DNA from: Cokeromyces recurvatus
Lineage: Eukaryota; Mucoromycota; Mucoromycetes; Mucorales; Mucoraceae
Length of the DNA stretch: 64,000 bases
Assembly (NCBI RefSeq): GCF_025118155.1
Contig: NW_026251400.1
Location: 620,001-684,000 of the forward strand
Direction: 5' to 3'
The notes under the pieces are model-generated. The model was given only the letters and a program-made list of their open reading frames with translations, was not told where the DNA came from and made no database searches. A program made the translations under genes and the position numbers. Of this stretch, positions 1-64,000 are shown piece after piece (the stretch's first letter is position 1; every line of letters starts with the position of its first letter).

Positions 1-2280
1 GATTGTGACTGTAATTTACAACAACGACCTCCTTGTTCTTATAAAAAAGTAGATATTCAAAGTTATTTTTTCTTCTTTTTCTTCTTTATTATTACTATTT
101 CTTCTGTAGGTAAGTCATTAAATAATACTATTTTATTCTTCTTCTTCTTCCCTGCCCTAGGAGGAAATTCTTTTTCTCATGGTTACCACTTATGTACCGG
201 GCTCTTGATGAGGAAGACACCCTATCTTGCCCTCCTTGAATTAGGAGGACATTGTAGGGTATCTTGTAGATTCAGAGGGCGTTACATATTGTGATCGCTA
301 TGGTTTTTCTAACCTCCTAGTAAAAATAAAAAATACAAGAACAAAGAAGGTGCAAAGAATCCTAGCCTCCACGCGGCCACCTTTGGACTGCAGTAAATGT
401 TATTTTTACTGTTGACGAATTGGGGATTCACTTTTTTTATATGAAATAAAAATGAAAATAAAAATAAAATAAATAAATATCTCTTTTTTTTACGTGTCTT
501 TTAATAATCTTGTGCCTTCTTTAACTATTGTTTGTATAATAAAATATCTTTTTGCTCCAAATTGACTTTAAGAAGTATAAAAACAAGTAGAAAAGTTATA
601 AAGTAATTAACATAAAAAATACAGGAAATATAAAATGTGGTGTAGTAGTGATTATTTAAACTATTAACTAATATCTTATCAGAGAAACTATCATAATTAT
701 TAGTCTTCCTTTATAATCAAATTATTATTTTTTTTTTAAATTAACTAAGATGAGTACAAAATATTAAAGATATTGAGTACTTATATTTCTTTTATGTATA
801 CATATTTCCTTTTTTTTTTTTTTTTTTTTTTTTTTTGGTTCTAGTAAAGCTACTTCAAAATGGGGGCGGATATTTTAAGCAAGCTATATCTAATGTAGAA
901 ATAATTTTTGATTCTTTTCTCGAGCAATCTATTTCTCAACGACAGTCATCAGCAAACGAAGGTAAATGATGTTCTAATGTCCCTTATTAATCTCCTTTTT
1001 CTTTCTTTCTTTCTTTATTATAATAACGAACACTACTTTGCACTAGTTTTCTACTGAAAAAAAAAAGTATAAGTATATTAACATCATTAGGATTATAAAA
1101 AAAAAAGAATCTACATAGTAAATTGTTAAACGACTTTAATACCATTACTGAAATACAGTGTACATAAAAGAAAGAAAGGAAGAGAACGCTACAACAAGAG
1201 TACTTTAACGAAGATGTATTTAATATACCTAATAATAATGTAACTTTGACGTGGCAAAGAATTTAAGTGAGTTTCACATTTCTGCTATACTCTCTAAGAA
1301 AAAGTAAGCAAACATAATAAGTAGCCCATTACATGTACATATATACACATATACTTTTCGGTAATGACTATATGTACCTTTCTTTTTTTTTATCTTCTTT
1401 TCTGACAAGCATATGAAGTATGTTTGATCCAAACAATATGACAGAAATCAATCTAAATACAACGTGCTATACTTAAGCTGATAAGATGACTAATTATTGT
1501 ATGAAATGGACGCATGAAGTTAGCCAATTAGCAAATATCGTTCGTGGGTAATCCTTTTGAGAGAATAGACCCTTTCAACAGCGGTAATGTACACCTTGTT
1601 TCTTTCTTTTAAAAAAATAAAAAATAATCTGCATTTATACATTTTGTCATGAACTGACTTATAATGTCATGTACCTTGATTAAACAAGCGGATCAAGGAA
1701 TTCTATCTAGATTCCCCTGAAAAACTCTCTTGGTCCACTCCATCAAATAATATTAAAACCTCTAACACTTTATTAACTGTAACATATCTTATTCGGTCGT
1801 AACTAACATTTTTTCTTATTCACAACTTATCTGAGACCTCTTTAACAATTCTTATAAATAGCTAAATAAAAATTATTGACTCTTGACTTTCTTTTGTCTT
1901 TGTATTATTTGATATTTTACAAGTAATACTACAGTTTTATCTATGATTTTAACAATTATGTGTTCATATAAGAATATCTATAGTCAGAGAGGCATTAGAA
2001 AAGTATTAGTTACGACAGAATAATCCTATTTAGTATTGTCAGTAGAGTGTACCAACTTCCTTAAGTTTATAAAACATGAGGAAGTATAATACATAAATAA
2101 GTTGAAGCCGCATTCCTTTATACTATTTGTCCAGGTACTTTAAGTATAACATTTAATAAAGGAAGAGTAAATGACTCTGACTACACCTATTTATTTCAAT
2201 GATCGTTGAATTCTTATTAAAAAAAAATTGTTTGATGATATAAGATTATAGCATATGCATGCATAAAAGGGAAATATTTT
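1..2280. other. Gene-poor AT-rich region, no gene recognised
   Basis: No reading frame here resembles a known protein. The stretch is made of A/T homopolymers (for example a T-run near 810-835), CT-rich tracts and scattered stops in all frames. A segment near 2,040-2,090 resembles a segment near 9,490-9,540 and may be part of an old dispersed element. The slightly GC-richer part at 170-400 holds no frame I can identify. Confidence 0.6.
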
Positions 2281-2720
2281 TTATTTTTATTTTTTTTTTG
2301 AATACCACAATTCGGCAACTATACCTAAAATCTTGGGTTTATAAAGAAAAAAATTGTGGTAAATAAAACAACTTGATCGGAAAGGGCAGCGCCTTTCTGT
2401 TGGCCAAGCGGCGATCATGGAGAGATGAACTTTGTTAGCTGTAGATGGGAGTGATTTAATAATAAAATCGGGGTTAATTCTGAGCTTTAATGATAACATG
2501 CTACCTTCCAGGATCCAATGTTCAACACCAGGCCTTCAATGGAGGTCGATAAAAAGATGTTGTTAAATCGCGGGGTAATTTCCTACCATGCAAGAGAGGA
2601 AAGCCCGCAGCATTGAGAGAATTCCTGGGAGTAACACGGCTGTAGTAGAAGCAAACAAGAACAGAATCTAATCCACCTCTACACTATAAAGGACTTCCTC
2701 TTCAATAATTTTTTTTTCTC
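2281..2720. other. GC-richer island, possible transposon relic
   Basis: Base composition is clearly richer in G and C than the flanks. On the minus strand, frames around 2,720-2,500 give short broken stretches including LLHGRKLPRDL, which loosely recalls the LLYGR region of Ty3/gypsy-type integrases. It is too short and too interrupted for a firm call. An open frame of 70 codons at 2287-2499 (minus) shows no recognisable domain. Best read as eroded mobile DNA. Confidence 0.25.
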
Positions 2721-4489
2721 ATATAAAATAAAAAAAATGAAAAAGAAGGGAGGATGGGTTCTAAAGTTAATACGTATTGTGTAGTACAATTGTGATAAAA
2801 AGTTACACGTTATTTATTTAGAACTACTGTCATACCTGTTGCAGTTACAGAATACTTGTAAATTATAATATGTAACAGTAAGGAAATAGTATAAACTACT
2901 GGTGTGATTATACTCAAAGACTTGAAATAGAAGAAATATTATGTAAAGAATTGACAAATGAAGAAAATACTATTAAATTTAATAAATTAAAAAACAACAA
3001 CGCACATGAAAAAACATGAAAGAATAAGTTATCATAAAAAAAACCTGTATGGCAAAAATAAGCACACAACTTTTTATAGAACACAGTTTTGGGATAAAGA
3101 AAAAAAAATATTAGTTCAGAGGCAATCGACTCATCAGTGATAGACGAAAATAATAATAATATGAAGCCGAATATTATATTAATAACAACAACAAAAAAAA
3201 ATATAAAACTGATGGCAGACTTGTTATAGCTGATACATCAAATAAGCTATTCAATATTAAAAATAACTACTTTAATAATAAGGAAGGATATTAAGGATAT
3301 CGACTTAGTGGCCAAAGCTGATAAAAATGATAGAAGATATATGAATCCTTTTAACATTGGTAGTTGGGTAAGATATGTAGAGAGCTATAAAAACTTTAGA
3401 AGTTATGACAATGACCAAACAGGCAAATTTGGTACTTCCTTAGTGAATTCTGCAAGACAAAGAACCTATGGATTGAGGCTATATATCGTTAAAATGAGAA
3501 TTATGGGCGTATTTTAAGTCAAAAAAAAAAGGCAATTTTGATTTTTGATGTTTTCAGAACGAATTCTAACGTTAAAGCAAATATCATTCATTTCTGATTA
3601 ATGTACACATAAGTCTCTAAAAATTAATATTGGGTATCTCTAATATGACAGATGCTGAAGCTTTTGATAAGTTCTTAATTGCTAGTCTCCAATCAGCACG
3701 AAACTAAAATCCATATAATGGATGTAATTGATATAGATAATCCTATATTGGGTAAAGTTATTAAAGTCGTTTATCACACATATGAGGATAATTGACAAAA
3801 ATTATAACAGTAGTGTGGGTTCAAATAATGTGCATATTAAATGTGATGGTATGACTTACAGAAGAAAAGAAAGAGAAAGAGAACAGAAGGGAGTATAGTT
3901 TGAGACTTGTTTATTCAATATAAAAAGAATGATATAAGGTCTATTTCGTGTCTACACAACTACTTGTATTTATATTAATGAATCCTAAATCAAAGAAGTA
4001 AAAAGAACTATAAAAAGACAAGTCATGAAACAGTGTTAGTATTCAGATATACATTGTGCTGATTCAAGAGACTGATTTATGGATTATATATTGAGTGCTG
4101 TAATAATCTGATTTAAGATTTAAATCGTTTGATCTGGGTATATAGGTTCCTGATGTCTATTTTAGTGGATCAAAGACGACCTAACTCCTTTGTCAAGATT
4201 ATAAAAATAAATATGTAGAAATGATACGATGTCTTATAATTGATACATCTAGACGATTGGACGTCAATAAGTTTTATATTATTTACAAGATGTTATATAC
4301 AGAGTTTTATTTCATATGCAGGCTTATAGTTTATCCTTTATTATGTAATTCATCTACTATAATATGACTTACGCTTATATTCAGAGCTTGTTCTATAACA
4401 CAGAGGATATTTTTGATACGGATGAGGATATCATGGATACTACCCCTGAAGATACTCCAGCCAAAGCAACCAGCCCTGACAACACTCAA
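2721..4489. other. Gene-poor region with eroded coding relics
   Basis: Many stops in all frames. Short readable stretches, such as 3308-3517 on the plus strand (69 codons, no ATG at its start, no recognised domain) and near 3,640-3,710, look like remnants of former coding DNA. I see no intact gene, RNA gene or tandem array here. Confidence 0.45.
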
Positions 4490-4504
4490 CATTAATGGCC
4501 AACA

Positions 4505-5704
4505 TGTTAATAACATTATTTAATGCTACTGGACTTCCAAAACAAGCTATACAACTTATATTAAAAATCGTTGAAAACTCATCACTCCTTTTTATTACAG
4601 AAACCTTGCTTTTACCACCAAACAAATATCCCACAACATGTAAACAGTTTCATACTTAAGGCCAACCTTAATTCAATGTACCACAGAAGCCGTGGTCATC
4701 TTGGTGTTTTCCTTCTAATAAATCCTATTTTTAAACAACACATTTACCATATCCAACATGAAAATCCTATATTAGCTAAGTATACGTTATTCGTAGTTAT
4801 ATCTGCTAAAATTTTAATACACTGTCTTTACATTCCTCCTAAACTAAATGATGATGAACTATCAGAAATTCTGGAATTACTACCTCTTAATTATAATAAC
4901 ACAACTGAAGCTATCATCTGTGGAGACTTCAATGCTAGAATGGGCAGTTACACCGGTGACACTAGAGAAAATCATAAAGGTCGACTCATATATAACTGGA
5001 TTCAATCTAACGAACTTATAAGTTGGAATCAGCGAATTGCGTATGGTGTACCCACTTCATATAGCTACTCCTGAAATAGTATTGTTGACTACTTTCTGAG
5101 TACAATGGACCTGACTTCTCCGACGATAGTAGTTAGAGATGATTTTTCATTAGAATCAACTCATAAACTCTTAACCTTCTCTTTTCAAACACCATCATAT
5201 ATTCCTAATAATATGTACTCAGTACCAGACTCACGGAAACTTTGGAACACCAAAAAGCTTAAAAAAGAGAAGACGAGAGAAACATACCATAGCGTTTTTA
5301 AAGAACACTTGAACCTTATTCTATCACCATTGCCCTCTTTTTCACTTCAAAGAAATGATGCTCAGAAGTATATTGAACATATCAACACCACATTACTGGA
5401 CACTCTATATGTATCACTTAATACTGTCTGTGGTAAACAAAAGACATATTCGTCCAATTCACATTCAAAAGAGTTCTGGGCATCAGAAATGACGGAAACA
5501 TTTAAAACAAAAGAGATTTACTATCGAAAATGGAGAAAGGCGAATGGTCTTAACTGTCTTAAATACTGGTTACTTCATCAAGAAGTCAAGGCGAAACTAC
5601 GAAGAATGATTATCCAGCGGAGAAGAGAAACTTGGCGGCTTTCCTGTGACAAAATGAAGAAAGGCGAATACACAAAGGCCATAGCTAAGTTTTCACGAAT
5701 ATGA
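4505..5704 (+). pseudogene. LINE endonuclease (EEP family) domain, broken
   Basis: Frames around 4,580-5,070 carry the hallmarks of the endonuclease/exonuclease/phosphatase fold used by LINEs to nick target DNA: a FITETLL segment near 4,595 (early acidic catalytic residue), GVFLLINP, IHCLYIPP, and the catalytic GDFNARMG block near 4,921-4,944. An in-frame TGA at about 5,072 is followed in the same frame by IVDYFLSTMDL, the usual late S/D-Y-x-L block. The remainder to 5,704 is the linker toward the reverse transcriptase. A frameshift near 4,660 separates the first conserved block from the rest. Confidence 0.75.
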
Positions 5705-5892
5705 AAAAATCGTTTAATTAAACCTGTTTTCTCTGTCATAGATGGACCGCAAAAAGCCGCTGAATTAATGGCAGACCATCTAAAGCGGACATTATCAGGT
5801 ACCTTTTTACTCAATGTTCCATGACAAGAATGTATATCGATTTCTCATTGTATATCTACTCATTAACCATTTCAAACGTCTTTTATTTCAGC

Positions 5893-6991
5893 TGACTGTC
5901 CATTTAACTTAGATGAAATTAAATCAGTAATCTTAGATCTTCCACAAAATAAAGCACCTGGCGTTGACCATATTACAAGCGAAATGGTTCAACCACTTGT
6001 AAATATTATTTCTTCAATTCTTCTTTATCTTTTCCAGTTATGCTGGCAATGGTCATACACACCCCAACTATGGTGCATTAGCTAGATAGTCCCAATCCAT
6101 AAAAAATGTGACACATCTGGCCCGGGCAATTATCGACCAATTAGTTTGACCTCAATAATCCGTAAAATTCTAGAAAAATGCATGCAATCTGAACTAATTA
6201 ACACTGGTCCCACACTGGATGTAGCTCAGGGGGGTTTCCGTGAAGCTAGAGGATCGCTTGACCAAGTACTTTGCCTAACTGAATTATGTCAATTATATCA
6301 TCGTAAATATTTACGTTACAATCCAGTACTAGCCTTTCTCGATATAAAATCAGCTTATGATACGGTTGATCAAAGTATCATTTGGGACGAGCTTTCTTCA
6401 AGTGTCTCAACACCTCTTTTAGCCCTCTTATATAATATGTTTAAAGAAGTTTCTGTCAAAGTGATTCTTGGTAACCATACATTCTCCCGTTTCCATCCAA
6501 AAACAGGCGTTCTCCAAGGCTCTGTCTTATCGCCTTACTTATAATCAGTATATATTAATAGTCTTCCAAATTTCTTACGACCAGCACTTCCCTTTGAAAC
6601 AGACTTTAATGATCCTTCCCATGTGGCGTCAAAGTTAAATTGCCTATTATATACAGATGATGTTGTTCTCGTTGCTGATGCTGATTCCATACAGTCCCTT
6701 TTTTCCAAATGCGAAGAACACAGCTTTTCTTTAGGTTACAGATGGAACCCTAAAAAGTGCGTTATTGTGAATTCCAATCCTACACCTCTAAAATACTACC
6801 TCTACAATAATGAATTACCCAATGAAGTTTTCTTCCCGTACCCCGATGTTCCTATTAAATCTGGTGGTCTCGCGCATAAATCAGCACTTTTACAACAAAA
6901 CATTAATACAGTATTTATCAAATCAAATGGTTCGAATATTTCTTTAACATTGAATAATACATGTATAAATACTCAAGATCATCGTGTCTAA
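5893..6991 (+). pseudogene. LINE reverse transcriptase domain, broken
   Basis: The reading includes NKAPGVDHITSEM, then (after an in-frame TAG near 6,083) the GNYRPISL block, a GGFREARGSLDQ segment, motif A as FLDIKSAYDTVD with the first catalytic Asp, GVLQGSVLSPYL, and the polymerase core YTDDVVLVAD near 6,650, where YTDD replaces the usual YADD/FADD. A stop near 6,542 separates the palm motifs. Family knowledge: this domain performs target-primed reverse transcription. The copy is inactive as read, and the C-terminal third is absent. Confidence 0.85.
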
Positions 6992-7000
6992 TCAGTTGAT

Positions 7001-7190
7001 AATAATAACTACTTAAATAGATGATTCAAGTTGATTACTGGTAAGTTTAGTCATGTTTTAATATATACTAAAATGTATATCATTATCACGTGTAAATGCT
7101 GTATTATGTAATTCATGAAGGGCCACTTTTTAAATCTTTAATTACATAATCAAACTGAATAAATAAATAAATAAAAAAAGCATAATACAT

Positions 7191-7229
<39 letters not shown>

Positions 7230-7733
7230 GTATGTATATACAAGCATACACACATATATAAACGTATATATAATGCATGTTATACTGATTACATTTTGAA
7301 ATCTTTATTTCATGATACAATCTATTAAAACTATATACAGCTTTGTCTTCTCTCTGCTTTATTACTGTCCCTGTGTTCTGTCCTCTGTACAACTTTAAAT
7401 ATACAAACATGTAAGCCCATTAACACATCCTTCTTTCTTTCTTTCCCTTCCTCCCTCCCGTCTTTCTTAATTATATATTAAGTGGATACATAAATTATTT
7501 TTATTAATTGATAAAGTACTTTACAATAGGCATGATCTTATGTATATGTGTGTAAATAAATAAGAACATCGTGATATGCATGATACTGACATGTGATATC
7601 TTGTAATATTGGAGTAAGAGATGATGACCTATACAGCGTCATATATGCATATACATAAAAATCGTATAGGTGCACGCTCTGTAAAGAATAGAATATAACA
7701 GTAAACTGAATATTTAATATCCATATAGCCCTG
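7001..7733. other. Intergenic, with TA/TATG microsatellite
   Basis: Contains a (TA)n run followed by (TATG)n at about 7,192-7,236, then CT-rich sequence near 7,430-7,465. No gene recognised. Open frames crossing the microsatellite are simple-sequence artefacts. Confidence 0.6.
7192..7236. repeat. (TA)n-(TATG)n microsatellite
   Basis: About ten TA units directly followed by about five TATG/GTAT units, just downstream of the LINE remnant. Confidence 0.85.
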
Positions 7734-7919
7734 CTATTTTACTTTGATATTTGGTGTTGATATTGAGTGATGATAATAAGTAGCTGTCGCAGTAGTAGTA
7801 GTGGCAGTCATGTTATCAACAGCAATCATTCTCCTTTTATTCTCTTGCTGTTCCTCTTTTAAATAGGATGTAACAAATTTAAGAAATATTAAAAATAAAA
7901 TAATAGAATGTAGGGCCAT
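7734..7919 (-). CDS. Candidate small secreted peptide, 61 aa
   Basis: An ATG-initiated frame of 61 codons with a plausible signal peptide: short N-terminus, hydrophobic core (SIILFLIFLKFV, residues 5-16), then a polar, Thr/Ala-rich tail encoded partly by an ACT/GCN-type simple repeat. No cysteines, no recognised domain, and no neighbouring gene in a suggestive arrangement. It could equally be a chance ORF in AT-rich DNA, since a hydrophobic stretch is easily encoded by T-rich codons. No function is proposed. Confidence 0.25.
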   Translation of the reverse strand: MALHSIILFLIFLKFVTSYLKEEQQENKRRMIAVDNMTATTTTATATYYHHSISTPNIKVK

Positions 7920-8093
7920 TTTTGTTTTGATATTTATTGTATATTAATAAATAATGCTAAAAAGAAAAGATAAAGAGAGAAAGAAGAAAAAGAAAAAGTA
8001 ATATATATACAGCATATACATGTACAATCTATTATATCATGTGCTGCTATAGATATCATCATACTTCTTTATAAGGGTAATCTATATATGATA

Positions 8094-9094
8094 TTATTCT
8101 ATTAATACAAAAAAAAAATCTATTTCATTCAAAATAATAGAGTTAAACTTACCTAATGTATCATCTTTCTTTCTCCATAACTTCTTCTTCTTCTTTGTAG
8201 TAACATGTTCTGCCCATACTTCAACACAATATTTTTTTTTAAATTTACGAATAAATGCTGGATCCCATAATTCAGAAGCAATACCGAGATCTTTACAGCA
8301 ACGCATTAATGCATTACTTTTACAGCCTTCAGAAGCAGTTGGTAATCCAGATATATCAAAGAAATCTTGTTCTCCTCTTGCTTGTGAAACAAAACGTCCA
8401 CTACAAATTAATGCATATTCACGTGATATATTTTTTGGTGATATAGTATGTTCTCCACGAGGTGCTAACCCCCATCCTCCTGGCCCAAAAGCTTTATTCA
8501 GAATACGTCTATATTTAATTTCAGGCAAATAAAGCAAACCGTCTAAAACAGATTTAATTATTAAATGTATTTCTTTTTTTTTCTTTCTTTCTTTTTCTTA
8601 TCTCTTTTCTTATCTTTTTTAATTACTCGCATTTAATATATACCTGGCTTAATTTCAACATCTTCATGATTAATAGGTTGAAGCAAAATGTTAGTAACTT
8701 CTTCAGGAAATCTTTCTGTTGAAAGACCATAAAAGGATGAAGACCAATTCTGTTGTCCTTCTTGTGATTGTACATCAAGCGGTGCATCAAATTGTTTTGT
8801 AGTTGGAAAATGATCAGCTTGTGTCATGATCGAATTTGATGGCATCACTTCTTTTTCTTTAGAATTATCTTTTTCTACATTTGGCTCTTCCTTTTTGACC
8901 TTATTCGCAGTAATATTATTTCCATTAAGTTTGACAAAACGTGTAGTACTCACAGCTCGAATCTTTAAAATAATAATAAAATAAATAATAAAATATAAGT
9001 TTCTTGTATATATAAAACCTCAATTGTACTTTACCCATTGAGATTGAACTGGCTGTTTTATTGCAACTCTTCTTAAACCAGTAAATACTTGCAT
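8094..9094 (-). CDS. MGM101-like mitochondrial recombination/nucleoid protein
   Basis: Predicted exons on the minus strand: 9094-9035, 8962-8644, 8542-8153 and 8098-8094 (257 aa). The conserved core starts at [20 protein letters not shown] and runs through [13 protein letters not shown] and the segment ending LWRKK, matching Mgm101, the fungal Rad52-like single-strand annealing protein needed to maintain and repair mitochondrial DNA. The N-terminus ([20 protein letters not shown], basic and without acidic residues) fits a mitochondrial presequence, followed by a low-complexity acidic/basic linker. The last intron (8152-8099, 54 nt) is a multiple of three, so splicing or read-through ends at the same TAA. 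The final few residues are therefore uncertain. Confidence 0.85.
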
Positions 9095-10614
9095 GGTCCC
9101 CTTTTAATATTTGGTAAAAATAAGAGAAAAACCACTGCGGATTAAACTGGGTTTTTGTTGCCGTTTTTTAAATGAAAAATGGTCACAGTAAATAATTATA
9201 ATCATATCGAAAAAAAAAATAAGTACATTGATAATTCTAGTAGTATCTATTTCTGCTGTTGGCCTGTAGTAAAAAAATAAAAAAATAAACTATAGGATAT
9301 CAGTGATATTTCTATTAAGACATTAGAACAAAAGTAAATATAAAATCATAAAAGATATCAAAAAGTTGATAAAATTAAGCAATTATTCGGGATATAATTT
9401 TAAATGATGAGTATTTATACAAGACTATCTGAAAACAGAGAGAAAGTAAAAGAGTATTAGTAGTGCCCGAGTAATACCTTTGCATTATCAAATGAAGTGT
9501 ACAACATTCTTAAATTCATACATTATGAAGAAGTATATCAAACGGTTAAGCATCTGTTCTTTAATAGTGTTTGTCTAAAACTTTTTATTAATTTGGGGGA
9601 GGGGAGGGGTTAAAGAGAGGGCAATTAACTCCAATGGCCGAATTATTTTATTTACACCCCCTTACTCATAGATTGCAGTTCATCTGATGAGATAGGCTTT
9701 GTGGTAAATATATTATAACTAACTTTGAAATTAAATACCAATTCACAATAATTGAAATATAAGATATTGCAACTAAACTCAATATTATATTAAAAGGGAT
9801 TTATTTAAATGAAGAAACTGAACAAAAATATGGAGTAACTTAATTAGAACCGAATGTAATGGAGGATTTACGTTATTTAAAGGGAAGGCTTATTTTTTTT
9901 TCTAAAGACAATAGCATATGAAGCTTATGTTATTTATAAAAAAAAACATGATATATGGGCTTGAAAAAAAAAAGGTTGATAGATGCAGTAGAACTATATC
10001 TCGAGGAAGCTTATATTAAAAATGTTCCCTAAATATGCTAGTAGTTGCAAAAGAAAAATTACACACACACACACACACACACACACTTATATATACACGT
10101 ATGAAATAAAAGATTTAGCTATTTACATACGTAGCTTACATAAATATACAATCAAGAAAAGTTAAACAATATTAGAAATAGCGTAAAATATGTAAGGGTA
10201 AGAGCTATTGAGCTATAATGTAACATTATAAATCATGAGAAATCTACATGCGTTGATTTACAGTAACTTTATACTTTTATTAATGAAGTGAGCTTTTATT
10301 CACAAACAATAAGAAATGAGGCTTGGACAAAACTGGAAAAAAAGATTCATTATAGTAGATATATACTCATAAAAGGGAGAGTAACTATCGTCATTATGGG
10401 CTATATTTCAAAAAATAGGCGTATGATATCGGAGATTAAAAATGGATGGCCGCATTAAAGTTTTGATCTGTAAAAAAAGGGAATGAAATTTTCCCGGGTA
10501 ACCAAAAATAGCATATTTATAATAAAATTAAGCAAAGATAAAAATTATTTTTATTCATATTTATAGTTCTTTTCTTTTCCTTTTTTTTTATGTTTTGTAT
10601 TTTTACTTTAAGAA
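9095..10614. other. Gene-poor region with (AC)n microsatellite and eroded repeat
   Basis: No intact gene. A relic frame near 9,490-9,545 (NILKFIHYEEV) resembles one near 2,040-2,090 (NFLKFIKHEEV), suggesting copies of one decayed element. An (AC)n run lies at 10,061-10,086. The T-rich stretch just before 10,615 is the probable promoter/5' UTR of the metallopeptidase gene. Confidence 0.5.
10061..10086. repeat. (AC)n microsatellite
   Basis: About 13 uninterrupted AC dinucleotides in intergenic DNA. Confidence 0.9.
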
Positions 10615-12627
10615 ATGAATATAAATAATAATGAACGTACTCCTTTAATACGTTCTTCCAAGTCTTCTACAGATTCGAATTATAAAAGAACATATCATGT
10701 TTATGGCATGGCATTTGGATTTTTGTTCTTATTTTCTTACTTTATTAATTATTATCGAAATGTTTTACCTACACCATTATCTGATGCACAAGCAAAGGCG
10801 CTAGACGATTTTCCGGGAATGCATGCATATGATGAATATTTGAGTCATTTTACAGCTCCACACTCTGCTAACACTCGTGAAAACGCAGTAATGAGAGACT
10901 GGATTGCTTCTGTCGCTTTAGATCTTCAAAAGGTTGCTATCGAACGTGGTTTAAAAATGGATGTCATTGCTGATGATCCTTCAATTGATATAATTAAGCA
11001 CGACTGGTTCACACCCAGTAAGAGAAAGCTGTTTTATATATCGATGTATATATATTTGTATCCTAAAATATATCACTCTTTTTTTTTTTTTTTTAAGATG
11101 AGCAATGGTATGTAAAGTCACGAAATGTTATTGTTCGTTTGCATGGTCAATCTGGAAAAGAAGATGCTTTATTAATAAATGCGCATTATGGTAATTTATT
11201 CGTAAATTCATAAGGAAGTAGTATATGTGTTGAAGTAACATATTTAGATAGTGTTCCCACTAGTTATGGTGTAACAGACAACGGTATGGGTGTTGTTACT
11301 ACTCTTGAATTATTGCGTTACTTTATAGATAATCCACCTCGTCATACTATTATTTTTTTGTTGAATAATTTCGAAGAAGGTGGCCTTATTGGTGCAAAAG
11401 CATTTTTAAATCATCCTTGGTATCGTTCTGTTAAGTTATTTATCAATTTGGGTATTATTATTTTTTTTAACTAAAAAGAAATGTACATGAAAACATTTTC
11501 TAATTGTAATATGAATTTGTTACAGAGGGTGCTGGTGCTGGTGGTAGGGCTATCATGTTTAGATGCTCTAACCTGGATGCTGTCAGGAATCTAGCTAATT
11601 CTCCTGCTACATTTAAGCATGGTTCTCCCTTAGGGAATGATATGTTCAAGGCACAACTTATTAAAAGGTATAGTTAGTATATTTAAAACATTAAAAAAAA
11701 AGAAAAGATTATTCAATTTGCATTTATAAATAAGTGATACAGACTATTCAGTGTTTACTGAGCAGGGCGTTCCTGGTCTAGATATTGCTTTTTATACACC
11801 TCGTTCTCATTATCATACTCCTCTTGATGATTTAAATCATACCACCCCTGAAGCACTACAATATATGGGTCAAATGGCTTTAGGCGCTACTAGATCTATT
11901 GCCAATAGTGATACTTTATTATATACTTCAAAAGAACAAGAATCTTTCATTTATTTCGACATTTTAGGACGCACTGTATTCGTTTATAGTTTTGTCACAT
12001 ATCAGTTGATGAATATATTAGCTCTTTTAAGTATACCCATCATTGCTTTTTACTTGATTTCAAAAAATAAGGACAATCGCGAAACCATTTCCTCAATCAT
12101 TAAACGAAAGACAAGTCTTATTATTCAGGGTTTAGCTGCTATAATTGCTGCTATCGTGTTAGCTCTTATATTTGGTGCCATTGCTGTCTTTTTAATGACT
12201 AAAATCAATCCTTCTATGACTTACGGCGACGTTTACGGTGCTGCTTTATATACATTTGTTGCAGCTTTTCTTGGTATTCAAGTATCACAATTAATCCTTC
12301 CTGTTAAATTCAAACAATTGCTTGCTAATACTAATGCAATTTGGTATGGGCTAATCTCATTTTGGTGGATCTTAGTTGTAGCTGCTTCTTTTGCTGGTAG
12401 TAAAGGAATTGCTAGTTTATATTTTGTTTTCTATATATTATTATTTAACTCTTTAGCTGCTTTAACTCATTTCTTACTACCTCCTACACAGAAGATTCGT
12501 TCTGCTTTAATCTTTTTCACTCAGACAATTGTTCCTTTTATTTTCTTGTTAGAACTAGAGTTCCTAGTAATGGATGCCATGCGTCATTCTACTGCTGATG
12601 GTACTCCTGAAATTGTTGGTAAATTTG

Positions 12628-12672
<45 letters not shown>

Positions 12673-13513
12673 AGAGAGAGAGAGAGAGAGTGAAAGAGAA
12701 ACATAAATAGAAACTTATCTATCTTTTATAGTTTATATTCTTCTTGGTATTCCTCTAATTTTGATTGCTTTACACTATATTCCATGGATTTATGTTGCCG
12801 GTAATCAGCGTAAAACCACTATGGCTACAGCTATAGTATTTCTCTTTCTTTTCACAGTTTGTTCGTCTCTCCAACCTTTTAATACCACTTGGTCTCCTAA
12901 TAAGCTTGTTTTTAAACAAGAATATAATTCAGGAGATGCTTTATCTACTGTTTTTATTTCTACGGCTACAGCTATTCATTCCATCTTAAAGAATACCCTG
13001 CCACCTTATGAATATCAAACTTTACAATGTGAACCCTTTAAAAGATACTTGACACGCTGCAGTTATCAAACTGGTTTATTGCCTAAATATGCTAGCAACT
13101 CCACATTGAATGAATTTAGTTTATCTGAAATCAGAAAGACATGTAACGATACCGTATGCCTTTCCTCTGGCTCTTTTACATCGAAGAATAGTTTAATGTG
13201 CCGTATCCATTTTGACTATGATGAGAGTCAAGCTACTGTTCAGCATGCATGGATAAATGGAAGAGAGATAAAAGACAATAATATTTCTGCTCTGATTAGT
13301 TACGTGAATGATTATGAGAAGCCTGTTGATTTTGCTATTGAACATCATTCTACCTTATCTATAAAGGCAATGTTTGGTTGCTTTTATGACGAATGGACAC
13401 AATTGGAGATTCCTGCCTTTACTAACTTACGTGATAGTTTACCTGAAAATGCCATCTTATTAATTCGTGGACAAGGCTTAGCCTATGCTCACTACACAAA
13501 TATTACTTTATAA
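10615..13513 (+). CDS. M28-family membrane metallopeptidase (ERMP1/Fxna, yeast Pff1-like)
   Basis: Six exons: 10615-11017, 11098-11190, 11248-11451, 11526-11667, 11735-12618 and 12732-13513, all GT-AG and phase-consistent, giving 835 aa, a normal length for this family. A short cytosolic N-terminus is followed by one membrane segment (about residues 28-48), then a luminal M28 peptidase domain. Zinc-site motifs are present: LINAHYDSVPTS (His, about 164), DNGMG (Asp), NFEEGG (Glu pair, about 208), SDTDYSVF (Asp, about 282) and SHYHTPLDD (His, about 305). Several hydrophobic helices (about 350-600) and a second luminal domain follow. Known role of the family: ER or vacuolar membrane zinc aminopeptidase of unknown physiological substrate. 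Three exon joins restore conserved motifs exactly (HYD, LEGAGAGG, KSDTDY), which supports the splicing. Intron 5 contains a 38-A run. Confidence 0.9.
12632..12690. repeat. Poly(A)38 plus (GA)n inside an intron
   Basis: An uninterrupted A-run of about 38 nt followed by about ten GA units lies inside the last intron (12619-12731) of the metallopeptidase gene. Read through, it would add a false poly-Lys/Arg-Glu tail. Confidence 0.9.
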
Positions 13514-13583
13514 TAAAAATTTAAAGCATTGATTATTAATTCTTTTTTTTTTCTTTTTTTTTTTCATTATTGAATTTTTAATC

Positions 13584-14710
13584 ATGGTATCAGCTCGTAA
13601 AAGAAAAGAAGGTAGTAAATTAAGAAGAGCATTCAAGTTAATCATTTTGATACTTTGAGATCAAATTATGTATTTATTGACGTTTATTTTATTTTTCTTT
13701 AATTACACTGTAATGTAGTTTCATACCATGAATCTGAAAGTGATAGCGACTTTGAGAGCATTCAAGAATCGCACAGTCGATCATCAAAAAAGAATTCCAC
13801 AACTTCCAATTCGAAAAAAAAACCTGCTAAACGAACAAAAAGAGAACATTCAAAGATAGTAAATAACAATGAAGAAAAATCGACAGAACTTTTGAATGAT
13901 GACAAAGCAAAACTTTTATCAAAAGCAAGTAAAAAAGACGATGATACAAACAATGTTGAAATCATTTCTGAACAACACATCAATCCAGGAAAAATTGTTA
14001 TACCTCGACCTAAGGGTTGTCCATTTGCTGATTCTATTTCACCTGATACACTTGAATTTTTGGCAGAGCTTGCAGAAAACAATGACAGAGATTTTATGCG
14101 ATTAAGAGCTAAGGAATGGGCAAAAGCTAAAAAAGATTTTGTGGATTTTTGTGGATTGATTATGACAGAACTACATGAGGTGGACCCTTCCACTCGATTA
14201 GAGGAAGGCAGTAAAGCTATGTACCGTCAGAATCGGGATGTACGATTTTCAAATGATAAAAGCCCTTACAAGACAAATCTTAGCGCAGGGTTTTCACGAA
14301 CGGGCCGTAAGTCTTTGGATGCAAGCTATTTTATATCTATAAAACCCGGTAATAAGTCTATTGTAGCGGCAGGTATGTGGCAGCCAGATTCAGCACGATT
14401 AGCTAATATGCGCTCGAGTATCATTCGTGATGGAAACCTCTTAAGAGAGGCGCTTTCGACAGATGCTATTAAAGAGCTTTTTGATGGTAAATGTGGTCAT
14501 GAGGTTCTATGTACTGAAGATAAACTTAAAGTTGCGCCTAAAAATATCGCTAAAGATCATCCAGAAATAGAGTTATTAAGATTCCGTACATTCGCTGTAT
14601 CTAAATCATTTACAGATGAAGAAGTTGTGAGTCCAGGATTTATGGATAAAGTGATGGATGTATTTGAAGCATTAGTACCATTTGTGACTGTTATTAATGC
14701 ATGGATTTAA
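13584..14710 (+). CDS. DUF2461 (TIGR02453) domain protein
   Basis: Two exons, 13584-13611 and 13719-14710, 339 aa. The 9-codon first exon ends in phase 1 and joins to VSYHESESDSDFES. Residues 1-115 are charged, Ser/Lys-rich and probably disordered (nuclear-like). From about residue 115, TLEFLAELAENNDRDFMRLR starts the DUF2461 domain, including YRQNRDVRFSNDKSPYKTN and the late GFMDKVMDVFEALVPF segment. The family is widespread in bacteria and fungi with no established biochemical role. The gene lies 70 bp downstream of the metallopeptidase stop on the same strand and converges on the XPB-like gene. Confidence 0.85.
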
Positions 14711-14912
14711 TGTACTTTTATATAAAATAAAATAATAGATACATGTGTATAGTTTTATTTATTGATGTTATTTTTTCTTTTTTTTTAAAAAAAAAAAAAA
14801 AAAAAAAAAGAGTCTATATATTTAAAACCATTATTTATGCATACCTCTCCTTCTTTCTCCCTCCCTCTCTATATAAATATATACATGTATATATATATAT
14901 ATATATATTTAT
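14711..14912. other. Convergent intergenic spacer, poly(A) and (TA)n
   Basis: Short 3'-3' spacer between the DUF2461 and XPB-like genes. It contains an A-run at about 14,788-14,809 and a (TA)n run at about 14,890-14,908. It presumably holds both 3' UTRs. No gene. Confidence 0.7.
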
Positions 14913-16694
14913 TTATCGCTTTCTCTTTGAACCAGTTGCACCAGAAACATTACCAGGTTCAGAAGCAAGTTCCTCTTCATCTTCTTCTACTTGATAATTC
15001 TTTAGGTTAGTTAAAAAGTGGATCAATTGCTTTTCTTCTTCTTCAGAGGCATAGGGACGTGTACAAACCCCTTTGACAGTACAGGTAAGAGGATCAGTCT
15101 TTACTTCATCGTCATCAGGACTAGAATTATCACGATGTGCTTCTACTTCCCATCCGCCTTCTTCTTCTTTACCCACTTTCCAAATTTGATATCCATAACC
15201 ACAATCTTCTTCTAAAAACTGGCGACGCTTCTCTGAAAATGTGACTTCATGTGTATCATTTGTAACGAGCGTATAAAATCTTGAATAAAAGCCCTTTTCA
15301 TTTCTTTTTTTAGCACGTAAGACGCGACCTAAACGCTGTGCTTCTTGACGACGAGAGCCAAAATGAGAAGAGACTTGAATGAGGACTGTAGCTGCAGGCA
15401 AATCAAGGGAAGTATCACCAATACGGGATAAAAAGAGCGTATTAATTTGTTTTGCTTTAAGTGATCTACGGGCTGCAACTTGATTCCAAGTGAGTTCTTC
15501 ATCTGTTTCAGGTACATCAATTTGAAAACGAGCTAGAAGCTGGCGTGCCTCTTCTGTAGGAGTACCACCATAAATAAAAGGACGGTTTATCTTTTCAGCA
15601 TACAACTTCAGAGCATCAATATGATCACAATAAACAAGGACTTTATCTCCTTTAAACTCATGATACTGAATTAGGCGTTGACAGATTTGCATTTTCTTTG
15701 GATTAAGAATGGCTAATAAACTTTTAAGATGATGTCCATGACCTAATAATCCTCCTCCCTGTGTCTGTATGCTTTCATGGGCCTTATGTACATGAGGTGT
15801 CATATCTGCTTCGATTTGTGTACAAATAACTTTTGCAATATAACCTTTATCTGCCAACTCTTTCCATTTAGCATGATATAAAGTAGGACCTACTAATGTT
15901 TCCAAATCACCAATACGTTCATCCTCACGTAACATCGTGGCTGTTAAGCCCAAACGAACTTTAGTCTTAATTTTTGAAATAGCTTTAGCAAAATTATTAG
16001 CAGGCACACAATGCACCTCATCAAGAATAATTAACCCCCATTCAGTTTTATCAATAAAGTTGCTCATACGCTTAGAGTCTGCAGTTCGATTCTTATTTTC
16101 AACAAGCATGGTATAGGTTGTAAAAAGAACACCAGAGGGCCCATTATAGGGCCATTTTTTAGCACCGGCAAACATTCCGGTCTTAGATGCCATCAATGTC
16201 GTAAATCGTAAAAATTCTTTACAGAATTGTTCCGCAGCAATGATGGTAGAACAAACAACTAATACAGGTTTTTGTATAGCACATGCAACCAAGATAGATG
16301 TTAAAGTCTTACCAGCACCACAAGGTAAGACAATAATACCTGATCGGGCGAAATGCTTAGTAGGATCAGGATCAGAGGTATCAACGATTGCTTCAAGAGC
16401 TTCACGTTGGTAAGGACGAATTTCAACTTCAGGTCTTAAAGGTAATTCTAACATATTACAAGTTTTATCTGAATTGAAAACATAATCAGGCAAGGCGGAT
16501 TTAGGTTTAGTCATACGAGGCTTAGATGCAGATAATGTAGTCTTGATTTTCTTGTCAGGTGGAGATAGTGATTGCTTTATGGATCCTTCACTTTCTTTTT
16601 TATTTTGCTCATTTGCTTCTCTTTGTCTTTGAAGATATGCTAGCATATCAGCATATTGTTGTTTTCGTTCCTTATCATTAGTTGACATGAACAT
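14913..16694 (-). CDS. XPB/Ssl2-like superfamily 2 DNA helicase, N-terminally short
   Basis: Single-exon gene, 593 aa. Helicase motifs are intact: RPYQREAL (about 93-100), Walker A LPCGAGKT (123-130), DEVH box (225-228), TAT (251-253) followed by the XPB-type RED motif (REDER, 256-260), and motif VI SRRQEAQRLGRVLR (447-460). The most similar family is XPB/Rad25, the 3'-5' translocase of TFIIH and nucleotide excision repair. True XPB proteins are usually about 780-850 aa with a large N-terminal domain before the DNA-damage-recognition and helicase parts. Here only about 90 residues precede the helicase, mostly a charged helix, and only 290 bp separate the start from the next gene, so missing exons are unlikely. 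It also has an insertion at about 391-415. It is therefore probably a paralogue rather than the TFIIH subunit. ATGs at residues 1 and 3 are both possible. Confidence 0.85.
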   Translation of the reverse strand: MFMSTNDKERKQQYADMLAYLQRQREANEQNKKESEGSIKQSLSPPDKKIKTTLSASKPRMTKPKSALPDYVFNSDKTCNMLELPLRPEVEIRPYQREALEAIVDTSDPDPTKHFARSGIIVLPCGAGKTLTSILVACAIQKPVLVVCSTIIAAEQFCKEFLRFTTLMASKTGMFAGAKKWPYNGPSGVLFTTYTMLVENKNRTADSKRMSNFIDKTEWGLIILDEVHCVPANNFAKAISKIKTKVRLGLTATMLREDERIGDLETLVGPTLYHAKWKELADKGYIAKVICTQIEADMTPHVHKAHESIQTQGGGLLGHGHHLKSLLAILNPKKMQICQRLIQYHEFKGDKVLVYCDHIDALKLYAEKINRPFIYGGTPTEEARQLLARFQIDVPETDEELTWNQVAARRSLKAKQINTLFLSRIGDTSLDLPAATVLIQVSSHFGSRRQEAQRLGRVLRAKKRNEKGFYSRFYTLVTNDTHEVTFSEKRRQFLEEDCGYGYQIWKVGKEEEGGWEVEAHRDNSSPDDDEVKTDPLTCTVKGVCTRPYASEEEEKQLIHFLTNLKNYQVEEDEEELASEPGNVSGATGSKRKR

Positions 16695-16982
16695 TTTTTA
16701 CTTTAAAAAAAAAAAAAGGGAAGAGAGAGAGAGAAATACACTTTTTTTTTAAAGTAAAAAAAAAAATCTTAACTATAATACGGCGTTTAAAATTTGCTAA
16801 AAAGAAACTTAAAGAATTCTTCAGGGCCATTTATCAGTAAGAGGAATAATAGTATAACACAATGTAATGAGCTGATCATATTTATGTTTTATACAAAGAT
16901 GTTCGTTTTTTTTTTAATGAATTATGATTGACATGAGAAAAGGAAAAATAAAAGATAATGCATTGAATATATACAAAAAAAA

Positions 16983-18720
16983 TTAAATAGAAGTGAAAAG
17001 CTTCTTTTCAAATGAATGAAGGCCATGAACGCCACCTTCTAATTGAGCAGCAGCAGTTCTCTTTTCAAAACGAACAATACCATTGTAGACATTTTCATGG
17101 AATTGTGTAACAGATTGACAGCCAATATCTTGGAAAGAGTGTTGAACACCAGTAATAAGATAAGAAAGATACTTACGAGCAGAGCCCTTATCAATAACAT
17201 TACCAACAACACCTTGGGCGACCTTAACGCTATCACCTTCAGAGAAGTAACGCTTAGTGGCAGCATTACCATCTTTACCACCAGAGGTGTTATTCATGGC
17301 ATCGATAGAACCCATACCACGATAACGCTTAAGACGTTGACCTTCATGATAAAAGTATTCACCAGGTGTCTCATTAGTACCTGCAAGAAGACCACCCATC
17401 ATGACAGCACTAGCACCCAAAGCTAAAGCCTTAACGATGTGACCGACATTACCAATGCCACCATCAGCAATGGTAGGAACACCAAAGCGACGAGCAAATT
17501 CAGAAACACGATAGACAGCAGTAGCCTGAGGGCGGCCACAGGCCATCACTTCTTGAGTGATACAGATGGAACCAGAGCCCATACCGATACGGAGACCATC
17601 AGCACCAGCTTCAATCAAGTTAGCAGCTTGCTCACGGGTAACAACATTACCAGCAATGACTTCCAAGTTGGGGAAAGTTTGCTTAATCCAGCGAAGCATT
17701 TCGATTTGATAAATAGAGTTACCTTGAGAAGAATCAAGAACAACAACATCAAGACCAGCTTCAACAAGAAGGGCAAGACGATCTTTATCATCTGGACGAG
17801 TACCGATGGCTGCACCAACGAGAAGTTGCTTGGAATCGGAGGACTTTGAAGCTAAAGGATAGTGAAGGTTCTTGAGAAGATCAGAGCGAGATAACAAGGA
17901 AACAAGACGACCTTCTTCATCAACAATAGGCAATTTACCCTTCTTGGAAGAACGAAGGATTTCGTTAGCCTTTTGAAGAGTAATACCCTTCTTAGCAACA
18001 ACTAATTCTGTGCTCATCACTTCTTTAAGTAAAGTAGTCTCATCCTTATGGAATTGAATATCGCGGGCAGTAACAATACCAACTAATTTATCATGTAATT
18101 TTCCATTTTCTACCCATTTACATAATAATAGTATTAACTTTTTCCACTCCAATAAATATTATTTCTTTTTATACAACTACTTTTGTGTTACCTGTAATAG
18201 GAATACCACAGAATCCCTTTTTCTCTTTGATAGCTTTGACATCTGCGACTGTATGTTCAGGAGAAAGGACAACAGGATCGACAATGAAACCGTTTTCAAA
18301 CTTCTTTACTTTACGAACCATTGCAGCTTGATCTTCAGCTGAACAGTTGTGATGGATAATACCGATACCACCCATTAACTAATATATTGGCAAAAAAAAA
18401 AGTTATAAGTGATGAAATCATACAAGTTAAACACAGTACTGTAAACTACTTACGGCCATTGAAATAGCCATTTCGGATTCGGTAACAGTATCCATAGGGG
18501 AAGATAAGAAGGGGGTCTTTAAACTAATCTTTTTTGTGATATGAGACTCAAGAGAGGCCTTGCTAGCATCGAAATCAATGAAACCGGGAAGGATCAAGAA
18601 ATCGTTGTAAGTCAAACCACCACTAAGTTGTTCGTCCATAAGGCTTTCAACAGACAAACCATCCTTAGATTTGTATTCGGCTAAGTAGCTATTGGCCTTC
18701 TTGTAATCTAAAACAGACAT
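16983..18720 (-). CDS. IMPDH: Inosine-5'-monophosphate dehydrogenase
   Basis: Exons 18720-18454, 18378-18192 and 18109-16983 on the minus strand, 526 aa, matching the usual fungal length. It oxidises IMP to XMP with NAD+, the committed step of guanine nucleotide synthesis. N-terminal [13 protein letters not shown], catalytic-barrel start SSPMDTVTE, and the join [14 protein letters not shown] across intron 1 are diagnostic. Two CBS motifs occupy about residues 115-235 ([21 protein letters not shown]). The active-site loop [12 protein letters not shown] carries the nucleophilic Cys at about residue 334, and the flap GMGSIDAM is present. The gene lies 147 bp downstream of NOP12 on the same strand. 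Confidence 0.97.
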
Positions 18721-18867
18721 TATTTAGATAGTTTAGAAAAAAAATTTTTTTTTTAAAAAAAGACGTAGAAAAGAAGAAAATTACATAAAAATTTTTTTAT
18801 TTATTTATTAAGACTCTAAATGGCGGAAGAAAAATTTTTTTTTGAGAACTGCGTTAAAGGTTTCAGC

Positions 18868-20157
18868 TTATTTTTTGCCGCTCTTTTTAACGATTCTTTT
18901 TTTGCTAGTCTTCACGATTTTGAACTTTTTACCATTATCCTTTACAGCACGAGTACCTTCAAATCGTTTAGCAGTTGGTAGAGCCTTACCAGACTTGTTA
19001 GACTTGCCAAATGGCTTTTTGCCTTTTGTTTGCTTAGTTTTCTTTGTTTCTCGTACACCACCTTCTGATACGGGTATCTTGCAACGTTGAATGCGAATCT
19101 TTGTCTTTTTACGGAACTTTTTATCAGTTAATGCTAATGCTGCCTCAACACTATCACGATCAATAAATTGCACATAACCGATGCCTTTACCAATATTAGT
19201 CTTTGCATCTCGAATCACTCTTACAAATTCGATCTCTCCACAGTCTTTGAAAAACTCCCAAAGCTCTTCATCCTCAACGTCAAATGGCAAAGCGCCCAAA
19301 AAGACAGAGCGTTTACGGTCATGTTGTTTACTCTTTGAGGCACCATCTACACGTAAATGCTTATCCATAAATACAATACCATTTAATTTACATGCTTCAT
19401 CAGCAGACTCCTTTGTTTTAAATACAATATAAGCATTTAAAGCTTCTCTATCAGGATGAAGTTTTCTGGCAAGAAAAGCAGCTTTACGATTCATAGGTTG
19501 AGCAAAGGCAATAGATCTAAAACGAATCGACTCTATTTTACCACATTCAGCAAAGCGTGCTTTTAATTGTTTATAACCTTCCTACATGAACAAATAAGAT
19601 ACCATTATAGATAAAGAAAAAGCAAAAAAAAAAAAAAAGAAAAAGTACAAATTTTATTACCTTTTCAATACATTCGGTCGTCAAATTACCAACAAAAACA
19701 GTTCGTAATTCCTTTTCAGCAAGTTCTTCAGGAGTTAATGTCTTTTTAACTTTCTTTTTCTTTTCATTTTCTTCCTCCTCTTCTGCTTTTCTCTATATGT
19801 GGACTACTAAGTTACAAAAAGCAATGTGTAAATTAAACAAGACTTACCTTTTGAGCAATCAATTCTTTAGCTTTCTTAAAACCTAAATATGCTCTTTGAC
19901 CATCTTTCTTTTCTTGATTCTTATTTTTTTTGGTAGCTTTTGCAACAAGTTGCTCTGTAAGAATAGGCTTAATAGCTATCTCACTTTTACCGGCCTAAAT
20001 ATGTATACATATATTTATGTATGTGTGTGTGTGTGTGTGTGTAATTAGAATTTGTATGAATGCTATTTGTTTTATAGAAAAAAAAAATTACAGATTTCTT
20101 AAACAAATCATCTAAATGGCTGTCCACTTTTGTTGTTGAAGGCAGTAAACTACTCAT
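18868..20157 (-). CDS. NOP12: NOP12-like nucleolar RNA-binding protein (RBM34 family)
   Basis: Exons 20157-20092, 19994-19848, 19792-19661 and 19581-18868, all phase 0, 352 aa. The basic N-terminus is followed by two RRM domains. RRM1 begins at TVFVGNLTTECIEK and ends at KHLRVDGA; the long insertion with RSIAFAQPMNRKAAF inside it is characteristic of the Nop12/RBM34 family. RRM2 begins at RSVFLGALPFDVEDEELWEFF and includes GKGIGYVQF. The C-terminus is very Lys-rich (nucleolar-type). Known role: 60S ribosomal subunit assembly and pre-25S rRNA processing. The first intron contains a (GT)n run. Confidence 0.9.
20022..20042. repeat. (TG)n microsatellite in NOP12 intron 1
   Basis: About ten TG dinucleotides (minus-strand sense: AC) located between NOP12 exons 1 and 2. 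Confidence 0.85.
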
Positions 20158-20985
20158 TTTATACTCCTTTATTTTTATTTTATTTTTTTTTAAAAAAAAA
20201 AGAAAAAAAAAGAAATAAAATGAAATAAAGTAAAGGGGAGCTCTCGGTGTGACTGCATTGTGGCTTACTTTCATGGTTGTAGATTTTAATGCAAAAACGC
20301 ATAAATCAGCATGACAGATTTTGTAATAGAAACGACTTTCATTTTAATAATGCAACAATAGAAAAAAAAAACAAAACAAAAGCAGCAAAGAGACATCATT
20401 AAAATGTTTTTTTAGTTTGTTTTTACATTAAACTTGTACGTTAGGTTTTATTTTTCTTTGAACGATTTTTTTTTCTTTTACAAATCAAATCTTCATATTG
20501 AGGTATTTTTTTTTTATTTATGAATAGAGTCAAGCTGCTGTATTTATTGTATTTGTGATATTAAGAGGAAATTTGTTCTTTAAATTGAGACATGTAAAGT
20601 AAGTTCGTAATGGGCAATAACAACAATGCAGTAGAGCATGAGTAAGTTCTTAATGATTATTTTCTATGCATCTGTAAGTAATGATTGATGGGAATGAACA
20701 GTAGATGTATCTTTTTATATACAAATGTGTAGAATTTACTTTATTTTTTATAATTTTAATGTTATTAACTATGTGTAATAACTCCCTATTTTTTCATATA
20801 TTAATAGAGTTAATAATTACACATAAAAATATTTACCTTATTAAAGTAAAATGATCATCATACATCAAATGTGGAAAGTCACAATACATATTAAAACGGA
20901 GAAGGAGCTTCTTCATGTTTTCCTTCTTATTTCTTTTTCTTCCTTCCCTTTATTTTTTTTTTTTTTATTATTTTACATTTATACG
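20158..20985. promoter_or_regulatory. Divergent intergenic region, NOP12 and DUF1749 hydrolase
   Basis: About 830 bp between two divergently transcribed genes, rich in A/T tracts, with T-runs just upstream of both starts. It presumably holds both promoters. I see no specific operator or conserved element that I can name, and no gene. Confidence 0.5.
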
Positions 20986-21965
20986 ATGAAATTTCCTGGA
21001 GAGCTATTTACTTATGACGAGGAAGATCGTTTAACGGCTTTTGAGTGCGGCTCAATTGACAGAGATAAAGTAGTTGTATTTATTGGAGGATTAGGTGATG
21101 GATACAATGCTGTACCTTTCCTTGAGCCTCTGTTTGAAACAGTTCTCGATAAAAAAGGTTGGTCCCTTATTCAGGTTCAACTAAGTTCAAGTTATCAAGG
21201 ATATGGCATAAATAATTTACAAACGGACGTTGAAGAGCTTGATAAGCTTGTTTATCATTTGAAAACATATCGTGGAAAGAAAACCATTGTACTTCTTGGG
21301 CATTCAACAGGTATATATATATATGTATTTGGAAACAAACTAATATATTATTACTAAATATCTTATTGCTTTCTATTATAGGCAGCCAAGATTGCTATTG
21401 GCATAACAAGTATGGGAAAACAAATCAAGATATAGCCAGTTATATTTTACAAGCTCCCGTATCTGATCGAGAATATTTTCAAGCCAATCTAGAAAACTTT
21501 CAATTTTATGTCGATATGGCTATCAACTATAGAAGAGAAGGTAAAGGAGAAGAATTACTGCCTAGAGATAGTCTTTTTGGAACACCTATCACTGCTAATC
21601 GTTTTTACTCACTCACTGTTAAAGGGTAAGCTTTATATGTGTATATGTATAGCATTTGGGATTATAATAATCTATATATAATTTATAGAGGTGATGATGA
21701 CGTGTTTTCGACTGATTTATCTGATGAAGAAATCAAGAAACTCTATGAAAACGTGAATAGACCTATATGCTGGATTTATTCCGAAAACGATGAATTTTAT
21801 GTTAACAAAGTTGAAAAGCAATCAGATGTTATGCAGAGATTTCAAAATATATGCTCTGCTATTAAAGAGACTCACATTATTCCCAATGGTGATCATTCAA
21901 TTACTAGAAAAGATTCACAAATTGCTTTTTGTAAAGTAATTGATGATTTTTTAAATAAATATTGA
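20986..21965 (+). CDS. DUF1749 alpha/beta hydrolase
   Basis: Exons 20986-21310, 21382-21625 and 21689-21965, 281 aa. The start MKFPGELFTYDEED was chosen because an upstream in-frame ATG at 20851 only adds a T-tract-encoded hydrophobic leader. The fold is an alpha/beta hydrolase: strand VVVFIGGLGDGYN, nucleophile elbow GHSTG (Ser107, interrupted by intron 1 after the last G), catalytic-His region NGDHSI near the C-terminus, and an acidic residue in IYSENDEF. The DUF1749 family includes fungal siderophore (fusarinine/triacetylfusarinine) esterases of the SidJ type. Whether this member hydrolyses siderophores is not shown by the sequence. Confidence 0.85.
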
Positions 21966-22070
21966 AAATGGAGTTTGAATTGCATACACATAGTAGACCT
22001 TATTTTATTGCATTTTATTTTATTTTATTTTATTTTTATTTTTTTAGAAAAAAAAATATTTTTTTAAACA

Positions 22071-22553
22071 ATGGTATGCAAGAAATGTGAAAAGAAACTA
22101 ACTGCATTAGCAGCACCAGATAAATGGAAAGAAGGGTCAAAAAACGCTGTTGGTAAAATTATATGTTTATCTGTAAGAATTCAGCTACATTATTATTCAT
22201 TTCATTTAAAAATAGTCGGCTCATCGGGAAGAAAATTAAATCAAAACAAATTACTATCCAAATCTGCAAAGTCAAGGTAGAATAATTTTCTTATTTACAC
22301 ACACACATGCACACAGTGTATAAATTACTTACTATTTTTTCTTAGGTATACACCTCTTGGAAATAACTGTAAGCTTTGCAAAGCTAGAGTACATCAAGAA
22401 AAAGCACATTACTGTCAAGGTAATTATTATTATTATTATTTTGTTTAAACTAAAATAAAAATATAAATAGATTGCGCATATAAGAAAGGGATTTGTGCAA
22501 TGTGTGGTAAACAAATACTCAACACAAGCTCTTATAAACAGTCAACCACATAA
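22071..22553 (+). CDS. CRIPT: CRIPT, Cys-rich zinc-binding small protein
   Basis: Four exons: 22071-22152, 22216-22276, 22346-22419 and 22471-22553, 99 aa, almost exactly the length of animal CRIPT (101 aa). MVCKKCEKKL, SSGRKLNQNK, RYTPLGNNCKLCK, HYCQDCAYKKGICAMCGK and the terminal NTSSYKQSTT match the family along the whole length. Four CxxC pairs fit two zinc sites. Known role: first described as a PDZ-binding microtubule-associated protein and now regarded as a spliceosome-associated factor; in fungi the PDZ role is unlikely. The tiny exons assemble in phase without any unused base. Confidence 0.95.
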
Positions 22554-23211
22554 ATGAAATAATAATAATAAAGGTGCTGAATAACATTTTTTTTTTATTG
22601 GAAGATATACCGAATTCAGCAATCACATTAAAGCAATCGATTTTTATTTACAAGAGCTACTTTATTTTATAAATTATCGGCGTAATAATGGATTAACAAG
22701 TTAAAATGCTGCATAAAAAAAATAGTTGGAATAATGCTATACAAATTTTGATAAAAATTTACATTAAACAAATGCTAGAAAAGAATAAGAAATTAGTTGA
22801 ATATTCAAACTTGCAAAAGTGTTTTGATGGATTTAAGTAATATATCGTCTTCTATAGGATTGTTAGAGTAAAAAAAAAAAAAAAAAAAAAAAAAAAGGCT
22901 TTGAATGACTAATATACTAAAATTAAAGATAATAAGTTCGTATTGGTAAATATGATATTTTTGGTCCAGTCACTAAAGGATAAAATGAACTCCAAAAATT
23001 GACTTAATAGTGAAATGTAAAGATGTGAGTTAGAATATGAGATAATATTATTAAGAAATAGAAAATCTATGATGATAGCTGCATTTGTATCGTTATGAAA
23101 AATTGATGTTTCTTTAACACAAGCAAGGCTCTACCTATTTGCGTAATACAATACGTCCAAATAGCAGCTTTCTTTGAAATAACAATAAATCCTATTTTAT
23201 TTTATTCCAAG
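22554..23211. other. Intergenic spacer
   Basis: AT-rich DNA with a poly(A) run at about 22,870-22,896. No gene, RNA or repeat recognised. It includes the 3' flanks of CRIPT and of the polyQ gene, which converge. Confidence 0.6.
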
Positions 23212-24041
23212 TTATAATCCATTTCTTAACCAATCAATAGCTTCCTTTTCTGTCACAACTGTAGGATAACCAAACACAGTCGGTGAAAAAAATGACTGAG
23301 TATATTGTTGCTGCTGTTGCTGCTGTTGCTGCTGTTGCTGCTGTTGCTGCTGTTGCTGCTGTTGCTGCTGTTGCTGTTGTGGCTGCTGTGGCTGCTGTTG
23401 CTGCTGTGGCTGTTGCTGTAATAGCTGTTGCTGTAATAGCTGTTGTTGTTGTTGCATTTGTTGTTGTTGCTGTTGTAATTGTTGCTGTAATTGTTGCTGC
23501 AATAACATTTGCTGCTGTTGGTATTGTTGTTGATATTGTTGTTGTTGTAGCTGATATTGTTGTTGATACTGCTGCTGGCGTTGATATTGCTGTTGAAAGA
23601 TCAAGTGTGGTTGAGAGAGAGAAAGAGGAGGAGGAGGAGGAGAAATAACTATACATGAAGAGTATTAGAATGAAAAAATTTAATGTTTTAAAATAGCTAA
23701 TTTACATGATGCTGAATCTAATTGGGCTGCCTTTTGTAATTCTTGTACTAGTGTTTGCTTTTCTAATTCTAAACGAGCTTTCTTTTCTTTTTCTAACTTT
23801 TTCTTTTCAATTTTTTCCTTTTCAAGCCTCTCTCTTTCCTTTGTTTTTTCTTTTTCCTCTTCTTCTCGTTCTTTTTGTGTCTACAAAAAAAAAAAATGTA
23901 AACATTTATTTCATGATTCATATAAAACATTACAATTAACTCATTTTTTAGTTTATATTTCGCTAATCTATCCTTCAAATTGTTTAAATGTTGCTTTCTA
24001 TTAGTTAATAATTCTTCATTAGATTCTAGATTGAACGACAT
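23212..24041 (-). CDS. Coiled-coil protein with long polyglutamine tract, function unknown
   Basis: Exons 24041-23934, 23880-23706 and 23648-23212, 239 aa. Residues 1-36 form a helix-prone start (MSFNLESNEELL). Residues 37-95 are an almost uninterrupted charged coiled coil (EEEEKEKTKERERLEKEK). A Pro-run (SPPPPPLSLSQPH) follows, then about 90 residues that are mainly Gln with some Tyr, Met and Leu, and a non-repetitive C-terminus QSFFSPTVFGYPTVVTEKEA ending DWLRNGL. The Q tract is encoded by a 9-nt CAG/CAA repeat near 23,308-23,395. The architecture suggests a nuclear or RNP-granule scaffold, but I recognise no family. Confidence 0.7.
23308..23470. repeat. CAG/CAA minisatellite coding for polyGln
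   Basis: On the plus strand a GCTGCTGTT-type 9-nt unit is repeated about ten times, then degenerates into CTGTTG and TGTAAT-containing units. On the minus strand this encodes the Gln tract of the coiled-coil gene. The mix of CAG and CAA codons would slow repeat slippage compared with pure CAG. Confidence 0.85.
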
Positions 24042-24182
24042 TTTTTATTACAAGCAAATTCATTGTAAAATTTTAAATATTTAAATAGTTTTATTTCCCG
24101 AAAAAGAAAAAAAAAAGATAACATCCAAGTCCTTTTTTTTTTTCTTTCATTATAATGTATGTACATCTGCTTTTTCTTATAT

Positions 24183-25719
24183 TTACACAAATTCTTGTAA
24201 ATCAAGAAGAATAATCGTTCCCATTTCTGTCCCAAAACAGATTATTTCTTCTTGTGGCGAAACAGCAGAGGATACAACAGCACTATCAAATCCACTCAAA
24301 GTAATGCTCTTCTTCGGTGATTTAAGATCCCACATAACCGCTGTTCGATCTCCTGAGGTTGTGAGTATCTTTGAATGAATAGTAGCAACTGATATTGACC
24401 AAATAGCTCCATGATGTCTATTAGGCGCTTCAACATAGGTTCTTTCTAAACCTGGTAAAGAAAAAACAGAAATAGTTGTATCCCATACACTCGCGTAGAC
24501 AACAAAGGGTGGTATATTAATAGGGTGTCTTGCAGATATATATTCGTTGATAGTTTTATTCTTAGAACATTCAGTGGTATTTTCATCATAAACTGCCATA
24601 GCCGTAATAGGGCCATTTGTTTCCATTATTGTGCTAATGACTTCAGGTACATCATTAATTAAAGATGTCTTTAAATCCCATAAATAAATATTGTGATCAC
24701 TCGATCCAGAAACAATATAACCTGCTTTATTTTCTTTTACTGAAATATATTCTATGTCAGACTGACAAAATTGTAATGGAAATGATGGGCAATAAGTAAG
24801 TGAGCTGATTGTATTTTCTTGACCATGTAAAATCTTTAAACAGATGCCTCGTTGTGAATCCCAAATACGAATCGTTCGATCCACTGATCCACTTATAAGA
24901 GGCACAAAATGTCCATTTATATGTGTAGAATAAGCAAGAGCAGTAACTGGTCCTTCATGGCCACGCAAAGTGAGTATATGTCGAAAATCTTTAATATCAT
25001 GAATGCAAATCGTCTTGTCAGAAGAGCCTGAAGCTAAAGCTTGTTCATGAGAAGCTAGGCAAGAGACATGACTTGTATGAGCTTGAATAGATTTGACATA
25101 AACTTGTTCTTCTGCATTCCAAACGTGAATTTTTCCATCAATATCTCCTGTAAAGATGCGGGTTAAATGGGTAATTAACATACTAAGAACAGGTCCCTTG
25201 TGATATTTTAATTCAGTTCGTTTGCATTGAAGCGTTTTCCATGTTTTAGCCATAGTAAGAGAACGTCGAAATAAATCATAATAAATGGGAATATTAGTGT
25301 TCCAATTAAATACAGATGAGTCATCGTCGGGAATGATGCTATATTCTTTACAAATTGGTCTCCAAACTGAATCATGTATTATTTTTTTATTCCATGCTTT
25401 TGAGACTGAAATGAAGAATAGATTAACAATAAATGTAAAGCTGCAAAAAGCATCATGTCCTAGTAGATATCATTATTATTATTACTTTACCTAATCTCAG
25501 GGCACATAGTTCTTTTGGTGTAAACTTTTGTAAAATTAAAGATGTTATATTAGTTGGAAGTTCAGCAATAAAATCACATGTACCATGACCTTGAAGAAAA
25601 TTTATGAATTCAATACGTTCTTCACGAGATAAACTATTAGCTAGAAATTGCTTAATTTGAGTTAAATATGAGGTTTGCTCAAGTTCGAAAGGCTGATGTC
25701 CTGTATAATCTGTCAGCAT
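24183..25719 (-). CDS. F-box / WD40-repeat protein (SCF substrate adaptor)
   Basis: Exons 25719-25491 and 25405-24183, 483 aa. Residues about 50-100 form an F-box: FIAELPTNITSLILQKFTPK, then CALRLG-VSKAWNKKIIHDSVW across the intron join. Residues about 165-480 hold WD40 units, for example MLITHLTRIFTGDIDGKIHVW, LASGSSDKTICIHD, LISGSVDRTIRIWDSQRG, IVSGSSDHNIYLWDLK, ILTTSGDRTAVMWDLK. This is the layout of Cdc4/Met30/Pof1-type receptors that recruit targets to SCF ubiquitin ligases. The substrate cannot be inferred. It lies 141 bp upstream, in transcription order, of the polyQ gene on the same strand. Confidence 0.9.
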
Positions 25720-27494
25720 TGAATATAATTTAAAAAAGCCATTGAAAAGAAAACATTGTATTTTACTCTACTATTACTTTTTTTTTTTTTTAGGATCAGC
25801 TAATTTGTAAAAGTAAATACGCTATTGGTTGGACGCATTAATTTAATTTCCAATCATTTGTGTACAGTGTTATATAAAAAAAAAGATATCTAGAAGAAAG
25901 ATTTCATGTTGATATAGCGAATAGAGCGCTTGGACATGGTGTCCTTATATGATTCATTCGGTTTAGTTTAAAGAAAACACTAAGTTTTTTCTAATGAAGA
26001 TGCAGTCTATGATTCTTTTTTTTGTTTTGTTTTTTTAAGTGAAACAGGATATCTTCACATTCTGTTTATCAGTTAAACAAAATAAGCTTAAAGAATGTGA
26101 AGACTGTCAAATCTGGAATGCTCAAGACTGTCTGTTGAGGAACTCAATAATTAATTTGAGTGAAAACAGATTAAGTTTAATATAGTTTAAGAAAGCCTAT
26201 TCGTATTAGAAAGAGGTCGAAAAATGGACGAGGATTTTATTATGATCAATAGAGTACGATTTTTCGATTGAAATAATTAGCTTGTATATTTGCATTTTGC
26301 TAATGTAAAAGATAGTACTATTATATCTAGTCTTATTTCTGCGCTATATTAAAACATGCTATGTTTACTTTAATACACAAGTATTATCATAATCTGAAGA
26401 TATTTATTGATAGTAGTAATAATAGTTGTATACGTGTTGTACAATCGACATTATTTGGACTGCTTTATCTTAATTATACCTATTTAATTAAATAGATCGA
26501 CATCTAAGTTTTTTTTTTTTTTTTTTTTTGACATAAATAATGAAAATCATTTTTGATATTAATAAAGGGTCTTAGGGAGACTCATTTCTTAATTCCGAAA
26601 TATAACTCAATTCATACGTCAAAATATCGCAAGTACTATGTTCTGTTATGTATATTAAATGACCCAAGCATTTGTATCAGTTAGGAGACTAATCAAAGAG
26701 TAAATACTATAAGTGAAGCTAAAAGTCAACCATCTTCTGTTAATTCTACGAGTACAATTTGTTATGCGTATTACTAGTATTATAAATAAACGAAAGAGGA
26801 AATCAAGTAAATCTTAGAAAGTCGATTTAAGAAGCATTGTCATTAAATCAAAACGTCTAGCTAAGAAGTGTGAACGAAGAATATGCAAAGATCAAATAGG
26901 ATATTAAGCACCAAACATGACCATGAATACAAAAAAAAAATTAATTTATTTATTTAAAATTAAAATTGACTTTGTTCTGGAGAAGAATTTTAAGCTCAAT
27001 TACTAGTTTAAAAATATATGCAAAATATCATAAATAATTAACTTTAATAAAAGATGTTCAAAAAAGTAAATAAATCCTCGTGAATGTAACACGAAAGGGA
27101 ACTGAGTTAAAATTACTTATAATTGTTATACATTGTGCTTCATTATATCAGCAGCAGCAGTACTTCCCCTTTCTATATTTATATATTACTGTCTTTTATT
27201 ATCATTACTCTTTTCTCTCCTCAATAAATTTATTCTTTCTTTTTCTTTTTTCTTTCTCCTTTTTCCTTCTTTTCATGTAAATTATTATTATTTCTTTTTT
27301 TTTTATAATATTCGAATAAATCAAGCTATTCTTTTCTTTCTTTTTTTTAAAAAAAACCTAGATATTTGTTTCTAAGAAAATAGAAAAGAGAATATTTCCC
27401 CTTACTTTATATCCTAGCAACCAGTGGCAATAATAATAATAATAATAATAATAAAGGCAAATCGAAATACTACAACTAAGGAACAATAGTAATA
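25720..27494. other. Gene-poor region with a degenerate dispersed repeat
   Basis: 1.8 kb without an intact gene. Around 25,898-25,980 the sequence resembles 37,556-37,640 at roughly two bases in three by eye, suggesting copies of one old element. Stops occur in all frames. A T-run lies at about 26,510-26,529. CT-rich and T-rich DNA upstream of 27,495 is the likely promoter of the following gene. Confidence 0.5.
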
Positions 27495-29085
27495 ATGTGG
27501 ATTATATCTCGTGTTGTAAGAATAGAATATAGTAAAATCAAATAAAAATAGGTAACTTACGTTAATTATTAGTTTGGCGAATCAAGATGGACAAGAGCTA
27601 TTTTTTGTGCAATTATATTTCAGGCTATGTTAGCTATTGCATTTGAAGCAGTGATCTTTGTCTTTCATGCAAATGAAATTAATATGGTTGAAAAGATAGA
27701 TAAACCAACAGAAACAGTATCAGCCATCGTTGTTGCATATGCAGATGCAAGGTCTCTATTAGTTTATTTTATATTATTTATGCTTGCACAAGTATTTACT
27801 GTCATCTTAGTTGTTGATGCTGTACGTATTCTAATATCTATCATGTATATGATATTAATTGTTTTTTGTATATATATAAATATAAATATGAATACACATA
27901 CAATAGATATATCAACGTAATACAATTCAACTTATTGCGCTGGTCGCTTTCGAGTTAGGAATGAGCGCTTATTCGATCATTCAATTTCATCAATCATCAA
28001 CACTTGTCGTTGGAAATGACGTTAATGAAGCACCGTCTTTACAATATCTTGTTAATGCTTATCACCTTTCAAAATGGGCAGAAATCACACAGATATGTAT
28101 AATGATTATCAGTACAATTGTATTTATATTTTTAGCTTATAAACTTTACTTGGAATTTGGTTGGCACATTTATAAAAAGATTGGCGCTGATTTGGCAATG
28201 CGAGGTGAGCATCATTGGAGAAAATAGATGATCCTATTTTTTATTTTTTATTTTTTTTTTTGTCTCTAATGCATGTATGAATTTAGATCGTTATAAAATG
28301 TATCAAATCTTTATGATGCTTCTCAAGTTTGATTTTTTCTTTTTCCTTGGATTTTCAATTCAGTATTTAGCACTATTAATTGTTGTATGGTGGCCGGATG
28401 CAATTACGGATGGAAGAGAGTCACAAATTGTCAAAGAATTAATTGAACATATTGTACTTAGTTGTGTTGTATCTGTTACGATGTTAGTTTCAGCCTATTG
28501 GGGTGTAAGTAGATTAGATATAAAATTTTGAATATCAAAAAACATTTAGTCATTTATACATCTACTATATAGTTGAGACGTGAAAAGAAGATACACATGT
28601 ATATATTCTTATTATTATGCGTTGCTAGTATGGCTTATTATATCAACATGCTTGTTCAAATTTCACAAAATCCTAGTCGATTTATAGGTTCAAAGATTTT
28701 TTTGACCTTTTTCTGTAAGTAAAGACAAGTGAAAGGAAGAATATATATGTATGTAGTAAATAACTTCTTTATATTAATAGTATGCGTTGACATGGTATTA
28801 ATTTTTGTAAGTCTATCTTCTCCAAATATGTAATGCAGTTATTCATTTTCTTTTTCCTTTAAAAGGTATCTGTACCTATTGCAGTTATTTGCTTAAGAAA
28901 TTTCAATCTCGGATTAATGAATCATAGTAAAGTTCCATAGTAAACATTTATTCATCAAATATTCACTTTTTCTTTTCTTTTTCTATATAGTTTCTCATGC
29001 TACAGCATCTGCTACTTCTACACATTCTATGACGCATTTAGGAATAGAAAAAGAAAGTTCTTCTAGACGTTGGTCTATTGAGTAA
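27495..29085 (+). CDS. UPF0658-like multi-pass Golgi membrane protein
   Basis: Eight phase-consistent exons: 27495-27515, 27573-27821, 27907-28204, 28287-28504, 28573-28714, 28781-28806, 28866-28926 and 28991-29085, 369 aa. The first exon is 21 nt (MWIISRV) and the sixth only 26 nt. Eight hydrophobic segments are visible, for example [76 protein letters not shown] and [19 protein letters not shown]. The Ser/Thr/His-rich tail is cytosolic-looking. The [13 protein letters not shown] start and the overall pattern fit the fungal UPF0658 Golgi membrane family, whose function is unknown. The assignment rests on topology and motif recall, not a database search. Confidence 0.75.
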
Positions 29086-29478
29086 ACCTCAATTTCTTTA
29101 ATCATCATAATGAGTATACACCCCCTTTTTTTTTTTTTCTTTCTTTCTTTTTCTAATACCTTTCATCTTTCTTGTTTATTTATTACTCCTCCCTTTCTTT
29201 TCTCTTTATATATTTATATTGTTTTCTCTTCTAATTTTGTTTATATAAAATATATTTCAAGCTTTATAACTATCACTAAATCATAAATTTATATCGTGGG
29301 AATTATAATCCACTACAATGATTTATTTCAGAAACAAATATTGATATCGTGTGACCATTAAAGTAGTAATGATAACCGTTGTATATATTTATATAGGCTC
29401 ATATCCATTAAAGTTCTTTTTTTTTTCTTTTTCTTTTTCTTTTTTTTCTTTTCTTTTTTTAAAAAAATAAATAAATAA
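29086..29478. other. Intergenic spacer, T-rich
   Basis: Pyrimidine-rich stretches at about 29,120-29,240 and 29,418-29,460, the latter directly before the sulfite oxidase start. No gene seen. Confidence 0.6.
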
Positions 29479-31354
29479 ATGTCTTCTTCGAAACTTGACT
29501 ATAGTAAAGATCATAAACATGACCTTTATTCACTTGTTGTACGAAAAGAAGCTCCTTTTAATGCTGAACCAAAATTGACAGATTTGATTAAAAATTTCAT
29601 TACACCCGAAGAATACTTTTTTTGTCGAAATCATGGTCCATTTCCTTATATTAATGAAGGAGATCATTCAATTTATCTTCAAGGCATAGGATGCAAGGGA
29701 GTCATGCAGTTTACCGTGAAGGAATTAAAAGAAAATTATGAAAAAGTATCTGTTATGATGGTGATGCAGGTAGGAAACAAAACAAAACAAAAAAAAGAGC
29801 GGATTATATCATAATGAATACAAGTTTTTATTTACATACATTTATATAGTGTGCTGTAAAAATAGATACTTTTTTTTTTGTTATAAATGACTGGGTACAA
29901 CATGATAGTTAACTCTCCTTATTATGTTATAGGGAAATAGAAGGGATGGTCTTCATAAGGTTAAACATACAAAGGGGGTAAACAAAATATAAATGTGTAA
30001 ACAAGAAAATAAACTAACATAAACCTAAAGGTCATTTGGGGGCCTGGTGCATTAGGTAATGCTGTATACAGTGGTTGTAGATTACGTGATGTCTTGGCTA
30101 CTGCTGGTATTTCTACAAAAATTGAAAATTTAGCTAAACTTCATGTATCATTTGAATCAATTGAACAGGTATATCGCATATTGTGCTAAAATGGGAATAA
30201 CAAAAAATAAAAGCTTACTCTTCTCTTCCTTACAGTGTGAAGAAGACAAATATTATGGATCATCCATTCCTTTAGTTAAAGCTCTGTAACTAAATTATAT
30301 CTTCAAATTCATTATTCATCTTTTCTAATTTTCTTTTATTTTATTTTTTATTTAGAGATGAATTTGGAGATGTTTTACTCGCATATGAGGTACTTTTTTT
30401 TTCTCTCTATCTCCCTCTTAATAATGAAAGCTGTGCTTACATTCCTTATTAGATGAATCATAAACCTTTGACAGTTGATCATGGATTTCCTATAAGAGTT
30501 GTTGTACCAGGTATATACATACATAGGAAGTGCCTAAATTACTTTGATCATAATGAAACTTACACATCTTTTTTTTTCTTCTAGGCTATATTGGTGCTCG
30601 CTCTGTCAAGTACTTGAAATCAATTACAATTCAGGATGATGAATCAAACTCTTTCTTCCAACGTAGAGACTATAAAATCTTACCAGAATCTGTAGCTGAT
30701 GAGAAACAAGCCAATGCTTATTGGTCTAAAATCCCATCTATTGGTGAATATAATGTTCAATCTTATGTTTGTAATCCTCCTGATGGAATTCATCAGGGGT
30801 CTACCTTTAACTTGAAAGTTGAAGGCTATGCACTATCAGGTAAAACATAATTAACAAAAAAAAATAGTATAGTATTCTAAACTATACATATCATTTAGGT
30901 GGAGGAAGAAGTATTCAACGCGTAGGTATGATATCATTTTTTTTATTATAGAATTTTGTTCTGCATTAATAAATAATTATTTTAAAACACAGATGTATCC
31001 GCAGATGATGGGAAGACTTGGACTGTAGCTGAACTTTATCAACCTGCTGCAGATGGAGTTAACAACTTTGGAAGAGTATGGAGTTGGTGTCTTTGGTCTG
31101 CCACAATCATTCCAAAAAAACATGTTAGAATTGTCAGCAGAGCAGGTAAAAAAAAAAGAAAAAGAAATTCCTTAGATATATAATTCACCTTATATGCTAT
31201 CTATTTTTTTTTTTCTTTCTTTCCATCTTTTATTGTTTTAGTGGATTCTGCTGGAAATATTCAACAAGAATATCCTGTTTGGAATTATCGTGGAGTAATG
31301 AATAATTCCTGGAGAACAATAGATCCAGATTCATTAAATAAGTCAAATATGTAA
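29479..31354 (+). CDS. SUOX: Sulfite oxidase (molybdenum cofactor enzyme) with a 6-nt exon
   Basis: Eleven exons: 29479-29769, 29850-29855, 29933-29977, 30031-30168, 30236-30285, 30356-30389, 30453-30510, 30585-30839, 30899-30925, 30993-31145 and 31242-31354, giving 389 aa. It oxidises sulfite to sulfate, probably in mitochondria. Core motifs: FFCRNHGPFPYI, WGPGALGNAVYSG, VDHGFPIRVVVPGYIGARSVK, then the C-terminal dimerisation domain with VDVSADDGKTW and WSWCLWSATI. There is no cytochrome b5 domain, unlike the animal enzyme. The family block CAGNRR, whose Cys ligates molybdenum, is restored only if the 6-nt exon TGTGCT at 29850-29855 (Cys98-Ala99) is spliced in. It is flanked by a TATAG acceptor and a GTAAAA donor, and all other joins are in phase. 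Confidence 0.92.
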
Positions 31355-31594
31355 ATAAACGTAGTTTTTTTTTTTTTTTATTGTCTTATCAAGTAAAATG
31401 CAAACATACAATACAAATACATATATAAAACAGAAGTAGTAATAAAAAAATGAGGGTTTTAGGAGAAGTAATAAACAAATAAATGTAAATAAAATTCTAA
31501 TAGTGTTATAAAGTATAAATGTATAAATAATTTCTTTTTCCTCTTTTTTTTTTTTTTTTTTCTTTTCTTTTCTTTTCTTTTCTTTTCTTTTCAT
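31355..31594. other. Convergent 3' spacer, sulfite oxidase and ABC transporter
   Basis: T-rich and TTTTC-repeat DNA (about 31,560-31,592 is a run of TTTTC units) between two convergent stop codons. It presumably holds the 3' UTRs and polyadenylation sites of both genes. Confidence 0.6.
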
Positions 31595-34500
31595 TTAACG
31601 TCTTTGCTTTCTACGAAGATAGACCAAGATGATAAATACGATGATATTAAAGATAAAGTAACCACATAAAATACCAAAGTTGCGCCATCGATGTGCTACA
31701 TCCCACTCAAACTGAGTACTATAAAACTCTGAACCGGACTTGTATGTACAATAACCACACATGTCGGGTTGAGAGGCATCTGGATTTGCAATATAACCTG
31801 GACCACCATAAGAGAAAAAGCGTTGCATATATTCACCACATGTCTGTCCAGGTGGGGGACTGAATTTAAGAAGATCAGAATCAACACAACGCACTTCAAG
31901 GTTCCATAGTTCATTTACCGTGAGCCCCTCAATATAATAATGGAATGGATCTAGCCAATACATCCAAGAGCTCCAAAATTTAGGCATCTGAGAGGGAGGC
32001 TGCATCAAACCAGCAAATAAGATAAGTAAAGAGATAATAAGGGGATTAATGACAGCGGCCATTAAGGGTGACTCAGAGAAGGCAGCGATCACGAAACCAA
32101 GTGAGACAGCCCAACAGACAAGGATAGTGAAGGTAATATAAAAGTAACCACATGATTCAGAACTAGCATTCAAACCTGTAGTCCAATAAAAGCCAAACAT
32201 GAAACAAGCTGAATAGAAGAATATATATGGAATTTCGACAAGGATAGCAGAGAGTGCAAATGGAAGCCAGCCATAGTATCGAGAGGCGTACTCACGTCTA
32301 AAATAAAACCTTTCCGTAATAAATTTGGGCTGAGCTAAAATGATCAGTGTCATGGCCATGATGAAAGTACCAAAGAGGGCAAAGAGTTTGTATTGCATAT
32401 CAGTAGATGAGTTTCCAAGTTTCCAGAATGTAAAGCCTGTAATTAAAGCCGTGAACATAACGTTCAAGAAACGACCTATGTTATAATCTGGAGATCTCCA
32501 ATAGGCTAAAGCAATGCGCTTATAAACTAATTTAAATTGAGTTGTAAAATTGGTTGCATATGTTTTTGCAGGACGAGTAGGATTCGGGTTAGAGGAGTTA
32601 TGAATATCTTCAAGTTCCTCTCTTAAAGCTTTACATTCTTTAGAGTCCTCCCAAATAGTAGCCCAGTCAGCTTTTGCTTTACCAGCAGTACCTGCACCAA
32701 CACACTCCAAAATGTATTCAGCGGGGTTAGCATCTGGTGAGCATTTGGGTGCACCATTCTGTTCAAAGTAATTAATCATCGTACGTGAATCTTTACCAAC
32801 TTCGCCATAATAAGCAGTACGACCCCCTCGGACTAAAAGTAAAATATGATCAAAGTGCTCAAAGAGTACAGCAGAGGGTTGATGAATCGTACACAAGACC
32901 GGCCAACCAGAATCAGCAAGCTTACGAATGAATCGAATAATATTGTAAGAACTTTGAGCGTCTAAACCTGATGTAGGTTCATCAAGGAATAATAACTTGG
33001 GTTTACCAACTAACTCTACACCAATCGTTAGACGCTTACGTTCTTCAACAGAGATGCCATATCCACTTTCAACCTGACCAACCTGTGCATCACCAATGTC
33101 TTGCATTTCTAAAAGCTCTAGAATCGTTTCAACGTATTTGTCTTTTTCCTCTTTAGGAACTTCAGCAGGCTGACGAAGATAAGCAGAGAAACGAAGTGCT
33201 TCACGAACGGTCACCATTGGTTGATGAACATCCATTTGCTCACAGTACCCTGTGATACGCTCAAAGTCGCACATTAGGGCCTCATCATTCAAATAAACAC
33301 GGCCCTCAACTTTACCAATCGTTTTACGACGAGCAAGTACATCTAACAGTGTTGTTTTACCTGCACCAGAGGAGCCCATGAGTGCTGTCAAATGTCCAGG
33401 ACGAACGATACCACTTACATTATTCAAAAGTTGAAGTTGACCTCCCTTTACAGGAACAGTATAGTTGATATCTTGCCAAGAGAAGGTCGTACCGTCAGAG
33501 ACAGTACCCATTTCATCACTAATATGGGCCTGTTTACAACGACGAGCTTCCTCCTCCTCTTCTGTACGATGCTTAGGCGCCTTCCCTGGCAAATAAAGTT
33601 TAGTAAGTGTGCTTGATTTACTCAAGCCAACTAACTCCATAGCAGCGGCTGTCATGAAAGTAAATAAGAGGAAGAAACCAATGATGACCACAAAATTGGG
33701 TGCCCAAAGGTGGTTTGGATTATAAGATAAAGAGTCGATTAGATAATCATCACCACGTACAAAATTTTCGCCAGGACGGCCTCCTGCCATAGTACAAACC
33801 TTGTAATTCCAATCATCATATCCAGGACCAAAAGGAATTGAATTACCTGGGCCCTCACAACTATACCTTTGGCCACTAAGTTCATTCACTAGTAGACCTT
33901 TGTAACCATAGGTTAATGGATTAATCCAATAGATCCAGTACAACCAAGGGTGCATCTTACTCCATGGAATCGTGTAACCTGTATAATTGGTCACAGCAAT
34001 CAAAATGACACCAGAGACCTGTGTGGCCACGAAGAAGCTAGATGATATGGCACCAAAGAATCGGAAAAACCCGTTCATGCACATATTGATGAAGAACAAA
34101 AAGATAAAGAATGTAAAGAAAGCACCAGCGGTCAACCTAAGGCCCATCATGAAATAAGCACAGATTTCAAATAAAAGTACTTGTATAATAGCATAAGGAA
34201 TATCCAACATGACTTGTGCTAAATAGAAGGCTGAAGGTCGATAAAGTGCGTACTGTTTATGTTTTTCTAGAATGGGTCTACCCATTAAGAAATTAACAAG
34301 TTCGGATTGTGAGATAAAAGCATTGAAAAGGACTGAGAAGAAGAGGGCACCACCTCTGGAGAAGGCGCCAGCACCATCCTGACTCATCTTAAAGAAACAG
34401 GAAGCAGTAATAAGGGATTGGATGAGAATTGTACCATAACGGGAGATGAGTGCACCAACATCAGTGATATTAAGATAGAATTGACGAATGGTAAGGGCTT

Positions 34501-36090
34501 TCACTTGCTGATAGAAGGAGGCAGTATAGGGTTGCTTTTTATTGGCATGCTTTTGGTGCTCTTCATCGACTGCTTTTTTAAATGTCTCTGAAGGCTTTTC
34601 CCTTTCTATAAATGCTTCATATTCCGCAAAGTCCTCCATGACTTCCTTGTAAATTCGTGATTCAAAGTATCTCTTTTCAAAGTCAGTAGCAAACCGAGGG
34701 GCAGTCTCTTCAAATCCAGGTTTAAATTCGCGTTCATTAGGATTACATAGACCTGTCAAGAAATCAGGAGTTGATTTTCGAGGTGGACAATGAAAACCGA
34801 GAGATTCGAAATATTCTTTTGCATAACATGTAGGACCAAAATAAAGACAACGACCTTCATCTAACAGAAGTACCTTATCAAAGAGTGCAAATATACCGTT
34901 CGAAGCTTGATAAAGGGTTGCAATCGTTGTCTTTTGGAAAATATCTGTCATGATACGAAGAGAACGAACATAATCAAGAGCAGAGGCAGCATCAAGACCA
35001 CGAGTAGAACAATCCCAACAATTAATAGAGCTTGAAGTTGTCATCTGTTCTGCAATCGAAAGTCGTTTACGCTCACCACCTGATAAACCACGAATAAAGG
35101 CATTACCCACAGTTGTATTCATTTGTTTCGTGAGACCGAGCATGCTACCCAGCATATATAAAATTTTGTTGACAAAGTCTGATTTGGTTTCGTTCGGGAG
35201 ACGTTTCCCGGGCGTCTTTAAGCGAAGGGCAAATTGAAGTGTTTGCTTTGTGGTTAAAGTAGGATAATGCTGATCTTCTTCTTCATTGTAACAAACTTGA
35301 CCACGATAATACTTAGAAAACAGATTTGCGTCAATACCACCATAGCTGACAAGGCCATCCACATCGGTAAATGAACCACACATATTAGCCATCACTTTCA
35401 GAAATGAGGTACAACCCGCACCAGGTCTACCTAGAACAAGTAGCATTTCACCTTCTTTACAATGCCCTGTTAAATTGTGAAGAATAGTTGTTTTATCTTT
35501 ACTAGCTCCAATACCCAACAATTTCCAGAATTGAAGAAAAGTAAACACAGTTGGAATAGTATGTGCATCAGCAGATAGACCCTAAAATTTGGATTTAAAA
35601 AAAAATTAGTAACCATGTTGCATCTATGTATGTATGCATTACATACTTTGACTGTCAAATTTTTCCAAATCAAACCCAAATGCTTTAATTCATGACCAGA
35701 ATTATGTTGATCCGTACGAAGGCCGTTTAAGAATTCACTAAGATTAAATTCTTCTTCTTCTGCCTTTCCTTCTTCTATTTGATTAGCACGAATAGAATTA
35801 CGACTGATACGAGATAATTCTCGCTTCATTTGAATGTATTCACCCTTAGCAGCTAACAAAAAAAAAAAAAAATCAGGTTAGTTTAAGAGTCACTAATAAA
35901 TTCTATGTCCATTATATCAAGTACCATCAATGTCAACTGCATTTGCGCTGGGCTCACCGAAATTATGGTTCTCTACTTCATAATCTCTGTTTCCATTATA
36001 ATAGACAGTAGTTGTTGATTCACTGTTTGGTTGCTGATAATAATTTCGATTTTCTTCTCTACCTGTCGGTAGATTTTGATTATAAGACAT
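31595..36090 (-). CDS. PDR/CDR-type ABC multidrug transporter (ABCG full-size)
   Basis: Exons 36090-35925, 35852-35647 and 35581-31595, 1452 aa, full length for the pleiotropic drug resistance family. Layout is NBD1-TMD1-NBD2-TMD2. NBD1 has the family's deviant Walker A GRPGAGCTSFLK (Cys for Lys, about residue 175), signature GLSGGERKRLSIAE and Walker B-like CWDCSTRGLDAA. NBD2 has canonical Walker A GSSGAGKTTLLD (about 860), the degenerate linker SVEERKRLTIGVEL, and Walker B LLFLDEPTSGLDAQ. Each TMD has six helices and extracellular loops rich in Cys/Gly, including FGFYWTTGLNASSE. It pumps hydrophobic compounds, including azole-like drugs in relatives, across the plasma membrane. Substrates cannot be inferred. 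Confidence 0.96.
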
Positions 36091-38362
36091 AAATAATAAT
36101 TATACTTTAATAACAAAAAAAAAATTGAAAAGAAAGAAGCAAACAAAAAAAAAAAGAAATTTTACGTCATAAACGTGCCTTTTAATAACAATAATGAAAA
36201 AAAAAAAAAAAAAAAAAAAAGGTTCCATAATTTTTCCAACGAATAAAAATGTATACAGCCATTTAAGTTTATGAAGGAAGTTTTTTTAATTCTATAAACC
36301 TAGAATCATACCTGAAATGTGTAAAAGTATAATAAAAATAAAATACAAATGATGGTCACTTTTTTTTTCAATATATACAATAACTGTTTGTCTGTTTCCT
36401 TTTTTTTTTTTCATACTTGATGACTGTATTTGATTTGGAGCAATTTGTTGTTATGGTTCCTGGATCATTGTTTCAAAATTTATTATCTAATTTTAAACAT
36501 AAAATAGAAAATTATATTTTATAGTTCTTTCAAAATTCAATAAAGATATATCAATATAACCAATACAATAAATGAAAAAAAGAATATCTTAGACCATTAA
36601 CAGTATATACGTACTACTTATTCTTTTTAGAATCTTATAAAAAACGTCAAAACTTTATTTTTATTTTTATTTTAGCATACGCTTCCCTAACAAGTAATAA
36701 CCACGTTGCCCAAAATAATATATTTGTTGTTGGTTTAATATAAATAAAATTATTCTTCGATTTATCGACCTTTAAAATAAAATTCACGTCCCTTGACTCC
36801 CAAGTTTGCAGCCGTTAACAATTAATTTATAATAATGTCTATGTAATAACAGGAAAACACTCGAGCGAATAATATATTTTAATTAAATAAATAAAATATT
36901 CGTAAAACTATGTTAAATGAACATAGATCAAAAAGTAAGGTATAAAGTGGAAAAAAAAAAGGGGGGAAAGCAGACAGATATTGATGTAGTACAAATTCGT
37001 TACAATAAAAAAAAAATCCGATTAAGGACAGCACAAAAAAATAAAGAGAGATATAGAAGTATCTTTTATTATTTCAGTTGAACATCATTGCTCATAAATG
37101 CTATAATAAGAAAAGATTGTTTTTTTTTTGGGACTAAGATGATAACTCTTCGAATAAATCGACTATATTTTAACGCTACACTAAATTTGAAGTTATTTTA
37201 CATTTTTGAATTATCCAATCAGTAATCATGGAAACGCATGAACCGAGAACATCATAACACGGAATAATTTTCACCGTGATTACGTGACTAAAAATTAACT
37301 ATTTGTTTTTTCTTCATCTAATGGGTTGAACTCTTTATAGGCAATCCTCGTTTTTTATTTTTTAAGTTTAAAGTCATTAACGGATAGTCTACGGAGTGTG
37401 ACAAGTTTAAGCTATTTTATTTATTATTATCAGAGAATACAACAATACGGAAAAGCTGACGAGGTTTCTTTTATATATATATATATATTAGAAATAAACA
37501 TAAAGATATATTCTAATAACTAAGAGTAGTAGCAAATAAAATATCCAATATAAAGTCTTCATGTTGAGATAAAGAAGATAAGGGTTTCGACCCTTGTGCT
37601 TTAATATGATTTATCAAGCTTAGTGTTAAGAAAGCAGTCTTAACAAATCTTTCTCATCATTGTTTGCCGTATAAATTCACAATAGGGAATTGTACACCCA
37701 TGATAAGCAAAAATCATGGAGACTTAAATGATGTGGTTTTTAGGTAACAATGTTATTGAGGAATTAACATAGTGTACTTAAGTAGACATATTTAATCATA
37801 GCATTTTGTAGTCTTCTAGTTTTTTTTTAAAGGTTGAGAATATAAATAAGAATTTGAAAAAAAAAAAAGTTCTTATATACAATCTATATAGTTGATAACT
37901 GGATGATATAAAAGCCATCTATTTAATAAACACACAAAACCGTCCACTTTTATACAAAGTCGTCGTTAATAAACTATAGTAAATTTATTCATAAGATCTA
38001 ATAACCAGACAACCATGCTACATAAATTATTATATGGACTTAATGTATAATAATAATGACATTGTATATGATAACAATCAACATGAGATACACACATATA
38101 TAAATATTTCTTTTCAATTAAAAATCTTTATTTTTCAGATTATTGAAAAGCTTAGTTAATAATGTACTGTAAAAATGACGTTAAATATATATTGATTGTT
38201 AGTGTATAAAAGATATTGCATAAAGTTTTTGATCAAATATTGAATAAAATGTAAAACAAATAGTTTGCTTATATAAATTACATATTTTAGTTAATGTGAA
38301 TAAAAGAAAAAAAAAAGAAATAGAGATAATCGACGTGTTATTATGATATATACACAAATAAC
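36091..38362. other. Gene-poor region with eroded repeat
   Basis: 2.3 kb with no intact gene. A segment around 37,556-37,640 matches 25,898-25,980. Poly(A) runs occur near 36,199-36,220, and a (TA)n run near 37,473-37,488. Upstream of 36,091 it carries the ABC transporter promoter, AT-rich without elements I can name. Confidence 0.5.
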
Positions 38363-38662
38363 TTAAAGTTTCATAAGAATTCTACCTTTTCTAGGCTTTT
38401 TCTTATTTGCTTTGATTGCCCAGTTTCTGACAAGCCATAGAACAATAACACGTTCCCAGATAATATTAACTAAACAATTACCAAGGACAAATCCCCAAAG
38501 CTTCCAACGGAACCGTTTAGGTAATACATTATTTCCGAAAGGTGAATTGTAAGGCTCGATTTTCCAATAGGGATAGGGGTATCCAAGTGAGTGAAGTACT
38601 GATGCTGTACCACAGTTGATACGGAACTATAATATGTATATATCATATAAATCATCAGTATC

Positions 38663-38706
<44 letters not shown>

Positions 38707-41700
38707 CTAATCTTATATAACTTACAATGCAACTATATGGATTGGGATCAGCTAAAATGAGGAAACTTGTATGAATAAAGAAACAACAATAAATAAAAAC
38801 CAACACATAATTTCTCCACCAAGAACGTCTAAAGGCAGATCCAAAATTAACAATAGCACCGCTATTGAAAAATTGGAAAAGAACAACTAGTGAAATAACT
38901 TCGGCTTCATAATTATCACCTAAAAGCCACCATTCAGCAGCATTAATAGACGAACTATCAAATTCGTGACATAGAAACCAATCCTGTTGAAACAACCAGA
39001 CAACACTAAAAGAAAAAAAAAAAAGGAGGAGATGTGTGGAGGGAAGAAGGGAGAAAGGAAAAGTAGCAGACGATGAGTTACTTAAATTATTTTCTTAAAA
39101 AAAAAATAAAAGTAACTTTCTTACCTTGTGACCAAAAACCAAAAGTTAATGAAGATTACACCTAAACATGAGGCAAGCGTATATACACCTAATGGCTTAG
39201 CTGTTGGTCTTGAAGGACCTAATCGCTTTGCTGGGAGTGCTTGAGTAATAGCAAAAGTCATAGTAGTTGTGATAAAACCTAAAATAGAATAATTCGATTA
39301 TTATTTTTTTTAGAAAAAAAAAGAAAAAAAAAAAGATAATTACCATCAATAGTAATCCAAATAGGTTGGGGAGCAATAACTGAAAAGTAAAACTGAATGA
39401 GTTCCCAAAATGCCATTGATTCACCATAAAAGATAAGGAATTTATAGTTTGAGAAACTTGTAGCTAATGCAGATCGACCTTGTTTTAATAACTCAACACA
39501 CTGCATAATTGATCTATATAAATATATAGATAGATAGATAAACGTAAATTAAACAATTTTTTTGTTTTCCTCTTCTTTCTTTCCTTACCTATTACTAGTA
39601 CTAAAAGGTGATACCATAGATGCTTCAGCTTCCGATAGGGCGATGCCTACATGAGCAGCACGAAGAGCACCACAATCATTACCACCGTCACCACACATAG
39701 CAGTAATACCCTTTTCCATATGCAATTGTACACATTGAATCTTATTATTAGGCGTCATACGAGCAAAGACACGAGTAAAGAGCAAATACTTTCGCATTTG
39801 ATGACAATTAATGAGAAATTCAAAGGCTCGACCAGTTAAAGCCAATTCAATCATCTTTTGATGATCATCACGGGGGTCACTCTCAAGGAAACTATCTACA
39901 TCCTCAATACGATCCCCTGTATCTACATTGTGCCAAATGACCTTCCCTTGTACAAGATCTCCCAATAAAACTGTTTGTTCTGCTGAAATCATGCCACATT
40001 GTCGTGCAATAAAGATACCTGTTAGAGCTGTATCACCTGTGATCATCACAGGTCGTACATCACCTTCTTTCAATTGTTGAATGGCCTCCGTCGTATCCTC
40101 CTTGAGCATATTTTTAAATAAAATAAAGCCGATAAAATGACAACCGATTTCAAGGTCATCACGACTCATGTGCTTAATCTGTTCTATTGTAATGTCTACA
40201 CCTAATTCACCCATATCACGATGAGCAAGAGCTAGTACATAACAACCTTCCTGCGCATATTTAGCAGAAACTGTATCATAATTGGATGGAATCGATTCAG
40301 ATGTTGACAGATGCTTGACGCGTTCAAAGGATCCCTTCAAGAAGACATGAACATGATTATCAGAAGGATCAAGGACAGCAACAGATTGAGATGCTCGAGC
40401 ATGGACAAATTCACAACGACGAATGATATGAACAGGCATACGTGTCTTCATCTTTAGTACGTTCTTTGATCCAACGGGGGGCAGAATACTATCCAGATAA
40501 TCCGGACTTGTGGTAGGTATTAATTCCCATTTCATTGAATTATAGGATTCAATATCAACAGGGTTTCCAATAAATTGATCCCCTACTTTGGTTACGGCAT
40601 GACATGTGGCAATACCCATAGCCAATAAAGGTTCCATCTCTAAGGCGTCTTGAACCCTTTCCTCAAAGTTAGGAGCAGCAACAGAGCCAAAGAAATTCAA
40701 CCCTTCCTTTGTCAATGTACCCGTTTTATCAAAACAGAATATACGTACTTTGCCTGATAGATTAATACGAGGTAAATCGATACATAAAATCTTCTTTTTA
40801 CGTAAACGAGCAGCACAGACGGACTGATTAATGGTAAAGGCAGCAGGAAGTAAAGGAGAGAAAATTTCAGATATGATAAACATACCATAAAACCAACTCG
40901 TAATATCGCCACGTCCCATCAAATAAAGAGTGATGCCAAAGGCAACCGAACCCCAAATAAGTAAGATACAGATCACAACCTTAATATGTTCATCAAAGAT
41001 AAAACTGACAGGGGATGGGAAAAGAATTTTATGGATCAACATACCCTTTTCGCTTGTAATACCTGTTCGAAGGACAAGGGCATAGACTCTCTCTTCTTGT
41101 TGTCCATCATGATTGATATCAGGCGTTATTTGAGAGACAAAAGTACCAGCATAAAGTGTATTCATTTTACCAGAGCCATTCATCTCATAGATATTGTCAT
41201 CATTCGGTAATGGAACTTTACGAATAGGCATAGCCTCACCTGTAAGTGCAGATTCATTCACAACCACTGTACCAGAAATAATAGCACAATCACATGGCAC
41301 CTGAATATGCTCATCAATTTGAAATATATCACCAGGTACAAGCTGATCGCTGGACATATTTTCTTTCCATTCTCCATCACGATAAATGGCAACATTGGTT
41401 ACATATTCGGCCATTGACTTGATACGTCTCTCTGCCCTTAATCTTAAAAAGATTCTCACAAAAGCTGAAGTCAAAATAATACATGTTTGAACAAGACCCA
41501 TACGGTAATATTGGAAATAACTATTTAAAAAAAAAAGAAAAGAAAAGAAAAAGAGAGAGAGGGAGGTGTAATAAGGTTGTTTTGATTATATAATTAGAAT
41601 TTAATATACAAGAGAACAAAATTGAAAAAAGAAGAATACTTACTACCACACCCACATACACATCATTTGATAAAGATACAAAAATGAACTAAACCTAAAG

Positions 41701-43490
41701 AAAGAAAGGGATATAAATTTATCTATGCATTTTTCTCCAATAGAAAAAGTCGAACTTACTCTTGAATAATGGCCCATGGTATGGATGGAACATAAACAGG
41801 AATAATATTAGGGCCTAAAAGATCTTGTCGATAAATAGCATCATTTGTATTATTTCCACCTATCCAACTTCGTAGTTTTCTATTTGTTGAGCCAAGATCA
41901 AATTCAAAAGGTTCAAATCGTCTTTTCTCAGTGTTATAGATATATCTCATGCATTGGAATTCAAAATAAAGCAAGCCACTAGAAGTAGTATGAACAGGAC
42001 AAGTATTTACAATAATATTCATACTATTATAATAACAAAAAAAAAAAATGAATATCACATAAAAAAAAAATAAAAACTGAACTAAATTATTATTACCTTA
42101 AACGTCTAGAAATACGTCGTTCTAAGCTTCTTAACTTTGTTATCCATTTGTTTCCATCATCTAAAAAGATAAGCTCATCTTGTTGATGTTCAACTTGAAT
42201 ATATGGACATAAATGAGGAAATGATTCTATTCTGAAATAATTTTGTAGTCTATTTCTAAAAAGCATTACTGTACAAAACCAAGCAGCAGAAATATGCCAT
42301 ACTGCGCAGAAAACCTTTTCAGATGTGTCTGTAGATTTAAAAACGTGTAATACACCACCATCTAATTTCCCATCTAGAATGAAAATAAAATAAAATAAAT
42401 AAATAATCATATTAAATGTATATGTATATATATAAGATAAGAGTAACTTACAATAATCGCCTACAATACAACCCAAAAAGACGAAAAATAAAATAGTAAT
42501 GACGATAACTGATCCAAATACAAATAATCCATAATAATCATTTTTAAAACCTCTAAATTTTAGCCGTTCTGAATCCTTTAGAGAAGAAGTCTCTGAGGTA
42601 TTTTCACTATGTGACCCTTTACTTGATTCTATTGCAATCTCCTTTGTTGCAGACTTTGATATTATCAATTGTCGTTTATCTACATTTCTCAAGTTAGACT
42701 CGTTCGGATCTATGGGGAGTTTTTCATTGATACCACTATCCGAGCTTGTCCCCGAAAATGGCTTCAAGGTCATGGTATTAAACTTTCGTTCTCTAAAGTA
42801 TTTATAGAATCTCCAACTGATTAACAAGAAGGCTTCAAAGGCAGTGATAGACCAGATAACGATCCACATCGGTTCACGGTATGTAAAACCTGCTTCAGGT
42901 AACGCAGGACATTCAGCCCAAACTAAATCAGAGGTTGAACCACTTGGATAGCCCCAAATGCCAATGGCTGATGCATTGGGTATTTTGGCATCTGCAGCAC
43001 ATATATTCCTTGTCTGTAATGCTAGTTCTTGTGGATTCGCATGTGTAATATTGATGATTTGTGTAGTCGAACACGGGAGTAAAAGAGGGGAATTCGGATC
43101 GTTACACGAGCATAAATGAGTCGTATCAGGAGCACACGATTTTTGACAGGTGCCATCCACACAATATTCATAACCGCTAGGACATTTGGGTGCTAAGGCT
43201 GGTGGACAAAGATCGTAACTCTTTACACATAAAACTGGACATTTTACATTATACTTTGGATATAAAGGACATCGTTGACCCTGTTTATCATATTCATTTG
43301 CTAGCAGTAAAAGAAAAAGAAAAAAGAAGAGAAAAGAAGAGGAATAAGAAATAAGAAATAAGAAAAAAAAAATAAAGTTAATTTAATTGTTTCTTTTGTT
43401 ATTATATCTTGTCATACGTATTTCAAAAATAGGTAACGCATTAATTGCAGAAAAGCAAAATATAATACATAGAAAAGAAGCAACTCTCAT
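38363..43490 (-). CDS. P5-type ATPase (fungal P5B-like) with secreted-type Cys-rich N-terminus
   Basis: Ten exons: 43490-43418, 43300-42452, 42373-42097, 42023-41760, 41688-41644, 41520-39589, 39513-39344, 39278-39125, 39005-38726 and 38626-38363, 1435 aa, every join in phase. A signal peptide (MRVASFLCIIFCFSAINA) leads into about 130 residues with many Cys (CPLYPKYNVKCPVLC, CPSGYEYCVDGTCQKSC). Then come the first membrane helix, a Ser-rich cytosolic loop and the P-type core: actuator SALTGEAMP, phosphorylation motif FDKTGTLTKEG (Asp about 763), and hinge GDGGNDCGALRAAHVGIALS followed by EAEASMVSPF, which is diagnostic for P5. The membrane-4 motif reads SPLLPAAF where P5 ATPases usually have PP(A/E)LP. 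Relatives (ATP13A2/Ypk9) act in vacuoles/lysosomes and export polyamines; the substrate here is not known. Intron 9 contains a 38-T run. Confidence 0.93.
38665..38702. repeat. Poly(T)38 in P5-ATPase intron
   Basis: Uninterrupted T-run (A-run on the coding strand) inside the intron between exons 9 and 10 of the P5 ATPase gene. Confidence 0.9.
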
Positions 43491-43693
43491 TGCTTCTAAA
43501 GAAAAAATTTAATTTATTTACTGGGTAAAGTCTATATTTGACTCTTAATTTGTCTTTTGTCTACAATTTCGAAAAAAAAAAATATCAAATTCGTCCAAAA
43601 TAATACATGAAAAAGTAAATAAGAAAAAGAAAATTCTCTAAATGTATAGGCACTAAATGTCAAATTATTGAAAATTGTTTATGTAAAGAATAA

Positions 43694-43740
<47 letters not shown>

Positions 43741-45599
43741 TCACAAATAGTTTTGGGGATTAATTTTGAAATCACAGCACCAATCATTGTTGAACAGATA
43801 TTTTTTGTAATAAAAATAAACCTTTATATTAAAGTCAATAATTAATAAGCGTATCATGGATAATAAGAAAAAATTGTGATAAAACCCCTCTCCCAAGAAT
43901 AGAAAGCAAAAATTAAAACAATGAAAGAGAAATAGTTGACTCCTAATCAGTTCAAGGAAAAAAAAAAACAAAATAAGAAACAACTGTTCAAAAATATACT
44001 AACAATGAAAGGATCATGGATTGAATGAGTAAATCTATTTCAAGTGAATCAGTACAAAATGAAGACCAGTTAGAGAAGAATATATATTATGAAGCTCCAA
44101 ACTATTGCAAGTATAATTCTAGAAAAGAAGGAAAAAAAGCAAGAAAAACACTACATGATTGTACATGAAATCTTTGTCATGATAATATCTATCTTGACTC
44201 TATAGCTATTATTACTAAAATATATCTAAAAGCTTCATTGACAAAAACACAAAAAGAAGAAGAGGATATTTATATATAGAAAACAATAGAAATCCTATAT
44301 TTTGCTGTAAAGCAATAATACATAGTCTATAATGTACACATATTTAAGTAAATATTACGATCTAAATGGCCAGTATAATAAGAATTATTGCATGTACTAG
44401 AAGTAGATAACTTTCTGAGATGAAGGCGGACCTATTAATCTCAAAATAGAAATTAAATATGCATTGCTGTTATTACAAACATATATTTTTAGAAGAATCA
44501 AGTGGCAAAAAGAAAAAATCATTCACAATAGATATTTGAATAGGAAGATACATCTAAATTAGAAAAGCTTTAGTCATGGCAAAGAAGGATACTCTAGTTT
44601 ATGATTTAAAGAAGAGCATTTTAAAGGCAAGGATATAACATATGAAGTATACACTACTACTAATATCAAAGTACCAATAGTTAAAAACAGAATTTAAATT
44701 ATAGTATCTATCTTGGCAAGTCATAATGTCGATGATATAACATAGTCGTTTTGAATTCTGGTATTATATCTGTTAATTTTAACTATTATAGAAAGGATCC
44801 TTTCAAATAAATTATCGCGTTAGATATGCTTGCTGTTAGAATGATTTCAAAGGTCTATGTCCATCTCCAATAATATTACTTGTATTAATAATCGGCTTCT
44901 AATTTGTCTCTATTTGAAGCCTGTAAAGAAAATACTATAGCCTACAGAAATATATTTGTTGATAGTTTTTAAGCAGGGCGAATTGCAGGCATAGAAAATA
45001 TACTTTATCTATTTATTTTTACTACTCCTATTCTTTTGTTTCACTTTGGAGATAAAGCAATAAAATAAAATAGAAAAAAAAAAGGGGGAATATTATTAGG
45101 AAAATATGACTATCTGTTTATCTGTAGATATGAAACTAAATAACAAAAGCCATGGATGGTATGTTTTTCGATAGTTGATTTCGTTAAAGATAGTTTCTTG
45201 GTTATTGTCAACCATCATAATTAAGGTTTCTTTTGTTGTATAGTATTTTAACTAACGCCTATATAAAGGAAATAATGTGGCTTATAATAATAGAGTCAAT
45301 TATGCGATGATTCTAATTCGCTGATTTAATTTTCATCTCCATACTACACTTTTAACGAATAAATAAATGTGATACAGTATTTATACTTCCAACTCCGACA
45401 ATGTTAGTATTTTTTGGACGAATCAAAATTAATTTTCATATAGTTTGTTTACCTTTTTTGGATAAATAAAAAAAGAAATTCAGATACAGATGCAAAAATG
45501 GGACAAAGGAGAAATTAAATGGAGACAGAACATGAGATTTAGAAAAAAAAAAAAAAAAAAACTGCTATTTTTTTTCGTAAAGACTTCTTACCTGCAGGT
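43491..45599. other. Gene-poor region with coding relics
   Basis: 2.1 kb without an intact gene. It holds an A-run of about 39 nt at 43,699-43,737 and a short ATG frame at 44,025 (48 codons, MSKSISSESVQNEDQLEKN) that ends in a stop and continues as broken coding-like sequence. It is probably an old gene or element remnant. An A-run at 45,544-45,560 lies just before the LINE fragment. Confidence 0.5.
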
Positions 45600-46570
45600 A
45601 TCTTTAAGCTGTCACCGGTGAAGGTGCAGCAACCACATTGGAGGTGGTGCTTTGTCACAAAGGATTTGATCGTTTACTCGCTACTCATTTCTGCACAGAG
45701 ATAGTTCGACCACAACTCGAATATGGTCTAGCTATTAGTCTACCCAGTGCAAAGAATATCCAACAACTGGAATCTTGTCAAAACACATGCATAAGACGGA
45801 TATTTGGTGGCTCTAGTCAATCATCAGTAAAGGTGATGCTTCATATGGTAAACCAACCATCAATGAAGGTTAGGGTGTCCATCCTGCAGACCCAATTCGT
45901 TTTCCGTGCTATTGATTTACCGGATGATACCTTGCTCGCTAAATTACTTCCTGAGCTTCAAGCCTCCACCTTCAACACTCAATGGTATAAACTCATTCAA
46001 ACATCATGCTGGAGACTCTGTGCTGCCAACTCCATTCCGTTAGACCAACGCTCCTTTCGTAAACATCGTCAAGAATTTCTTGAAGAGAGTTTTCATCAGC
46101 TACGTGACGGGACACGTTCTGTTTTGCTTTCCGCTTGCCGCCCTAATCTGATTATTGATCCGATACTCTGGTTACTCATGACACACAGTGAGCGTAGTCG
46201 AACTATTCGCTGGCGTCTTGGTTGGCTGCCCGGAGGAATACCTAAAGCCTGCCCATATCATCCTCATGTACACTTTAGTCGGCCACACGTCACTGAATGC
46301 TTGCACATCCACTTCTTGATCCAGGCAGGAAATGACTCAACTAGTTGTCTCTTTAAACTTGTTAGCAGTATTCCCCCCCTTTCTTTCTCACCTTCTCTTC
46401 TTCTTCTTTTCCTTTATCTTTTTACCTCTTGTCCCGTAAGAGGGTTTTTAGATACTTTTTTTTTCACATAATCTGAACTGACCTGGGCGATCCAATATAA
46501 TAAAGATATTATGTGCTCATAGGTCACTTTATAAATTTTAATTTATAAAAAAAATAATAAAAATAAAAAC
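45600..46570 (+). mobile_element. 5'-truncated LINE, C-terminal part of the polyprotein and 3' end
   Basis: An open frame (45638-46471) reads GFDRLLATHFCTEIVRPQLEYGLAI, the region downstream of the polymerase core in LINE ORF2, then an Ile/Arg block (NTCIRRIFGG) and a C-terminal zinc-knuckle-like segment CPYHPHVHFSRPHVTECLHIH (Cys, His, Cys, His). About 100 bp of 3' UTR follow, ending in an A-rich AAAATAATAAAAATAAAA-type tail. Truncation at the 5' end with an intact 3' tail is the normal result of incomplete target-primed reverse transcription. The open frame is uninterrupted, so the insertion may be younger than the one at 4.5 kb, which lacks exactly this part. Confidence 0.8.
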
Positions 46571-47164
46571 TGTTTAATCGTAATGACTGCAAAAAATATT
46601 TATTTAAACTCAATACAAATGATGCATTTATATAAAAGAATATAATAAGATTATGATTTAATCAGATGGGTTGATTATAAAAATGAAGATTTACAAGAAT
46701 TCTACTAATTAGAGATCTCACAAATACATTCTGCGCCTCAATTTATACCAAGAGATTGCTAATAACTGTTATATCCAGGAATAATAGAAATAAAGAGCTG
46801 TTATAGAATCGTTCTTACCCACGAAAAAGAAATATTTAAATTCATTGAGCCACTACTGTATTTAATCCCAGATTAAAAAGTGCCTGAGCAAATAACATTA
46901 AAAGAAGATATTTCATGAACTATAAATTTAAAGAATTTGTATACTTCATTAACAATACTAAATATTATTATTCGATCGTAACCAATACATTCTTAATTTC
47001 TCTCTAAATTTTGGGGCACTTTTGTATAAATGAGCTTATAATATTTAAAATCATAAATAAACATAATCGACTTTCAGAACTTACTGTTCGGTCTTGTTGA
47101 TTTTACTAGTCTTTTTGTAGTTTTTCATAATTATTTATTTCTTTTTTCCCCTAATATTTTAATA
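46571..47164. other. Intergenic spacer
   Basis: AT-rich DNA between the LINE tail and the SGF73-like gene. No gene or repeat recognised. Confidence 0.55.
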
Positions 47165-47320
47165 GTAGAGATACCACGAATAGGTTGGTGGTATCTACAA
47201 CAGTCTATCCAACCTATACTTGAAAAGGTAATGTGTTACTCAAATAATTGCAAATGATGGAAACCAAGTTGCCAAATGACTGCCTTTAAGCTGTTGGCCT
47301 ATCATTTTATATGCGGCTTT
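47165..47320 (+). pseudogene. Possible upstream exon of SGF73 with N-terminal zinc finger, out of frame
   Basis: After an AATAG acceptor-like site at 47,164, the frame reads EIPRIGWWYLQQSIQPILEK, then VMCYSNNCK, an in-frame TGA near 47,257, then WKPSCQMTAFKLLAYHFICG. The C-x-C ... KP ... A-x-x-x-H-x-x-x-C pattern resembles the first zinc finger of Sgf73/ataxin-7, which precedes the SCA7 domain. Because of the stop and the lack of a GT donor before the downstream exon at 47,445, I cannot join it. A sequencing error, a GC/other donor or real decay are all possible. Confidence 0.35.
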
Positions 47321-47444
47321 TTTTTTTTTTATTATTATTTCTATAAATTGTGCAATACTCTTTCCATACAACTCTGTTTTTTTTCAAAGTGCGACACTTT
47401 AATATATACATATTTTTTTTTCTTGCAAAAGTTGTATCAGATAT

Positions 47445-48163
47445 ATGCCTATATTAAGGAAGAAGGCCTTATCATCAGACGAAGAAGATAATAATATTAA
47501 TAAAAGAAAAAAGAATACAAAAAAAAGAAGACCAGTTGAAGAAAAAGTTAACGACGGTAATAATATATATGAAGTTAGTATTATCAAATATATATTATTA
47601 TACACTTAGAAAACTATGATTATCTATCGAATGAAGCAACAAAGACAGTAATTCAAGATAAAAAGAAGAAAGGTATATACGTATATATATATATAGTATA
47701 TATTAGTATAAACATAACTGATGATTATAAAAAGCGCCATTGGATTTAAATATACAATGTGGAGTAATCACTTCAACTAATCATCTTCCTTGTAGAAGAT
47801 CAATAACATGTAAAATACATTCGATGGGAGCAAAAAGAGCTGTAGAAGGAAGAAGTCAATCTTTAAATGAATTAATTTTAGTTTATCAACAAAAGAAAGA
47901 TAAACAACCAGGTACATATGATATATTTATAAAATTGAATAGAGAACACATATTGATTAGAAGTAGCAACTACTGTTATTGATAATAAGAAGGAAGAAAT
48001 CATAATAGATTCTGATGAAGAAACAGAACACGTTAGAATCGCTATTCAACAATTTCAACCTTATCCATTAAGTCAAAGGAAAACATTTTACGTTCAGCGT
48101 AAAAGAAAATATCATAAACTTCATTCTATATTATTACAAGCACTTACACCCAAAAGGAAGTAA
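47445..48163 (+). CDS. SGF73: SGF73/ataxin-7-like SCA7-domain protein (SAGA deubiquitinase module)
   Basis: Exons 47445-47556, 47610-47672, 47735-47911 and 47961-48163, 184 aa from the first usable ATG. The SCA7 domain (about residues 60-115) reads LDLNIQCGVITSTNHLPCRR followed by SITCKIHSMGAKRAVEGRS and LNELILVYQQKK, with the three Cys and one His of the zinc site. Known role: Sgf73 anchors the Ubp8 deubiquitinase module to SAGA. The N-terminus is Lys/Asp-rich, and the C-terminus is basic with FYVQRKRKYHKLHSIL. True family members have an upstream zinc finger and are longer, so this model is probably incomplete at its 5' end (see 47,165-47,320). Confidence 0.8.
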
Positions 48164-48523
48164 GAAACAATAGGTTTAGTAGTATCAGGTGATGCTTACA
48201 TAAAGAGAAAAAAAAAACAATAAATCTTGTAAACAAGGTTAAAACTGCTTCTTGTTTCTGACATGGTAATTAATGGATTGTCTATTCATCATCATATAAT
48301 AAACATAAATTTGCTTTCACTTTTGAAAAAATAAAAACATCGTAAGAACATGTACATTATTATAATGAAGGGTCATAAATTTACCTATATACAGCATTTA
48401 TAATGAAATAAAAAAAAAAAATCATTTTTTTTTTCTTCATAATAGATGACAAACTCTTTGCAATACTTGTAAATACACATTTATATGATAATCTTTACAT
48501 GTAGACATCTCTCTTCTATGCTA
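48164..48523. other. Convergent spacer; left palindrome boundary lies here or further left
   Basis: 360 bp between the SGF73-like and G-patch genes. The inverted match with the right arm is visible up to 48,476, which pairs with the last base of the window. The true outer boundary is not observable. Confidence 0.6.
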
Positions 48524-49210
48524 TTAATTCTTTATATAATGTAAAATGGCAACTCTTCTTTTAGATTCTTCTTCAGCTTTCCTTGCAATTTCTTTCCCTG
48601 ATTCTTTTTGATTTTTCCTTTCTAAACGTTGACGCTCAATTGCTTTTTTCTCGATTTCTTTATATGTATGTGTAATTAATTTTTTTCCTGTATTTTGATG
48701 TCCAATGCCAAATCGATCTTGCTTCAAGACAGTTGCAATAGGATGACGACGTCCTTGACTATTTGCACCTAATCCTTCTTCATACTTCCAACCTTGTGAT
48801 TGAAGCATTCTAAAACCAACATTAGTTCCATTTATTGTAAGAATATCGGGTGCTAAGGGCTGACTTGCACAACTACTATTACTACTCACTAAATGGGCTG
48901 TTCCTTGAATGTGTCTTTTGTAATCTGATTTTGGTATACTCATTTCACAACTTTTACAGAACCATGTTTCTTTTTCTACTTTATTGTTTTGTCTATTCTT
49001 AGATTGATCTTCATTATTACTGGATGATATAATGCTGCGATAAAATGAAGCTATTTCATCACCGTTCGATGTTTTTAATCTTTTTTCATTTCTTTCGTTT
49101 GTTTTTTGACTTTCAACAACAAATTCAATAGGTCGGGCGTATTTTGATATAAATGGTTTTTCTTTTATCTTTAAATCATCTTGGACTTGATTTGTTGATG
49201 AATCTGGCAT
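48524..49210 (-). CDS. G-patch protein with C2H2-like zinc finger (GPANK1-like)
   Basis: Single exon, 228 aa. Residues about 84-107 carry WFCKSCEMSIPKSDYKRH followed by H in GTAH, a C2H2-like finger. Residues about 130-180 form a G-patch: VGFRMLQSQGWKYEEGLG, then GRRHPIATVLKQDRFGIG, typical of the GPANK1 subgroup (GRKYPIPTVLKRD type) including the following THTY. The C-terminus is a charged helix ending VAILHYIKN. G-patch proteins bind and activate DEAH-box RNA helicases, so a role in RNA processing is inferred. No ankyrin repeats are present, unlike human GPANK1. It shares a 286-bp divergent promoter with the acyl-CoA dehydrogenase gene. Confidence 0.85.
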   Translation of the reverse strand: MPDSSTNQVQDDLKIKEKPFISKYARPIEFVVESQKTNERNEKRLKTSNGDEIASFYRSIISSSNNEDQSKNRQNNKVEKETWFCKSCEMSIPKSDYKRHIQGTAHLVSSNSSCASQPLAPDILTINGTNVGFRMLQSQGWKYEEGLGANSQGRRHPIATVLKQDRFGIGHQNTGKKLITHTYKEIEKKAIERQRLERKNQKESGKEIARKAEEESKRRVAILHYIKN

Positions 49211-49496
49211 AATTTTTTTTCGAAAAAAAAAAAAAAAAAAAGAATGTTTGTTGCGGTTGCTGTGAATGAAAATATCATTTTTTATTTTTAGCAAATCATT
49301 TTATATTATTCCTATCAGATGATTGATTGTTGTATGTCATCTTATATAGAATTTATTATCATTGTAACACTTTTTATTTTCACATGCAATTTTTTTTTCT
49401 TTTTTTTTTTATTTAAATATTTCTCCACATTATTATTATTCTTTCTCACCTTTTTTTTTTTCTTTTATTCACTCCCCACTCTCTTAGCACAAAAAA
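49211..49496. promoter_or_regulatory. Divergent promoter, G-patch and cytochrome b5-ACAD genes
   Basis: 286 bp with T-runs preceding the ACAD start and A-runs preceding the G-patch start. No named binding site recognised. Confidence 0.5.
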
Positions 49497-51235
49497 ATGC
49501 CTGAAATTAAAATATTTTCAAGAAATGAAGTAGCAAAACATAATACTGAAGATGACTGTTGGATCATTATTGATGGTGCAGTTTATAATGTATCTACTTT
49601 TGCTCAGTTGCATCCTGGTGGTAGTCAAATATTGATTGAATTAGGCGGAAAAGATGTGACGGGTACAAATAAACGAATAAATAAAAAATATATATATTTA
49701 TAATGATAATGATATACTTATATTTATTTGATCAGAGGACTTTTATGCTCTTCATAGACAAGACGTTTTAATTAAATATGCTCCACGTCTTAAAATTGGT
49801 GTGATTGAAAATGAAAAATCGCAGGTTATAATTCGTCAATCTGGTGACTTGTCTAATGTTCCTTATGCAGAGCCCAGTTATTGGATGGGATTTAAAAGCG
49901 CTTATTACAAGTACGTAAATATTATTTATACATCTTCTCCTCACTCCTCCTATTATTTCCATTTCTCCTTTTTTTTTCTTCTTCTTGCATAAATATGAAT
50001 GAATGACTGTATTGATTATTATTATTATTTAATGATATAGTGAAAGCCATACTAATTTTCGTAAAGCTATTCGTGCTATCTATGATGAAATTAAACCAGA
50101 AGCAATTTTATCTGAAGATTCGGGAGCATATCCTACTAAGGAACTTTATGCAAAATTAGGTGAGGAAGGTGTATTGGCAAGTCAAATTGGTCCTGGACCT
50201 TGGCTTAAAGGTCTTAAATTACCTGGAGGTATTAAACCTGAAGATTTTGATTACTTTCATGAAAAGATTGCTCATGAGGAAACAGCAAGGCTTGGAACAC
50301 CTGGATTTGCGGATGGTATTTCATCAGGTTATAGTATTGGTCTTCCACCTATTTTTAACTTTGGTAATCCTGCTTTAAAAGCAAAAGTAGTCCCAGAGGT
50401 TTTACTGGGTAAAAAACGTATTTGTTTAGCTATTACAGAACCTTATGCAGGTTCTGATGTCGCTCGTATTCGAACAACAGCCACTCGAACCCCTGATGGT
50501 AAACATTTTATCATTAATGGTGTCAAGAAGTGGATTACGAATGGTACCTTTTCTGATTACTTTACAGTAGCTGCATCTACTGATAAAGGAATTACCATGT
50601 TTTTCGTTGAACGTGATGATCATATTGAAACAAAACAAATTAAAACTTCTTATTCTCCCTCAGCTGGTACATCTTATATTACCTTTGATAATGTTAAAGT
50701 ACCTGCTGAAAATATTCTTGGTAAGGAAGGAAAGGGCTTCCAGGTAATCATGTATAATTTTAACCATGAACGTTGGTATATTTGTTGTGCTGTAATCGGA
50801 GCTTCTCGTGCTGTTGTAGAGGATTGTTTTAAATGGGCTAATCAACGTAAAGTGTTTGGTAAACGTCTTATTGATCAGCCTGTTATTCGTAACAAGCTGG
50901 CTTCTATGATCTCAGAATTAGAAGCAGTTGAAAATTGGCTAGAAAACATCACTTATCAAATGTGTAATATGTCTTATATGGAACAGTCTGTTAAATTGGC
51001 AGGTCCCATTGCTTTATTAAAGTATCGTTGTACACGTGTTTCTCATCATATTGCTGATGATGCCTGTCAAATCTTTGGAGGTCGTGCTATCACAAAGACA
51101 GGTATGGGTCGTATGATTGAAGCCTTCCAAAGAACGTATAAATTCGGTTCCATTCTTGGTGGTTCAGAAGAAATTATGGCTGATCTTGGTATTCGTCAAG
51201 CTATGAAAGCCTTCCCTACTGGTGCTAAGCTTTAA
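49497..51235 (+). CDS. Cytochrome b5 - acyl-CoA dehydrogenase fusion
   Basis: Exons 49497-49662, 49736-49910 and 50041-51235, 511 aa. Residues 1-75 are a cytochrome b5 domain: FSRNEVAKHNTEDDCWIIID with heme ligands His39 (LHPGGSQ) and His62 (DFYALHRQ). Residues about 110-510 are an acyl-CoA dehydrogenase: GGIKPEDFDYFHEKIAHEE, FAD-site CLAITEPYAGSDVARIRTTA, KKWITNGTFSDYFTVAA, the C-terminal alpha-helical domain with CQIFGGRAIT and RTYKFGSILGGSEEIMADL. Such b5-ACAD fusions occur widely in fungi. The b5 part may pass electrons to or from the flavin; the acyl substrate is unknown. There is no peroxisomal PTS1 (ends GAKL) and no obvious presequence. Confidence 0.93.
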
Positions 51236-52080
51236 TAGTTTACCTTATTTTATGAATTGAATCAATATATACAAATCTCTTTCTTTTCATATAATATAAT
51301 AATTGATAAAAGAAATAAATCTAATTTTAACACATACATACACGTTTTTTTTTTAATAAAAAAAAAGCATATGGAATGCAACCACTTAAACGCGCTATAG
51401 AATAAAAAAAGAGATTATATCCTCCTTTTTTTTTTTAAAAAAAAAAAGCATAAATTCACCTTTCATCTCTTCTTAAATTTTGTAATACTTTTTAATATCT
51501 TTATATAAATTACATGTCTTTTCTAAACCTTACAAGTTGGAGGTGAGATTGTATTAAATACTTTTCCTTTGAACTCGAATATGGAGCGCGACAGGTTAAA
51601 ATTAAAGTTCCGGCTTTTTTTTTTCAAGGAGAACAATAAGCATGTGAAACTAAAGATGAACAATTATTTTTTATTGTGCAGTGACACAATAATAAAAGCT
51701 GTCTTTTATTATTTGTACATGAAGATGTTTTCATAAATACAAATAGCTTATGAACAAAAAAAAAAAAAAAAAAAAAGTTTGAAATTTACAGTACAAACAA
51801 GCGCTGATAATTAATTTTTGCTTGGTAACTTTTCGCCATTTATGTATATAACAAAAACCTAAACAAAAAAGCTAACTTTATTTCAAAACCTAGTCGGATA
51901 CTGAGACAGATATTAAAACGGATATATTCCCAGATTACTAAAATAGGATGTAGGAATCTTAAAAGAATAAGTTTTTTTTTTTTTTTTGTTTTTTTTTTTG
52001 TAACCATATTCTCGCCCTCTTCCTTTCCTTCCTCTTTTATTTATTCTTTCAACAAAATATATTTATTTATTTTAAACTAA
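51236..52080. other. Intergenic, ERG6 promoter side
   Basis: 845 bp with long A/T runs and a CT-rich stretch just before ERG6 (about 52,012-52,040). No gene. It probably contains the ACAD 3' UTR and ERG6 promoter; I cannot point to a specific sterol-regulatory element. Confidence 0.5.
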
Positions 52081-53406
52081 ATGACTACAGGAACTGTTTC
52101 AGCTCAGAACTCGGAGGATATCGCCTTTGCTCGTGCTCTTCATGGTGACAAAATTAAAAAGGGACTTTTAGCCAACTTATCTTCAAAGAATGCAGATGTA
52201 CATAACGTTGCCACTGACACTTACCTTAAGATGTGGAAGAATGCAGATGAAGAAACAAAAGAAGATGAATCAAAGAGATTAGATGGTTATACTTCTCTTG
52301 TTAACTCTTATTATAACTTGGCTACTGACTTTTATGAATATGGTAAATTGAGGGGAGAAAAAAAATTTTTTTTTTTTTTGTTTTCACTTTGCAATTGATA
52401 CGTGCCTTTAACACTTTTCCTCTTTTTTTTATTTTATTTCATTTTATTTTGTCTTTGAATTAACTATTAGGTTGGGGAAGCAGTTTTCACTTTTGTCGTT
52501 ATTATGTGGGTGAAGAATTCAATCGTGCTATTGCTCGTCATGAACATTATTTAGCTGCTAATATTGGTATTAAAAGTGATATGCGTGTACTCGATGTAGG
52601 TTGTGGTGTGGGTGGTCCTGCTCGTGAAATTGCTCATTTTACTGGTGCTCATGTCACTGGTTTAAATAATAATGCTTATCAAGTTCAAAGAGCTACTTAT
52701 TATGCTGCTAAAGAGTTATTACAAGATCAAACCGAATTTGTTAAGGTAATAATGAACTCATAACATTATTTTCCACTCTTTATATATATATATTTATCTA
52801 AATTTAATATATGATGATTAGGGTAATTTTATGGAAATGCCTTTTGAAGATAATAGTTTTGATGCTGTCTATGCTATTGAAGCTACCTGTCATGCACCTG
52901 TATTTGAAGGTGTTTATGGTGAAATCTACCGTGTCTTAAAACCTGGAGGTAGTTTTGGTTGTTATGAATGGTGTATGACTGATAATTTCGATGAAAATAA
53001 TCCTGAACATAAGAGAATTGCTCATGAAATTGAAATTGGTAATGGTATTCCCAAGATGCGTACCACAAAAGAATGTGTTCAAGCCTTGAAGAATGTTGGT
53101 TTTGATGTCTTGATGAACCAAGACCTTGCTGATATGGGAGATGCTATTCAATGGTATTATCCCCTTGAAGGTGATATTCGTAAATGTCAAACATTTAAGG
53201 ATGTGTTTACTACGTTGGCTATGACTAAGCTGGGTCGTTTTACGACTACTAATGTTGTTCGTCTTTTGGAAAAGATCGGTTTAGCTCCAAAGGGTACTGT
53301 TGAAACTCAAAAGGTTTTAGAAACTGCTGCTGATGCCTTGGTTGCTGGTGCTCGATTAAACCTATTTACCCCTATGTTCTTCTTTGTTGCCAAGAAGCCC
53401 GAGTAA
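52081..53406 (+). CDS. ERG6: Sterol 24-C-methyltransferase
   Basis: Exons 52081-52342, 52471-52745 and 52822-53406, 373 aa, normal length. It transfers a methyl group from S-adenosylmethionine to C-24 of zymosterol-type sterols in ergosterol synthesis, at the ER or lipid droplets. [20 protein letters not shown] (sterol-binding region I, across intron 1), SAM motif [14 protein letters not shown] (about 128-141), [20 protein letters not shown] and [13 protein letters not shown] are all diagnostic. The C-terminal sterol methyltransferase domain ends [14 protein letters not shown]. The gene converges on STE12. Confidence 0.96.
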
Positions 53407-53608
53407 AGGAAGAAAAAAAAAAAAACTTTAAAAAGTAAAAAAAAATAAAAATTATTTATTACTGTACATAAAAGCTTGTCAATTTAATAAATATAAAACA
53501 TATTATCAAAATACGGGAAAGAGATCTATTATGGGTTTACATAATAGGAAAACAAAAAAAAAGAGATGCATATAAAAATCAAAGCATAATATCATATTAC
53601 ATATTTGA
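53407..53608. other. Convergent spacer, ERG6 and STE12
   Basis: About 200 bp, A-rich after the ERG6 stop. No gene. Confidence 0.5.
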
Positions 53609-54406
53609 TTTAATAGAGTCTACCACTAGATGAATTGTAATTCATATGAGAATACCACAAAAGACGATATGGCTGCTTCCCATCAACTGAAGAATGAAGG
53701 AGAAATGTATCAGGACTATTATCTTTATTATTATTACGAGAGTAGTACTGAACATCATCATGATATGGGTTCTAGAGAAAGTATCCATTTTTTTTTATTA
53801 TGATTAGGAAGAGAAGAAGAAGGTGATGATTTATTTTGATCCATAGTAGGATTACGATTATGTGTCCTTTTAAGTTGATCAAGGTTATCTGTTCTTGAAA
53901 ATTGTTTATCACGCAATATCATAACAATAAGACCTCTCTAGAATGTCTTTTTTTTTTTCAAATGTTCTAAACGTTTTAAAAGATTTAGCACATGAAGGTA
54001 AAGGACAAGTATAGATTTTATGATCGTTAAGGGGAGGGGAAATATTCCTTGCCCATTACTATTACAAGATGATATATTGAAATGATGAGAGAATAGCAAA
54101 TAAAATCAAAAGAGTCCTCAGAAAGGTATTTATTCCAATACAAGACATCGACACTGCCCTTCCTCTTCTTCTTTGACGTTGTTTATAAGTAGGTGATCTA
54201 TCAAAGAATAAAAAGAGACCGAAAATCATTTGTTGTTGTTGTTGTTGTTGTCTATTATCATAAGGGGCTAATTTAGGTGATGTATGAGCAGAGATATTTT
54301 TTTTTGGCTATTAAGGGAAGAGACGATAGGGATTGACTGAATCTATGTCTTTCTTGTATAAAATGGCTCAAAGTCAGTCCAATGATTCAATATAAGAGAT
54401 AAGTCA
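53609..54406 (-). pseudogene. STE12 C-terminal part with C2H2 fingers, frameshifted
   Basis: The minus strand continues STE12 after an acceptor at about 54,407 (ADDLSLILNHWTDFEPFYT), but coding is then broken by several frame changes. Pieces in different frames are clearly of STE12 type: SPTYKQRQRRRGRAVSMS, a first finger start YTCPLPSCAKSFK, then KRLEHLKK in the next frame, and later RDKQFSRTDNLDQLKRTHNR, where one or more His/Cys positions are lost or shifted. The last frame ends NYNSSSGRLY at 53,609. The same breaks are present in the right arm. This is either real decay or uncorrected sequence error copied into both arms. Confidence 0.65.
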
Positions 54407-54656
54407 TCTAAAATAGACATAATTTACATATGCCTATATAAATTTACAAAATGTATATGCATATAAAGGGTTAATACCTTGTTTATCATTAAAAAGAAAA
54501 CAAAAATATAAATATAAATATAGTATATGCTTTATATACATATATAGCATTAATATATAACCTTTATAGTTGACTTTAGGGCATATAATGTTTATTAAAT
54601 TATACAGAGAGATCTTTTTTTTTTTTTTTTTTTTTTTTTGTATACAGTTGAAGAAT

Positions 54657-55550
54657 TTAATTACCTGCTGTAGCAGTCATAGTAGAATTAGTATTAGTAG
54701 TAATGTAATTAGGAGTATTATTATGAATGGAAGAAGAAGACGTAGAAGATTCGATGATCAATGAAGAATGATTACTATTAGTACTACTACTACTAATACT
54801 ACTACTACTACTATTATTATTATTATTAATATTACTACTACTTTTTAAATTTTCATCTAGTGCGTTAGCAATAGCCACAGCTGAAATTGAAATAGCTTTC
54901 TTGAGCTGATCAAATAAATCTTGTGTTGTGTCCAAAGATAAAGAAGTTGCTGGTTCTGCAATAGCGACACTAGTTGGCTCCAGTTTCATCTTTTCTCTTT
55001 TTAAATCTCTTTCCAATGCATCCAAGAAAAGTCGATCATGAGGTACAGAAAACCAAAAGAAGACCTTTTGCTTCTTTTGTGTTCTTATGCAATTATTCTT
55101 GTAGAGCATCTCAAGGAAGGATGACTTGGGTTCCTCAAGTGAGGCATCTATGCCAGGCTTCAAATTGCGTAAATCAGAGAATATACCTTCTTCAAATTTT
55201 TTTAAATTTGTTACTGGTCTACCAAAGAGATGGAAACGATACAAGAGGCAACGAACGATATCTGTTCCTGTCACATGAAACAGATCATTCCAAAAGACAC
55301 AAGAGATATTTTCCCCTGTTGGTAAATGAAACGATTTGACTTGTTGATGAGGATCCCAATAGCTTGTAGCTGTACCTAAAAAATATTTGAGTTCATCCAT
55401 TTGTTTCAAACGCTCCTCTGTATTATCATTTGTTGGTGCTGGAAGTCTAACAGAAGTTGTATTCAAGGCTATTGTAGAAACAATTGGAACTGAATGTAAT
55501 ATTTGCTTTTCATTACTAAATCTTTCATCTTTTTGTTGGTTACTGAGCAT
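54657..55550 (-). CDS. STE12: STE12-like transcription factor, N-terminal part with complete STE DNA-binding domain
   Basis: Open frame of 297 codons, with a probable GT donor at about 54,660 after ATAG (TATAG-type acceptor further down at 54,407). Residues about 45-190 are the STE homeodomain-like DNA-binding domain: GTATSYWDPHQQVKSFHLPT, GENISCVFWNDLFHVTGTD, FGRPVTNLKKFEEGIFSDLR, KNNCIRTQKKQKVFFWFSVP and HDRLFLDALERDLKREKM. A Ser/Asn-rich linker encoded by AGT/AAT repeats follows. Known role: target of the mating/filamentation MAP kinase pathway. Fungi outside the Saccharomycetes carry two C-terminal C2H2 fingers, found here only as frameshifted pieces (53,609-54,406). Confidence 0.88.
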   Translation of the reverse strand: MLSNQQKDERFSNEKQILHSVPIVSTIALNTTSVRLPAPTNDNTEERLKQMDELKYFLGTATSYWDPHQQVKSFHLPTGENISCVFWNDLFHVTGTDIVRCLLYRFHLFGRPVTNLKKFEEGIFSDLRNLKPGIDASLEEPKSSFLEMLYKNNCIRTQKKQKVFFWFSVPHDRLFLDALERDLKREKMKLEPTSVAIAEPATSLSLDTTQDLFDQLKKAISISAVAIANALDENLKSSSNINNNNNSSSSSISSSSTNSNHSSLIIESSTSSSSIHNNTPNYITTNTNSTMTATAGN

Positions 55551-56245
55551 TCAAAATAAAATGATTATTATAGATTTAACGAATATTATATAAATATATA
55601 AACGTATAAAAAGAAAAAAAAAGGTAAAATAAAGTCTGGAATTCAACCAAATTATAAGTCGGAACAAAAGTAAGGGGTTAAAAAGGGGGAGAGAGAGTGA
55701 GAGAGAAAGAGAGAGAGAAAAAAAAAAGGGGGGAAAGAGTGGGTTATGTAAACTACAGAAGGATTTTACCATTTCTAACCATGTATATGATGTTTAAGAG
55801 CACATTTTTTTCCTTTTATGGATAATAAAATAGGGGTTGAATATTAAAAGTTTAAAAAGAAAAAAAAAAGTCTAAAGTAGACAGGTATTTATTATATTAG
55901 ATATATAAAGGGAAGGGAAAAATAGTTTCAGCGTTAAATATTTCAATTTGCCTGACATCATAACATTTTTTTTTATTAATTTTTCTTCTCCTGACTGCGT
56001 GTACATCTCCTGAAAAAAAGGGTAAGTTATTTTTTGTTTCAAATCATTTAGCACTACTCAATTAAATAGCTTGAATATAACTATTTCTAATATAAAGTAT
56101 TGTTGTCTAAAATATATAATAAACTTGACACGTATAATATAGAACAAAATTCACTTTATCATAAGCTTAAATAATAGTTTCTTAATAAATAAATAAAAAA
56201 AGGAGGGGGGTACTTTAAAATTCAAATGATGTATACACCTTTTTT
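55551..56245. promoter_or_regulatory. STE12 upstream region, left half
   Basis: Region between the STE12 start and the palindrome fold: GA-rich tract at about 55,688-55,740 and A/T runs, no gene. With the mirrored half (56,256-56,941) it forms a palindromic head-to-head intergenic region of about 1.4 kb between two STE12 copies. Confidence 0.55.
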
Positions 56246-56280
56246 TTTTTTAAGAAAAAAGGTGTATACATCATTTGAAT
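56221..56280. repeat. Fold point of the palindrome
   Basis: TTCAAATGATGTATACACCT at 56,221-56,240 is followed by a T-run, AAG and an A-run, then the exact reverse complement GGTGTATACATCATTTGAA at 56,261-56,279. The non-paired loop is about 8-10 nt at most. Confidence 0.97.
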
Positions 56281-56941
56281 TTTAAAGTACCCCCCCTCCT
56301 TTTTTTTTTATTTATTAAGAAAACTATTATTTAAGATTATGAAAAGTGAATTTTGTTCTATATTATACGTGTCAAGTTTATTATATATTTAGACAACAAT
56401 ACTTTATATTAGAAATAGTTATATTCAAGCTATTTAATTGAGTAGTGCTAAATGATTTGAAACAAAAAATAACTTACCCTTTTTTCAGGAGATGTACACG
56501 CAGTCAGGAGAAGAAAAATTAATAAAAAAAAATGTTATGATGTCAGGCAAATTGAAATATTTAACGCTGAAACTATTTTTCCCTTCCCTTTATATATCTA
56601 ATATAATAAATACCTGTCTACTTTAGACTTTTTTTTTTCTTTTTAAACTTTTATATTCAACCCCTATTTTATTATCCATAAAAGGAAAAAATGTGCTCTT
56701 AAACATCATATACATGTTAGAAATGGTAAAATCCTTCTGTAGTTTACATAACCCACTCTTTCCCCCTTTTTTTTTCTCTCTCTCTTTCTCTCTCACTCTC
56801 TCTCCCCCTTTTTAACCCCTTACTTTTGTTCCGACTTATAATTTGGTTGAATTCCAGACTTTATTTACCTTTTTTTTTCTTTTTATACGTTTATATATTT
56901 ATATAATATTCGTTAAATCTATAATAATCATTTTATTTTGA

Positions 56942-58880
56942 ATGCTCAGTAACCAACAAAAAGATGAAAGATTTAGTAATGAAAAGCAAATATTACATTC
57001 AGTTCCAATTGTTTCTACAATAGCCTTGAATACAACTTCTGTTAGACTTCCAGCACCAACAAATGATAATACAGAGGAGCGTTTGAAACAAATGGATGAA
57101 CTCAAATTTTTTAGGTACAGCTACAAGCTATTGGGATCCTCATCAACAAGTCAAATCGTTTCATTTACCAACAGGGGAAAATATCTCTTGTGTCTTTTGG
57201 AATGATCTGTTTCATGTGACAGGAACAGATATCGTTCGTTGCCTCTTGTATCGTTTCCATCTCTTTGGTAGACAGTAACAAATTTAAAAAAATTTGAAGA
57301 AGGTATATTCTCTGATTTACGCAATTTGAAGCCTGGCATAGATGCCTCACTTGAGGAACCCAAGTCATCCTTCCTTGAGATGCTCTACAAGAATAATTGC
57401 ATAAGAACACAAAAGAAGCAAAAGGTCTTCTTTTGGTTTTCTGTACCTCATGATCGACTTTTCTTGGATGCATTGGAAAGAGATTTAAAAAGAGAAAAGA
57501 TGAAACTGGAGCCAACTAGTGTCGCTATTGCAGAACCAGCAACTTCTTTATCTTTGGACACAACACAAGATTTATTTGATCAGCTCAAGAAAGCTATTTC
57601 AATTTCAGCTGTGGCTATTGCTAACGCACTAGATGAAAATTTAAAAAGTAGTAGTAATATTAATAATAATAATAATAGTAGTAGTAGTAGTATTAGTAGT
57701 AGTAGTACTAATAGTAATCATTCTTCATTGATCATCGAATCTTCTACGTCTTCTTCTTCCATTCATAATAATACTCCTAATTACATTACTACTAATACTA
57801 ATTCTACTATGACTGCTACAGCAGGTAATTAAATTCTTCAACTGTATACAAAAAAAAAAAAAAAAAAAAAAAAAAGATCTCTCTGTATAATTTAATAAAC
57901 ATTATATGCCCTAAAGTCAACTATAAAGGTTATATATTAATGCTATATATGTATATAAAGCATATACTATATTTATATTTATATTTTTGTTTTCTTTTTA
58001 ATGATAAACAAGGTATTAACCCTTTATATGCATATACATTTTGTAAATTTATATAGGCATATGTAAATTATGTCTATTTTAGATGACTTATCTCTTATAT
58101 TGAATCATTGGACTGACTTTGAGCCATTTTATACAAGAAAGACATAGATTCAGTCAATCCCTATCGTCTCTTCCCTTAATAGCCAAAAAAAAATATCTCT
58201 GCTCATACATCACCTAAATTAGCCCCTTATGATAATAGACAACAACAACAACAACAACAAATGATTTTCGGTCTCTTTTTATTCTTTGATAGATCACCTA
58301 CTTATAAACAACGTCAAAGAAGAAGAGGAAGGGCAGTGTCGATGTCTTGTATTGGAATAAATACCTTTCTGAGGACTCTTTTGATTTTATTTGCTATTCT
58401 CTCATCATTTCAATATATCATCTTGTAATAGTAATGGGCAAGGAATATTTCCCCTCCCCTTAACGATCATAAAATCTATACTTGTCCTTTACCTTCATGT
58501 GCTAAATCTTTTAAAACGTTTAGAACATTTGAAAAAAAAAAAGACATTCTAGAGAGGTCTTATTGTTATGATATTGCGTGATAAACAATTTTCAAGAACA
58601 GATAACCTTGATCAACTTAAAAGGACACATAATCGTAATCCTACTATGGATCAAAATAAATCATCACCTTCTTCTTCTCTTCCTAATCATAATAAAAAAA
58701 AATGGATACTTTCTCTAGAACCCATATCATGATGATGTTCAGTACTACTCTCGTAATAATAATAAAGATAATAGTCCTGATACATTTCTCCTTCATTCTT
58801 CAGTTGATGGGAAGCAGCCATATCGTCTTTTGTGGTATTCTCATATGAATTACAATTCATCTAGTGGTAGACTCTATTAA
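56942..58880 (+). pseudogene. STE12: STE12 copy in the right arm, frameshifted
   Basis: Mirror of the left STE12. Compared with the left arm it lacks 2 nt near 57,108-57,114 (MDELK is followed by FF instead of YFLGTATSYW) and 1 nt near 57,273 (FGR is followed by Q-stop instead of PVTNLKK). The reading then resumes in frame from 57,326 to 57,832 and ends with the same intron donor. The C2H2 part (58,083-58,880) carries the same frame breaks as the left arm. Confidence 0.85.
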
Positions 58881-59082
58881 ATCAAATATGTAATATGATA
58901 TTATGCTTTGATTTTTATATGCATCTCTTTTTTTTTGTTTTCCTATTATGTAAACCCATAATAGATCTCTTTCCCGTATTTTGATAATATGTTTTATATT
59001 TATTAAATTGACAAGCTTTTATGTACAGTAATAAATAATTTTTATTTTTTTTACTTTTTAAAGTTTTTTTTTTTTTCTTCCT

Positions 59083-60408
59083 TTACTCGGGCTTCTTGGC
59101 AACAAAGAAGAACATAGGGGTAAATAGGTTTAATCGAGCACCAGCAACCAAGGCATCAGCAGCAGTTTCTAAAACCTTTTGAGTTTCAACAGTACCCTTT
59201 GGAGCTAAACCGATCTTTTCCAAAAGACGAACAACATTAGTAGTCGTAAAACGACCCAGCTTAGTCATAGCCAACGTAGTAAACACATCCTTAAATGTTT
59301 GACATTTACGAATATCACCTTCAAGGGGATAATACCATTGAATAGCATCTCCCATATCAGCAAGGTCTTGGTTCATCAAGACATCAAAACCAACATTCTT
59401 CAAGGCTTGAACACATTCTTTTGTGGTACGCATCTTGGGAATACCATTACCAATTTCAATTTCATGAGCAATTCTCTTATGTTCAGGATTATTTTCATCG
59501 AAATTATCAGTCATACACCATTCATAACAACCAAAACTACCTCCAGGTTTTAAGACACGGTAGATTTCACCATAAACACCTTCAAATACAGGTGCATGAC
59601 AGGTAGCTTCAATAGCATAGACAGCATCAAAACTATTATCTTCAAAAGGCATTTCCATAAAATTACCCTAATCATCATATATTAAATTTAGATAAATATA
59701 TATATATAAAGAGTGGAAAATAATGTTATGAGTTCATTATTACCTTAACAAATTCGGTTTGATCTTGTAATAACTCTTTAGCAGCATAATAAGTAGCTCT
59801 TTGAACTTGATAAGCATTATTATTTAAACCAGTGACATGAGCACCAGTAAAATGAGCAATTTCACGAGCAGGACCACCCACACCACAACCTACATCGAGT
59901 ACACGCATATCACTTTTAATACCAATATTAGCAGCTAAATAATGTTCATGACGAGCAATAGCACGATTGAATTCTTCACCCACATAATAACGACAAAAGT
60001 GAAAACTGCTTCCCCAACCTAATAGTTAATTCAAAGACAAAATAAAATGAAATAAAATAAAAAAAAGAGGAAAAGTGTTAAAGGCACGTATCAATTGCAA
60101 AGTGAAAACAAAAAAAAAAAAAATTTTTTTTCTCCCCTCAATTTACCATATTCATAAAAGTCAGTAGCCAAGTTATAATAAGAGTTAACAAGAGAAGTAT
60201 AACCATCTAATCTCTTTGATTCATCTTCTTTTGTTTCTTCATCTGCATTCTTCCACATCTTAAGGTAAGTGTCAGTGGCAACGTTATGTACATCTGCATT
60301 CTTTGAAGATAAGTTGGCTAAAAGTCCCTTTTTAATTTTGTCACCATGAAGAGCACGAGCAAAGGCGATATCCTCCGAGTTCTGAGCTGAAACAGTTCCT
60401 GTAGTCAT
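59083..60408 (-). CDS. ERG6: ERG6 copy in the right arm, intact
   Basis: Exons 60408-60147, 60018-59744 and 59667-59083, with the same 373-aa product as the left copy and no base difference that I can find in the exons. If the palindrome is real, the locus carries two identical sterol 24-C-methyltransferase genes. If it is an artefact, this is a phantom copy. Confidence 0.9.
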
Positions 60409-61252
60409 TTAGTTTAAAATAAATAAATATATTTTGTTGAAAGAATAAATAAAAGAGGAAGGAAAGGAAGAGGGCGAGAATATGGTTACAAAAAAAAAAA
60501 CAAAAAAAAAAAAAAACTTATTCTTTTAAGATTCCTACATCCTATTTTAGTAATCTGGGAATATATCCGTTTTAATATCTGTCTCAGTATCCGACTAGGT
60601 TTTGAAATAAAGTTAGCTTTTTTGTTTAGGTTTTTGTTATATACATAAATGGCGAAAAGTTACCAAGCAAAAATTAATTATCAGCGCTTGTTTGTACTGT
60701 AAATTTCAAACTTTTTTTTTTTTTTTTTTTTGTTCATAAGCTATTTGTATTTATGAAAACATCTTCATGTACAAATAATAAAAGACAGCTTTTATTATTG
60801 TGTCACTGCACAATAAAAAATAATTGTTCATCTTTAGTTTCACATGCTTATTGTTCTCCTTGAAAAAAAAAAGCCGGAACTTTAATTTTAACCTGTCGCG
60901 CTCCATATTCGAGTTCAAAGGAAAAGTATTTAATACAATCTCACCTCCAACTTGTAAGGTTTAGAAAAGACATGTAATTTATATAAAGATATTAAAAAGT
61001 ATTACAAAATTTAAGAAGAGATGAAAGGTGAATTTATGCTTTTTTTTTTTAAAAAAAAAAAGGAGGATATAATCTCTTTTTTTATTCTATAGCGCGTTTA
61101 AGTGGTTGCATTCCATATGCTTTTTTTTTTATTAAAAAAAAAACGTGTATGTATGTGTTAAAATTAGATTTATTTCTTTTATCAATTATTATATTATATG
61201 AAAAGAAAGAGATTTGTATATATTGATTCAATTCATAAAATAAGGTAAACTA
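60409..61252. other. Mirror of the ERG6 upstream region
   Basis: Inverted copy of 51,236-52,080. Nothing additional. Confidence 0.7.
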
Positions 61253-62991
61253 TTAAAGCTTAGCACCAGTAGGGAAGGCTTTCATAGCTTGACGAATACC
61301 AAGATCAGCCATAATTTCTTCTGAACCACCAAGAATGGAACCGAATTTATACGTTCTTTGGAAGGCTTCAATCATACGACCCATACCTGTCTTTGTGATA
61401 GCACGACCTCCAAAGATTTGACAGGCATCATCAGCAATATGATGAGAAACACGTGTACAACGATACTTTAATAAAGCAATGGGACCTGCCAATTTAACAG
61501 ACTGTTCCATATAAGACATATTACACATTTGATAAGTGATGTTTTCTAGCCAATTTTCAACTGCTTCTAATTCTGAGATCATAGAAGCCAGCTTGTTACG
61601 AATAACAGGCTGATCAATAAGACGTTTACCAAACACTTTACGTTGATTAGCCCATTTAAAACAATCCTCTACAACAGCACGAGAAGCTCCGATTACAGCA
61701 CAACAAATATACCAACGTTCATGGTTAAAATTATACATGATTACCTGGAAGCCCTTTCCTTCCTTACCAAGAATATTTTCAGCAGGTACTTTAACATTAT
61801 CAAAGGTAATATAAGATGTACCAGCTGAGGGAGAATAAGAAGTTTTAATTTGTTTTGTTTCAATATGATCATCACGTTCAACGAAAAACATGGTAATTCC
61901 TTTATCAGTAGATGCAGCTACTGTAAAGTAATCAGAAAAGGTACCATTCGTAATCCACTTCTTGACACCATTAATGATAAAATGTTTACCATCAGGGGTT
62001 CGAGTGGCTGTTGTTCGAATACGAGCGACATCAGAACCTGCATAAGGTTCTGTAATAGCTAAACAAATACGTTTTTTACCCAGTAAAACCTCTGGGACTA
62101 CTTTTGCTTTTAAAGCAGGATTACCAAAGTTAAAAATAGGTGGAAGACCAATACTATAACCTGATGAAATACCATCCGCAAATCCAGGTGTTCCAAGCCT
62201 TGCTGTTTCCTCATGAGCAATCTTTTCATGAAAGTAATCAAAATCTTCAGGTTTAATACCTCCAGGTAATTTAAGACCTTTAAGCCAAGGTCCAGGACCA
62301 ATTTGACTTGCCAATACACCTTCCTCACCTAATTTTGCATAAAGTTCCTTAGTAGGATATGCTCCCGAATCTTCAGATAAAATTGCTTCTGGTTTAATTT
62401 CATCATAGATAGCACGAATAGCTTTACGAAAATTAGTATGGCTTTCACTATATCATTAAATAATAATAATAATCAATACAGTCATTCATTCATATTTATG
62501 CAAGAAGAAGAAAAAAAAAGGAGAAATGGAAATAATAGGAGGAGTGAGGAGAAGATGTATAAATAATATTTACGTACTTGTAATAAGCGCTTTTAAATCC
62601 CATCCAATAACTGGGCTCTGCATAAGGAACATTAGACAAGTCACCAGATTGACGAATTATAACCTGCGATTTTTCATTTTCAATCACACCAATTTTAAGA
62701 CGTGGAGCATATTTAATTAAACGTCTTGTCTATGAAGAGCATAAAAGTCCTCTGATCAAATAAATATAAGTATATCATTATCATTATAAATATATATATT
62801 TTTTTATTTATTCGTTTATTTGTACCCGTCACATCTTTTCCGCCTAATTCAATCAATATTTGACTACCACCAGGATGCAACTGAGCAAAAGTAGATACAT
62901 TATAAACTGCACCATCAATAATGATCCAACAGTCATCTTCAGTATTATGTTTTGCTACTTCATTTCTTGAAAATATTTTAATTTCAGGCAT
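61253..62991 (-). pseudogene. Cytochrome b5-ACAD copy in the right arm, one-base frameshift
   Basis: Mirror of 49,497-51,235: exons 62991-62826, 62751-62578 and about 62447-61253. The second exon is 174 nt instead of 175 because one T of the TTTT in GACGTTTTAA is missing near 62,722, which shifts the frame before the dehydrogenase domain. The large third exon is identical to the left copy over its whole length. Confidence 0.85.
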
Positions 62992-63272
62992 TTTTTGTGC
63001 TAAGAGAGTGGGGAGTGAATAAAAGAAAAAAAAAAAGGTGAGAAAGAATAATAATAATGTGGAGAAATATTTAAATAAAAAAAAAAAGAAAAAAAATTGC
63101 ATGTGAAAATAAAAAGTGTTACAATGATAATAAATTCTATATAAGATGACATACAACAATCAATCATCTGATAGGAATAATATAAAATGATTTGCTAAAA
63201 TAAAAAATGATATTTTCATTCACAGCAACCGCAACAAACATTCTTTTTTTTTTTTTTTTTTCGAAAAAAATT

Positions 63273-63952
63273 ATGCCAGATTCATCAACAAATCAAGTCC
63301 AAGATGATTTAAAGATAAAAGAAAACCATTTATATCAAATACGCCCGACCTATTGAATTTGTTGTTGAAAGTCAAAAAACAAACGAAGAAATGAAAAAAG
63401 ATTAAAACATCGAACGGTGATGAAATAGCTTCATTTTATCGCAGCATTATATCATCCAGTAATAATGAAGATCAATCTAAGAATAGACAAAACAATAAAG
63501 TAGAAAAAGAAACATGGTTCTGTAAAAGTTGTGAAATGAGTATACCAAAATCAGATTACAAAAGACACATTCAAGGAACAGCCCATTTAGTGAGTAGTAA
63601 TAGTAGTTGTGCAAGTCAGCCCTTAGCACCCGATATTCTTACAATAAATGGAACTAATGTTGGTTTTAGAATGCTTCAATCACAAGGTTGGAAGTATGAA
63701 GAAGGATTAGGTGCAAATAGTCAAGGACGTCGTCATCCTATTGCAACTGTCTTGAAGCAAGATCGATTTGGCATTGGACATCAAAATACAGGAAAAAATT
63801 AATTACACATACATATAAAGAAATCGAGAAAAAGCAATTGAGCGTCAACGTTTAGAAAGGAAAAATCAAAAAGAATCAGGGAAAGAAATTGCAAGGAAAG
63901 CTGAAGAAGAATCTAAAGAAGAGTTGCCATTTTACATTATATAAAGAATTAA
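63273..63952 (+). pseudogene. G-patch protein copy in the right arm, multiple frameshifts
   Basis: Mirror of 48,524-49,210. At least seven single-base losses in A-runs lie between 63,320 and 63,925 (for example GAAAACC for GAAAAACC, ATCAAATACG for ATCAAAATACG, ACGAAGAAAT for ACGAAAGAAAT). Only the finger and G-patch middle (63,536-63,802) stays open. Every visible change is a homopolymer contraction. Confidence 0.85.
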
Positions 63953-64000
63953 TAGCATAGAAGAGAGATGTCTACATGTAAAGATTATCATATAAATGTG

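Follow-up and report, generated by a model that had tools for sequence, protein, structure and literature searches.

A probable six-nucleotide microexon for the molybdenum-ligand cysteine of sulfite oxidase in Cokeromyces recurvatus

The sulfite oxidase gene and its divided CAGNRR block

A sulfite oxidase gene of Cokeromyces recurvatus, a fungus of the Mucorales (Mucoraceae), raises the question of where its mRNA obtains the codon for the cysteine that binds molybdenum. The gene lies in a 64-kb window, which is the whole stretch of DNA analysed here (bases 620001 to 684000 of contig C6 in a genome assembly of 28 Mb and 64 contigs). A sequence-only reading of this window had proposed that this codon is supplied by an exon of only six bases, TGTGCT, and that inclusion or skipping of this exon could act as an on/off splice switch. 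The proposal of a microexon bearing the molybdenum ligand stood up to the analyses described here; that of a switch gained no support from them.

The gene occupies positions 29479 to 31354 of the forward strand and has 11 exons, separated by 10 introns that are all of the GT-AG type and 53 to 96 nt long. Translation of the 11 exons gave a protein of 389 residues without a single difference from P0001, the protein deposited for C. recurvatus; P0001 may have been built from homology rather than from transcripts. Exon 1 (29479..29769) begins with the ATG start codon, encodes residues 1 to 97 of the protein and of P0001, and ends in CAG, followed by GTAGGA. Intron 1 (29770..29849; 80 nt) extends from this GTAGGA to TATAG and contains a candidate branch point, TTTAC, which begins 19 nt ahead of the intron end. 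The six bases TGTGCT of exon 2 (29850..29855), encoding Cys98 and Ala99, follow; this exon is supported by P0001 and by the best splice form described below. Intron 2 (29856..29932; 77 nt) extends from GTAAAA to TATAG, with a candidate branch point, TTAAC, which begins 24 nt ahead of the intron end, and exon 3 (29933..29977; 45 nt, GNRRDGLHKVKHTKG) opens with GGAAATAGAAGG, encoding GNRR. The translation and P0001 also define exon 4 (30031..30168), exon 5 (30236..30285), exon 6 (30356..30389; 34 nt), exon 7 (30453..30510; 58 nt), exon 8 (30585..30839), exon 10 (30993..31145) and exon 11 (31242..31354, including the stop codon). Exon 9 (30899..30925; 27 nt) makes a second exon of very small size in the gene, and its residues are present in P0001.

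An internal exon of about 30 nt or less was regarded as a microexon. TGTGCT has splice sites on both sides, and its TATAG acceptor, its GTAAAA donor, the lengths of the two flanking introns and phase 0 at both junctions were all found as had been claimed. The effect on the CAGNRR block was likewise as the earlier reading had it: joining of 29769 directly to 29933 yields MQGNRR, while joining through the six bases yields MQCAGNRR. The flanking introns are in line with the other eight in length, and the donor hexamer GTAAAA of intron 2 also opens introns 8 and 10 of the same gene. A point against the exon is that the exon side of the intron 2 donor is GCT, CAG being what precedes five of the 10 introns, intron 1 included.

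The protein matched the oxidoreductase molybdopterin-binding domain (PF00174; 165.8 bits against a cut-off of 24) and the Mo-co dimerisation domain (PF03404; 103.1 bits against a cut-off of 22.7). No heme domain or further Pfam match was detected at an E value of 0.001, and the protein was therefore classed as a sulfite oxidase without a heme domain. Among solved chains, the best match by sequence was to the sulfite oxidase 1ogp (292 bits), a plant enzyme, followed by the 1sox group of sulfite oxidases (269 to 278 bits), with the nitrate reductases 2bih and 2bii at 167 and 166 bits; by these scores sulfite oxidases, and not nitrate reductases, are the nearer kin of the protein. Oxidation of sulfite at a molybdenum centre is predicted from this family membership. 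When exon 2 was included, Cys98 of the protein was aligned with Cys98 of 1ogp_A. According to PMC10574614, this cysteine is invariant across sulfite oxidases and nitrate reductases, where it acts as a ligand of the molybdenum. A pseudogene was ruled out, the entire gene being open and conserved.

The C-terminus of the protein (31337-31354) reads NKSNM and thus ends in SNM. Among the C-termini of 35 Mucorales homologues (see below), 8 ended in SNL, SNI or SNM and 19 in N followed by L, I or M. Plant sulfite oxidase ends in SNL, a peroxisomal signal; because the SNM-type ends resemble it, a peroxisomal location of sulfite oxidase in these fungi may be a candidate idea worth testing. The tail-to-tail neighbour of the gene is an open frame of 1,317 aa on the reverse strand (31595-35548) with domains of a PDR/CDR-type ABC transporter. 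Elsewhere in the window, the reverse strand carries an open frame that encodes 593 aa and has helicase domains of the XPB/ERCC3 type (14913-16694) and one with an STE-like transcription factor domain (54657-55550; 188 bits). No RNA family was detected in the window at the gathering score.

Scoring of alternative splice forms

Splice forms of the region from 29700 to 29960 were enumerated with zero, one or two GT/GC-AG introns of at least 40 nt, the later exons being held fixed. A total of 1,634 forms was obtained, and the 186 distinct open proteins among them were scored on two profiles. The close profile was made from P0002 to P0035 without P0009, P0033 and P0034 (31 sequences, two of them Umbelopsis-like) and the distant profile from P0036 to P0120 without P0073, P0079 and P0086 (82 sequences); P0001 was in neither. 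The form containing the microexon ranked first on both profiles, with 715.4 bits on the close profile (runner-up, 705.9 bits) and 521.8 bits on the distant profile (runner-up, 511.9 bits). The form in which the microexon is skipped scored 699.8 bits (rank 4) and 505.5 bits (rank 5), about 16 bits lower in each case. None of the 186 scored proteins surpassed the microexon form.

The nearest competitors were forms with a different small exon at the same place, such as one of 3 nt, TGT, followed by a GC donor, or one of 30 nt (29850-29879). Both are open, and they occupied ranks 2 and 3 on the close profile and ranks 2 and 4 on the distant one. These forms scored 9.5 to 14.5 bits lower than the microexon form, either lose the alanine or insert eight residues into a conserved block, and disagree with P0001 as deposited; we regard exons of this kind as very unlikely. 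On Pfam, the skipped protein still scored 150.6 bits, above the cut-offs, and hence a domain search would miss the loss of Cys-Ala.

The possibility that a Cys-Ala exon of this type arises by chance was examined by dinucleotide shuffling, repeated 200,000 times, of the 163-nt stretch between exons 1 and 3, at least 40 nt of intron being left on either side. An AG-N6-GT arrangement with any letters was common (31,494 of 200,000 shuffles), while one reading Cys-Ala was found in 9 of 200,000, making a chance origin unlikely. The real stretch contains a single AG-N6-GT, namely, the microexon, and a scan of the two strands of the 64-kb window for AGTGYGCNGT gave a single hit.

A search of the genome in which the best candidates were scored detected one other PF00174 gene, a nitrate reductase-like gene on another contig (G000:C15, L001/L002). 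Besides molybdenum and dimerisation domains, it carries cytochrome b5 and FAD-binding domains, the make-up of a nitrate reductase; its best match among the solved chains was to a heme-domain sulfite oxidase (179.6 bits), with nitrate reductase at 164.1 bits. The two genes share the molybdenum domain and the CAGNRR block, but in the C15 gene this block lies within one exon (TGTTGTGCTGGTAATAGACG), TGTGCT and GGTAATAGACG being contiguous with no intron inside. It is therefore the window gene, and not the motif, that accounts for the split, and no paralogue with the same split structure was found among the scored candidates. The introns measured in the C15 gene were 56, 188 and 104 nt long; given the intron of 188 nt, length alone would be no bar to an intron of 163 nt in the window gene.

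Losses of cysteine and alanine in related proteins

Homologues were obtained by a search that returned 5,580 proteins, representatives of 90% identity clusters, the best 120 of which were examined. Thirty-five of these 120 were from Mucorales, 34 by name and one, P0005, because it is 86% identical to proteins of Mucor mucedo (P0007), Gilbertella and Pilaira. The CAGNRR block was kept in 30 of the 35. Exactly residues 98 and 99 were absent from three (P0009 of Rhizopus azygosporus, P0034 of Absidia glauca and P0073 of Phascolomyces articulosus), and P0033 (Apophysomyces) lacked exactly residues 98 to 114, corresponding to exons 2 and 3 of the window gene. Comparison of the protein sequences hence yielded exon-exact deletions in 4 of the 35; the remaining protein, P0079, is truncated at its N-terminus and begins downstream of the block.

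These four proteins are spread over the Rhizopodaceae, Cunninghamellaceae, Lichtheimiaceae and, following NCBI, Mucoraceae. An identical loss of two residues in separate families would be hard to attribute to evolution and easy to attribute to a microexon missed by gene finders. As the residues lost include the same invariant ligand, in well-conserved proteins of separate families, a missed microexon is favoured; the likeliest explanation would be a microexon that is conserved in Mucorales and is at times overlooked by gene finders. P0034 and P0073 are generally imperfect gene models, given an odd stretch near residue 207 in the former and further gaps in the latter, and P0073 is a poor model on account of those gaps (residues 117 to 127 and 153 to 160). 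Loss of the same two residues in separate families also suggests that the exon dates from before the divergence of these families, the DNA structure in the relatives being deduced from protein deletions, which mark exon borders indirectly.

Two homologues probably represent transcripts, because short contigs encode a full protein without interruption. P0005 is an uninterrupted frame of 385 residues from a 1,243-base contig, and P0030, which is 81% identical to P0029 of Umbelopsis, is a full uninterrupted protein on a contig of 1,497 bases; CAGNRR is present in both. Hence, the mRNA of these relatives probably carries the Cys-Ala codons, an observation that is silent on whether a microexon supplies them there. 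Outside Mucorales, P0086 of Lunasporangiospora selenospora passes from EEHR straight to CAGNRR, the stretch just before the block being absent and the protein resuming exactly at the cysteine. This gap would be in keeping with an intron in the position of intron 1 and suggests, as a hint, an older origin.

The same deposited proteins could be taken as evidence that exon 1 is joined to exon 3 only, producing an inactive or repurposed protein without the cysteine, with TGTGCT as a chance match; P0009, P0034 and P0073 were, after all, deposited without Cys-Ala. The frequency of such a match in the shuffles (9 of 200,000), the profile score lower by about 16 bits, the presence of Cys-Ala in the deposited C. 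recurvatus protein and the intact, conserved state of the remainder of the gene all argue against it, and we consider this the least probable of the explanations.

A regulated switch, as put forward in the sequence-only reading, would involve conditional skipping to give a stable mRNA for an enzyme without its molybdenum ligand, which would set the level of the enzyme or, sulfite oxidase being a dimer, act as a dominant-negative partner. Skipping was confirmed to keep the frame, while in a transcript that retains either flanking intron a stop codon follows 14 or 18 codons on (14 for intron 1); a switch is therefore possible but not likely. In its favour, the proteins deposited for three relatives match the skipped form where the microexon would lie, and precedents are on record: inclusion or skipping with glucose is described for the microexon in Xlr2 of Trichoderma virens (PMC11121469), and exon skipping in potato invertase is described on exposure to cold (PMC8483784). 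The skipped proteins, however, are deposited predictions and are best explained as missed exons, which fit better than a regulated exon; a length that preserves the frame is, by itself, weak evidence, and plant microexons are reported to show intron retention more commonly (PMC8831610). The switch was thus left unsupported, and we regard it as unlikely. Equally unlikely is its broader form, in which an ancient two-codon exon would have been kept through the Mucorales as a switch, a stable subunit without the cysteine would lower sulfite oxidation and some of the deposited Mucorales proteins would be real copies of this subunit.

P0001, the profile scores, the shuffles and the relatives concurred in supporting a two-codon exon that carries the molybdenum-ligand cysteine. 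With a probability that we put at about 0.88, positions 29850-29855 are a real microexon of the sulfite oxidase gene, most likely present in essentially all functional mRNA and older than the species. Its sequence and frame, the identity with P0001, the fit to the profiles and the match between the deletions in relatives and the exon borders were observed directly; the splicing of this exon and its constitutive character are inferred.

A splicing model and comparison with known microexons

A 6-nt exon comes close to the smallest size with which splicing can cope. In the mechanism that we propose, two short introns of ordinary size would each be recognised as a unit (intron definition, the subject, reportedly, of a fission-yeast study by Romfo in 2000) and be removed successively, leaving TGT GCT between them to encode Cys98, the thiolate ligand of the molybdenum, and Ala99. 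Recognition intron by intron is probable because introns 1 and 2 are so short, and the tiny exon would then probably not need to bind factors at both of its ends simultaneously. The candidate branch point of intron 2 (TTAAC) is a good one, and that of intron 1 (TTTAC) is weaker. If the order of removal matters, our guess would be that intron 2 is removed first; in potato invertase, the downstream intron is reported to be removed first (PMC4674806).

A microexon that encodes a metal ligand and is seemingly order-wide would offer a straightforward natural system in which to follow the removal of short introns on either side of a tiny exon. It also bears on annotation, as P0009, P0034 and P0073 look inactive on paper, probably through one missed two-codon exon; scanning of proteins for exact losses of two to five residues at invariant motifs could reveal more fungal microexons. 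Few of these are in print, according to PMC11121469. No description of a sulfite oxidase microexon was present among the matches listed for microexons in fungi, Mucor or Mucorales and for sulfite oxidase, which came mainly from non-subscription literature; in the match for Mucor, microexons were mentioned only as a setting of a read mapper. A Cokeromyces was among the fungi sequenced in PMC4961843, the RNA-seq libraries named in its accessible text being from other genera.

The nearest parallel is the 9-nt mini-exon of plant acid invertase, likewise a tiny in-frame exon that forms part of a conserved enzyme motif. This motif includes the catalytic aspartate, and the exon skipped in the cold in potato invertase in the work of Bournay (1996) is reportedly this mini-exon. 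It is described as encoding part of the beta-fructosidase motif, as often being unannotated and as absent from the annotations checked for rice and maize (PMC8831610), and its splicing has been tested with constructs (PMC4674806). The invertase exon is from plants and an unrelated enzyme, has 9 nt and is in phase 1, whereas the window exon is from a fungus, has 6 nt, is in phase 0 and is known from DNA. Exons as small as the window exon or smaller occur in chicken cTNT (a microexon of 6 nt) and in Arabidopsis APC11 (an exon of 1 nt), both reported to be constitutive (PMC4674806); these are from an animal and a plant and have been studied experimentally, and no catalytic residue is named for them in the accessible text of that source. 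The Xlr2 microexon of T. virens is, like the window exon, from a filamentous fungus and is called by its authors the first functional one in such an organism (PMC11121469). It is regulated by glucose, was demonstrated in transcripts and decides the DNA-binding domain of a transcription factor, whereas the evidence for the window exon comes from the genome. The window exon would thus be a further case of a very small exon at a key motif, one that appears to stand out by its position at a metal ligand and by its apparent age.
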